From Hallerella porci (lineage in GTDB: Bacteria > Fibrobacterota > Fibrobacteria > Fibrobacterales > Fibrobacteraceae): 46,258 nucleotides of DNA. Made by a program: the position numbers and the translations under genes. The stretch is taken from NCBI RefSeq assembly GCF_003148885.1, contig NZ_QGHD01000019.1, positions 1 to 46,258 on the forward strand, in the 5' to 3' direction. Below are positions 1-46,258 of this stretch, piece by piece. Each line of letters starts with the position of its first letter. The first letter of the stretch is position 1. Under the pieces are notes generated by a model that had not been told where the DNA came from, ran no database searches, and saw only the letters and a program-made list of their open reading frames with translations.

Positions 1-9
1 GGTAAAGCG

Positions 10-657
10 ATGAGTCTTGTGGGTGTAATGAGTCATCCGCTTGATTTATTGGACCAATTTAATTTATTTCAGTTTAACTTTTTTGCAAGCACAAACGCAA
101 AAGCTGTTGACTTAGGTTTACCCAGCGGCACCAAGTGGGCGGACATGAATGTGGGGGCAAAATCACCTGCGCATTATGGGGATTACTTTGCTTGGGGTGA
201 GATAAAGCCAAAAAAGACCTACACAAGTGAAAATAGTCTGACAGTCGAAAATGATAAATTCAATTTTGATATTGCAGGGAATGCAAAATATGACGCTGCA
301 ACAGCCAACTGGGGCAGCAAATGGAGAATGCCGACGCAAGCTCAAATGAAGGAATTGATAAATAAATGCACATGGACTTGGAAGAAAATAACCGATATGA
401 ATGGAGCGATTAGAGGCTATGGCTATAGAGTCACAGGCCCTAATGGAAATTCAATTTTTCTCCCAGCTGCGGGGCACCGTAGCGATTCTGACTTGAATTA
501 CGCGGGGAGTGGCGGGAACTACTGGAGTTCTACTCCTGGCGAGATCGACGGCAGCGGCTACTACGCCTGCAACTTGTACTTCGAATCGGACCGCCAGTAT
601 GTGGACTACACCGACCGCGAACTTGGCCGATCTGTTCGTCCCGTCTTAGTTGAATAG
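10..657 (+). CDS. FISUMP-like domain protein, probably 5'-truncated
   Basis: The frame is open to base 1, so the N-terminus may lie outside the window; the first ATG is at 10. The product (215 aa) carries the motif series of Fibrobacter/Bacteroidetes 'major paralogous domain' proteins: VDLGLPSGTKWADMNVGA near residue 33, GDYFAWGE, KWRMPTQAQMKEL, LPAAGHRSDSD, NYWSST and a terminal RSVRPVLVE. This fold family is related to C-type-lectin/formylglycine-generating-like surface domains; the exact ligand is unknown. No signal peptide or lipobox is visible, which is odd for a family usually exported and supports truncation. The last ~190 bp are clearly more GC-rich than the AT-rich first two thirds, suggesting mosaic origin. 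The wording of the first motif resembles rumen Bacteroidetes versions. Confidence 0.7.
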   Translation: MSLVGVMSHPLDLLDQFNLFQFNFFASTNAKAVDLGLPSGTKWADMNVGAKSPAHYGDYFAWGEIKPKKTYTSENSLTVENDKFNFDIAGNAKYDAATANWGSKWRMPTQAQMKELINKCTWTWKKITDMNGAIRGYGYRVTGPNGNSIFLPAAGHRSDSDLNYAGSGGNYWSSTPGEIDGSGYYACNLYFESDRQYVDYTDRELGRSVRPVLVE

Positions 658-694
658 CGTAGCGCATCTAAAAATAATCAAAAAAGGTATCTTT

Positions 695-1240
695 ATGACA
701 TTTTTGGAAGAAATCAAAACCCTTGTTAAATCAACTCCCATTGAAAATCGGTTGAATGGAGTTGTCGTCTATAAAATCAAAGATTTAATAGATAAAAATG
801 TGGATATTCCAAAAGAACCTGGTGTCTATTTTGTAGGAAGGTCAACTCCTCAGCAAAAAATGACGCTTTGCAAAGCAAGCGATCTTGGCTATCAAAATGT
901 AAAAGGTGGATGGTATGAAAATAAAGAGGCTGAACTTGAGCAGAAAAAAGAAAAATGCAAGTGTGTGGTTTATATTGGAAAAACTGATTGTAAGGGTGGC
1001 TTAAAAACACGAATTTCAGCTTATATGAGATTCATAAAAGAAATGAAGGAAAATAAGACTTCAAAGACTCGACATCGTGGAGGACGAATCATATCTTTGA
1101 TTAAGGAAGTTTATGATTTAGATTTTTGTTGGATTTCTATTGCAGATCTAGGAGTCAAAGCGAAAACAATAGAATCGCTGCTTCTAGAAAAATATGGGAA
1201 AGAACCTGAGAATCTCCCATTAGCCAATAGGCAATATTAA
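695..1240 (+). CDS. GIY-YIG nuclease-like protein
   Basis: I chose ATG 695 because an AAAAAAGG ribosome site lies 7 nt upstream; the longer frame from 650 overlaps the previous gene and has no SD. The 181-aa product has a GIY-YIG arrangement: PGVYFVG at residues 42-48, VVYIGKT at 91-97, an Arg at 106 in KTRISAY and a Glu at 160 in TIESLLL, matching the Tyr, Tyr, Arg and Glu pattern of the catalytic fold. A Lys/Glu-rich stretch with three Cys (residues 59, 88, 90) sits between the first two motifs. GIY-YIG proteins nick DNA in repair, homing, restriction or transposition; the role here is not determined. Codon use is AT-rich compared with neighbours, consistent with transfer. It lies 0.04 kb from a convergent terC. 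Confidence 0.65.
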   Translation: MTFLEEIKTLVKSTPIENRLNGVVVYKIKDLIDKNVDIPKEPGVYFVGRSTPQQKMTLCKASDLGYQNVKGGWYENKEAELEQKKEKCKCVVYIGKTDCKGGLKTRISAYMRFIKEMKENKTSKTRHRGGRIISLIKEVYDLDFCWISIADLGVKAKTIESLLLEKYGKEPENLPLANRQY

Positions 1241-1252
1241 TTTTTTGTCCGC

Positions 1253-1281
1253 ACCCCCTTCCTAATTCCTAACTCCTAATT
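1253..1281. repeat. Pyrimidine-rich dispersed repeat (TTCCTAATTCCTAAC type)
   Basis: The short space between the convergent GIY-YIG and terC genes is filled by a five- to six-base periodic run of CCTAATT/CCTAACT units. Similar runs occur at 13840-13868, 15612-15636, 45441-45470 and, reversed, 45783-45811, always intergenic. It may act as a dispersed repeat or a relic; no function is shown. Confidence 0.5.
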
Positions 1282-2181
1282 TTATCGTTTCACCTGGCTT
1301 GCAATAACGCCTGCGACAAGCGATACGACAATCACCGCAAGGCTTACTGCGGTTGGAATATGAACAAAGTCTGCAATGAGCATCTTGATGCCCACAAAGG
1401 CAAGCACAAAAACAATCGCGTATTTGAGTTTGTCAAATTTTCCAAGCATGGCGGCAAGCGCAAAGTAAAGCGAACGCAGCCCAAGGATTGCCATGATGTT
1501 TGATGTAAAAACGATGAAAGGGTCAAGCGTTACGCCAAAAATTGCTGGAATGGAATCGACTGCAAAAAGAATGTCGGACAATTCGACGACGATTAGCGCA
1601 AGAAAAAGCGGCGTTGCAAATAACTTGTGGTTTTCACGAATAAAGAAATGATGTCCTTCGATTTTTGTCGTGAGTGGCAGAAAGCGCCGCGCGATTTTTA
1701 CAATCTTGTTTTGACTTAAATCCTGTTCGTCTTCGTTTAAAAATAGCATCTTGAACGCGCTATATAACAAGAGCACTCCAAACACATATATGACCCAGCT
1801 GAAATGCTCAATCAGCACAGCGCCCATCAAAATAAACGCCCCGCGAAGAACAATCGCGCCTAAAATTCCCCAAAATAAAATCCGGTGCTGATAAACCGCT
1901 GGTATTTTAAAATAGGTAAAGATGGCCGCCATCACAAAGATGTTGTCAAGCGAAAGGGACTTTTCAATCACATAGCCGGTCAAGTATTCTAAAACGTGTT
2001 CGCTATCGCCATAGATAAAATAAATCGCAACGCTAAACGCAAGCGAAAGTAAAATCCAAATGCCAGTCCAAACGAGAGCTTCGCGAACGCCAATCACGTG
2101 ATCTTTTTTGTGAAAAACGCCCAAATCAAGTGCCAAAAGAACAGCGACAAACGCAAGAAAAATAAGCCAGAATGTAAGCAC
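1282..2181 (-). CDS. TerC/Alx family integral membrane protein
   Basis: The 299-aa protein is almost entirely hydrophobic with 7-9 predicted membrane segments and the TerC-family signature acidic positions: LALDLGVF near residue 18, EKSLSLDNIFVMA near residue 73 and VVELSDILFAVDSIPAI near residue 200. Members of this family (Alx, YceF, MeeF/MeeY) export manganese or insert metals into exoenzymes; TerC proper is in tellurite resistance operons, which are absent here. The start is GTG at 2181 with GAGG 4 nt upstream. It is transcribed alone, convergent to the GIY-YIG gene and divergent from the Wadjet locus. No obvious yybP-ykoY riboswitch was recognised in the 5' region. Confidence 0.85.
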   Translation of the reverse strand: MLTFWLIFLAFVAVLLALDLGVFHKKDHVIGVREALVWTGIWILLSLAFSVAIYFIYGDSEHVLEYLTGYVIEKSLSLDNIFVMAAIFTYFKIPAVYQHRILFWGILGAIVLRGAFILMGAVLIEHFSWVIYVFGVLLLYSAFKMLFLNEDEQDLSQNKIVKIARRFLPLTTKIEGHHFFIRENHKLFATPLFLALIVVELSDILFAVDSIPAIFGVTLDPFIVFTSNIMAILGLRSLYFALAAMLGKFDKLKYAIVFVLAFVGIKMLIADFVHIPTAVSLAVIVVSLVAGVIASQVKR

Positions 2182-2329
2182 TTCGCCTCGCTAAGTTTTT
2201 GGGGTTAGTTTACAAAAGGAATATACAAAAGCAGTCTTTGAAAGAACAAAGGAAACCGCAGCGAAAATCGCAGGAATGGTGTCACCCAGGGCGAAACCGG
2301 ATGTGAAACGATGGGCGTGAGATCCAGAA

Positions 2330-2406
2330 GCGCCTTCCGTGCAATCCTGAAGTGTCACACGTGTCATCCTGACGAGCCTTCCGTGTCATCCTGAACGTAG
2401 TGAAGG
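2330..2406. repeat. Short dispersed repeat with GTCATCCTGA cores
   Basis: Inside the 420-bp gap between terC and jetA, CCTTCCGTG followed by TCATCCTGA or AATCCTGA occurs twice (about 2331 and 2368), with a third GTCATCCTGA between them, ending in GAACGTAGTGAAGGAGC. This type of unit is a common intergenic repeat in many genomes. The remaining gap is an AT-rich promoter region (2410-2600). Confidence 0.5.
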
Positions 2407-2565
2407 AGCTAGCATTTTTATCCTTTTTCACCAAAACATCGCATTTTTATGAATTTTCATTTTTTTAGAATATATTTGCTTTAGAAAAATGATAAAATTG
2501 CAAAAATTGAAAAAATGAATATTGGAAATACATGCTTTTAAGCAGGACTTTGCGGAAAAATCAAT

Positions 2566-2593
2566 TTGCGAAAACGGTAATTACTTTTATATT
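2566..2593 (+). promoter_or_regulatory. Candidate promoter of the Wadjet operon
   Basis: TTGCGA (2566-2571), a 16-bp spacer and TATATT (2588-2593) lie immediately before jetA. The -10 box ends 10 nt before the ATG and there is no SD in between, so the transcript would be leaderless or nearly so. Prediction from pattern only. Confidence 0.4.
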
Positions 2594-2603
2594 TTAACTT
2601 CCT

Positions 2604-3794
2604 ATGTCGAATTTTCGTTCTATCGATGAATTGATTGGTGCGCTTTCGCGCGAAAAGCAACTTTTAAAGGAAATGTTTGCCAAACGAAAATTGCTTTCGT
2701 TTCGGATGGATTTTGCGGAACAACTTGTCGATTACAAAAAGGAACGCATTCATTACTTGGTCGATTACGGAGTCATTCGCGACAACGGAAATTTTTTAGA
2801 ACTCGAAGATATTTATCTCAAATTTTTTGAAGAAGTTTTAGAAGTCAACGAAGAAATTAACGTTCAAAGTGTCAAAGCAAATATTGACCATTTAAAAGAA
2901 ACGATTGAATATTATCTTCAAGAAAATAATGAAAATCAAAAGTATAATTATTTACGCGAAGTCCGTCGCAGTTTGAAAAATATCGCGCTCAACACCAAAC
3001 GAAATGTAATCGACTTAAAGCGCAATGTTGATGACACTTATAAAAACGAGCCGAATTACAAAATCAAAAAATCAAAGCTCAAACATCTCGATGAAAAGCG
3101 CGACGGCATTAAACTCATGATTGTCGAAGCGGAAAAATTACTAGAAAAAGAAACTCTCTTTTTTACATCGGCGATGGATTTGAATATGCGCTTGGTCGTG
3201 GATGATTTGCAAGCGGACTTGAATGAATCGAGTCATAATTTGCTTGAAATCGAACGGCAAATTATCGATTATTTGAATTTGATTGATCATCAAAACTCGC
3301 TACTCAAAAAAATTCGCCTTATCAAATATTTTCGCGACCAGCAAGTTCTAGAAACGAATACCGATGTCAAAAATATTTTGCAAAAAACAAATGGCGTCTG
3401 GATGGAAAAATTGCCCGCGTATCGCATCAAACTTTCGCTAGAAAAATTGCGCGGCGACGAAGGCCTTGCCATTCTTCAAGAAGTTCGTCACAAAAATCAT
3501 CTCAAGGGAACAGGAAAAGGAAAATGCGCCGAAGCTTTGACCGCTGAAGATTTGAATGTCGAAAGTTTTGTCCAACAGATGGTCGATCACGTCGAACTAA
3601 AAAATGCATTCGCTGCGCAAAGTAGCGATTTATTCCACTTTATTATGAATTATAAATTTCCGTTCGAAATCGATTTAGAAGGAAAGCTCGTTTTGTTTTG
3701 TCAGGTGGCGAGTGGCTTTTACGATGAACTTGAATTTTCGGACAAGTACGAACAAATGGCTGGCTTTGAATATCCTTTGATTTATGCGAAATAG
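2604..3794 (+). CDS. jetA: Wadjet kleisin-like subunit JetA (MksF-like)
   Basis: First gene of the four-gene Wadjet block. In characterised Wadjet systems JetA is the kleisin-like subunit that bridges the SMC dimer JetC and holds JetB; the complex extrudes DNA loops and restricts small circular DNA such as plasmids. The 396-aa product is soluble and mostly helical: an N-terminal part (about 1-100) with winged-helix character (KKERIHYLVDYGVIRDNG), a long charged coiled-coil middle (about 110-260) and a compact C-terminal part (about 290-396) with a second winged-helix-like stretch. Sequence similarity to JetA families is weak, so the name rests mainly on order and size in the operon. The ATG at 2604 lacks an SD. 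jetB follows after 12 bases, with its SD just past the jetA stop. Confidence 0.8.
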   Translation: MSNFRSIDELIGALSREKQLLKEMFAKRKLLSFRMDFAEQLVDYKKERIHYLVDYGVIRDNGNFLELEDIYLKFFEEVLEVNEEINVQSVKANIDHLKETIEYYLQENNENQKYNYLREVRRSLKNIALNTKRNVIDLKRNVDDTYKNEPNYKIKKSKLKHLDEKRDGIKLMIVEAEKLLEKETLFFTSAMDLNMRLVVDDLQADLNESSHNLLEIERQIIDYLNLIDHQNSLLKKIRLIKYFRDQQVLETNTDVKNILQKTNGVWMEKLPAYRIKLSLEKLRGDEGLAILQEVRHKNHLKGTGKGKCAEALTAEDLNVESFVQQMVDHVELKNAFAAQSSDLFHFIMNYKFPFEIDLEGKLVLFCQVASGFYDELEFSDKYEQMAGFEYPLIYAK

Positions 3795-3806
3795 TTGGGA
3801 GAAATG

Positions 3807-4358
3807 ATGTTAAAATCGAGCAAAGAAATTTTTGAAATTTTGAGCAAAGGCGCTTTTATTTCGGTCAATAGTACAGACGAATTGAATCGCAAATATTACG
3901 ATTTAATCGAAGACGATTTGGACGCTTATCGCGAATATTATGAAGGCGTCGGTTTTATTTTGGAAAGCGGAAACGGCTACTTTTATTTTTCGCGCACGGA
4001 ACAGAAAGTTTCGATGGGTGAAAAACTTTCTCGCTTTTGTGATTGGATTGATCGCTTGGATTTTTTGAAAACTTTTAATTCTTCTTTTGAATCGGGATAT
4101 GTTTTTACAAAATCAAAAATTTTGGAACGCATTTCTTGCGATTTAGAATTAAAAGAAAAAGCGCCGAAACTTTATAGCGATAAAAAATCTCACGAAGAAA
4201 TTGTCGATAAGTTAATCGATGATTTATCGAAAATGGGATTTATCGAAGTTGAAAATGAAGTGGACGGAAGTTTTCGCGTGACTGCTGCGTTTCATTATCT
4301 CGAAGAAATGGTGAACTGCTTAAATGTGGTGGAGGGTGCCGATGCGTTACCTGAATAA
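3807..4358 (+). CDS. jetB: Wadjet MukE-like subunit JetB (MksE-like)
   Basis: The 183-aa acidic product is in the place and size range of JetB/MksE/MukE, the dimeric winged-helix 'KITE' subunit that binds the kleisin. Helical segments at the N-terminus (SSKEIFEILSKGAFIS) and a later helix-turn-helix-like part near residues 130-165 (IVDKLIDDLSKMGFIEV) followed by a beta-wing (GSFRVTAAF) fit a winged helix. I chose ATG 3807 because GGGAG ends 5 nt upstream; ATG 3804 in the same frame is an alternative. The 3' end overlaps jetC by 17 bp, which implies translational coupling and fixed subunit ratios. The identification relies on context plus fold hints. Confidence 0.8.
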   Translation: MLKSSKEIFEILSKGAFISVNSTDELNRKYYDLIEDDLDAYREYYEGVGFILESGNGYFYFSRTEQKVSMGEKLSRFCDWIDRLDFLKTFNSSFESGYVFTKSKILERISCDLELKEKAPKLYSDKKSHEEIVDKLIDDLSKMGFIEVENEVDGSFRVTAAFHYLEEMVNCLNVVEGADALPE

Positions 4359-7300
4359 AATTGTCTTTATCAACAGTGCGCATGTGCGTTATGCCGAAAT
4401 AAACTTGAACGGAAATGTTCACCTGATTGGAACGCAAGGAGTTGGCAAAAGTACTTTGCTGCGTGCGCTCCTTTTCTTTTACAATGCGGACAAACAAAAA
4501 CTCGGCATTCCGAAAGAAAAGAAATCGTTTGACGATTTTTATTTTGAAAAAGACAATTCCTACATCGTTTACGAAGTGGTGCGAGACGAATCCGCTTATT
4601 GTGTTTTGGTGAGCAAATCTTCGGGGCGTGCGAGTTTTCATTTTATCGATGCACCATATCATCGCGATTTTATCGTGAACGAAAATGGCGAAGTTCCCAC
4701 GGAAACAAAAAATATTCGCGCTCGATTAAACGAAATTTATCATCGTCCGATTTACATGAGTTCAACAGTAGATCGCTACGAAACTTTCCGCGATATCATT
4801 TACGGCAACCATCAAAATGTGAAAAAGGAATTCTATAAATTTTCACTGGCCGAAAGTTCTCGCTATCAAAATATTCCGCGCAGCATTCAGAACGTTTTCT
4901 TGAATTCAAAACTCGATGCGGATTTTATCAAGGATACGATTATTCAATCGATGGATGGCGAAAGCGCTTTTATCGATTTACGATATTTTAGAAATCAAGT
5001 TTCGGAATTTGAACAAGAATATAGCGATATTGGGAAATGGTTTGAAAAAAATAAAAAGGGCGAATGCGTTGTGCGTATTGAAGCCGAGCGCGTTGTGAAT
5101 GTTTACCATGCGTTATTGCTCTTGAAAAAAAATATTGAAACAAGCAGTAAGGAACTCAATTACGCTTATCGAATTACGAAGGAACAACTGCCGGCGATTT
5201 CTAGTGAAATTGAAAAACAGGAACAGGCGTTAAATACGACGATGCGTTTGTTGCGTGAAGAAAATGACAAGTTTATGCGCGAACGCGACGGCCTTAAAAA
5301 ATCGCTCACATTGACCGATGAAAAGTTGAAAAATTGCCGCGAAAAAAGTGCTTATTATGTTTCGCAAAATATTGAAGAAGTTTTGAAGAAACAAGAACGC
5401 GAAAGCGTTTTAAAAATGGAAAAAGAAAATCAAGAAGAACGCAAACGATTGCTTACGCGAGAATTTGAAAGCGTTGCTGAAAAATACGAACGATTGATTC
5501 AACAGGTAAATGATAAACTCGGCGAATTTAAGCAAGTGCAACAGGCGCGCATTATCGAATCGGAATCGAAATTGAATGCAGAAAAGCAAAATCGATTTGC
5601 TGAATTTGAAAAATCAAAGAATGCGGCTTCTGTGCGATTTGATTCTGAAATTGAAACGGCAAATAATTTGAAACAGAATTTGCAAAACGAAAAAACGGAC
5701 TACGAAAAATCGCTGATAGAATTGAAGTATTTTCATCCGTTTGAAAAAGAAATGCAATCTTGCAAAACGCAGATGGAAAATTTGCGCGCATCGGAAAATT
5801 CAGACAAATTAAAACAGGCGAATGCTGCTCGTGAACTTGCGAAAGTGCAGTCGCAGCGCGATGCCGAAATTGCAGACTGTAAATCGAATTTTGAAAAGGA
5901 AAATCATAAGCTTGCAAGTGTTCGTGAAAAAATTGCTTTGGCACTTGAAAAACTCGACAATCTTTTAGAAAAGCAAAAAGGTTCGCTTTACGAATGGCTT
6001 TCGACAAATAAAGTCGGCTGGGAAAATTCGATTGGAAAAATCATCGATGAAGAAACGGTTCTTTATCATAGCGGGCTTTCGCCCGAGTTAACAACGGAAG
6101 CGGGCGAGTCGCTGTTTGGTGTGAAACTGAATTTAGAAGAACTTCCGAATCGAATTCGCACTCCCGAAGATTTGCAAAACGAACATCGTGAGCTCGAAAA
6201 ATCGCTTGCTGAAAATTCTAACGCAGTCCAATCTTTGCAGGACGATTTAGAAAAACGCATCGCGTCGGTGGATCGCAGCTACGGCACAAAAATCAAAGCG
6301 CTTCAAGAAGAAATTCGCAATTTAGAAATTGACTTGGTGCAGATTCCTTCTAAAATCAAACGCACAAGTAATGAACTGGAAAATTTCAAACGCAAAGATG
6401 CCGAAGAAATTGAAAAACGCCGAAATGAAATTCAGCAAAAAGTGACGGAAGTCTCGCAGAAAATTCTTGCGGCAGAAGAAAATATCGCACGTATCCGCGA
6501 TGCCAAAAAACGGGAAATTTCAAAAATTGAAAAATCGTATCGCGATGACATTACCGCTTTTGAAAAGGCGACAAGCGATTTTAAAATTCAAGTGAAGGCT
6601 GAAATTTTAGACAAAGAAAATCGTGCAAAAGAAGAATGCGATGCAATTCAAAAGCAAAAAGAAAATGAACTCGAAAGTAAAAATGTTGATGTGAATGAAT
6701 TGCGCAAATGCGAATCGGAAATTTTGCGCTTGACCGCAGAATTAAATGATATTGAATCGCATCGCGAACTCGTGACGCTTTATCGCCGCGATAAAGCAGA
6801 GCTTTTTGATCGCGAAGCAGAATTTAAAGAAGAAAAGCGCACGCTGGAATCTAAGTTGAATGATTTGCAAGGCAAATTTAATTCGCGTCGCGAAAAATTG
6901 AACGCTCAAAAATTCGAACAGGAAACTTCTTTAAACCAGTCAAACGAACGCAAAAAATCGATGGAAAATGATGTCTCGGAAACCGAGAAATTAGCGCTGT
7001 CTTCGCTGTGCCCTGAAAACATTAAGGACGCAGGCGAAACGCCTTGCACCAAAAATTGTTCCGAAGTCATTCGAGAATTGACCTCAGCTGTTATTGATTC
7101 TTTGAATCGTAAAAAAGATTTAGAAAAATCAATCAACAAATTCCGCGATAATTTTTCACCGCGTAATACATTTAAATTTCCGTCGGATTTGAATTCGGAA
7201 TATTCTTACATCGCTTTTGCAGAAAACTTGAATGATTTTTTGCTGAACAATAAAATCAACGATTACCGCGAACGCACAAGCGGGCGCTACACCGAAATTC

Positions 7301-8016
7301 TCACGCGCATCGCGCGAGAAGTCGGTAACATGACCAAGCAAAAACAGGAAGTTGAAAAAATCGTAAGCGGCGTCAATCGCGATTTCAATGAAAAAAATTT
7401 TGCTGGCGTCATCAAGAGCATTGCGCTTCGCACCGAAGAAAGCAACGATAAATTGATGAGGCTTTTGGAATCGATTCAAACGTTCAATGCAGAAAATCAG
7501 TACAAGATGGGCGAAATCAATTTGTTTAGCGATGCCGGGACCGAAGAAGCGAATCGCAAAGCGGTGGAATTGCTGCTGCAATTTGTGCGCATTTTAAAAG
7601 ACGAACCGAACCGCGATCAGCTCAAACTTTCGGATGCGTTCCGCTTGCAATTCCGCGTTCAAGAAAACGATAACGATACCGGTTGGATTGATAAAATTTC
7701 AAATGTCGGCTCCGAAGGCACGGACGTTTTGGTAAAAGCGATGGTGAACATCATGCTCATCAATGTTTTCAAAACGCAAATTTCCAGGAAGTTTGGCGAC
7801 TTTAAATTGCATTGCATGATGGATGAAATCGGGCGACTTCACCCGACCAATGCGAACGGCATTTTGAAATTTGCAAACGCAAGAAACATTTATTTGGTAA
7901 ATGGTTCGCCTACAACGCAGAGCGTTTCGGAATATCGCTACACGTATCTTTTGGAAAAAAATGCAAAGTCCGAAACCGTTGTGCGCCCGCTTATGACAAG
8001 GATTTCTGCGACATGA
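4342..8016 (+). CDS. jetC: Wadjet SMC/MukB-like ATPase JetC (MksB-like)
   Basis: The 1224-aa product is an SMC-type ATPase: P-loop GTQGVGKST at residues 30-38, two long charged coiled coils (about 250-545 and 610-1000), a small globular hinge-like stretch at about 547-605 (SLYEWLSTNKVGWENS to SLFGVKLNL), an ABC-signature-like GSEGTD at 1123-1128 and Walker B HCMMDE at 1157-1162 followed by a His/Ser-bearing tail. This is the motor that extrudes plasmid DNA in Wadjet. ATG 4342 was chosen because GGAGG lies 6 nt upstream; an in-frame ATG at 4324 has no such site. Three cysteines at 890, 902 and 906 (C-x11-C-x3-C) in the C-terminal half are unusual in this Cys-poor protein. It overlaps jetB by 17 bp and jetD by 4 bp. 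Confidence 0.92.
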   Translation: MRYLNKIVFINSAHVRYAEINLNGNVHLIGTQGVGKSTLLRALLFFYNADKQKLGIPKEKKSFDDFYFEKDNSYIVYEVVRDESAYCVLVSKSSGRASFHFIDAPYHRDFIVNENGEVPTETKNIRARLNEIYHRPIYMSSTVDRYETFRDIIYGNHQNVKKEFYKFSLAESSRYQNIPRSIQNVFLNSKLDADFIKDTIIQSMDGESAFIDLRYFRNQVSEFEQEYSDIGKWFEKNKKGECVVRIEAERVVNVYHALLLLKKNIETSSKELNYAYRITKEQLPAISSEIEKQEQALNTTMRLLREENDKFMRERDGLKKSLTLTDEKLKNCREKSAYYVSQNIEEVLKKQERESVLKMEKENQEERKRLLTREFESVAEKYERLIQQVNDKLGEFKQVQQARIIESESKLNAEKQNRFAEFEKSKNAASVRFDSEIETANNLKQNLQNEKTDYEKSLIELKYFHPFEKEMQSCKTQMENLRASENSDKLKQANAARELAKVQSQRDAEIADCKSNFEKENHKLASVREKIALALEKLDNLLEKQKGSLYEWLSTNKVGWENSIGKIIDEETVLYHSGLSPELTTEAGESLFGVKLNLEELPNRIRTPEDLQNEHRELEKSLAENSNAVQSLQDDLEKRIASVDRSYGTKIKALQEEIRNLEIDLVQIPSKIKRTSNELENFKRKDAEEIEKRRNEIQQKVTEVSQKILAAEENIARIRDAKKREISKIEKSYRDDITAFEKATSDFKIQVKAEILDKENRAKEECDAIQKQKENELESKNVDVNELRKCESEILRLTAELNDIESHRELVTLYRRDKAELFDREAEFKEEKRTLESKLNDLQGKFNSRREKLNAQKFEQETSLNQSNERKKSMENDVSETEKLALSSLCPENIKDAGETPCTKNCSEVIRELTSAVIDSLNRKKDLEKSINKFRDNFSPRNTFKFPSDLNSEYSYIAFAENLNDFLLNNKINDYRERTSGRYTEILTRIAREVGNMTKQKQEVEKIVSGVNRDFNEKNFAGVIKSIALRTEESNDKLMRLLESIQTFNAENQYKMGEINLFSDAGTEEANRKAVELLLQFVRILKDEPNRDQLKLSDAFRLQFRVQENDNDTGWIDKISNVGSEGTDVLVKAMVNIMLINVFKTQISRKFGDFKLHCMMDEIGRLHPTNANGILKFANARNIYLVNGSPTTQSVSEYRYTYLLEKNAKSETVVRPLMTRISAT

Positions 8017-8897
8017 ATGGCGAATTTAAAATCACCGAAGCTTTGCTTGAAAAAATAAAATTTCTTTTGTGCGGTGAAAAGCTAAACGCCAGCGAATGTA
8101 AAAATGAAATTTTTCAAGAAATGACTCGAGAAGGATTTCTTGTTCAAGTGAAAAATGGCCGCGGACTGATTTACTTTGCTCCCGATAAAAAAGCGATGCA
8201 GGAATTTTTAATTTCCAAAGACGACGCATTTCGAGGCTTAAATTTATCGAACGAAAAGAAAATTTTAAGAGCGGATTTGGCGCGCACTACCGGGAATTCT
8301 AAAATTCAAAAAGTGCGCAGCTGCATCGGCTTTCTCGTCAATTCTTACGAACCGATCAAAGCGACTTTAAACGCAAATTCTTTTGTCATCCATCCTGTCG
8401 AAGGAACATTTTTATTTATCGCCGATATTGAAAATTTTAAGTTGCCCGAAAACGTCGTTGTCGTAGGCGTAGAAAACATGGAAAATTTTCGTTATGTCGC
8501 ACGACAAAAAATGATCTTTGAAGAATTGCGAAATTCCATGCGAAAAGAATTGAATCTCGAAAATATTCAACTTCTTTTTGTTTCGCGTTATCCGCAAACT
8601 CTCGATTTAATCAAATGGCTCACAAAAATTCCTAATCGCTACGTTCATTTCGGCGATTTAGACCTTGCTGGAATTCATATTTATCTGACCGAATTCTTCG
8701 CAAAAATTAAAGAGCGCGCGAGCTTTTTCATTCCGCAAGATGCTGAAATTCGCATTGCAAACGGAAGCCTTGAACGCTACGATAATCAAGTCAAACGCTT
8801 TGAAAAGATGGCTGTAAACGATAAACGCGTCGAAAGTCTTGTCGCTTTAATCAAGAAATATCACAAAGGCTACGATCAAGAAGGGTATATTGAGTAG
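8013..8897 (+). CDS. jetD: Wadjet nuclease JetD (Toprim-containing, MksG-like)
   Basis: JetD is the Toprim nuclease that cuts the DNA trapped by the JetABC motor. The 294-aa product has an N-terminal helical/winged region (1-140, DUF3322-like position) and a C-terminal Toprim fold (about 147-240): the conserved Glu is E154 in VVVGVENMENF and the acidic pair is D215/D217 in HFGDLDLAGIHIY. The C-terminal YDQEGYIE ending is typical of the family. It is shorter than the ~390-aa E. coli type I protein. The ATG overlaps the jetC stop (ATGA), so translation is coupled. All catalytic positions that I can recognise are intact, so the locus looks functional. Confidence 0.88.
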   Translation: MNGEFKITEALLEKIKFLLCGEKLNASECKNEIFQEMTREGFLVQVKNGRGLIYFAPDKKAMQEFLISKDDAFRGLNLSNEKKILRADLARTTGNSKIQKVRSCIGFLVNSYEPIKATLNANSFVIHPVEGTFLFIADIENFKLPENVVVVGVENMENFRYVARQKMIFEELRNSMRKELNLENIQLLFVSRYPQTLDLIKWLTKIPNRYVHFGDLDLAGIHIYLTEFFAKIKERASFFIPQDAEIRIANGSLERYDNQVKRFEKMAVNDKRVESLVALIKKYHKGYDQEGYIE

Positions 8898-8941
8898 GGA
8901 AGTTCTCGTTCAAAAAGCCGTTTTTTCTATTTTATCAAAGT

Positions 8942-9730
8942 ATGTCAATTCAAGAACCTGATCAATCTGTTTGGGACCGTTTTTGGGCCCGGAAAAAAGA
9001 CCTTTCCAAAGTTTATCCTGCGTCGCCGACGATTTTGAAGACGATTTATAAACATTTTCCGAATGTGCAGGGAATGAAAATTCTCGAAGTCGGTCCAGGC
9101 TCGGGCCGCGATAGCGCGGACTTGGCAAAGCACGGCGCCGATGTTTACGTTCTTGATTTCTCGGCAGAAAGTTTGAAAACGGTCGAAGCGCTCCGCATCC
9201 GTGAAAACTTAGAAGAAAATTTGCATTGTATCCGCGGGGACGCTTTTAAGTCGCCATTCCCGGACGGGACATTTGACTTGGTCTTTCATCAAGGATTAGC
9301 GGAACATTTCGTCAATCCGAATCCGCTGATTGCAGAAAATTTCCGCATTGTCAAACCGGGTGGTTATATCCTTTGCGATGTGCCGCAGACTTATCATTTA
9401 TACACGGTCGTCAAGCACATTTTAATCGCGATGAAGAAATGGTTCGCCGGTTGGGAAACGCAATTTTCCATTAACGATTTGCGGAAACTTTTGAAAACCG
9501 CAGGCTTCAATTTGAAATACGAATACGGCGATTGGATGCGCCCGAATTTCATTTATCGCACACTCCGCGAAGCTTGTTTCAAAGTGAATGTGGAACTTCC
9601 GAAATATCCGTTCCAAGGTTCTGCTTATCAAAAAGCAAAAGATGCGTTCTTAGATGCCTTTGACCGCGTCCCGCTTGCGCGTTATACGCAGCTTTCGATT
9701 GGAATCCTCGCTCAAAAGCCGAAGGGATGA
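8942..9730 (+). CDS. Class I SAM-dependent methyltransferase
   Basis: The 262-aa product has a Rossmann methyltransferase core: motif I ILEVGPGSGRDSA at residues 48-60, an acidic strand end VYVLDFS (motif II), GDAFKSPFPDGTFDLVF (motif III/IV) and a post-motif IVKPGGYILCDVP. The substrate is not evident; the C-terminal 100 residues with aromatic and basic positions may bind it. It overlaps the next gene, a flippase-like membrane protein, by 4 bp (ATGA), so a lipid or glycolipid intermediate is a reasonable guess. There is no SD; TATTTT at 8929-8934 ends 7 nt before the ATG, suggesting a leaderless transcript independent of the Wadjet operon. Confidence 0.8.
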   Translation: MSIQEPDQSVWDRFWARKKDLSKVYPASPTILKTIYKHFPNVQGMKILEVGPGSGRDSADLAKHGADVYVLDFSAESLKTVEALRIRENLEENLHCIRGDAFKSPFPDGTFDLVFHQGLAEHFVNPNPLIAENFRIVKPGGYILCDVPQTYHLYTVVKHILIAMKKWFAGWETQFSINDLRKLLKTAGFNLKYEYGDWMRPNFIYRTLREACFKVNVELPKYPFQGSAYQKAKDAFLDAFDRVPLARYTQLSIGILAQKPKG

Positions 9731-10713
9731 ATAAATCTCTCAAATCATTTTTGATTTTTTGTCTCAAATTACTGGTGACTGCGGTTCCCTGTTATTTTGT
9801 GTACGATAAAATCGTGACGGCTCCCGGTTGGGATACCGGCGACATTTGGGATTTGTTTTCGGTGCATTCAATTGCGCCGCTCTTCATCGCACTTTTCTGC
9901 TTGGGACTTTCAAATTTCACAGGCTGCTTGCAGTGGAAATTGCTTTTAGAAAAACAGAATGTGCATCTCGGTTATTGGCATTTGGTGAAGCTTTATTTCG
10001 TCGGGCTTTTCTTCAATAATTTTATGCCCGGAAATGTCGGCGGCGATGTGAAGAAAGTTTACGACATCCGCATGCAAGGTTCGCAAAAAACCGTCGGCGG
10101 CGGATTAACGGCGACATTTTTTGATCGTCTTTTCGGACTTTTCTTTTTAAATATTCTAGCGCTTGCAGTGGGATTTCTCTTCTTTATCCGCGATCCAGAG
10201 CAGCGACTTTTTTTGCTGCCGTCGCTTTGGGTTTTTCTCGGATTTTGCACTCTTTTCGCAGGACTTTTCAGCAAACGCATCGGGCGCATTCTCGCTTGGT
10301 TTTCGGGGAAAATTTTTCCGATGTCCGTGCAAATTCGGATTTTACATTTCCAAGAACGCTTTCAACTTTTCCGCGATTGGAAACTTTGGTTTCATATTAC
10401 AGCATTGTCCGCGGTAACGCAAAGCCTTCGCGTGGTGGTGCACTTTTTCTGCGGCATTGCGATTGGACTTTCGATCGATGTGTCGTGGTATTTTTTCTTC
10501 ATTCCGATGGTCGCTGTCATCAGCGCTTTACCGATTTCAATCGGCGGTTTTGGTCCGCGCGAACTTTTGGCGCAATCGCTTTTTGAACGCATCGGCGTCC
10601 CCGGCCTTTCTGCGGTCATGGTGCAGCTTTTAGCGTATTTAGTGAGCATGCTTGTCAGTCTATTCGGCGCAGGATTTTTCCTCGCTGAAAAAAGAAAAAC
10701 GACGGACAATTAA
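9727..10713 (+). CDS. Flippase-like membrane protein (LPG synthase TM / UPF0104 family)
   Basis: The 328-aa product has about 8 membrane helices and the family hallmarks FFNNFMPGNVGGDVKKVYD near residue 97 and SIGGFGPRELLAQSLF near residue 276. The family includes the transmembrane domain of MprF-type lysyl-phosphatidylglycerol synthases and AglD-like proteins, which flip or build lipid-linked compounds; no synthetase domain is present here. It is translationally coupled to the upstream methyltransferase. A C-terminal Lys-rich tail (EKRKTTDN) faces the cytoplasm by the positive-inside rule. Confidence 0.8.
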   Translation: MNKSLKSFLIFCLKLLVTAVPCYFVYDKIVTAPGWDTGDIWDLFSVHSIAPLFIALFCLGLSNFTGCLQWKLLLEKQNVHLGYWHLVKLYFVGLFFNNFMPGNVGGDVKKVYDIRMQGSQKTVGGGLTATFFDRLFGLFFLNILALAVGFLFFIRDPEQRLFLLPSLWVFLGFCTLFAGLFSKRIGRILAWFSGKIFPMSVQIRILHFQERFQLFRDWKLWFHITALSAVTQSLRVVVHFFCGIAIGLSIDVSWYFFFIPMVAVISALPISIGGFGPRELLAQSLFERIGVPGLSAVMVQLLAYLVSMLVSLFGAGFFLAEKRKTTDN

Positions 10714-10740
10714 TCATTCAATTAGTAAGGAAATGCAAGA

Positions 10741-10812
10741 GTTTAGAACTTAGATTTTAGAGCTTCGAGTTTGAAGTTTTCTCCGCTCAAAGTTCTCAGT
10801 TCTAAGTTCTCA
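10741..10812. repeat. Inverted repeat AGAACTTAGA ... TCTAAGTTCT
   Basis: A perfect 10-bp inverted repeat (10745-10754 and 10801-10810) sits in the gap between the flippase gene and the convergent helicase-PlsC frame. The same AGAACTTAGAG / TTAGAACTT wording recurs at 45109-45142, so this is a dispersed intergenic repeat that can also form a stem in transcripts from both sides. Confidence 0.5.
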
Positions 10813-10849
10813 AAAATTTGCAGCAAGCTTTATTATTTAACGATTCTGA

Positions 10850-13015
10850 TTATTTCGTCACGCTCGTAATTTTCTCATAAACGAGAGGAACGAGTTCTGT
10901 TTTCGGATTAATCGGATGATCGGCAGCGAGAAGTTTTACATCAATCGGTTCAAAAATCGTCGATTTGACCGCAACTTTATCGGTGTTCTTTCTCGATTCC
11001 CAAGTTTCGCGTGAACCTTGAATGTGCACCGGCAAAATAATCGCATTCAATTCGGCAGCGAGACGGAAAGCGCCGCTTTTGAAAGGTTTAACGACGCCAT
11101 CTTTGCTGCGCGTTCCTTCGGGGAAAACGAAAACGTGAACTGTTTCTTTGGAATTTTCGATGCGCTTTTTAATTTCGGCGCCGACCCGAGAATTTTGTCT
11201 GTCGATGAAAATGCAATGCAACGCTTTCATCCAAAAATTCAAAAACGGAATGTAAGTGAGTTCTTTCTTGGCGAAAAATCCAATCGTGCGACCGAGAGAA
11301 AGGAAGACAATCGGAATGTCAAAATAAGATTGATGATTGCCGACGACGAAAACGGGGCGGTTCCAATCGATGCGAGAAAGCGCGGACTGATTTTCGATGG
11401 TAATTTCGACGCGCAAAACGCGAAAGCAGAATTTTGTAAAACTTTGCACGCGCGATTCAACCCAAGCCGGAACAGATTTCCGCATAAACAGACTGCGAAA
11501 AAGAAACGGCGGCACTGCGCTAATCATATAAGCTAAAACCAGCAGCACCGAGCGGATTTTAAAAAGCGTAAGCGGCATAAAAGACTTCTCCTGAACCGGT
11601 TTATCGACGTAGCGCAAAAAACGGGACGGCTTAAATTTGGAAAGTTTTCCTTTCCAAAAACGCTTCTTACAATATAATAAAAAGAGCACTGCCTCTGCGC
11701 GGGTAACGCCCACGTAGAACAGACGTTTCTCTTCATCGAGTTGAAGCTTTTTTTGTTTTCGACTTCCTTCGGTTGCGCCCGGCGTGAGCTTTTCGGCGAG
11801 ACCTGCGTAAAAGACGACAGTATATTGGAGGCCTTTGGAACCATGAACGGTTTCGATGTGAACTCCCGAAACTTCGGGCTCGTCGCCTTCTGCTTCGCGG
11901 AAAACGGGAATGCAAAAATCGGCCAATGCTTCTTCGTAATAAAGCCGCTGCCGATTATAGCGGACAAGAATGGCGAAGTTTTGAAATTCCAAATCATAGG
12001 CTTCGCGGAGCTCGCGAATTTTCGCCACGATGCGGAGCATTTCTGTTTGCGGGTCATCGCTCACCCAAATTTCGGGCGGGCGATTTTCTAAAAAAATCGG
12101 TTTCGGTGAATTATTTCCTGCGCGTAAAGTTTTGCGGAGAAGTAACGGCTTTTCTTGAAAAATATTATTCGCCAAATTTAAGACTTGCGGAACGGAGCGA
12201 TAATTCCATTCCAATCGGAGTAATGTAGAATGCGGAAAATCTTTGCAAAAGCGGAAAACGTTTCCGATGTCTGCGCCGCGGAATCCGTAAATCGCTTGAT
12301 CGTCATCGCCGACCGCAAAAAGATTTTGATTTTCGCCGAGAATTGCACGGACAAGTAAATATTGCGATGGATTGATGTCTTGATATTCATCGACGAGCAC
12401 TTCTAAAAAACGCCCGCGGATTTCTTTTTGCACGCTAGCATTTTTTTGCAAAAGTTCTGTTGCGAGATAAATCAAATCTTCGAATACGATGTTTCCGGTT
12501 TGCAAAACGCCTTCGCGAATGCTTTTCAATTTTTGAGTTAATTTATGCGGAAGATTCGGGCTGAATAAATCATCGCGGGAAATCGCATTCGGAGAAATTT
12601 TCTTTTCGGCGAGAGCGCATGCGAAGCGTTCTTCTTCGGCGGTTCCCGGTTTGGGCGCCCGCAAAAATCCCGCAAATTCCCAGCCGAATTTTCCGTCAAA
12701 TTTTTCGCGTAAAATCGAATAGGCGAGTGAATGAAATGTGCTCAGACGAATGTCTGCGTCCGGGAAAAGTTTTTGAACGCGTTCCCGCATTTCTTGCGCT
12801 GCTTTCGCCGTGAACGTGAGCGCTAAAATGGATTCGGGCTTTGCGCCTTGTAAAACGCGCCATTGAATTCTCCGCGTTAAAACCGAAGTCTTTCCCGAGC
12901 CCGCCGCTGCTAAAATAAGAAGCGGACCGTCTTTCGCATGGTCGTAAAGAACGGCTGCTTTTTGGTCGCTGTTGAGTCCTTTCAAAATTTCTGCTTTCAT
13001 GTCTTCTGTTTGCAT
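10850..13015 (-). CDS. UvrD/Rep-type helicase joined in frame to PlsC acyltransferase
   Basis: One uninterrupted 721-codon frame encodes two enzymes. Residues 1-478 are an SF1A helicase: motif I AAAGSGKT (36-43), Ia LTFTAKAAQEM, Ib LSTFHSLAY, II VDEYQD (208-213), III GDDDQAIYGFRGA, IV EWNYRS, V ETVHGSKGLQ, VI RLFYVGVTRAE. It is compact: the 2B subdomain between motifs IV and V is strongly reduced compared with ~720-aa UvrD. Residues 480-721 are a 1-acyl-glycerol-3-phosphate acyltransferase: hydrophobic N-terminus, NHQSYFD (H561/D566), FPEGTRSKDG (631-640) and ILPVHIQGS. The start at 13015 has GGAG 5 nt upstream. A second strong SD lies before Met480, so PlsC may also be made alone. The joint is biochemically unexpected: a DNA helicase with a phospholipid synthesis enzyme. 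Confidence 0.85.
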   Translation of the reverse strand: MQTEDMKAEILKGLNSDQKAAVLYDHAKDGPLLILAAAGSGKTSVLTRRIQWRVLQGAKPESILALTFTAKAAQEMRERVQKLFPDADIRLSTFHSLAYSILREKFDGKFGWEFAGFLRAPKPGTAEEERFACALAEKKISPNAISRDDLFSPNLPHKLTQKLKSIREGVLQTGNIVFEDLIYLATELLQKNASVQKEIRGRFLEVLVDEYQDINPSQYLLVRAILGENQNLFAVGDDDQAIYGFRGADIGNVFRFCKDFPHSTLLRLEWNYRSVPQVLNLANNIFQEKPLLLRKTLRAGNNSPKPIFLENRPPEIWVSDDPQTEMLRIVAKIRELREAYDLEFQNFAILVRYNRQRLYYEEALADFCIPVFREAEGDEPEVSGVHIETVHGSKGLQYTVVFYAGLAEKLTPGATEGSRKQKKLQLDEEKRLFYVGVTRAEAVLFLLYCKKRFWKGKLSKFKPSRFLRYVDKPVQEKSFMPLTLFKIRSVLLVLAYMISAVPPFLFRSLFMRKSVPAWVESRVQSFTKFCFRVLRVEITIENQSALSRIDWNRPVFVVGNHQSYFDIPIVFLSLGRTIGFFAKKELTYIPFLNFWMKALHCIFIDRQNSRVGAEIKKRIENSKETVHVFVFPEGTRSKDGVVKPFKSGAFRLAAELNAIILPVHIQGSRETWESRKNTDKVAVKSTIFEPIDVKLLAADHPINPKTELVPLVYEKITSVTK
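11576..11592 (-). promoter_or_regulatory. plsC: Internal ribosome binding site for PlsC domain
   Basis: Read on the minus strand, AGGAG (11588-11592) stands 9 nt before ATG (11578), codon 480 of the helicase frame. Starting here gives a 242-aa protein, the normal length of PlsC, with its own hydrophobic N-terminus. No stop codon precedes it, so initiation here would produce a separate acyltransferase from the same frame in addition to, or instead of, the fusion. Confidence 0.65.
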
Positions 13016-13177
13016 GATTTCTCCAGATTAAAGAATTTCAAAAAGGCTCCCATTTGTTTAAAGACGCTTGAAACGCAAAAAATTTCCGAAAAGTAAACGG
13101 AATTTTACAAGATTAAGCCGAATTTACAGAAAATGTGAAATTTTTAAAGAAATTTTGAAAAATTTTAGCCTTTCCCC

Positions 13178-13206
13178 TTGACAGCGCAAAAAGAACTTTA
13201 TATATT
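13178..13206 (+). promoter_or_regulatory. Consensus sigma-70-type promoter
   Basis: TTGACA (13178-13183), a 17-bp spacer and TATATT (13201-13206) form the best promoter in the window. It would start transcription near 13213 and serve the small membrane protein gene, tRNA-Val and tRNA-Asp up to the terminator at 13631. Confidence 0.8.
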
Positions 13207-13250
13207 TGGGCTACCCTAACGGTGATAACACTCAGCAAGGTGATGAAGAA

Positions 13251-13436
13251 ATGAAAAAGAACATTCTTTTAGTCGCTCTCGGAACTTTGTTGGTAGTGAT
13301 CGGATTCATCTGTCTCGCTCAAGGGCCTGCAGAAAACCCTGTATCACTGACGGTCGCACCGATCATTCTGGTGATTGCTTACTTGGTTGTGATTCCGCTC
13401 GGAATCCTCTGGGGTGGTAAAAGTCAGAAGAAATAG
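13251..13436 (+). CDS. Small two-helix membrane protein (DUF3098-like)
   Basis: I place the start at ATG 13251 (61 aa, MKKNILLVALG...), with AAGG about 10 nt upstream; the 15 codons before it are upstream of a typical membrane start. Two hydrophobic helices (about 4-22 and 32-53) flank a short polar loop with NPVSLTVAP, ending in GGKSQKK. This layout resembles DUF3098-type small proteins of Bacteroidetes. Function unknown. Its stop codon TAG (13434-13436) directly touches the first base of tRNA-Val, so the message must be cut from the tRNA by RNase P. Confidence 0.75.
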   Translation: MKKNILLVALGTLLVVIGFICLAQGPAENPVSLTVAPIILVIAYLVVIPLGILWGGKSQKK

Positions 13437-13511
13437 GGGCGATTAGCTCAGTTGGTTCAGAGCAGCTGCCTTACAAGCAGCGGGTCAGCGGTTCGAATCC
13501 GTTATCGCCCA
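13437..13511 (+). tRNA. tRNA-Val (anticodon UAC)
   Basis: Acceptor arms GGGCGAT (13437-13443) and ATCGCCC (13504-13510) pair perfectly, D-arm GCTC...GAGC, anticodon stem GCTGC/GCAGC with loop CTTACAA giving anticodon TAC, and T-loop TTCGAAT. Discriminator is A13511; the CCA end is not encoded. It begins the base after the stop codon of the upstream gene. Confidence 0.96.
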
Positions 13512-13516
13512 GAAAC

Positions 13517-13592
13517 GGGGTGGTAGCTCAATTTTGGTTAGAGCATCGGCCTGTCACGCCGAAGGTTGCGAGTTCAAGCCTCGTCCGTCCCG
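13517..13592 (+). tRNA. tRNA-Asp (anticodon GUC)
   Basis: Acceptor arms GGGGTGG (13517-13523) and CCGTCCC (13585-13591) pair with two G-U pairs; TA at positions 8-9, D-stem GCTC/GAGC, anticodon loop CTGTCAC with anticodon GTC, T-stem GCGAG/CTCGT and loop TTCAAGC, discriminator G13592. CCA is not encoded. Only 5 nt separate it from tRNA-Val, so both are processed from one precursor. Confidence 0.96.
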
Positions 13593-13599
13593 CTTAAAA

Positions 13600-13631
13600 A
13601 ATCCTTTCTCTACGAGAAAGGATTTTTTTTT
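13600..13631 (+). terminator. Rho-independent terminator after tRNA-Asp
   Basis: Perfect 11-bp stem AATCCTTTCTC / GAGAAAGGATT with a TAC loop, followed by a run of T residues. It ends the small membrane protein-tRNA transcript. Confidence 0.9.
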
Positions 13632-14125
13632 GTATTCCATTCACAGTTGATATTTCCCATGAATAATGAGAGCGTTTGCTCGTTCCGTGCGGATTCAAAT
13701 TAACCGTTTTTAACTTTCGCATTTTGACCTGCATCTCAACTGTCCAATTTCCTGTTGCTTATTATCCATTTTTAATTGGCACTCATGCTTGCGGCTCGGT
13801 AATAAAAATAGAGAATTCGGCGCGCATCATTTAAACCTCTCATTCCTCATTTCTAATTTCTCATTTTTAAAAATTAAAGCTTACATTTTGGCAAGGGTTG
13901 TTTGAGAAAATATCTGTGGATAAATTGTTGCTTAAAATGTGATTTGCAAGGGGGATATGTGCGTATTGAAAAGATGATATTTTCCGAAAAATTGCGTATG
14001 CCCGAAATTTGCGAAATTTCGCCGTTTTTTGCCTTTTTTTAAGAAATTTCGCCATCTTCGCTAGGATTTATTAAATTCGCATTTGTGTTTTCGGGTAGGT
14101 AAAACTTCTTCCGTGATTGTGGGTC
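13632..14125. other. Intergenic region before dnaA, possible replication origin
   Basis: This 494-bp AT-rich stretch has no credible gene. It holds one perfect DnaA box TGTGGATAA (13915-13923, reverse of TTATCCACA), a weaker TTATCCATT (13762-13770), and GAAATTTCGCC twice exactly 30 bp apart (14013-14023, 14043-14053) with a related CGAAATTTGCG between 14003 and 14013. A 12-bp palindrome GATAACGTTATC follows at 14135-14146 inside dnaA. A dispersed pyrimidine repeat lies at 13840-13868. A single consensus box is thin evidence, and dnaN is not next to dnaA, so an origin or a dnaA autoregulatory site are both possible. Confidence 0.35.
13915..13923 (-). promoter_or_regulatory. Perfect DnaA box
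   Basis: TGTGGATAA is the exact reverse complement of the consensus TTATCCACA, about 200 bp before dnaA. It may mediate DnaA autoregulation or be part of an origin. Confidence 0.6.
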
Positions 14126-15586
14126 ATGTTGATAGATAACGTTATCCGTCTTCCGAATGCTTCGTTAAGCGTTTGGGACGATGTTCTTTCTTGCTTACGC
14201 AGTTCGCTTTCGGCGAACTCCTTTGATATGTGGTTTGGCAAAAAGAATTTGACGTTAGACGGTATTGAAGACGGCTGCGCCAACCTCATCGCTGCAAATG
14301 AATTGGTGGCTTCTTGGATTAACGGACAATTCCGCGATGCGATATTAAACGCTTTTAAGCAAGTCTTGCCCGAAGTTTCGGATTATAAAATTTCGGTTTC
14401 GAAAAACAGCAAAGCTTCGCAAGTGCAAGTCCTTTCGACAGAGCCCGAAGTGGTTGTGCATAAGCCACAAGTTCTCCGCGAAGAAAAAGAACAGCAGTCC
14501 GAAAACGCAGCGATTCTCAAATCATTTTATCCGAATTACAGCTTTGATACTTTCGTCGAAGGCGACAGCAATAAAATTGCGTTAGCGATGTGCCGTTCTA
14601 TCGCTGAAAATCCGTGCGAATCGGCGATGAATCCGTTCTTCCTATTCGGCGGTCCGGGAGTTGGGAAAACGCATTTGCTCCAATCGATTGGACGTTATGC
14701 GATTATGTATAAGACTGCGTCGTCGGTGGTTTATCGTACTTCGGAACAATTCCTCAAAGATTTTATGCGCACGCAAGATCCGAATGCATCTCGCTTGGAA
14801 CGGGCAGAAGCCACCGCAGAATTGCGCCATCTTTATGAAGATTCGCAGTTGCTTTTAATCGACGACATTCAAGTGCTCGCTGGGAAAGGTCGCGGCGCCA
14901 CGGAAAAGGCACTTTTTGATGTGCTCCAGAAACGGGTAGCTGCAAAACGGGAAACGGTTTTCTGCGCGGATCGTCGTCCTTCGGAAATTCCGAATCTTTA
15001 CGAAGGATTTATCCGATTTGACGGCAATAGCATTGCGGTAAATGTGCCCGATTTAATGACGCGCTTAAATATTTTGCGTCGGAAAGCGGCGAAATTGCAA
15101 ATCCCCGCCGAAGAAAGAGAACGCATTTTCCACTGGGTCGCAACGCATCAGCGGGGAAATGTCCGCGAAATTGAAGGGGTCGTGACGAAACTTCTCGCTT
15201 ATCACGATCTTTTGGGCGTCAATTTAACGCTAGAAACTTTCAAAGAACTTTGCGAATCGTGCAATGTGACGTCTCCCGCAGACATTGCGGATAAACCGAT
15301 TCCCACGATTTCATCGATCAAAGAAATCGTCGCGATGGCTTACCACATTTCGGTGGAATCGTTAAATGCCAATTCCCGCGTCAAATCGATTTCGGAACCG
15401 CGGAAAATTGCGATGTATTTTTGCCGCGAACTGACAAAAGAATCGCTTTTAAGCATCGGCTTTCAGTTTGGCGGTCGCAATTATTCAACGGTTATCGCAA
15501 GCATTAAAGCGGTCGAACGCGAAATGCAACATTCTCCCGAATTCGCTGAAGAAATCGAAAAATTAAGAGAAAAACTGGTAAATTAG
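14126..15586 (+). CDS. dnaA: Chromosomal replication initiator DnaA
   Basis: The product (486 aa from ATG 14126; a TTG nine bases earlier is less likely) has the four-domain DnaA layout. Domain I is at 1-80 (VWDDVLSCLRSSL...FDMWFGK), a variable linker follows, then the AAA+ domain with Walker A GGPGVGKT (175-182), Walker B LLLIDDIQVLAGKGR (D246/D247) and an IRF arginine near the position of the SRF finger. Domain IV carries SRVKSISEPRKIAMYFCREL and the DNA-binding signature GGRNYSTV, a variant of GGRDHTTV. The AAA+ lid and box VII are diverged from proteobacterial forms. DnaA opens the origin and also regulates genes. It is monocistronic here, followed by prepilin genes rather than dnaN. Confidence 0.93.
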   Translation: MLIDNVIRLPNASLSVWDDVLSCLRSSLSANSFDMWFGKKNLTLDGIEDGCANLIAANELVASWINGQFRDAILNAFKQVLPEVSDYKISVSKNSKASQVQVLSTEPEVVVHKPQVLREEKEQQSENAAILKSFYPNYSFDTFVEGDSNKIALAMCRSIAENPCESAMNPFFLFGGPGVGKTHLLQSIGRYAIMYKTASSVVYRTSEQFLKDFMRTQDPNASRLERAEATAELRHLYEDSQLLLIDDIQVLAGKGRGATEKALFDVLQKRVAAKRETVFCADRRPSEIPNLYEGFIRFDGNSIAVNVPDLMTRLNILRRKAAKLQIPAEERERIFHWVATHQRGNVREIEGVVTKLLAYHDLLGVNLTLETFKELCESCNVTSPADIADKPIPTISSIKEIVAMAYHISVESLNANSRVKSISEPRKIAMYFCRELTKESLLSIGFQFGGRNYSTVIASIKAVEREMQHSPEFAEEIEKLREKLVN

Positions 15587-15611
15587 AAAGGGCGCGCAGC
15601 GCCATTATAAT

Positions 15612-15636
15612 ATTCCTCATTCCTAATTTCCCATTA
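15612..15636. repeat. Pyrimidine-rich dispersed repeat after a GC hairpin
   Basis: ATTCCTCATTCCTAATTTCCC follows a short hairpin GGCGC-GCA-GCGCC (15591-15603) directly after the dnaA stop. The same pairing of GC-rich element and pyrimidine run is seen at 13825-13868 and, reversed, at 45783-45834. Confidence 0.45.
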
Positions 15637-15698
15637 GAAAAGTCCTCTTTTGTATTTTTTTGTTTACGCAAGGAAGTAAAATAGTATAGATTTGTAAT

Positions 15699-16247
15699 GT
15701 GCAAAAGAGTAGATTTTTTAAATCCGGTTTTACCTTGGTCGAAGTTCTGACGGTGGTAATCATCATCGGGATTTTGTCGGCTGCAGGTTATGCGAGTTTA
15801 CAGCAGGCAGTTGCTAATAGCCGTGCGAAAGATGCTGCGTTTAATATCGCGGCGTTTATGGAAACCGCTTCGAATAAAGCGAACCAGTTGAGCGATACCG
15901 TTTGCGTGAAAATGTCTTCGGCATCGTTGCTCGTGATGGTGAAAGGTTCTTGTAAAAATGGAACCGAAGAAATCGGGCAATTGGAAATGGTCGTGGGAAT
16001 GAATCTCGTTTCGACGGCGGTAGATGGATTTGATGGGTCAAATTTTGCAGCAGAAGGCAGCGGTACAGAATCTTCAGCTGCGGGCGCAGAATTTGTGCCG
16101 CAGTTAGGACTTGCGGCAACGCCTACGGGATATTTCTTAGCACAATATGGCAGTTCAACACTTTTTGGGGCGGCGGTAAAAACAGCGAAAAAGAATGCGG
16201 TGACTCCGAAGATGAGTCATGACGGTTCTTCTTGGTCCGATTTGTAA
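15699..16247 (+). CDS. Type IV pilin-like (pseudopilin) protein
   Basis: The 182-aa product begins with a class III prepilin signal: short basic leader MQKSRFFKSG, cleavage after Gly before FTLVEVLTVVIIIGILSAAG, with Glu at +5 and a 20-residue hydrophobic helix. Processing would need a prepilin peptidase encoded elsewhere. The globular part is Ser/Ala-rich with two Cys (about 67 and 87) that may pair. GTG at 15699 is the only sensible start, because TAG at 15687 blocks the frame. A candidate -10 TAGTAT (15682-15687) suggests a short leader. First gene of a block of four export-related genes; FimT/GspH-like minor pilin is the best guess. Confidence 0.85.
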   Translation: MQKSRFFKSGFTLVEVLTVVIIIGILSAAGYASLQQAVANSRAKDAAFNIAAFMETASNKANQLSDTVCVKMSSASLLVMVKGSCKNGTEEIGQLEMVVGMNLVSTAVDGFDGSNFAAEGSGTESSAAGAEFVPQLGLAATPTGYFLAQYGSSTLFGAAVKTAKKNAVTPKMSHDGSSWSDL

Positions 16248-16256
16248 GAGGCGCTC

Positions 16257-16721
16257 ATGGTGATGAATAAACGAAAAAGCAAACGCGGATTCGGCATTAT
16301 GGAAGTGCTTGTTTCTATCGCTGTTCTCGGATTGCTTTATGTGGCGCTGACCAATTTGCAATCGGGAAATCGCGATACCCTTTTGCGCATCCGCGGGCGC
16401 GATGGCGCGGTAGAAGTAGCGCAGCAGGTTCTGGATTCTTTGCGGGGGGCGGGGGTGAAATCGCTGCCTGACCGCGATACGACGATTACGATTCCCGAAA
16501 TTTCGCGGACTTGGAAAGGACAACCCGGAGTTGTTTCGCACGATATGACCGTTCCTTATACTGTCCGTGTAGAAATTTCATCCGATGCGGATTATATTGC
16601 AGAATCCAAATCGCAATACGAAGAAATTTCGCATGTTTACGCAAAGCGTTTGCTAGTCCACGTAGAGTGGCCGTTTAAGTCATCGACGCAATCTATTCAT
16701 ATTTCGGGAGTGATCCGATGA
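16257..16721 (+). CDS. Prepilin-like protein (PilV/GspI-like)
   Basis: The 154-aa product has leader MVMNKRKSKRG followed by FGIMEVLVSIAVLGLLYVAL, a type IV prepilin N-terminus with Glu at +5. The rest is a small beta-rich domain. GAGG lies 5 nt before ATG 16257. It overlaps the next prepilin gene by 4 bp (ATGA). In PilV/FimT/PilW/PilX sets, minor pilins form the pilus tip or priming complex; the order here fits such a set. Confidence 0.8.
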   Translation: MVMNKRKSKRGFGIMEVLVSIAVLGLLYVALTNLQSGNRDTLLRIRGRDGAVEVAQQVLDSLRGAGVKSLPDRDTTITIPEISRTWKGQPGVVSHDMTVPYTVRVEISSDADYIAESKSQYEEISHVYAKRLLVHVEWPFKSSTQSIHISGVIR

Positions 16722-18112
16722 ATAAAAAAGGTTTTACTCTGATCGAATTGGTCGTGTATATGGCGATGATAGGCATCGTCGTTTTGATTGCTGGACAAGC
16801 TTTTTCGGATAGCACCAAATTTCGCGTGCGTTCACAAAATATGCTGAAAGCTTCTCAAGAAGCGGAAAATGTCGGCATTTTATTCAAAAACGATGTCTCG
16901 CAAATGGGCGCAAAAAGCTCTCTTGAAGAAACGGTCGCGGGTGATGATGATGAATTTAGCGATTCGCATAAAGCGATTCTTTTTATGAATCCGAATGTGG
17001 CGACAGAAACGATGCGCGATTCTTCTTCTTATCGCATTTCACCGCAGAATCCTGCAGTAGGACAAAATTTAGATAGTTTAATATTTCGCAAAATCCGTTA
17101 TCAGGATAACGGAAAATTTGGCGCAGTTGAAGAAGTCTATTGGGTTTTATTCAATGGCGTTTTAAAGCGTTCTTGTAAAATTTTGGAAAAAGCGTCTGGT
17201 GTGGAAGATGCACCATGTGCCGCTGCGGGTTCGGATCATGATGCGGTGGATGATTTGATGGTGGAAATGGCGACGAATGTGAAAAAATTCCAAGTTCTCG
17301 CCGCAATTCCTTCGATTCGAAGCGATGCTTCGGGTGTGGAAAATCAAGATGAACAACTTTTCCCGACGCGCGGAACACAGGCTTTCCGGATGGTGCCGCG
17401 TTATGGCGAAAACAATTTCAATTATTTCAACGCGAAGAATACCGATAGCAATTCGGTTCTTCTCAGCGGCTTTACTTCGAATTTCGATTTGAAAACGAAT
17501 ACGCCGAATGAAAATGGAAAATTGGTGAACCAAGCTTTTGCGTTTTTAAAGAATGACGCTTCGGAAAATTGGGCGGCTCTTTGCGCGGAGTCGGGAAATT
17601 ATTTTTCGTTCGGCAAGGGAATGGAATATGAAATTTCTTTTGAAATGCCATATCCGAGTCATGACAATGATAAATCGCGGTTATTCGTCCCGGGGCGCGA
17701 TCATATGGCTGTGGGATTCCGCGATGTCAACGGCAATCGTCCCGATGAAATTGATGACTTTTTATTTTATCCACCGGCGACTTCGGCTGCGGGAGTTGTT
17801 CCGCGTAAGATGCGCTTTACGGTAAAAGATTCGGTGAAAAATGTGTGCTTAGCATTTACCTTTGCGAGCTATTCGCCGGAAGCTTTCAACGGAACGGTTA
17901 CGATTGAAAATTTAAGACTACTGCAAATCGCAAGTTCTTATTATCAGTTTGATGAAAATAAACCGTATGTGGAATCGAGCGATAAGCAAAATGTGAAAGC
18001 GTTAAAGCTTATTTTGCAAGTCAAGCGCGGTGGCGTTTCTGAAAATGATGCTGGGGAAACAGGTGAAGTCTCTTTAGTCGTTCCGGTGCCGAGTAATGGT
18101 CCGCGCAACTGA
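16718..18112 (+). CDS. Prepilin-like protein (PilW/GspJ-like), large
   Basis: The 464-aa product starts MNKKG|FTLIELVVYMAMIGIVVLIAG, a canonical prepilin with Glu at +5. The soluble part is long for a minor pilin and includes a stretch (about 215-420) resembling a carbohydrate-binding beta-sandwich, with aromatic and acidic residues. Start overlaps the previous stop (ATGA) and GGGAG stands about 8 nt upstream. The next gene begins right at its stop. It probably sits at the tip complex with the giant PilX-like protein. Confidence 0.8.
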   Translation: MNKKGFTLIELVVYMAMIGIVVLIAGQAFSDSTKFRVRSQNMLKASQEAENVGILFKNDVSQMGAKSSLEETVAGDDDEFSDSHKAILFMNPNVATETMRDSSSYRISPQNPAVGQNLDSLIFRKIRYQDNGKFGAVEEVYWVLFNGVLKRSCKILEKASGVEDAPCAAAGSDHDAVDDLMVEMATNVKKFQVLAAIPSIRSDASGVENQDEQLFPTRGTQAFRMVPRYGENNFNYFNAKNTDSNSVLLSGFTSNFDLKTNTPNENGKLVNQAFAFLKNDASENWAALCAESGNYFSFGKGMEYEISFEMPYPSHDNDKSRLFVPGRDHMAVGFRDVNGNRPDEIDDFLFYPPATSAAGVVPRKMRFTVKDSVKNVCLAFTFASYSPEAFNGTVTIENLRLLQIASSYYQFDENKPYVESSDKQNVKALKLILQVKRGGVSENDAGETGEVSLVVPVPSNGPRN

Positions 18113-18126
18113 TGGAGGTTGGGTTT

Positions 18127-21100
18127 ATGCAGAACAAGAAAGGTGTTTCGTTAATCGTTGTGCTTCTCTTTATGTTGGTGGCGACGATTGCTGCTACCGC
18201 AACTTACCGTTGGATTACTTCGGAAGAACGTTCTTCGGCTTCGCGGATGCTCCAAGAAGAAGCCTATCAAAGCGCAGTCGCTGGAATTGAATCGGCGCGG
18301 TCGTGGATGGCGTATCACGCAAACGATGTCGGCGCTCTCATTAAGCAATATAAAGATGGCGATAATAAACCGCTCAATTTGACAAGCCGATTTGCAGAAC
18401 TTGCGCACGCAGGACAAAATTACGAAGTGTGGCTCGTCGGGGCGAATACCGAAAATACCACTTACAAACTCAAAATACTCGCCGAAGGTCGCGCCCGCGA
18501 AGGCGCTGCAAAGCACAAAGAATTAGCCATTCTTAATGTCGATGGCCTTTACCAAGTTTTTATTCCTCAAGCGCAAACGAAGAAAAAGGTGAGCTTTGAT
18601 TACGCATATTTCGGCGGTTCGTATTTGGGAGCGGGTAATGTAGGCGTCACTTCGGCAGTGATCAATGGAAACTGGAAAGGAAACCCGCAAAGTATTGAAA
18701 AAAATTTTGTGGTGACAGGAAACGCAGAATTAAGCGGTAGCGATGTTTACGTGGGAAAACTCGCTTGTGTCGGTGGAAATTTATCACCGCAAAACCAAGG
18801 CATTCACGGCGGAAGTCTTTATGTCGGCGGCACTTTTAACGGCAACTTGAAAATGACCGGCGATGTTTATTTTGATGGAAAAGCTTATACGCAAGAAGGC
18901 GGGGATTGTGCGGTCGCAGGAAATGTGATGGTGAATGGACTTTTGAAGAAGCATTCTAACCAACCATTTCGCATTGCAGGAAATTTGTGCACCAGTGAAA
19001 ATGGTCTTGTCATTTCGGAAACGACAAACGGTGGCAAGGAACTTTCTGTAGCGGGAAATGTTTGGATGCCTGGAGATTTGAATTTCCTTTGGGCGGATGG
19101 TATAGCGCATTCTGGAACAGATTCGGCAATTGTCAGCGATTTTTGGAATTCGGATCCGTTGGAACAATATTATTATCAAATGTTCCTAGGAACTAACGAA
19201 CATTCGCAAGTTTATATTCGCCATGCAAATTCTTCGAAAAATTACAATTCATTGCGGAGTGATAAAACTTTTACCGAATCGGCAGATGCAACGAATTATC
19301 GGAGCTGCTTAACGCCGGCAGATCCGTGTGAAGAATATGGATATTGGGGCTGGGGTTGGAAATATTGCAAAAAATATCGAGCGAGCGGAGCTTGTTCGAA
19401 TTGGTCGACTTGGAATAGTGAAAGTTATTCCCCGCTTCCCGAGAAGAACGCGCAAGATGACAAGTATTATGTTTACTTCAATCAAAGTGGAGTTCCTGAT
19501 GTAGAATTTAAAAGCCAATACAATGATTATTGGAAAGAAAATACGCCGGGATATTTTGTCGGCGGCGCTTGGTTCTTTGATCTTTGGAATGTGTGGAATG
19601 AATATCAATTCCGCAATGATAAAGTGAATCTTTCCTATAAAAATGGAAAAGTGCAATCTACACTTTATTGTAAAAAGCAAGGAAATTTTGCTGCTGGAAC
19701 GCATGAAATGGCTGCATTCCGTCCGGTTTGTTATGTGGCTCCGTGGTTCAAATCCAACGGACATGTGATTTCTAATTTGCCGATGGAAGTGCCTTTTGAA
19801 TGTGCAGATAAGGTAAAAGAAGACTGCGATTCCATTTGGAAAAAGAAACCGGGTTGCGATGGTTCTTCGTATAAAGTCGATGATGTGTTGACGACGGGTT
19901 ATAGTAAATTTGCGAGTTTTTCGGGAAAAGGCTGTGCTGCGGGCATTACATCTTGGAGTAACGATATCGTTTCGAAGTTAAATGCTTGCTATAAAGAAAA
20001 TAATGAAGATGAAACGTTAAAACAACAGAATTTGTATAACGGATTTTTGGTCGTAGAAGTGAACGGCGGAACCTCTTCGACAAATCCCGGCGGCACTTTG
20101 GACGGCAAATTTATCATTATTGCTAATGACAAATTGGATACGCAACTGCCAAAGACAACGGAAGGCTCGCATGTATTCTTGTTCTTAAAACAAGGGGCGA
20201 GCAACATCAAAGATTCGGATGTCAAAAATTATTTCATCTATACAGAACAGAAAATTGAAAATACGTTGAACATGAAAATCAACGGGACGATTTATGCGAC
20301 GGCAGAAACTTGTGCGGGCATGGGAACCATGCAATCGTCTTCGATTACCTACAATCCGGAATTGGTGCAAGAATTGACGGATGCGGGAATTATTTGCGAT
20401 AATGATGGCTCGAGTTGCGGCGGCGTCAATTCGTCGTCTTCGTCAAGCGGCGGTTCGGGCTCGGGCACAGGCTCGGAGGATGATGATTTCGGGCACATGG
20501 ATGCGTATTACGTCGCGACTTCTCCGCAGCTCGGCGTTACGGTCGAATCGCAATATCGGAATAATGAACGCTTGGATAATTTGGCGAGTGCGGTTTCGGT
20601 AGATCCGTCGTTTATCGTGCTTCCGCGTGTGGTTTATTTGACGCAACAAGCGCCGGGAAAATTGGAAGATTATTACGGCTTAATTCCTTTGAATGGACGT
20701 TCCGAAGTGCAATCGCCGGCGGTAACTTGCGACAATGAAATTTCGCCGACGGGTCTCTTGTACGATGGCACGAATAAAATTCCAGAAGGCTATTATACTT
20801 GCCGCGTCATGGCAAGCGTGGACGGCAGAGCTTCTACAGTTCCGTTCTATGTTGTTGTGAAAGGCTCGAAAGAATCTTCAATTTATGTTTCGTTCAAAGA
20901 ATCGAGCGTGAAAGTGGCGAAAGGGGCTTCAACAACTTTGTCTTTGGTGACTTCAGCGCTCACTTCGACGGAACAAGCAGAATATGAAGTGACGATTTTA
21001 AAACCCTCGGAAACCGACGGTTGGACGGTGACTCCGTTATCGGGCGTTACTTGCTCCGATCGGACTTGCAAGGTGAAAATTTCTTCGTCCAATCCGGAAA

Positions 21101-22800
21101 CTCCTGTCTTTAACGTCACCAGTGTGAATGGCACGGGCTCGATGACATTCTTTATCACCGAAAGTTCGGGATGTCTCCCGGGAACGAATCCGACGGAAAC
21201 GGTTCTCAGCGCTTCGTTTGTGACGATCGTTCGCGAAGATGTTTCCAAGTGCGCTCTTCCGGAATGCGGAACTTTGATAGGTGATGACCGCCCGAATTGC
21301 AATTCTACCAAAACATGGTTTACGGTAACGGGAACGGATTGCTCCGTCGATGTTGCGAATGAAAAATGGAGCTGCGGCGTCGCAGGCGATATTATGGGAA
21401 AAGCGGCTTCTTCTGTGCCGACTGGATGCGAAGTCATCATTCCGCCGGTGACATTAAAAGCGCCGCTCGAAGAAAATAGCACGCAGATTATTTACGCATC
21501 TCTCAAAGCGAAAAAATCGAAATTGACCGTGAAATTTTCTGGCAAAGATATTAGCGGAAATCCGGGCATTAACGTGACGATTTACCGCGCCGACGGCTCG
21601 AAGGTAGACGATCTCTGTTCTTACGACAATGCGAAAACGAACGGCTGCGAATACAGCGTTTACACCGGAGAATCCGCGGAATTTGCCCTTGAAAATGGCG
21701 ACGATAAGAGCTTTAATTATTGGTCGTGCGAAGGTGGCAACTGCCCGACGGAAACGTTGAGAAATACCGCATACAGCGTGCCTTCGATTTCGGTCGATAA
21801 TACGGTCATCGCGCACTTTAACGAAAACGATGATCATTGCTTCTTCGATGAATTTACGACGAGCGCATCGTGCGAATCGACGACGGGAACAGAAAATGCC
21901 AAGTATTGCATTAGCGCAGCGGGCAAAGCGAAAAATGCAAAATGGTATGTTGCCGAAAAATCCAACATTTCGGAAGATGCGCTTAAAGCGCTCGATTATT
22001 CAGATGGTCACATTTCTTTAAGACGCGGCATTGCGGATCAAGTCGAAGCGAATAAGCCGGCGATGCTCATTTTGAGTTCGGCGGATGCGGGAATTTACGG
22101 CACGCTCACGGCGCAATTCTTAGTTCCGAAAGCGGGCTCGGGCTCGAATAAATCGATGGCGGGCATTAACAATTCGGGATTCGTATTGCGCTCCAATACA
22201 CTCGGCACTCAATACTTGATTTTGAATGTGTTTACAAATAGCTCGGGCGATTTGACCGCAAAAGTTTGCGTCGCTGGCGGAGCTTGCTTAGAACGCGAAC
22301 TTGTGAACGGCAGTTCTACCCTTTCTGTTTCTTCGACGGAAATTGTGACGATGCAAGCGACTCTCGCAAAGAAAGAGGATGGCGATCATTTGAATGTCAA
22401 AGTCGTCGTCGGTTATTCGGGCACAACGAGTGCTTCTGCAGACTTTAATTTGCTGAATTTGAAAGGCGCTGCGGCGTACGCCAATCATGCGCATCAATCG
22501 GTGGGCTTTGCGCTTTCGCATCCGAATTTCAAATTATACGATATCGGTTGGACAAGCGAAGATTACGGCGCCGAATGCTGGGATACTCCGCCGACGGTAA
22601 AATGCTCTTTCCGCGCGGCTTATGTGGGAGGCATCGTGCCGAAGGGCACTTCTGTCAAACCGTGGGTCGGTTATTCGAGTTGGTTTAACAGCAGTTCTTG
22701 CTCGCCGACTTATTTTTGTGCCGATGGGAAAAGCGATTACCCAGACGACTGCGACAACCGTGAATTTGCGCGACGCAACGTTGCGCGTGGAATTGGATAA
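18127..22800 (+). CDS. Giant PilX-like secreted protein, N-terminal part before frameshift
   Basis: ATG 18127 follows GGAGG by 8 nt. The product starts MQNKKGVSLIVVLLFMLVAT, a PilX-type prepilin N-terminus lacking the usual Glu at +5. Residues 30-130 are a PilX-like helix region; a beta-helix-like part with repeated G-N-V/G-N-L turns (about 160-300) follows, then aromatic Cys-containing domains, a Ser/Gly linker ending in acidic residues near 765-785, and Cys-rich beta domains to the end. The frame stops at 22800 after a nonsensical tail (NREFARRNVARGIG), while the sensible sequence continues in the next frame from about 22750. One extra base near 22735-22765 therefore splits the gene: either a real mutation or a sequencing error. 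Intact length would be about 2,295 aa. Likely a pilus-tip adhesin. Confidence 0.8.
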   Translation: MQNKKGVSLIVVLLFMLVATIAATATYRWITSEERSSASRMLQEEAYQSAVAGIESARSWMAYHANDVGALIKQYKDGDNKPLNLTSRFAELAHAGQNYEVWLVGANTENTTYKLKILAEGRAREGAAKHKELAILNVDGLYQVFIPQAQTKKKVSFDYAYFGGSYLGAGNVGVTSAVINGNWKGNPQSIEKNFVVTGNAELSGSDVYVGKLACVGGNLSPQNQGIHGGSLYVGGTFNGNLKMTGDVYFDGKAYTQEGGDCAVAGNVMVNGLLKKHSNQPFRIAGNLCTSENGLVISETTNGGKELSVAGNVWMPGDLNFLWADGIAHSGTDSAIVSDFWNSDPLEQYYYQMFLGTNEHSQVYIRHANSSKNYNSLRSDKTFTESADATNYRSCLTPADPCEEYGYWGWGWKYCKKYRASGACSNWSTWNSESYSPLPEKNAQDDKYYVYFNQSGVPDVEFKSQYNDYWKENTPGYFVGGAWFFDLWNVWNEYQFRNDKVNLSYKNGKVQSTLYCKKQGNFAAGTHEMAAFRPVCYVAPWFKSNGHVISNLPMEVPFECADKVKEDCDSIWKKKPGCDGSSYKVDDVLTTGYSKFASFSGKGCAAGITSWSNDIVSKLNACYKENNEDETLKQQNLYNGFLVVEVNGGTSSTNPGGTLDGKFIIIANDKLDTQLPKTTEGSHVFLFLKQGASNIKDSDVKNYFIYTEQKIENTLNMKINGTIYATAETCAGMGTMQSSSITYNPELVQELTDAGIICDNDGSSCGGVNSSSSSSGGSGSGTGSEDDDFGHMDAYYVATSPQLGVTVESQYRNNERLDNLASAVSVDPSFIVLPRVVYLTQQAPGKLEDYYGLIPLNGRSEVQSPAVTCDNEISPTGLLYDGTNKIPEGYYTCRVMASVDGRASTVPFYVVVKGSKESSIYVSFKESSVKVAKGASTTLSLVTSALTSTEQAEYEVTILKPSETDGWTVTPLSGVTCSDRTCKVKISSSNPETPVFNVTSVNGTGSMTFFITESSGCLPGTNPTETVLSASFVTIVREDVSKCALPECGTLIGDDRPNCNSTKTWFTVTGTDCSVDVANEKWSCGVAGDIMGKAASSVPTGCEVIIPPVTLKAPLEENSTQIIYASLKAKKSKLTVKFSGKDISGNPGINVTIYRADGSKVDDLCSYDNAKTNGCEYSVYTGESAEFALENGDDKSFNYWSCEGGNCPTETLRNTAYSVPSISVDNTVIAHFNENDDHCFFDEFTTSASCESTTGTENAKYCISAAGKAKNAKWYVAEKSNISEDALKALDYSDGHISLRRGIADQVEANKPAMLILSSADAGIYGTLTAQFLVPKAGSGSNKSMAGINNSGFVLRSNTLGTQYLILNVFTNSSGDLTAKVCVAGGACLERELVNGSSTLSVSSTEIVTMQATLAKKEDGDHLNVKVVVGYSGTTSASADFNLLNLKGAAAYANHAHQSVGFALSHPNFKLYDIGWTSEDYGAECWDTPPTVKCSFRAAYVGGIVPKGTSVKPWVGYSSWFNSSSCSPTYFCADGKSDYPDDCDNREFARRNVARGIG

Positions 22801-25012
22801 TCCTTTGGCAGCAGAAGTGCATATTTCTCTCTACAGCGAAAATGGCAAGAGCGAATCCTTCTGGGGCTACGACAAACCGATTTATGCCGATCCGTTTGTG
22901 ACGAACGAAACTGGAGTTTTAACCCTCAATTTGAAGGATATTGAAAATACCGAAGGATTTGATATTGAAAATATCCGCGGCATTTTGGTGCGGAATATGG
23001 AAACGGGAAAATCGGTTACCGTGAAGTCGATTACGACGAGTTGCGAACACATGCCCAAAATCAGCAACTGCAAAGCGGAATACAAATCGGGATTCTGGAA
23101 TATTTCGGCGACGATGAAAAATGCCGAAAGTATCGTCGGCTATAAAATTCAAAAATTCGTCTATGAGCAAAACGAATCAACGAAAAATGTTTCTTGCACT
23201 AATAGCGGATGTAAAATGACTGGCGATGTCTTTGTCTATGATTTGGAAGAAGACATGGACAGCTATGCGAAAAATTTAGGCAAACCGATTTACTTTAAGA
23301 TTACGCCGAATATGCAAAATGGTGCGATTGATCCGTGCGAAACCGAAAGGATTACGAGCGGAGAAATTAAGGCGTCTTGCAGCATTAACAAAACGTCGGT
23401 CGTGATAGGCGAAGGCATTCCGGTAGCGACGTATTCGCTTTCGGGCTGTCCCGATGCAAAATGCGGTTACGAAGTTTCATTGGGCGATGTCGTCTTGGCG
23501 GAGGCGACTGGCGGCGATGTGGATAAAAATACGACGAATCCGAACAAAGCCAATGCGGGAACGCAATCGTTAGCAGTCGGCGAATATTCGATTAAGATGC
23601 GCTCAACGAATTCGGATCGTCCGTTTAACGAAGTGGAATGTGGAAAATTTGAAGTGACCGAGCAGAAAGTGGAAATTGTTCCGACGGTTTCTTGCGAAGA
23701 TGTAAAAGCAAAAGTCGGCGAAAAAGTCACGATTACTCCCTCGGTCACGGGCTGCGATGACGGTTGCTCTTATACGCTCACGGGAATAGACCCGATGGCT
23801 TCGGGCACTTTACCGATGACGGGAATTACTTATACCGCGCCTTCAAGCGCAGGCTCTGTTGTGCACAGTTTAACAGTTACCAATCAATCTTCGAACAGAA
23901 GCGGTAGCTGTTCCTTTACTGGCGTGTATGAAGCGAGCGGAACAGGGGGGGGGGCCGTTTCGATGGATTGTGAATTTGCCAAATCGAAAGTTTTCCCTCA
24001 AGAACAGTTGGTGCTCAACACGATCAATATAAAAGGAATTACAGAAAACAAACAGCTCAATATAATGCTTAACGGTTCTGTTGTTAAAACGATGGACTGC
24101 GGTTATGGTTCTTGCTGGAACAATCAGTTCGCGGCCACCAATTCTCTCGGCACGCATACTTATGAAGTGATGCTTGACGGCTATCGTGTATGCTCGGCAA
24201 AACTGGAAGTTCAAAGTGCAATTTCTTGCGATGTCTCGAGTGAAGAAATCGGGCTTGGTGAAAGTGTAACGATTACGGGCAATTATTTAGGCTCATGTTG
24301 GAATGTTTCTGTTGCTGTGAATAATTCTGATAAATCATGGCCTCAATGTAATTCTATGTCATATACAGAAACACCAACAGCTTTAGGAACTTATGAATAT
24401 AAGATTAAAGTAAATGGTAATCCTGCCGCAGAATGTTCCAAGACGGTAAAGGTTGTTGAAAAAGCGCCGACCATTACTTGCCCGGATAATGCTGCCAAAA
24501 AAGTTGGCTCAAATATTTCTGTCAAACCAAAATCTTTGAGCGGTTGCTCAAACGGTTGCGAATATAACCTTTCGGATGGTTTCACAACATCGATGAGCGG
24601 ATATAGTTATAAGGGCGATGCGATTTCCTTTACGGCGCCTTCTTATGAAACCTCTGTCACTTACCAATTTGAAGTGAAAAATGATAAGGGCGCTGCAAAT
24701 TGCAACTTTACGTACGATTATAAGACTAGTAGTGGAACGGTGTATCCTTTGGATTTACCTAAGGATGAGCCAGTGGTAATCAAGGCGGATTCGTGTTATT
24801 CTATAACAAGTTCGACAGCATCTTGTACAAATATAAGATTCAATTGCTTGTGGAATAATGCATCAGAAGGATGTTCTATACAAGTCAATTCGAATTCACC
24901 AACAGCTGGTGGACATAATTCATCAAATAATATTCTATCGCCTAAACCAAATGAAGGTGATGTGATTTGCACATCGGACCATGTTGATAAAATTACTTGT
25001 GCGGGTTGGTAA
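22739..25012 (+). pseudogene. Giant PilX-like protein, C-terminal part in shifted frame
   Basis: Continuation of the previous gene in the +1-shifted frame: sensible protein begins at TTVNLRDATLRVELDNP and runs about 750 residues to TAA at 25012. It holds about five Cys-containing beta modules of roughly 100 residues starting with an S/D/T-C motif (SCSINKTSVVIGEG, SCEDVKAKVGEKV, DCEFAKSKVFP, SCDVSSEEIGLGE, TCPDNAAKKVGS), each with an inner G-C-x(3)-C pair or similar. A G10 tract at 23945-23954 lies between modules. From about 24230 the codons become more AT-rich, suggesting a module of different origin. No ribosome site or export signal precedes this part, so alone it would be non-functional. 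Stop is followed by a strong terminator. Confidence 0.7.
23945..23954 (+). repeat. Homopolymeric G10 tract inside coding sequence
   Basis: Ten consecutive G residues encode GGG plus the first base of an Ala codon in the linker GTGGGAVS between two Cys-rich modules of the giant pilus protein. The present length keeps the downstream frame open. Tracts of this length are classic slippage sites, so length change would truncate the protein. Confidence 0.9.
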
Positions 25013-25035
25013 CATCAACTAACGCTTTATAAAAA

Positions 25036-25076
25036 CCGCCCTCGCCTGTTGCAAACAGGCGGGAGGGTTTCCTTTT
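25036..25076 (+). terminator. Terminator of the prepilin operon
   Basis: GCCTGTT (25044-25050) and AACAGGC (25054-25060) form a perfect inner stem with a GCA loop, extended by CCCTC/GGGAGGG with small mismatches and followed by TTTCCTTTT. It ends the block that begins at 15699. Confidence 0.75.
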
Positions 25077-25136
25077 CCACTTTGCTTCTTTGGCAAATTT
25101 TCGATTGCAAAAAGTCAAATTTTCTAAATTCTAGTT

Positions 25137-26141
25137 ATGAAGAAAATTTCGCTTACGGGCATTAAGCCCACAGGAACGCCGCATCTCGGCAATTATTTGG
25201 GTGCGATTCGCCCCGCGCTCGAACTCACCAAAGATTACGATACCGTTTACTTTATCGCGGATTATCATGCGCTCACGACCGTTCACGACGGCAAAGAAAT
25301 GAGCGAAAATATTCACAAGGTCGCGGCAACGTGGCTCGCTTGCGGACTCGATCCGGAAAAAGGACTTTTTTACAAGCAGAGCGATATTCCCGAAATTTTC
25401 GAGCTCAGTTGGGCGCTGAGCTGCTTCACGCCGAAGGGCTTTATGAATCGCGCACATGCGTATAAAGCAAAAGTCGAAGCGAACCGTGCCGCTGGCGAAG
25501 ATTTGGATACGAACATCAACATGGGATTGTATTGCTATCCGTGTTTAATGGACGCCGACATTTTGATGTTCAACGCCGACGTGGTTCCGGTTGGAAAAGA
25601 CCAAAAACAGCACGTGGAATTTTCCCGCGATGTCGCCATTCGTTTCAACAAACAAATGGGCAAAGAAGTTTTCAAAATTCCAGAACCGTTGATTCAAGAA
25701 ACGACCGATGTCATTCCGGGATTAGACGGACGTAAAATGAGCAAATCGTACGACAATACGATTGAAATTTTCCTTGAACCGAAACAGCTCAAAAAGAAAA
25801 TCGGAAAAATTGTGACGAACAGTCTCCCGATTGAAGCGCCGAAAGATCCGGATACTTGCAATGTCTTCAATCTTTATCGTTTATTCGCAACTCCCGAAGA
25901 AACCGCTGCATTGGCAGAAGCCTATCGCAAAGGCGGCATGGGCTGGGGCTACGCCAAAGGCGAATTGCAAAAAGTTCTCGAACGCACATTCGGCGAAGCC
26001 CGCGAAAAATATTTTGACTTGATGGCGCATCCCGAACGCATCGATGAAATTTTGCATGCGGGTGCAGAAAAAGCGCGGCCGGTGGCACGCGCTCATATGG
26101 AACAAGTCCGCGAAGTTTTAGGATACGGAAAAATCTTCTGA
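25137..26141 (+). CDS. trpS: Tryptophan-tRNA ligase TrpS
   Basis: The 334-aa product is a class Ic aminoacyl-tRNA synthetase of normal length: HIGH-like PHLGNYLG at residues 15-22, VYFIADYHALT near 38, and KMSKS at 200-204 within GLDGRKMSKSYDN. It charges tRNA-Trp with tryptophan in the cytoplasm. No SD precedes the ATG; TAAATT (25125-25130) ends 6 nt upstream, so the message may be leaderless. Its 3' end overlaps the convergent NfeD-like gene by 24 bp. Confidence 0.96.
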   Translation: MKKISLTGIKPTGTPHLGNYLGAIRPALELTKDYDTVYFIADYHALTTVHDGKEMSENIHKVAATWLACGLDPEKGLFYKQSDIPEIFELSWALSCFTPKGFMNRAHAYKAKVEANRAAGEDLDTNINMGLYCYPCLMDADILMFNADVVPVGKDQKQHVEFSRDVAIRFNKQMGKEVFKIPEPLIQETTDVIPGLDGRKMSKSYDNTIEIFLEPKQLKKKIGKIVTNSLPIEAPKDPDTCNVFNLYRLFATPEETAALAEAYRKGGMGWGYAKGELQKVLERTFGEAREKYFDLMAHPERIDEILHAGAEKARPVARAHMEQVREVLGYGKIF

Positions 26142-27560
26142 TTTTTCGACCCAAATTCTTCCATCGCTGATTTCGATAACGCAGACGGTTTCGCCTGCGT
26201 TTATCATTTCGCCTTTTGTTTGCACATCGAATGATTTGCCGTTAAAGCGAGCGTGTCCAACGGGGCGAAGCAACGTTTCGGCTTTTCCTTTTTCGCCGAC
26301 TTGAACTAAGGCCACATTTTCGGTGGGAGATTTTGCCGTTTCCAAATCCGCTTTGAGCATTGGCGTCCAGCCTTCGGGCAAAAGCGGAATCAGATATTTC
26401 GAAGCGACGATGGGGAAGATTGTGGCGAGAAGCGCGCAGCCGATAATGTAAAATAGAATTGGGAGAATCGCAGAGGAATTTCCGCCCGGAATAAATGCGG
26501 GAATACTCGTAATGTCAAAGGTTAAAACGAGCGCAATTCCCATGCAGAAAATGCCGCCGATTCCAAAGAAAAATGTTCCGGGGAAAACGAGAATTTCTAA
26601 AACGAAAAGTCCGATGCCGAGAACGAGGAAAATTGCGGGCAGAAAATCGTCTAAGTGATTCGCATATTGGCCGAGGAAAACGGTCGCGATGAGAAGAATG
26701 CCCACGACGCCGAAAATGCCGAAGCCAGGAGTTTTAAATTCCAAGTAAAGCGCACCGAATCCGAGAATGAGAAGAATGCCCGAAATGTTTGCGATAAAGC
26801 GGGCGAGTTTTTCGCTCCAAGTGATTTCAATTTCATGAGTCGCTTCGATTTCTAAAGATTTTTCAAAGGCGTCGCGGCTTTCGGGAGTTCCTTTCGAAAA
26901 ATGCAATGCAACAGCTTCTTCGTCGGTCATCGTGAGAAGTTCTCCCGCTTCGACGAGAACTTTGGGCGTTCCCCAAAATGCTTTTTCTTTGGCGTTCCAT
27001 TTTTCGTATTTCGCTGCTTCAACTGCGAGAGTGGAATCTTTATGCTTCAATTCTAAAACGGATAAATCGGGAGAAACCATCGCCATCGAAAGCAATTCGG
27101 GATAATTATTTTTCTGCGCTAAGTTGCGAAATTTTGCGCGGAGCGGTGATTGAATTTTTTCGCCGACGATTTGCGGTGTGCCATCGCTATTTTGCACAAT
27201 CGGTGCGCAGTCGCCAATTGTCGTCCCCGGAAGCATGTAAAGTTCTTTACTCGAAAGGGCGATGAGTGCGCCGGCGCTAATCGCTTTCTTGCTCACGAAT
27301 GCGATTGTCTTTGCATTTTTAATTCCCATAATCGTATCGACAATATCAAAGGCGGCGTCCAATCTTCCGCCGAATGTATTGATATCGAAGATAATGTAAT
27401 CGGGATTTTTCTGTACGGCATCGCCGATTGCGCGGGCGGTATATTCATACATGCCCGGATCGACATCGCCTTCGAGGCTAATCCACGCCGCGGTTTTTGC
27501 CGAAGCGATTCCTGCGAAAGAAAGCAGCAAAAGGAAAATTAACAAGATGGATTTTTTCAT
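26118..27560 (-). CDS. NfeD-family membrane-bound ClpP-class serine protease
   Basis: The 480-aa product has a signal peptide (1-21, cleavage after IASA), a ClpP-like protease domain (25-220) with INTFGG near 61 and the nucleophile Ser95 in AISAGALIAL, then four to five membrane segments (about 255-395) and a soluble OB-fold NfeD domain at the C-terminus (about 405-475, GHARFNGKSFDV...GETVCVIEI). It is the long 1510-N/NfeD1b type, which cleaves membrane proteins such as stomatin partners; no stomatin gene is adjacent. GGAGG lies 5 nt before the ATG. Its end overlaps trpS on the other strand by 24 bp. Confidence 0.88.
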   Translation of the reverse strand: MKKSILLIFLLLLSFAGIASAKTAAWISLEGDVDPGMYEYTARAIGDAVQKNPDYIIFDINTFGGRLDAAFDIVDTIMGIKNAKTIAFVSKKAISAGALIALSSKELYMLPGTTIGDCAPIVQNSDGTPQIVGEKIQSPLRAKFRNLAQKNNYPELLSMAMVSPDLSVLELKHKDSTLAVEAAKYEKWNAKEKAFWGTPKVLVEAGELLTMTDEEAVALHFSKGTPESRDAFEKSLEIEATHEIEITWSEKLARFIANISGILLILGFGALYLEFKTPGFGIFGVVGILLIATVFLGQYANHLDDFLPAIFLVLGIGLFVLEILVFPGTFFFGIGGIFCMGIALVLTFDITSIPAFIPGGNSSAILPILFYIIGCALLATIFPIVASKYLIPLLPEGWTPMLKADLETAKSPTENVALVQVGEKGKAETLLRPVGHARFNGKSFDVQTKGEMINAGETVCVIEISDGRIWVEKSEDFSVS

Positions 27561-27631
27561 TTTTCCTCCGAAGTAAAATTCTGATGAGAAGTGAATTTGT
27601 ACTGATTCATTTATACGGATTCATTTGTGCG

Positions 27632-28129
27632 TTAACGCCGAAGTGCAGGTTTTCCGCCGCTTTGACGGAGCTGTTGAATTTTTGCGAGAACAGCTTTGTC
27701 CGCGTGCAAAATTTTGGTGAGCGCGCTGGGTGAAAGTCCAAAAGCCCGCGCCGCTTCTTTGGTATCGCCGCCTGTCGCTGCAACGATATCGAGAACGTCT
27801 GCGATGAATTGCGGGTAAAGTTCATTGGACGGCTGAATGTGTCCCATGCTGCCTGGGAATTTAAGCTCTGATGCGGATTTAGGCGCTTCGCGCACATTGA
27901 GCGCAATCGCAAGCCGCATTCGATGCAGCGCATGAACCTTGTTTTCGCTCGCACTTCTGCTTTCGCAAGATTTGATTGCTAAATTAAATTCGGATAAGCG
28001 AAGGTCAACTCCCGAGTTTGTTTTGTTGCGGAATTGTCCGCCTGGACCGCCGCCTTGGTAGCCAGAAACTTTACAAGCTCGAAGCAGATCATTCAGCGGC
28101 ATTTTTAAATAGGTATCGCGATGCATCAT
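27632..28129 (-). CDS. Peptide chain release factor-like protein
   Basis: The product (165 aa from ATG 28129; 28126 and 28102 are alternatives) has an RF-1-type domain with the peptidyl-tRNA hydrolysis motif in SGYQGGGPGGQFRNKTNSGV near residue 22 and ends with a helical, basic domain. It lacks the codon-recognition domains of RF1/RF2, so it is an ArfB/RF-like family member, probably acting on stalled ribosomes. The words YLKMPLNDLLRACKV before the GGQ region match the usual start of this subfamily, which is why I include them. There is no SD. Its start codons overlap those of the divergent lipoprotein gene by 9 bp. Confidence 0.75.
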   Translation of the reverse strand: MMHRDTYLKMPLNDLLRACKVSGYQGGGPGGQFRNKTNSGVDLRLSEFNLAIKSCESRSASENKVHALHRMRLAIALNVREAPKSASELKFPGSMGHIQPSNELYPQFIADVLDIVAATGGDTKEAARAFGLSPSALTKILHADKAVLAKIQQLRQSGGKPALRR

Positions 28130-28843
28130 AAAAAAAATACAATATTCACCGCTGCCCCGGTAATTTTCTTCGGACTCTTGGCGCTTCTCGTTGCCTGTGC
28201 TGGCCACACCGCCGAAAAGACCGCCGACGCTGTCACTTTTGAGCAAACGACAGAACAGAAAACGCAAATGCTCGAAGCGACATTTGAAAAAATTGTGCAG
28301 AAAGTCGATGAAGGAGTTCCGCCGGAATCTCTTCTCGCATTACTCACGGATACATCGTATTATTGGACGGATACGTTACAGCGTTACGCCAAAGAAATGC
28401 CCGCAGAACAAGTGGAAAATCTTCCGCTCGGCGAAATGATTGCCGTTCTCACTTATCGCATTTTTGACAAGGAACGCGCTTGGGATCCGAATCTCAATGA
28501 AGATTATCGGATGCTTTCTCTTTTCACCGGGAAAAATGGAATTTTTCGTCGGGCGACAAAATTAAAACTCGGACCTTTTGAAATTAAAAAAGACCGCGGA
28601 AGCGTTGGCCTGGCGACGAGTCCGAAAGTGCCCGTGATTATTTTTGAATGGGACGATGCGATGTGGAAATTAGATTTGAAAGCGACTCTTCCGCTCGTGA
28701 CGAAAGGCCTTGAAAGCATTGGCACGAAGAAAAATTGGAGCACAAAAGAACTCGCCCTTTATCTTTTGGAAAAAGAATTTCATTACATTTACACCGATAT
28801 TTCTTTTAACGATTCTCTTCTCGATCCGTATTCGACTTTTTAG
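28121..28843 (+). CDS. Putative lipoprotein of unknown function
   Basis: The 240-aa product has a basic start MHHKKN, a hydrophobic segment and a lipobox LVAC (Cys26), so it is expected to be a membrane-anchored lipoprotein. The mature part is helical with a charged N-terminal half and no motif I recognise. AGG stands 7 nt before ATG 28121. The gene starts inside the first codons of the divergent release-factor-like gene and precedes the Nudix-lpxC-fabZ operon by 35 bp. Confidence 0.7.
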   Translation: MHHKKNTIFTAAPVIFFGLLALLVACAGHTAEKTADAVTFEQTTEQKTQMLEATFEKIVQKVDEGVPPESLLALLTDTSYYWTDTLQRYAKEMPAEQVENLPLGEMIAVLTYRIFDKERAWDPNLNEDYRMLSLFTGKNGIFRRATKLKLGPFEIKKDRGSVGLATSPKVPVIIFEWDDAMWKLDLKATLPLVTKGLESIGTKKNWSTKELALYLLEKEFHYIYTDISFNDSLLDPYSTF

Positions 28844-28878
28844 CGGAAATATTTTAAGTTGATTTATGTGGAGAATTT

Positions 28879-29445
28879 ATGCGTAAAGAATTGAAAGCGT
28901 GGAAAGTCCTTGCAAGTGAACCGCTCTTGGACACGAAATATTTAAAAGTAAACAAAGAAGTTTGCGAATTGCCGAACGGAAAAATCATTCCGGATTTTTA
29001 TACGATTTGGCAACCGGATTGGGTTTTGATTCTTGCGCAAAAAGAAAATGGCGAATGGATTTTGGAACATCAATATCGTCATGGCACCGGAAAAATTTCT
29101 TTAGAATTTCCCGCGGGAATTGTCGATGCGGGCGAATCTCCCGTCGAAGCTGCTAAGCGAGAATTGCAAGAAGAATGCGCTTTTGGCGGCGGCAAATTTG
29201 AATTCGTCGCAGAACTTCCGATGAATCCCGACAGACATCGCGGACGATTTTTTGTGGTCCGTGCGACCGGAGTTTCTCCGCAAGGAGAAACGCATTTTGA
29301 TCTAAGCGAAGAAATTCAAGCTCTTTCTCTTACGACAGAAAATGTCATCGAAAAAATGCGCTCGGGCGAAATCAATCATCCGCATCAAATCGCTGCGTTT
29401 CTTTTATACGGTGTTCACGCGCAAAGTAAAACGGAAAAAGAATGA
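28879..29445 (+). CDS. Nudix hydrolase (ADP-ribose pyrophosphatase-like)
   Basis: The 188-aa product has the Nudix box at residues 80-102: G80, E86, R94-E95-L-Q-E98-E99, following GX5EX7REUXEE, with Ala in place of the usual late Gly. The upstream strand WVLILAQKENGEWILEHQYR and a second half with DRHRGRFFVVRATG fit ADP-ribose/nucleotide-sugar pyrophosphatases, which hydrolyse a diphosphate link using Mg2+. GGAG is 5 nt before ATG. Its stop overlaps the lpxC-like start by 4 bp. Confidence 0.85.
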   Translation: MRKELKAWKVLASEPLLDTKYLKVNKEVCELPNGKIIPDFYTIWQPDWVLILAQKENGEWILEHQYRHGTGKISLEFPAGIVDAGESPVEAAKRELQEECAFGGGKFEFVAELPMNPDRHRGRFFVVRATGVSPQGETHFDLSEEIQALSLTTENVIEKMRSGEINHPHQIAAFLLYGVHAQSKTEKE

Positions 29446-30299
29446 AAAAAAATTTTGAAACGGAAATTCGTTCGCGCTCGCTTTCGTTTGAAAATGCGGG
29501 AGTGAAAATTTGCTGCAATCGCAATTTACAACCGCCCGCAAAATTGGAATGGTTTGCTGAAAATGGCGAAAGCCTTTGGAATTCTTTGGACATCGAAAGT
29601 TTTGCTGCACTCATTCCCGAAATTCATCGGTCGATGGGACTTCGAAAAAATGAAACCGCATCGCTTGCGACAGTCGAACATTTAGCGCCGATTTTTTTGC
29701 TGTATCCGCAAATTCATTTTCAAGTGTTTGCGCAGTCGCAAGAATTGCCGATTTTAGACGGCAGCGCATATCCGTGGTACGAAACGGTGCGAAAAATCGC
29801 AGGCCTTCCGCAAGAAGTACTTTTTTACGATGCGCCGATTCGCGAACATTTTGAATGGAACGGCGGCTGGATGGATGTGAGCCCCGCCGAAACTTTGGAA
29901 ATTGAATATTCGATTTCGCATGGAAATTATGCGAACGATGCATACGCGGCAATTTACGATGCCGAAGATTTGGTAAAACTTTTCCCGGCGCGAACTTTCA
30001 TTTTTGAAGAAGATTTTTTGCGGGCGAAGGAATGCGGGCTTTTGTCTGCGGTAGATGAAAATTGCGGCATGCTTCTCCGCGAAAAAAATAGCGCATTAGA
30101 AATTCTTTCGGGCGGAAAATTTCGCATGCCTTCGGAACCGGTGATGCATAAAATGCTTGATTTAATCGGCGATTTATCTTTGCCCGCGCCAATTTTACCT
30201 AGATTAAGAATTAGAATTCACAACGGCGGGCATTTTGCTCACCGGCAACTTTTAGAGAGGTTATTGAATGCTTTCCGAAACTCTTCCCAAATCGACTAA
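29442..30299 (+). CDS. lpxC: UDP-3-O-acyl-GlcNAc deacetylase LpxC, divergent
   Basis: LpxC removes the acetyl group from UDP-3-O-acyl-GlcNAc, the committed step of lipid A synthesis, with a Zn ion. The 285-aa product keeps the catalytic positions: E79/H80 in ATVEHLAP, LDGSAYPW (105-112), FEEDF (188-192), zinc ligands H236 and D240 in MHKMLDLIGDL, D244 and H264 in GHFAHR. These numbers are nearly the same as in E. coli (E78, H79, H238, D242, D246, H265). The N-terminal GxGLHxG motif is not recognisable, so it is diverged. The start overlaps the Nudix stop by 4 bp and its end overlaps fabZ by 32 bp. In Bacteroidetes LpxC and FabZ are fused; here they are separate but overlapping. Confidence 0.85.
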   Translation: MKKNFETEIRSRSLSFENAGVKICCNRNLQPPAKLEWFAENGESLWNSLDIESFAALIPEIHRSMGLRKNETASLATVEHLAPIFLLYPQIHFQVFAQSQELPILDGSAYPWYETVRKIAGLPQEVLFYDAPIREHFEWNGGWMDVSPAETLEIEYSISHGNYANDAYAAIYDAEDLVKLFPARTFIFEEDFLRAKECGLLSAVDENCGMLLREKNSALEILSGGKFRMPSEPVMHKMLDLIGDLSLPAPILPRLRIRIHNGGHFAHRQLLERLLNAFRNSSQID

Positions 30300-30747
30300 G
30301 CCGGGCGTTCTTTACGACTATGCGGCGATTCTTCAAATTTTGCCGCATCGTTATCCGTTCCTCTACATCGATCAAGTGCTCTCGATGGATATTACATCGG
30401 AAGTGCCGACGATTGTCGCTTCGAAGAATGTTTCGTTCAACGAACCGTTTTTCCAAGGACATTTTCCGGGTGAACCGGTGATGCCCGGAGTCATTCAAAT
30501 CGAAACGATGGCGCAAGCGGGAGCAATTCTCGCAGGTATTCGTTACGAATCGGAATGCGCCGGCAAACGCCCCGCATTTATGGGCGTCGATAATTGTCGC
30601 TTCCGTCGTCCGGTGCGTCCTGGCGATACATTAGAAGTTCACGTTTCTCTCGATAAAATGCGCCGCGGCATTCTTTTCTTTACCGGCGAAATTCGCTCCG
30701 GTGATGCTGTCGTTTGCAATGCGACATTCAGCGCAACGATGCTTTAA
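30268..30747 (+). CDS. fabZ: 3-hydroxyacyl-ACP dehydratase FabZ
   Basis: FabZ dehydrates 3-hydroxyacyl-ACP in fatty acid elongation and competes with lipid A synthesis for the same substrates. The 159-aa hot-dog-fold protein has LPHRYPFLYID near residue 25, catalytic His65 in FFQGHFPGEPVMPGV and Glu79 in QIETMAQAG. ATG 30268 has GAGAGG 7 nt upstream inside the end of lpxC; the 32-bp overlap couples the two. A bidirectional terminator follows. Confidence 0.95.
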   Translation: MLSETLPKSTKPGVLYDYAAILQILPHRYPFLYIDQVLSMDITSEVPTIVASKNVSFNEPFFQGHFPGEPVMPGVIQIETMAQAGAILAGIRYESECAGKRPAFMGVDNCRFRRPVRPGDTLEVHVSLDKMRRGILFFTGEIRSGDAVVCNATFSATML

Positions 30748-30770
30748 TCGACGAAAAATTTTTGAATAAA

Positions 30771-30796
30771 AAAAGCACGGCGAACGCCGTGCTTTT
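30771..30796. terminator. Bidirectional terminator between fabZ and mannanase
   Basis: A perfect 12-bp stem AAAAGCACGGCG / CGCCGTGCTTTT with a two-base loop lies between convergent genes and has A/T runs on both sides, so it can act in both directions. Confidence 0.9.
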
Positions 30797-30813
30797 GCTG
30801 TAATTGTTTGAAA

Positions 30814-32652
30814 TTATTTCAAAAGGATTTTCTGCGTTTGAATGTCAGAGGCATTTTTGACGCGGATAATGTAAGCGCCCTGCGGAAGTTTTGAAATGTT
30901 AATCGCATGCGTTCCTGCCGGAAGATTCGAACCGATATGCAGCACTTGTTTTCCGGTCATCGAGAAGAGAGTTGCCGAAGAATGAACGGGCAAAGTAATC
31001 TGCAATTCTTTTCCCATTTGCGCAATTTGAATTTCGGAAGATTTTTTATTTGCAGAACGAATGCTTGCGGAATATTCTTTCCAATTTGGCATATCGCGGA
31101 GACTCAAAACATTTTCGTTATCGATATTTTTCTTCCACATTTCGGTCGGCGTTTTGTCTAAGAAATTGCCGCTCCAAGTCTGGCTCCACGTCATCCAATA
31201 ACTCCAAGTGGCTTTGTCTTCGGCGATGCTATCGATATCGGGAATGGCACCGTTTTCGGTTAAGGCGATGAGCTTGTGCGAGCCAACATCTTCGACGATT
31301 TTGTTGAAATAATTTGCGCCCGAATTGTGATTTAAAAGCGGGTCGTAAATATCGACGCCGACAACATCGACGACATCATCGCCCGGATACCATTCTGCAT
31401 TTAACGCAGAATAATCATAGCCGTATTTCGGATCGGTGTTAATGTTCCAAACCCACAAAAGATTGTTGAGCTTATTGACATTTACCATGCGGTCGTAAAC
31501 TAAGCGGTAAAGCGCTTTGTAACAATTACCGCTCGCAACTCCCCACCAGAACCAACCACCGCTCGCTTCGTGAAGTGGACGCCAAAGAACGGGCACATTT
31601 TTATTTTGCAGCACTTTGAAAAGTTTTGAAATTTTATCAACATCTTCGATGATTAACTGATATGTTTCGGATTTTGAATCGATTTCTTTGCAAGTGCTGT
31701 CGGTGAAAGCTTTCGTGTAATTGAAGCAAGTATTGTTTGCCGCAGTTCCTTGAACGCCTTCTTCGCAACCTTTATTTTTAAATCCTTCATTTTGTGTGTA
31801 AAAGACGGTGTCTTTGCCGACTTTCCAATGCCATGTGAAAGTGGGAATGCCATTATTTTTCCAAAATTCTTCGGCCATGACTAAATTGTTTTGCGAATAA
31901 CCTTTGAACCAGCCTTCGTCAGAATGTCCACCGGCAGCGAAGAGCATATCGAAGCCGATGATTGCGGGGTAATCGCCCGCGCGATCTCTAAAGCCTGCGA
32001 TATCGGGTTGCCCATTCCATTTGGCAGAATCGAGGTCGCGTTCGCAGAAAACTTTTCCCAAGCTGTCGAGTCCGCAGCCGAGAGAATCGTTTGTGTAATC
32101 GTAATTGAAAACTTGTTCGCTAATCATCATCCCCGAAAGAGTTTTCTTTCCGAAATTGTCAACTAAGAATTTTTTGACTTTATAAGTTTCGGCTGAAGCG
32201 CCAGGCGTTACTGGCTTTGGGTCAATATCAAAAACAGGATCGGGATGCTTTTCCACTTGAATGTAATCGACTCCAATCGCTTCGTTTCCAACGGTGACTG
32301 TATTTTTTCCGATGCGCATTTTTGCGGAAGCTTTGATGACATAATTCGAATCGCAATTCCGCGGAGTAGTAAGCATTGAACCCGCTTCAACTCCGTTCAC
32401 TAAAATTTTGGAAGTAGTCCAATCGTATTGCTTAATGCGAACCTGCGTTTCGATATCGTAAACGGCGGTTTCTTTGACTTCGATGTTAAAAGTCATCGCT
32501 TTGGAAACGGCGACATATTTTCCGCCCGAAAATTCTGCGCCCGCGGTGATGCTTGCCGCATCAATTCCCGGCTGATCTTCGGCTTCGTACAAAGCGGCTT
32601 GCGCCGATGCGCAAAGCATAGCTGCGAAAGCTAGAGAAAATTTTAAGTTCAT
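30814..32652 (-). CDS. Secreted GH26 beta-mannanase with N-terminal CBM and sorting tail
   Basis: The 612-aa product (ATG 32652, AGGAG 8 nt upstream; an in-frame GTG at 32661 is less likely) has a signal peptide cleaved near SAQA (residue 19), a CBM35-like beta-sandwich (21-135, starting YEAEDQ), a linker, and a GH26 catalytic domain (about 155-515). The catalytic acid/base is E362 in WRPLHEASGGWFWW and the nucleophile E466 in LIALTENGAIPD. The last ~70 residues (LFSMTGKQVLHI...PQGAYIIRVKNA...KILLK) are a secretion/sorting tail of the Por/T9SS type. GH26 enzymes cut beta-1,4-mannan in plant cell walls. It is followed by the terminator at 30771 and preceded by a terminator at 32795, so it is transcribed on its own. 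Confidence 0.93.
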   Translation of the reverse strand: MNLKFSLAFAAMLCASAQAALYEAEDQPGIDAASITAGAEFSGGKYVAVSKAMTFNIEVKETAVYDIETQVRIKQYDWTTSKILVNGVEAGSMLTTPRNCDSNYVIKASAKMRIGKNTVTVGNEAIGVDYIQVEKHPDPVFDIDPKPVTPGASAETYKVKKFLVDNFGKKTLSGMMISEQVFNYDYTNDSLGCGLDSLGKVFCERDLDSAKWNGQPDIAGFRDRAGDYPAIIGFDMLFAAGGHSDEGWFKGYSQNNLVMAEEFWKNNGIPTFTWHWKVGKDTVFYTQNEGFKNKGCEEGVQGTAANNTCFNYTKAFTDSTCKEIDSKSETYQLIIEDVDKISKLFKVLQNKNVPVLWRPLHEASGGWFWWGVASGNCYKALYRLVYDRMVNVNKLNNLLWVWNINTDPKYGYDYSALNAEWYPGDDVVDVVGVDIYDPLLNHNSGANYFNKIVEDVGSHKLIALTENGAIPDIDSIAEDKATWSYWMTWSQTWSGNFLDKTPTEMWKKNIDNENVLSLRDMPNWKEYSASIRSANKKSSEIQIAQMGKELQITLPVHSSATLFSMTGKQVLHIGSNLPAGTHAINISKLPQGAYIIRVKNASDIQTQKILLK

Positions 32653-32794
32653 CAAACACACTCCTTTTTGATTGAAATATAAAATGAAAAAATGGGAAAG
32701 GAAAAATTTGGAGCTTTAATTAACAATTTGAAATGGGAGTTGTATAATTTAAAAAATTAGAATGCAGAAATCGTCCAAGATTTTTCGTTTACAG

Positions 32795-32816
32795 AAAAAT
32801 CTCCGCGGGAGCGGAG
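32795..32816 (-). terminator. Terminator downstream of the second mannanase gene
   Basis: On the minus strand CTCCGC-TCCC-GCGGAG (32801-32816) is followed by ATTTTT. It separates the transcript of the 34774-32849 gene from that of 32652-30814. Confidence 0.75.
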
Positions 32817-32848
32817 CTTGCGTTTAGAGTCAAAATTTTTGTTGAAAA

Positions 32849-34774
32849 TTATTTGACGAGAATTTTCTTCGCAGAAATTCCGGCGGCATTTTTGACGCGG
32901 ATAATGTAAGCGCCCTGCGGAATTCCTTGGAGCGTAAATTGATGCGTGCCTGCGGCGAGAGAACCGTTGGCGAAATTCTTTACCAAATGACCTTGCAAAT
33001 TAAAGAGTTGCACCGAAGTTTGACTTGCTTTGGAAAGGGTCAAAGAAAGGCTGCGGCCGGCGAAAGAAATTTGCGCCATTTTTTGAACGTGAGCTTTCGA
33101 TTGAATGCTCATTTCTTTGCCTTTTCCGACTAAGCCCGCTTTTAAATTTTGCGCTTGTTCCGCTTTCACGGTTGTCATTTCGTCAAAGTTTTCAAAAGTG
33201 ACGCCGTCTGCTTTGATATCGTCAAAGAAAACATAACCATTAAATTCGGGAACAGAAACTTCGATATAAACTTTTGCAATGTTGCTCATAAAGTTGGTGT
33301 AATCGGCGCCAGTCAAAACAACTTGATCTTTTGCGGTGGTCGTTAAATCCAATTCGCAAACGGTGGAATCGCCTGCGTTTATCCAGCAGCCTTCGGGTTG
33401 AGCCCAGCCCCAATCGGCATCTTTATTTCCGAGGAAAGCGACGGTGAACCAGAATCCGTTTGTTTTGCTTCCGTTAAATACGGTGACAGACATTTTAGAA
33501 TTTTTAGAAAGGTCTGCGTTTTCTTTAATGATAATGTTTCCGCGGGCAGTGTCTGCGGGCAATAACTGTGCGTAAAGCCAACGATTTGTGGCGGTATCCG
33601 CCGGAATGCGATTCTCAACGGGACGAGCTGTATCCAAATCTCCCAATTTATAACCGACGATGCAATCGGCAACTTTCGTCGTGCTCATCGTATATTTATC
33701 CCAGCCGGGCATTTCATCCATTGTAATCACGCATTCGCTGTTGACATTTGCTTTCCAAACGGATTCAACGGTTTGGTCTAAAAAGTTTCCGTTCCAAGTT
33801 TGGTACCAAGGCATCCACCAAGACCATACAGTTTTATTTTCTGCCATGACGGATTGGTCGGGAATCGGACCATTTTCGGTCATCGCAAAAATTTTATTGT
33901 GGGCAGCAAAATTGGTTTGGAGATCTGTGTAAGCTTCAATGAATTTTTGGGAATAATCATTTGCGCCGTAAACATCCAAGCCGATGACATCGTATTTGTC
34001 TTTACCCGGATCCCAATCGGTATCTTTGGCAAGTTGCGGAGTCCAAGCCCAAACTAAGTTTTTAATGCCATTGATGTTGACCATTTGGTCGTAAACTAAT
34101 TGATAAAGAGCTTGGTAAGCGGCTCCGCCGTGAGAACCCCACCAGAACCATGCGCCGCTTGCTTCGTGCAGCGGACGAAATACTGCAGCAACACCTGCGT
34201 CTTGTAACTGTTTAAAGTAAACTGCAATTTCGGCGATGTCTTCGACGATTTGCTTGTAAGTTTCTGAATTGGTATTCCACAGGCAATTTGTGTTGCAGCT
34301 AGGATCTGTAAATCCTTGAGTAAAATCAAATTCGGTGAATTCGTTGGCGTTTCCACTTTTGGTGTAGAACGCATCTTGTTTGTGGCTAGGATCTTTCCAA
34401 TGCCAGCTAAATGCAGGAATACCGCCTTTTGCCCAAATATCTTTTGCGGCATCGACAGCGCTTTGCGTGTAAGCCTTATACCAAGAATCGGAAGCTTTAA
34501 TTCCGTTTGCAAACAAAAAATCGAGGCCGACTAAAACCGGTTTTTTTCCGGAATGTTCTTCAAAAGAAATGACATCGGGCAAAGCGTCATAAGTATCTGC
34601 GATGTCGCCTGTTTGCACGCCGGTGATTGTTTTCACGCCATAGTTTACAGCTAAAAAGTTGTAAAGCTTCTTGGCGGATTCCGTTGCCCCTGCGGTAACA
34701 GGTTCAAAGCTAATTGCGGATGCTGCGACAGCACAAACGCCGAGCGCAGCGAGGGATTTTTTCAAAACACTCAT
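32849..34774 (-). CDS. Secreted GH26 beta-mannanase with C-terminal CBM and sorting tail
   Basis: The 641-aa product has a signal peptide (1-20), a GH26 catalytic domain (about 30-370) with acid/base E204 in FRPLHEASGAWFWW and nucleophile E300 in IFAMTENGPIPD, a beta-sandwich module (about 385-545, CBM11/30-like layout with WFTVAFLGNKDADWGW) and a sorting tail (VQLFNLQGHLVKNF...PQGAYIIRVKNAAG...KILVK). AGGAG precedes the ATG by 6 nt. The domain order differs from the neighbouring mannanase, whose CBM is N-terminal, so the pair arose by divergence and module change rather than simple duplication. Probably secreted and attached at the cell surface to degrade mannan. Confidence 0.93.
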   Translation of the reverse strand: MSVLKKSLAALGVCAVAASAISFEPVTAGATESAKKLYNFLAVNYGVKTITGVQTGDIADTYDALPDVISFEEHSGKKPVLVGLDFLFANGIKASDSWYKAYTQSAVDAAKDIWAKGGIPAFSWHWKDPSHKQDAFYTKSGNANEFTEFDFTQGFTDPSCNTNCLWNTNSETYKQIVEDIAEIAVYFKQLQDAGVAAVFRPLHEASGAWFWWGSHGGAAYQALYQLVYDQMVNINGIKNLVWAWTPQLAKDTDWDPGKDKYDVIGLDVYGANDYSQKFIEAYTDLQTNFAAHNKIFAMTENGPIPDQSVMAENKTVWSWWMPWYQTWNGNFLDQTVESVWKANVNSECVITMDEMPGWDKYTMSTTKVADCIVGYKLGDLDTARPVENRIPADTATNRWLYAQLLPADTARGNIIIKENADLSKNSKMSVTVFNGSKTNGFWFTVAFLGNKDADWGWAQPEGCWINAGDSTVCELDLTTTAKDQVVLTGADYTNFMSNIAKVYIEVSVPEFNGYVFFDDIKADGVTFENFDEMTTVKAEQAQNLKAGLVGKGKEMSIQSKAHVQKMAQISFAGRSLSLTLSKASQTSVQLFNLQGHLVKNFANGSLAAGTHQFTLQGIPQGAYIIRVKNAAGISAKKILVK

Positions 34775-34919
34775 AAAAAACTCCTTTTATAATTTGGAAA
34801 AATAGTAAATTGCAAAATTTGCAACGGACAAGGGATAATGCAGAAAGATTAAAATAGCGCTTCACGCGGAGAATTTTTTGACTTTAGTTTTAAAATTAAA
34901 ATTTTTCAGTTTGTAAAAT

Positions 34920-34967
34920 TTAGTCTTGACTAATTTTAATTCTTTTTCTAAAGTTAGCGAAGACTAA
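34920..34967 (+). promoter_or_regulatory. Promoter with two tandem TTAG-N6-CTAA palindromes
   Basis: TTGACT (34926-34931), 17 bp, TAAAGT (34949-34954) form a promoter for the lipoprotein gene at 35024. It is framed by TTAGTCTTGACTAA (34920-34933), covering the -35 box, and TTAGCGAAGACTAA (34954-34967), covering the start point, 34 bp apart. The two also pair with each other as an inverted repeat. The pattern is that of a dimeric repressor operator, similar in layout to DtxR/MntR-type boxes; the regulator is not identified. Confidence 0.55.
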
Positions 34968-35023
34968 CAGTTGAAAAAAAAAGGCGAACGTCTTTTTACT
35001 CGACGACATTTTTAGGAGTTCAA

Positions 35024-35731
35024 ATGAAACTTTCTTTGGCAAAAAAATTTGGTTTATTGGCGGCAACCGCATTGATGATGGCTTGCAGCGATAGCAGTTC
35101 TTCTTCGGACGCAGATGCCGTAGAAACCGATGCGTTCTTAGCAAAACTCGAAGGTTCTTATACGGAACTTTTCCCGGCGATGTTAGACGAAAAGTATAAT
35201 GCGCTTTGGGATAGTCTTGGAAAAAAATACGCGGGCGATAACGCAGAAATGTTGGTTTCTACTCTCAAGACTTCTTACATTTTGGAAATTACCGGCGAAG
35301 AAGCGGTGAAGTATAACGAAGAAAATGAAACTTTTGCTTTCGATTGTTTCTTTGAAAATGGCGTTGAAAAATTCACATTTAAAGGCAATACGATTTCGGG
35401 CTACGATCAAAATGGCAAAGAAATTTTTTCGCATGAATATGAATATTTAGAAGATAAACCCGTCGTCGAATTTGCAGAAGCGGGCGCCGCTTTAAAAACA
35501 TTCAAAAGTCTCGATGAAAATTCGGGCAAGTTTACGTATTTTGCATTTACCTCCGATAATCCGGGCGAAACTTTCCACATTGAATTTCGCTACGGCAGCA
35601 CTTTAGATGGCTTATACAATTATCTTTCGGGCGATTATGCTTACTGGCTTCCGTCGGGAATTCCGACAGAAAATACAGACGATTATACGAAGAAAGCGAT
35701 TGATTTATTTATCAGTGAAAATAGCAAATAA
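35024..35731 (+). CDS. ZinT/YodA-like lipoprotein with degenerate metal site
   Basis: The 235-aa product has a lipobox MMAC (Cys21) followed by a Ser/Asp-rich linker. The rest resembles the ZinT/AdcA C-terminal fold: GSYTELFPAMLDEKYNALWD at about 44-63, FTFKGNTISGYDQNGKEIFS, GKFTYFAFTSDN and a FHIEFRYGS element followed by a YWLPSGIP stretch that matches the WPTYYPS position of ZinT. ZinT binds Zn through three His of SDH...HFH; here these are N179, T183 and H185, so at least two ligands are lost and the loop is shorter. It may bind another metal or have a new role. AGGAG lies 6 nt before the ATG. The upstream tandem palindromes fit metal-dependent control. Confidence 0.65.
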   Translation: MKLSLAKKFGLLAATALMMACSDSSSSSDADAVETDAFLAKLEGSYTELFPAMLDEKYNALWDSLGKKYAGDNAEMLVSTLKTSYILEITGEEAVKYNEENETFAFDCFFENGVEKFTFKGNTISGYDQNGKEIFSHEYEYLEDKPVVEFAEAGAALKTFKSLDENSGKFTYFAFTSDNPGETFHIEFRYGSTLDGLYNYLSGDYAYWLPSGIPTENTDDYTKKAIDLFISENSK

Positions 35732-35749
35732 ATTTTACACAAAGTAACT

Positions 35750-35843
35750 GCGCGCCGTAGGCGCGCAAAATGAAAATGGCGCGGCAAAGCCGCGCCATTG
35801 CTTTAATTTTTTAAAATCAATTTCTGCGCGCTTTTCGCGCGCA
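35750..35843. terminator. Cluster of three GC-rich hairpins between convergent genes
   Basis: Three perfect inverted repeats follow each other: GCGCGCC-GTA-GGCGCGC (about 35750-35767), ATGGCGCGGC-AAA-GCCGCGCCAT (about 35776-35799) and TTCTGCGCGC-TTTT-CGCGCGCAGAA (about 35820-35843), the last inside the 3' end of the yfhO-like gene. They lie between the convergent ZinT-like and YfhO-like genes and probably terminate both transcripts. Confidence 0.65.
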
Positions 35844-38408
35844 GAAATTTGCGATAATCATGACCGCGATAAAAATGGCGAACGCAACTGCGCCCATCCA
35901 AAGCGAATAGCGGACAGCGTCCGATTTGTATTCGAAATGCACAGTCGAATTGCCTGCGGGGACAACGACAGCGCGGAGGGTTCCGAAAGCTTTGTAAACT
36001 TTTGCGGGATTTCCGTTGACGGTCGCTTTCCAATAACGATGGAAATTGCCCGAAGAAAGCATAATCGCGGGCTTGTCGGAGGAAACTTGATAGGTAATGT
36101 CATCCATTTTCGGTTTTGCGATGACTTTTGCGCTTCCGTGAATTTCACTTGAAGATTCAAAGCCTGCGGGCGCTTCGGAAAGAATAATCGTCTTCTTAAA
36201 ATCGGCGCCGTTGCGTAGAGCTGTTACCGCTGCGGAATCGCTGAGAGTGGTAAAGTCTGCATAAAGATGTCCGTCGAAATTTTCATGCTTTAACGGAATG
36301 TATTGCGTTCCCGCACGGGAATCGAAAATCACATCGCCGATGTCCATCAAATCAAGGAACGCATTTTCTTCGGTTCCTTGGGCGACAGCGTTTACATTAT
36401 ACAGATAATTTTCGTTGTTCTGTCCGCCGCGGAATAGACGGTAACTTGCGAGTTCGTTATCGTGGAAACCGTCTGCGTTTCGCAAATTGTAAAGCGGGAA
36501 AGAATTGGAACTGAGCGCTTGATCGCGGGAAAGTGAAAGGATGCGCGGGCGCAAAAGCGTATCGGGATGTTCTGCGAGAATGCTGCGAATCACGGGATTT
36601 GTCGGCTGCACATATTCTTTGCGCTCGACATTTTGCACGAAGACCGCATCGATGGTGTAAAGTTCAACGGCGGCGAGAGCGCCGACGATTGCAGCTTTTT
36701 TCACCGCAGAAAATTTCATCGTCATCACGACCCAAACCGCGACGACTGCGATGACTGCGACGAAGAAACTCGGCAAAATTTTAGCAGCGGCAAATTGCAT
36801 AACCGTTTCATTTAACGGCTTAAAGTAACTCGCGGTGACGGGATCGATGAGCAAATTTTGATTGGAAAGGAAGAAAATTCCCGTGAGGAAAAATGGCACA
36901 AAAATCGCGCCGAGTTCAAGCTTTGAAGAACCGCGGAATTGCAGTTTAAAAGCATTCGCAAATTCTTCGGGTTTAAATGCGACATTGCGATCGAGAATAT
37001 TGAGAACTGCGATGAGCGCAAGGCCGTAAGCGATGGAAATGAAAAGTCCGGGACCGCCGAGGAAACTCGTCCACGCAAAGCGCGCAACGCAAACGATTCC
37101 GAGCAAAATGAGGAACATTACAAGGCCCGCACGCAGAGCGCGGCGGCTTTCTTTTTCGGCAAAAGATTTGACGACGGGAATTGCCATCATGAGCATTAAA
37201 AGCGGAAGCCAGAACATCGCCATACTCGGAGCGCGGAAGCTTTTCATCCCCGGAATAATCGCAAACCAAAGTTTGAAAAGTGGAGAATGCACTCCCATCG
37301 CATAAGTGAGCGCAACCGCTGCGCCGACAAACCAGAACGCAGCCGCTCGACGATTTTTGCGGACGAAAAATCCGAGGAATGCGAGGAAGGTGAGAATGAT
37401 TCCCGCGGAATCGTGATTGAGTTTGAACGGATTATGTCCCCAGTAAAAGGGTGAACTTTGAATGTGATTTTTTTGCATGTCGGCGTAAGCGACCGAAATG
37501 AGAGAACTGCCCGCAAGTTCGGGGCCTTCTTTTTGTTCGTAAACATCGACGCCGAGAAATCCTGGAATGAGCATTGAAGCGAGTTCTTCTTGGTGTAAAG
37601 ACCAGCTGCTCGCGTGTCCGTAATTTGTCTTTTCACCGGTGCCGCGGACAGATTCTGCGGTGGTGTATAAATACGGCGGAATAATTTGAAACGCCGAAAT
37701 TCCAAGCGCAATCGCTAATGCGCCCGCAGCAATTCCCAATTTCTTCGCACGCGTTTTCCAAGTCGTCGAAAGCGCAAGAGTTTCAAAAAGCGCATAAAAT
37801 CCGGCGCCCCAAAGGAAGAGATAAGTGAGCTGCAAATGCGAGCCCAAAATCATCCACACGACAGAAAGAGTGAAAACAGCAAAGTAGAGAATGCTTCCTT
37901 CGCGGATGATTTTTCGGATAGCGAGAAGCGCTAACGGCGCAATCGCAAAAACCATCATTTTGCCGTCGTGACCGCCGTAGACATACGAAAAATATTGCGG
38001 CGAAAATGCGTAGAGAAATCCGAAGAGAGTTCCCCAGGCGAGACTTCCCGTGAGCGAACGCGCAAGCGCCATCGCCGAAAGGAATGCGACCCACAAGATG
38101 AGAATGAATTTGAAACCGACAGCGCGGGCGGGGTCGGTGAGAAATTCGACGAGGACGAGCGGATGGTAAGCGTCGCCAAAAAGAGCGTCGATGGTCGGGA
38201 CGCCGCCTAAACGAGAATCGTCCCATTCGGTGAGAATGAAATTCTGCGCCCGCAGCACTTTACTGCCGATACCATTTAATTGGTCGGAGTTGAGCATAAG
38301 CGTATTCGCATCAAAAACGAACGCGCGGAAAATAAAGAGTAAGAAAATGAAAAAGGCAACGCCGATGCCGGCAAATGCCCCGATTTTTTTGACGGTTTCT
38401 TTTTGCAT
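35817..38408 (-). CDS. YfhO-family integral membrane protein
   Basis: The 863-aa product has 12-14 membrane helices and a C-terminal soluble domain typical of YfhO proteins (large GT-C-like transferases linked to lipid or teichoic acid/protein glycosylation): a conserved acidic loop FGDAYHPLVLVEFL, YAFSPQYFSYVYGGHDGKMM near residue 145, and a periplasmic part with YLYNVNAVAQGT and ALFGTLRAVVVPAG-like ending. The exact sugar donor is unknown. There is no SD; a terminator-like hairpin ends only about 12 nt before the ATG, so expression may depend on read-through or an unseen promoter. The gene ends in an 11-bp perfect palindrome. Confidence 0.82.
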   Translation of the reverse strand: MQKETVKKIGAFAGIGVAFFIFLLFIFRAFVFDANTLMLNSDQLNGIGSKVLRAQNFILTEWDDSRLGGVPTIDALFGDAYHPLVLVEFLTDPARAVGFKFILILWVAFLSAMALARSLTGSLAWGTLFGFLYAFSPQYFSYVYGGHDGKMMVFAIAPLALLAIRKIIREGSILYFAVFTLSVVWMILGSHLQLTYLFLWGAGFYALFETLALSTTWKTRAKKLGIAAGALAIALGISAFQIIPPYLYTTAESVRGTGEKTNYGHASSWSLHQEELASMLIPGFLGVDVYEQKEGPELAGSSLISVAYADMQKNHIQSSPFYWGHNPFKLNHDSAGIILTFLAFLGFFVRKNRRAAAFWFVGAAVALTYAMGVHSPLFKLWFAIIPGMKSFRAPSMAMFWLPLLMLMMAIPVVKSFAEKESRRALRAGLVMFLILLGIVCVARFAWTSFLGGPGLFISIAYGLALIAVLNILDRNVAFKPEEFANAFKLQFRGSSKLELGAIFVPFFLTGIFFLSNQNLLIDPVTASYFKPLNETVMQFAAAKILPSFFVAVIAVVAVWVVMTMKFSAVKKAAIVGALAAVELYTIDAVFVQNVERKEYVQPTNPVIRSILAEHPDTLLRPRILSLSRDQALSSNSFPLYNLRNADGFHDNELASYRLFRGGQNNENYLYNVNAVAQGTEENAFLDLMDIGDVIFDSRAGTQYIPLKHENFDGHLYADFTTLSDSAAVTALRNGADFKKTIILSEAPAGFESSSEIHGSAKVIAKPKMDDITYQVSSDKPAIMLSSGNFHRYWKATVNGNPAKVYKAFGTLRAVVVPAGNSTVHFEYKSDAVRYSLWMGAVAFAIFIAVMIIANFCARKARRN

Positions 38409-38420
38409 AAGTGCAAAATA

Positions 38421-38448
38421 AAAAAAGCCGCCCCACTAGATGGAGCGG
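38421..38448 (-). terminator. Terminator between small ORF and YfhO-like gene
   Basis: Minus-strand CCGCTCCA-TCTAG-TGGGGCGG (one G-U pair) followed by CTTTTTTT. It lies after the 36-aa gene and immediately before the YfhO-like start. Confidence 0.75.
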
Positions 38449-38475
38449 ACAAGTCCGAGTTCGAACTTTGCAGCG

Positions 38476-38586
38476 TTAATCGGCAGCGTTTTCGTCGAGA
38501 GCGCGAGTCTGTACGATATGATAAATCGAGAACAGAGAAAGCAGGAATACGACGACAATGCCAACGATCTTTACAAATTTACCCAT
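38476..38586 (-). CDS. Small membrane peptide, 36 aa
   Basis: ATG 38586 has a perfect AGGAG 7 nt upstream. The frame gives a short basic start MGKFVKIVG, one 17-residue hydrophobic helix (about 8-24) and a polar tail ending RALDENAAD before TAA at 38476. The start signals and the helix followed by a charged tail speak for a real gene too short for standard gene finders. A terminator follows at 38421-38448 and the YfhO-like gene starts just behind it, so it may be a single-gene transcript or a leader peptide. Function unknown. Confidence 0.65.
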   Translation of the reverse strand: MGKFVKIVGIVVVFLLSLFSIYHIVQTRALDENAAD

Positions 38587-38651
38587 AGATTCACTCCTTT
38601 TGGTTACGATTATAATTTACAATAAATTTGGCGAAAAAGGAAATATTGCGA

Positions 38652-39599
38652 TTACTTTTTTTTCACCAAGATGCAAATAGCGGGGAGTTTCTTCTCGGCA
38701 GAAATTTCACTTTGGATAATTTCGGACGAAACGATTTCGCACGGGAGATTTTGTAACAAGAATCGAATGCGTTCTTCGCTAAATCCGAGCCACAAGTGTC
38801 CGTGAGATTCGCGGAGTTCTTCTTCTTGGTGTTCGGCGAGATCCAACAGGGCGAGAGTTCCCCCGGGAGAAAGCAACCGAATCGCTTCGGCGAGAGCTTC
38901 TTGCGGGCTTGATGCGTGATGTAAAACTTGACTCATTAAAACCAAATCCGCAGAATTCGCGGGCAAAGGAATTTTTCGCATGTCTGCGCAGAGAGCTGTC
39001 AAATTTTCCACGCCTTTTTCGCGGGCAATTTTCTTCACCCCATTCACCGTGGTTTCGCTGATATCGATAGCGGTGACGCGTTTGCAACGGTTCGCAAGCA
39101 TAAAACTCAAATCGCCGCCTTCACCGCAGCCGATATCGATAGCGTGTTCAAAGGGAACCATTAAATGTGAAAACAAAGAAATCTGCGCTTTTAAACTGCC
39201 GCCGGCTTCGGAAAGTTTGTGGAATTTGGGGGAATAAGTGTTGCGGCGTTCCAATAAAAGATCTTCGACTCGGCTTTCGACGAGCGCGCGGTCGGGGAGA
39301 TTTTCCCACGCTTTTGAAATCATATCGTAGAGTTTATGGCTCAAATAAAGATCGTCCGAAAGACCGTAAAATGCTTTGATTCCTTCGCGGCGGTCTTTTA
39401 AAAGTTTGCAGTTAGAAAGTTTGGACAAATGTCTGCTCGCATTCGATTGATGAATGTCGAGAATTTCTTTGAGTTCGTTGACGGTAAATTCCGAATGCGA
39501 AAGAATCATCAACATTTTCAAACGCGTTTCGTCGGAAATCGCATTGAAAAGTTCAAGATTCGGGGAGAGCGGTTCCAATGTGGAGCTTTTTTCTTGCAT
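38652..39599 (-). CDS. ArsR-type regulator fused to SAM methyltransferase
   Basis: The 315-aa product has an ArsR-like winged helix at 12-85 (ELFNAISDETRLKMLMIL, then recognition helix IHQSNASRHLSKL) followed by a class I methyltransferase: motif I AIDIGCGEGGDLS (153-165), motif II VTAIDIS, MSQVLHHASSP and LSPGGTLALLDLAE. Fusions of this type are found in several phyla and are thought to sense SAM/SAH or to link methyl metabolism to repression; the target is not known here. The start has no SD; a TAGATT box lies close upstream. It is divergent from the PAP2 gene with only 27 bp between the start codons. Confidence 0.85.
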   Translation of the reverse strand: MQEKSSTLEPLSPNLELFNAISDETRLKMLMILSHSEFTVNELKEILDIHQSNASRHLSKLSNCKLLKDRREGIKAFYGLSDDLYLSHKLYDMISKAWENLPDRALVESRVEDLLLERRNTYSPKFHKLSEAGGSLKAQISLFSHLMVPFEHAIDIGCGEGGDLSFMLANRCKRVTAIDISETTVNGVKKIAREKGVENLTALCADMRKIPLPANSADLVLMSQVLHHASSPQEALAEAIRLLSPGGTLALLDLAEHQEEELRESHGHLWLGFSEERIRFLLQNLPCEIVSSEIIQSEISAEKKLPAICILVKKK

Positions 39600-39626
39600 A
39601 AAATAAATCTATTTTTTTTTTTGAAA

Positions 39627-40436
39627 ATGGCGAAGGTCCGTTTTACAATTTTCGTCGCCCTAATCGCACTTGGGGGAATTTTTCCGCGGATCGCTTCGGC
39701 GGAAATGACTTCGCATTTGTCTTCATCTTCTCAGCCTCCTTATTCGCTAAAACTGAAAACGGATTTGTCTTTGCTCGCTCTCGGAATTGGCACATCGATT
39801 TGGGGAAGTGTGCGTTATCACGATATGGAACCCCGCAGTGAATTGCCCGCAAAAAGTGAGCTTCTTCTGTGGGATAGACCATTTGCCGGAAATCATAATC
39901 GCAATGCAGATAAAGTAAGCGATTGGATGCGTCTCGCCATTTTACTTCCGTTTGCGTGGGAAGGTTACAACTGGGCAACGGACAAAAGCGATGGTGAAGA
40001 AGTTGCGACATTTCTTGTCACTGCAGTCGAAATTGGACTTTTGCAAAATGGATTGAATTTACTCGTGCGCAGTTTTCGATTGTGGCCGCGTCCCGAATTG
40101 TATGCGGATGCGGATAAAGACCGCGGCGAAGCTTGGGGCTCTTTTTATTCGGGACATGCAAGCGCAGCGTTTTCGCTCGCCGTTTTTAGCGGCATGTGGT
40201 TTGAAGAAAAAAATCCAGAATCGCCTTGGGTGCCTGTGGTTTGGAGCGTTTCGCTTTCGTCGGCAACATTGGTCGGCGTACTTCGCATTTGGGCGGGGAA
40301 ACATTATCCGACGGATGTTGTCGCGGGCGCTTTCGTCGGATCGTTAACGAGTTTTGCGGTATTAAAATTGCATGAAACAGAACGGGTTTCGCTCACAGCG
40401 CTTCCGGGTTACATCGGATTTTCTGTGCGCTTTTGA
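39627..40436 (+). CDS. PAP2-superfamily phosphatase, exported
   Basis: I place the start at ATG 39627 (269 aa); the longer frame from 39429 would run through the divergent ArsR gene. The product begins with a signal peptide (MAKVRFTIFVALIALGG...ASA). The PAP2 motifs are visible: RSFRLWPRP (motif 1, Arg for Lys), FYSGHAS (motif 2) and LRIWAGKHYPTDVVAG (motif 3 with Arg, His, Asp). Such enzymes dephosphorylate lipid phosphates, for example undecaprenyl-PP or phosphatidate, at the membrane outer face. The leader is a T-run without SD. Confidence 0.82.
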   Translation: MAKVRFTIFVALIALGGIFPRIASAEMTSHLSSSSQPPYSLKLKTDLSLLALGIGTSIWGSVRYHDMEPRSELPAKSELLLWDRPFAGNHNRNADKVSDWMRLAILLPFAWEGYNWATDKSDGEEVATFLVTAVEIGLLQNGLNLLVRSFRLWPRPELYADADKDRGEAWGSFYSGHASAAFSLAVFSGMWFEEKNPESPWVPVVWSVSLSSATLVGVLRIWAGKHYPTDVVAGAFVGSLTSFAVLKLHETERVSLTALPGYIGFSVRF

Positions 40437-40493
40437 TGCGATGAAAATTTTGAAGAATTTCAATTCATTTTTTTGATTTTTATTTTTGGAGCG

Positions 40494-41378
40494 ATGAAAA
40501 ATTCACGCATGAGTCTTTGGCATTTTTTAGCGATTCTCACGATTATCGTTTGGGGCGCAAGTTTCGTCTCGACGAAAGTTTTGCTGAATGCGGGATTTCT
40601 TCCGACGCAAGTTTATCTCTTGCGATTTCTTCTCGCGTATTTGATTCTTCTCGGTTTATCGCATCAAAAATTTTATGCGGGAAATTGGAAAGATGAACTT
40701 CTTCTCGCATGCTGCGGACTTACAGCGGGCTCCATTTATTTCATCGCCGAAAATACGGCGCTCGGCCTTTCGTATGTTTCGAATGTTTCGTTAATCGTTT
40801 GCGCAAATCCGCTTTTCATTATGATTGCGACGGGAATTTTCTTTGCGGGCGAACGCTTGAATAAACGGCAAATTACGGGTTCGCTCATTACTTTGTGCGG
40901 AATGATTCTCGTCGTTTTAAACGGAAAATTTATTTTGAAAGTTTCCCCGGTTGGCGATTTACTCGCCTTTGTCGCGGCAATTGTTTGGACGGTTTATTCT
41001 TTAATTGTGCGGCCTCTTTCTCTGCGTTATCCGACTCTTTATATTACGCGGAAAATTTTCTTTTATGGATCGCTCACATCGATTCCGGTTTTATTTGCAA
41101 CGGGCGCCGATATTCCGTGGCGCGCATTTCAAAATCCAATCGTCGCGGGAAATTTTCTTTTCTTAGGAATTATCGCATCGCTTTTCGGCTACATTGTTTG
41201 GAATAAAGTTTTGAAAATGATTGGGACAGTTCTCGCTTCCAATTACATTTATGCGGTTCCGCTTGTTTCCATTCTTTGCTCCGTTATATTCTTGCGGGAA
41301 CGGATGACTTTGGTCGCAATCCTCGGCGCTGCATTGATTTTGTGCGGAATGCTTTTGGCCGAAACGAAAAAGAAATAA
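40494..41378 (+). CDS. EamA/DMT-family transporter
   Basis: The product (294 aa from ATG 40494; a TTG at 40473 is in frame) has about ten membrane helices in two EamA repeats (ITIIVWGASFVSTKVLL near the start and AAIVWTVYSLIVRPLS in the middle), with NTALGLSYVSNVSLIV and IGTVLASNYIYAVPLVSIL typical of RhaT/EamA drug/metabolite exporters. The substrate cannot be told. GGAG is only 2 nt before this ATG, so the start is a compromise. ispG follows 64 nt later. Confidence 0.82.
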   Translation: MKNSRMSLWHFLAILTIIVWGASFVSTKVLLNAGFLPTQVYLLRFLLAYLILLGLSHQKFYAGNWKDELLLACCGLTAGSIYFIAENTALGLSYVSNVSLIVCANPLFIMIATGIFFAGERLNKRQITGSLITLCGMILVVLNGKFILKVSPVGDLLAFVAAIVWTVYSLIVRPLSLRYPTLYITRKIFFYGSLTSIPVLFATGADIPWRAFQNPIVAGNFLFLGIIASLFGYIVWNKVLKMIGTVLASNYIYAVPLVSILCSVIFLRERMTLVAILGAALILCGMLLAETKKK

Positions 41379-41442
41379 GGCGCAAGGACTCGGCGCGGAA
41401 AAAAGAAAATTTCTTATTCCCGCAAAATTCTATATTCAACGC

Positions 41443-43182
41443 ATGGCTACAACTTTTGATTTTCCTTATGTTTCGAATCGGTTCTCGCCGGTTCGCAGAA
41501 AAACGATTCCTGTTCATGTTGGCGATGCAATTATCGGGGGCGGAGCTCCGATCCTCGTGCAATCGATGACGACGACAAAGCCGAAAGATGTGGCAAAAAC
41601 AGTAGCCGAAACTTTGGCTTTAGCTAAGGCTGGCTGCGAACTCGTCCGCATTACTGCGCCGACTCTCGCCGACGCTCAAGGCCTCGAAGAAGTGATGAAA
41701 CAAATCCGCGCAGCGGGTTGCAAAGTTCCCGTTTCCGCAGACATTCATTTCCAACCGAAAGCGGCATTCGAAGCGCTTAAGTGGGTAGAAAAAGTCCGCA
41801 TCAATCCGGGTAATTTCGTCGATACAGGCATTGCAACTCTCGATTTGCAAGCCGACAAAAATTTTGATCAAGGCCGCGAAAAAGTTTTTGAAACTTTCAC
41901 CCCGTTTGTGCAAGAAGCAAAACGCTTGGGTCGTGCCATTCGCATCGGCGTGAATCACGGTTCTCTTTCGGCGCGGATGATGTATCGTTACGGCGATACC
42001 GTCGAAGGCATGGTCGAAAGTGCGATGGAATATCTCGCCGTCTGCGAAGCGGAACATTTTGATCAAGTCGTTGTGAGCTTAAAATCTTCGACGCCGCGAG
42101 TCGCCATTTGCGCTTATCGGATGCTCGCTGCAAGACTCGAAGCAGAACATTTCAAACCGTATCCGTTCCATGTCGGCGTGACCGAAGCTGGTGCAGGCGA
42201 AGACGGTCGCTTAAAATCTTCGGTGGGAATCGGTTCGCTTTTGCTCGACGGCTTAGCGGATACGATTCGCGTTTCGCTTACGGAAGATCCTGTCGCCGAA
42301 GTTCCTGTGGCGCACGAACTCATTCGCGCTTGCGCATTACCGAAAGAAGAACTCCGCTTCGGAGCTCCGGAATGGAAAAAAGATCCGTATCATTATGAAC
42401 GTTTGCAGACTTCGTCGGTCAATTTCTCGGGAGTTTCTCTCGGCGGAAATGAAATCGTCCGCGTAGGCGAAGTCGCTCCGGTGGTAAGCATTTCGAGAAA
42501 GCCTCGGACTCCGGAATTTGCGTTTATCGGAATTGATTCGCAAAATATCGTCGCATTCAAAGATGCGTTTGATGTCGCAGCATTTGCTGCGGGCGAACGT
42601 GAAGTGCCCGCGGATGCGCTCATCGCTTATACGGGTGACAATTACACCTTCGGCGTTCGCGCTCTCGTTTCGGCGCTCGCTCAGAAAGGCGCAAAAAATC
42701 CGATTCTCCTTTATCAAAAAATCGACAGCTCGGAACGCGCAAAATTAAAAGTCGCCGCAGAATTTGGAAGCCTTCTTTCCGATGGCTTTGGCGATGCTGT
42801 TGTCATCGAAGATCCGGCAGATCAAAAGTCGGCAGTGCTTCTTGCGTTTGATATTTTACAAGCCGCAGGCATTCGCCGCAGCAAAACGGAATTCATCAGC
42901 TGCCCGAGTTGCGGACGGACTTTGTATAACATTCAAACCGTTCTCGGAAAAATTCACGAACGCCTTGGGCATTTGCAGAATATTTCGATTGCGGTGATGG
43001 GCTGCATTGTCAACGGAACGGGCGAAATGGCAGACGCTGATTTCGGCTATGTCGGCGGTGCTCCGGGATTCATCAATCTTTTCGAAGGCAAAACTTGCGT
43101 GAAGAAGAATGTGCCCGAAGCCGAAGCCCTCGACGAACTCGTTGAACTCATCAAGAGTCGCGGCCGTTACATCGAAGAATAA
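41443..43182 (+). CDS. ispG: 4-hydroxy-3-methylbut-2-enyl diphosphate synthase IspG (large form)
   Basis: IspG reductively opens MEcPP to HMBPP in the MEP isoprenoid pathway using a [4Fe-4S] cluster. The 579-aa product is the long form with an extra middle domain, as in Chlamydiae, Bacteroidetes and plants. N-terminal TIM-barrel marks: QSMTTTKPKDV, SADIHFQPKAA, RINPGNFVD and IGVNHGSLS. Cluster ligands are C487, C490 (SCPSCGRTLY) and C521 (MGCIVNGTGE) with Glu528. There is no SD; TATATT (41431-41436) ends 6 nt before ATG 41443, suggesting a leaderless message. Confidence 0.96.
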   Translation: MATTFDFPYVSNRFSPVRRKTIPVHVGDAIIGGGAPILVQSMTTTKPKDVAKTVAETLALAKAGCELVRITAPTLADAQGLEEVMKQIRAAGCKVPVSADIHFQPKAAFEALKWVEKVRINPGNFVDTGIATLDLQADKNFDQGREKVFETFTPFVQEAKRLGRAIRIGVNHGSLSARMMYRYGDTVEGMVESAMEYLAVCEAEHFDQVVVSLKSSTPRVAICAYRMLAARLEAEHFKPYPFHVGVTEAGAGEDGRLKSSVGIGSLLLDGLADTIRVSLTEDPVAEVPVAHELIRACALPKEELRFGAPEWKKDPYHYERLQTSSVNFSGVSLGGNEIVRVGEVAPVVSISRKPRTPEFAFIGIDSQNIVAFKDAFDVAAFAAGEREVPADALIAYTGDNYTFGVRALVSALAQKGAKNPILLYQKIDSSERAKLKVAAEFGSLLSDGFGDAVVIEDPADQKSAVLLAFDILQAAGIRRSKTEFISCPSCGRTLYNIQTVLGKIHERLGHLQNISIAVMGCIVNGTGEMADADFGYVGGAPGFINLFEGKTCVKKNVPEAEALDELVELIKSRGRYIEE

Positions 43183-43214
43183 ATTTTTATTGAACCTTCA
43201 CAAAGGAACTCACT

Positions 43215-44384
43215 ATGCGTAAAATTAAAACCATGAACAACATTTCCCAGAAAGGTCTCGGCCTCTTCGGCAAGGACTATGAAGTCTCGGAATCGATGGA
43301 ATCCCCTGATGCGATTCTCGTCCGCAGCGCTCAAGTCGATACAGATTCTTTCGACGGACTTTTGGCAGTCGCTCGCGCCGGTGCAGGCGTGAACAACATC
43401 ACCATCGACAAAGCGAGTTCAAAGGGTATCTGCGTTTTCAATACGCCGGGTGCAAATGCAAACGCTGTTGCGGAACTTGTGATGACGATTCTCGGAATGG
43501 AAGTGCGCCACGTTGCCGAAGCCGAAGCTTGGGTGAAGGCACTCGATCCGAATGATCCTGCTTTGGATAAGACGATTGAAAAAGGCAAGAAGATGTTCTC
43601 GGGCACCGAACTTTCGGGCAAGACTCTTGGCGTGATCGGCCTTGGAAAAATCGGCGTGCTCGTTTCGAACTATGCGCGTTGGAAGAATATGAATGTCGTC
43701 GCTTATGATCCGTATCCGAGTGCTGCAAACATGCATAAGCTTTCGAATGTGGTGACTGTCGTGAAGACGATTGACGAAGTCATCGCTAAGTCGGATTTCC
43801 TCACTGTGCATGTTCCGTTCATCAAGGGCGTTACCGAAAACATGTTGAACGAAAAGAATCTCGCTGCATTCAAGGGCTCGATCATTATGAACTTTGCCCG
43901 CGGCGGAATCGTGAACATGGATACCGTTTACAAGATGATCGATGAAAACCGTTTGAGCGCATACCTCACGGACTTTGCCGATGCAAAATCTTTGCAGAAT
44001 CCGAAGATTAAAGTCTTCCCGCATTTGGGCGCAAGCACCGAAGAAGCCGAAGAAAATTGCGCAGTGATGGCAGTCGAAGAACTCAAGGATTACTTGGAAT
44101 TCGGCGTTGTCCGCAACTCGGTCAACTTCCCGCCGCTCGATAGCTTCCCGCATGCCGAAGTCAAGAGCCGCGTCGTCGTCATCAACCAAGACGTTCCGAA
44201 TATGATTGCAGAAATCACGAAGGTCTTTGGCGCTGCGAACATTAACATTGCAAGCTTCAGCAACAAGTCGAATGGCAAGATCGGTTATAACTTAATCGAC
44301 GTCGAATCTTCTGTGGATGATTCCATTATCGATGCGTTGAAGAAACTCGACAAGGTGATTCGCGTCCGCGTGATTCACTTCTAA
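43215..44384 (+). CDS. serA: D-3-phosphoglycerate dehydrogenase SerA
   Basis: SerA oxidises 3-phosphoglycerate in the first step of serine synthesis. The 389-aa product has the 2-hydroxyacid dehydrogenase fold: ARAGAGVNNIT near 56, NAD motif GVIGLGKIG near 138, catalytic Arg in NFARGGIVN and His in FPHLGASTEEAEEN, then a C-terminal ACT domain (about 320-389, VVVINQDVPNMIAEITKVFG) for serine feedback. The catalytic Glu of the usual DVFxxEP is not obvious; TDFADAKSL occupies that site, as in several anaerobe-type SerA proteins. AAAGGA precedes the ATG by 8 nt and a terminator follows. Confidence 0.93.
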   Translation: MRKIKTMNNISQKGLGLFGKDYEVSESMESPDAILVRSAQVDTDSFDGLLAVARAGAGVNNITIDKASSKGICVFNTPGANANAVAELVMTILGMEVRHVAEAEAWVKALDPNDPALDKTIEKGKKMFSGTELSGKTLGVIGLGKIGVLVSNYARWKNMNVVAYDPYPSAANMHKLSNVVTVVKTIDEVIAKSDFLTVHVPFIKGVTENMLNEKNLAAFKGSIIMNFARGGIVNMDTVYKMIDENRLSAYLTDFADAKSLQNPKIKVFPHLGASTEEAEENCAVMAVEELKDYLEFGVVRNSVNFPPLDSFPHAEVKSRVVVINQDVPNMIAEITKVFGAANINIASFSNKSNGKIGYNLIDVESSVDDSIIDALKKLDKVIRVRVIHF

Positions 44385-44403
44385 TTTTTCACTTTTGAAA
44401 AAT

Positions 44404-44436
44404 AAAAAGCGCCGAAGAATTTTCGGCGTTTTTTTA
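44404..44436 (+). terminator. Terminator of serA
   Basis: CGCCGAA (44410-44416) and TTCGGCG (44422-44428) pair, with flanking AAAAAG and TTTTTTTT extending the stem. It can also serve the convergent lipoprotein gene. Confidence 0.85.
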
Positions 44437-44455
44437 TGGAATGAAATGATGGCGT

Positions 44456-45019
44456 CTAATTTGTTTGGCAACTTTGCTTTGCTTCTTCATAAGTTTCGTC
44501 GCGATTGGCATTTTCTTTTGTCTTCGATTCGATTTCCACATAATAAGTGGAACCTTTGCAATATTGCTTGCTCGGTTCAAATTCAATTTGATCTTCCTCG
44601 GGAGTATCTTCGCTCATCAAGGAGTCAATGGTATGCTGCATTTTGTCGCCCATCAATTTAATTAGCAATTCACACTCGGCTTCCGAATTGGTTTCTTGCT
44701 TGATAAGAGTCGTCACTTGCGCATTATCGCCGTCCCATTTGATAATCATCTGAATCGTTTCGTTTTCTAAAATCCAAGTATCGTCCGATTTTTTGAAATC
44801 GCAAGAGGTAAAGATTTCGAAATCATCGTCATCGGAATTGCTCGAAGTCGGATTTTCAATTTCAGAATTTCCGCTCGAAGAACTTGTTGCGGGAGTTGAG
44901 ACGCTAGACAAATTATTTTCCGAGTCATCGGTCGGCGACGAGCTAGAATCATCGCAAGCGCTCATCATCAAGAATGTGAACCCCATCGCCAATGCAAATA
45001 CAATTTTGGATTTGAACAT
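44456..45019 (-). CDS. Putative lipoprotein with Ser/Asp-rich linker
   Basis: The 187-aa product has a lipobox MSAC (Cys22) followed by a long Ser/Thr/Asp/Asn linker (23-68), then a small domain with four Cys (about 73, 115, 153, 184) that may form disulfides. AGGAG is 8 nt before ATG 45019. No family recognised. The acidic, Ser-rich linker after the anchor is the usual design of Fibrobacter surface lipoproteins. Convergent with serA. Confidence 0.75.
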   Translation of the reverse strand: MFKSKIVFALAMGFTFLMMSACDDSSSSPTDDSENNLSSVSTPATSSSSGNSEIENPTSSNSDDDDFEIFTSCDFKKSDDTWILENETIQMIIKWDGDNAQVTTLIKQETNSEAECELLIKLMGDKMQHTIDSLMSEDTPEEDQIEFEPSKQYCKGSTYYVEIESKTKENANRDETYEEAKQSCQTN

Positions 45020-45203
45020 GTTTTTTGTCTCCTATTGAATGGTTGAAAAACTAACAACTTTTTAAATGAAAAATGTAGATGATGGCGCGCCGGAGGAAAG
45101 AACTTAGAGCTTAGAACTTTGATCTTAGAATTCTCTAAGATCATTTGCGCGAATTTTGAATTCAGAATTTGACCGTTTGAAAATTTGGGTGATTATTTTG
45201 CTG
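45020..45203. other. Intergenic stretch with dispersed repeat and hairpin
   Basis: No gene seen. GGCGCGCC (45083-45090) is followed by AGAACTTAGAGCTTAGAACTT and a perfect palindrome GATCTTAGA-ATTC-TCTAAGATC (45121-45142). The AGAACTTAGA wording is shared with 10745-10810, so this is another copy of the same dispersed family. Confidence 0.5.
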
Positions 45204-45408
45204 CAAAATTTGTCCGTCGGGACTCCGGAGATAACATTTTACCCGCAAAATTTGTTCATCGGAACTCCGGAAATAACATTTTACCCGCAAAATTTGTTCA
45301 TCGGAACTCCGGAGATAACATTTTACCCGCAAAATTTGTCCGTCGGGATTCCGGAGATAACATTTTACCTGCAAAATTTATTCATCGGAACTCCGGAGAT
45401 GAAATTTT
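45204..45408. repeat. 42-bp tandem repeat, about 4.8 copies
   Basis: Units start with CAAAATTTGT/CAAAATTTAT at 45204, 45246, 45288, 45330 and 45372 and contain CTCCGGAG or close variants followed by ATAACATTTTACC. Neighbouring copies differ at a few positions. Because 42 is a multiple of three, several frames stay open on both strands, giving 14-residue peptide repeats, but no ribosome site or homologous protein supports coding. It is a minisatellite, not a CRISPR, since there are no spacers. Confidence 0.9.
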
Positions 45409-45440
45409 GCAAATTTTCGCTCTCTGAGCACTGCCCACTA

Positions 45441-45469
45441 ATTACTAACCACTCATTCCTCATTTTTTC
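45441..45469. repeat. Pyrimidine-rich dispersed repeat
   Basis: ACTAATTACTAACCACTCATTCCTCATT lies between the 42-bp repeat and the helicase remnant; same family as at 1253, 13840 and 15612. Confidence 0.4.
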
Positions 45470-45772
45470 CTATCCCACTGCGAGCTTGTTTGTTTTCTTG
45501 ATGAATTTTGCGGGAATGGAGCGCTCTAATTTCCACGTGATGCTCATCGGGCGCGAGCCTTTGTGGGTAACGTAATCGGCGAGGCCTAAAAAAGTGTAAG
45601 CCGCGGCAGCACCGCTCACGGAATCGGTTTTATATTCGCGGACAAAGAGCAAAATTTTGCTATTCAATTCTCGGTGGTGAATGTAGCGCAAACCGGTTTT
45701 TGAGTTTTCGGATGTGGTGCACTGACTTTGCCAATGGAATAATTCTTCGTTAATCGAATAATCGTCGTACAT
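45470..45772 (-). pseudogene. C-terminal remnant of a DEAD/DEAH helicase (DUF3427-like)
   Basis: The 100-codon frame reads ELFHWQSQCTTSENSKTG, RYIHHRELNSKILLFVREYK, AAAAYTFLGLADYVTHKGS, RPMSITWKLERSIPAKFI and KKTNKLAVG, the conserved end of the C-terminal DUF3427 domain of phage/defence-type SF2 helicases. The rest of the ~1000-residue protein is missing: upstream on the minus strand there is only a dispersed repeat and the IS element. It begins with a chance ATG without SD. Best read as a 5'-deleted gene left after rearrangement next to the IS. Confidence 0.75.
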
Positions 45773-45782
45773 AGATTTACTG

Positions 45783-45870
45783 AGAAATTAGGAGAGAGGA
45801 ATGAGAAATTTTTAGTAAAGCGCCTATGGCGCAGAAAATAAAAATACTCTCTTTAGAAAATTAAAGAGAA
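45783..45870. repeat. Composite repeat: pyrimidine run, GC hairpin and AT hairpin
   Basis: On the minus strand a GCGCC-ATA-GGCGC hairpin (45822-45834) precedes a run TTTCTCATTCCTCTCTCCTAA, the same order as after dnaA. An AT stem CTCTTTA/TAAAGAG (about 45848-45868) follows toward the IS and may be a weak terminator. Confidence 0.4.
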
Positions 45871-45954
45871 TATTTATAGTTAATTAGTCGTCCCTTAAAA
45901 TCCCGCCCAGCCCGCATAACTATTGGGAAAAACTGATTTCCACCCTGTGAAAAT

Positions 45955-45994
45955 ATTGCAAGGTTTTCTAAAATATGACTGAAAACCTTGCAAT
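45955..45994 (+). promoter_or_regulatory. Hairpin around the transposase start codon
   Basis: ATTGCAAGGTTTTC (45955-45968) and GAAAACCTTGCAAT (45981-45994) are perfect 14-bp complements; the 12-base loop contains the ATG (45975-45977) and the left arm contains the AAGG ribosome site. In a transcript reading in from outside, this stem would block initiation; a transcript starting inside the left arm would not form it. Confidence 0.7.
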
Positions 45995-46258
45995 TTTTCC
46001 CATGTACAGACCGCCAAAATCCCACGCACAGACAAGCCTTTTCTGTTCCCTTGAGGAGCAGTTGAACCACAAGCACCCCCTCTACGTTCTCGCGAACAAG
46101 ATTGACTGGAACAAGTTCGAGACCGAGTTTTCGAAACGGTTTGACGACAAAATGGGTGCGCCGAACAAGCCGATCCGTCTCATGACCGGGCTCATCATCC
46201 TGAAGCACATCCGCAACGTATCGGACGAGTCCGTCGTGGAGCAGTTTCAGGAAAACGC
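45975..46258 (+). mobile_element. IS5-type transposase, 5' part (runs off window)
   Basis: From ATG 45975 the frame is open to the last base: MTENLAIFPMYRPPKSHAQ, SLFCSLEEQLNHKHPLYVL, ANKIDWNKFETEFSKRFDD, KPIRLMTGLIILKHIRNVSD, ESVVEQFQENA. This is the N-terminal DUF772-type region of IS5-group (IS1182/ISL2-like) DDE transposases; the catalytic triad lies beyond the window. Codons are much more GC-rich (AAC, CTC, AAG, ATC) than the neighbourhood, which marks recent arrival. The left inverted repeat of the IS could not be fixed, but lies between 45870 and 45955. Confidence 0.85.

Follow-up and report, generated by a model that had tools for sequence, protein, structure and literature searches.

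A compact DNA helicase fused in frame to a PlsC acyltransferase across a bacterial family, with a conserved internal start codon

A single open frame on the minus strand of the window (the whole stretch of 46,258 nucleotides analysed here) encodes both a DNA helicase and a phospholipid-synthesis enzyme. What does the cell make from it: one bifunctional protein, a separate acyltransferase from a nested gene, or both? The first-pass annotation had described an SF1A helicase and a full PlsC in one uninterrupted frame, with AGGAG nine nucleotides before Met480, and had offered a true bifunctional protein and a nested in-frame plsC as the two options. Both observations hold on re-analysis. The frame of 721 codons contains all the motifs named there, and its protein matches three Pfam domains: UvrD-helicase (residues 14–261, 9e-60), UvrD_C (383–451, 4.5e-26) and Acyltransferase (538–665, 2.3e-27). 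Its features, in window coordinates, are the following.

13021–13024, minus strand: GGAG, ribosome-binding site of the full-length start
13013–13015, minus strand: ATG, full-length start
10850–13015, minus strand: fused open reading frame (helicase, linker and PlsC), 721 amino acids from the ATG, zero internal stops
11615–13015, minus strand: SF1A (UvrD/PcrA-type) helicase domain, residues 1–467, ending at the conserved SRFL, without 2B
11579–11614, minus strand: variable linker of 12 residues (468–479), of low model confidence, in frame and stop-free in relatives
11588–11592, minus strand: AGGAG, internal Shine-Dalgarno (SD) site for the PlsC start, nine bases before ATG480
11576–11578, minus strand: internal in-frame start codon Met480 (ATG)
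10853–11578, minus strand: PlsC (1-acyl-sn-glycerol-3-phosphate acyltransferase), residues 480–721, 242 amino acids if separate
11414–11572, minus strand: N-terminal hydrophobic two-helix segment of PlsC, residues 482–534, likely membrane anchor
11318–11335, minus strand: HX4D catalytic motif, H561 to D566
11108–11125, minus strand: FPEGTR motif, residues 631–636

The N-terminal part possesses the conserved 1A and 2A helicase motifs of the SF1A UvrD/PcrA/Rep group (Pfam PF00580 and PF13361) and lacks the 2B subdomain between the two 2A parts. It aligns with residues 6–377 and 546–642 of PcrA (local match 1.5e-60); PcrA residues 378–545, the 2B subdomain, have no counterpart, and residues 370 and 374 of the fused protein align with PcrA 377 and 546. 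The curated NCBIfam cut-offs for PcrA, UvrD and Rep are not reached (308 versus 911, 253 versus 1144 and 278 versus 951 bits, respectively). UvrD and PcrA come first in a Foldseek search with the structural model. The fold and all helicase motifs are shared with UvrD/PcrA/Rep (PDB 1pjr, 3lfu, 1uaa); in contrast to these enzymes, 2B is missing and a PlsC domain after SRFL replaces the usual C-terminal tail. The absence of 2B has a natural precedent in PcrA-short of Mycoplasma pneumoniae (MPN340), an SF1A helicase that is reported to be highly active without it (PMC3720892) but carries no acyltransferase fusion; in addition, Rep monomers are activated by deletion of 2B (PMC13238157). GajB and other defence helicases were considered as an identity and rejected, the match being one of general UvrD similarity.

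The helicase motifs GSGKT, DEYQD, GDDDQAIYGFRGAD, NYRS, SKGLQ and VTRAE, as well as the acyltransferase motifs NHxSxxD and FPEGTR, are invariant or nearly so across 17 diverse relatives, down to 45% identity. The C-terminal part has both the HX4D and FPEGTR motifs of PlsC 1-acylglycerol-3-phosphate O-acyltransferases. Residues 480–721 alone pass the TIGR00530 cut-off (105.4 versus 102.95 bits), and the whole fusion falls narrowly below it, at 102.6 bits. Altogether, the domain is a predicted lysophosphatidate acyltransferase (LPAAT), complete as judged from its sequence.

This part also matches the PlsC of Thermotoga maritima (5KYM, 1.5e-26), over the catalytic domain with HX4D and FPEGTR and over the hydrophobic N-terminal two-helix segment; the Thermotoga enzyme, however, stands alone. 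In 5KYM this pair of helices dips into the membrane (PMC6688108). Our structural model, built from an alignment of 12 rows, places helices at residues 482–510 and 512–534. Its mean pLDDT is 78 and its pTM 0.60, with the linker below 50; since parts of PlsC are, like the linker, modelled with low confidence, contact between the two domains cannot be judged from it. By analogy with 5KYM, it can fairly be inferred that the PlsC N-terminus would tether the helicase to the membrane.

The window's genome encodes five PF01553 proteins. Against TIGR00530, C6 reaches 68 and C4 reaches 64, and the Aas-type copy L002 gives no match at 1e-15. Among the acyltransferases scored in this genome (the fused copy, C6, C4 and L002; the remaining Aas-type copy is L004), the fused PlsC alone passes the cut-off, so lipid synthesis may require the fused gene. 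In genus g2, one genome encodes a further, stand-alone PlsC, which also clears the cut-off, at 103.2.

Could PlsC also be initiated on its own? In the family alignment, an in-frame ATG, GTG or TTG stands at the PlsC boundary in 51 of 51 different sequences: it occupies the boundary column as ATG in 46 sequences and as TTG and GTG in one each, and lies one codon later as ATG in two and as GTG in one. Other offsets up to 12 codons from the boundary have a start codon in 0 to 13 of the 51, except for offset +4, which falls in the hydrophobic helix and has one in 27. The SD pairing energy at the junction has a mean of −5.68 over 34 sequences, compared to −1.92 at 383 other internal ATGs. For the full-length start in the window it is −6.4, comparable to the internal site.

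The strength of the internal SD divides the family in two. The named carriers of the fusion are Fibrobacter genomes (loci L084–L086), and g2 is taken as Fibrobacter because our own sequence grouping places these loci with it. Outside g2 (25 sequences) the internal SD has an energy of −6.47 versus −3.43 (s.d. 0.34) for synonymous shuffles, and 0 of 400 shuffles reach the real value, which supports selection beyond coding need, also in the window's genus. In g2 (26 sequences) the corresponding values are −3.32 and −3.15, with 132 of 400 shuffles reaching the real one, that is, no excess over chance. From these comparisons, there is good support for internal initiation in the genera other than Fibrobacter, but in Fibrobacter it is doubtful: since the g2 site is no stronger than its amino acids give, free PlsC may not be made everywhere. 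Of the nested in-frame plsC proposed earlier, the start codon thus stands throughout the family, whereas the selected ribosome-binding site stands outside g2 and fails within it. We also considered that the internal SD is lost where a spare stand-alone PlsC exists; this fits g2 versus g1 and breaks down in g6, where a spare copy (in G034) coexists with a strong SD.

A different reading of these data, which we regard as unlikely, is that the fusion is the sole product, in which case the start codon would be a fossil of plsC, kept since methionine fits, and the SD-like bases would pause ribosomes and so aid folding of the membrane domain. Ribosome pausing at internal SD-like sites is a general proposal, and in g2 the methionine is indeed kept beside an SD not above coding expectation. 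Yet for pausing alone a start codon is superfluous, and where the methionine has been replaced, its position is taken by GTG or TTG, or else the next codon is a start codon. Outside g2, moreover, the SD persists as GGAG or AAAGGA across genera despite differing linker amino acids. Internal initiation, which we prefer there, is known from the bacterial genes CheA and InfB, where likewise a second in-frame start gives a shorter protein; here, in contrast, the short product would be a whole separate enzyme, with apparently its own ancestral start. N-terminal proteoforms are the topic of PMC11005335.

Such an ancestral arrangement may be seen in f3, a neighbouring family of the same class. All six g15 genomes of f3 carry the helicase and plsC genes side by side and in different frames. 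Five of them have an ATGA or GTGA overlap between the helicase stop and an in-frame plsC start; in the sixth, G049, a candidate plsC ATG lies 4 bases before the helicase stop. Four g13 genomes of the same family keep plsC, and the compact helicase was not found in them. In G037 and G038, relatives at the order level, the compact helicase occurs with no PlsC match beside it. Phylogenetic trees unite the fused helicases in a single clade (support 100/99) and, with moderate support, join the fused PlsCs to the neighbouring plsC of f3; several deep branches of the PlsC tree are weak. As the f3 genes are separate and overlap by ATGA or GTGA, the fusion probably arose once, in the family ancestor, from a translationally coupled helicase–plsC pair; the reverse order, fusion first and then a split, is less likely.

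In G037 (L036, 1562–4268, minus strand) the compact helicase occupies the C-terminal end of an open frame of 902 codons, counted stop to stop; the long part upstream of the helicase is probably a mere GC-rich open frame.

Within the family of the window, gut bacteria related to Fibrobacter, a family-wide search found the fused gene in 109 of 111 species-level genomes, from all 11 genera. The junction is a single open frame in all 108 genomes that cover it (11 of 11 genera); the G020 copy is cut off by the end of its contig ahead of the junction and was left out of this count. Stops or frameshifts between the domains, which the first-pass annotation had suggested looking for in relatives, are therefore absent inside the family; in f3, separate, ancestral-looking genes meet there. 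The two genomes without a match are G003, which has just a fragment at a contig edge, and G004, where both neighbouring genes are absent too; for the latter we rejected true gene loss in favour of a probable assembly gap. Three apparent interruptions also dissolved: the stop in G026, judged by its coordinates, lies where the frame ends at the C-terminus, and the frames of G010 and G030, of 703 and 705 amino acids, span both domains.

The linker, from the last helicase motif SRFL to the PlsC start, measures 10–16 codons in 34 aligned copies, and all its length changes are of whole codons. Its residues are poorly conserved and differ widely between copies. Over 406 linker codons there are 0 stops in frame versus 17 and 19 in the other two frames, counts that come from related sequences and are not independent events. 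That the residues vary while the frame stays open argues that frame continuity across the linker is selected. The earlier option of a true bifunctional protein gains from this at the level of a maintained fusion.

It is also conceivable, although we find it improbable, that the fusion is neutral: a stop would have been lost between coupled genes to no effect, PlsC and helicase acting independently. The apparently coupled pair from which the fusion would derive and the poor conservation of the linker sequence itself both agree with this. If so, however, stops and frameshifts in the linker should carry no cost; none is found in the 108 genomes, while the same linkers, read in the other two frames, contain 17 and 19 stops. 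Sequencing error or strain-specific loss of a stop codon has a practically negligible probability, refuted as it is by the 109 genomes, which include a single-contig assembly of the window's genus.

We now propose, as the likely reading, a bifunctional membrane-anchored protein accompanied by free PlsC from the internal start, both encoded by a gene that would derive from a single fusion of the coupled pair. One polypeptide would combine a 2B-less SF1A DNA helicase with a complete PlsC lysophosphatidate acyltransferase in place of the C-terminal tail, both activities presumably at work. The helicase would sit on the cytoplasmic side of the membrane, anchored by the two-helix segment of PlsC. 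With the plsC start and its ribosome-binding site retained, initiation at Met480 would yield PlsC alone, and this extra initiation would give more PlsC than helicase. Only tentatively can one go further and imagine that a working phospholipid-synthesis enzyme holds a constitutively active helicase without 2B at the membrane. Unwinding and membrane growth would then be coupled physically or by regulation, and the internal start would set the ratio of fused to free PlsC. That the tether serves replication or repair at the membrane would be a guess.

Some features of the neighbourhood deserve mention in their own right. Beside the fusion, at 14117–15586 on the plus strand, lies a gene for a full DnaA-like protein (Bac_DnaA, Bac_DnaA_C, DnaA_N); most searched family genomes have this protein and a second DnaA homologue of about 434–456 amino acids. 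In G000 and G005 the fused gene is inverted between an LPG_synthase_TM gene and the DnaA-like gene (9727–15586), and in G001, G002 and G014 it is co-oriented with its neighbours. An invertible element was considered and rejected, no long inverted repeats being found on the flanks of the fused gene. At 2604–8897 (plus strand), four consecutive open reading frames have a layout like that of Wadjet (JetABCD), the PADLOC matches to JetC and JetD being weak.

As the first-pass annotation had supposed, no standard family is known to pair the two activities: the helicase–PlsC architecture was not found in the NCBIfam matches or in the literature searched. Nor did fusions from other phyla appear among the best 80 loci of a genome-wide scan, where PlsC was present in three Fibrobacter loci only. 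Known fusion partners of PlsC belong to lipid metabolism. The Aas-type acyl-ACP-phospholipid acyltransferase (NF006386) and OlsF, both from NCBIfam, likewise join PlsC to another enzyme, but here the partner is a DNA helicase. Domain fusion, an internal in-frame start and a 2B-less helicase are each of a known kind; the pairing of a DNA helicase with PlsC has, as far as we found, not been described.

Compared across families, the locus forms a clear evolutionary series: two overlapping genes stand at one end and, at the other, a fusion that has kept the internal start. Single polypeptides rarely combine DNA metabolism with phospholipid synthesis, and the retention of this one across the family suggests that its helicase is required at the membrane. 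The fusion provides a concrete handle on the bacterial link between chromosome work and membrane growth.
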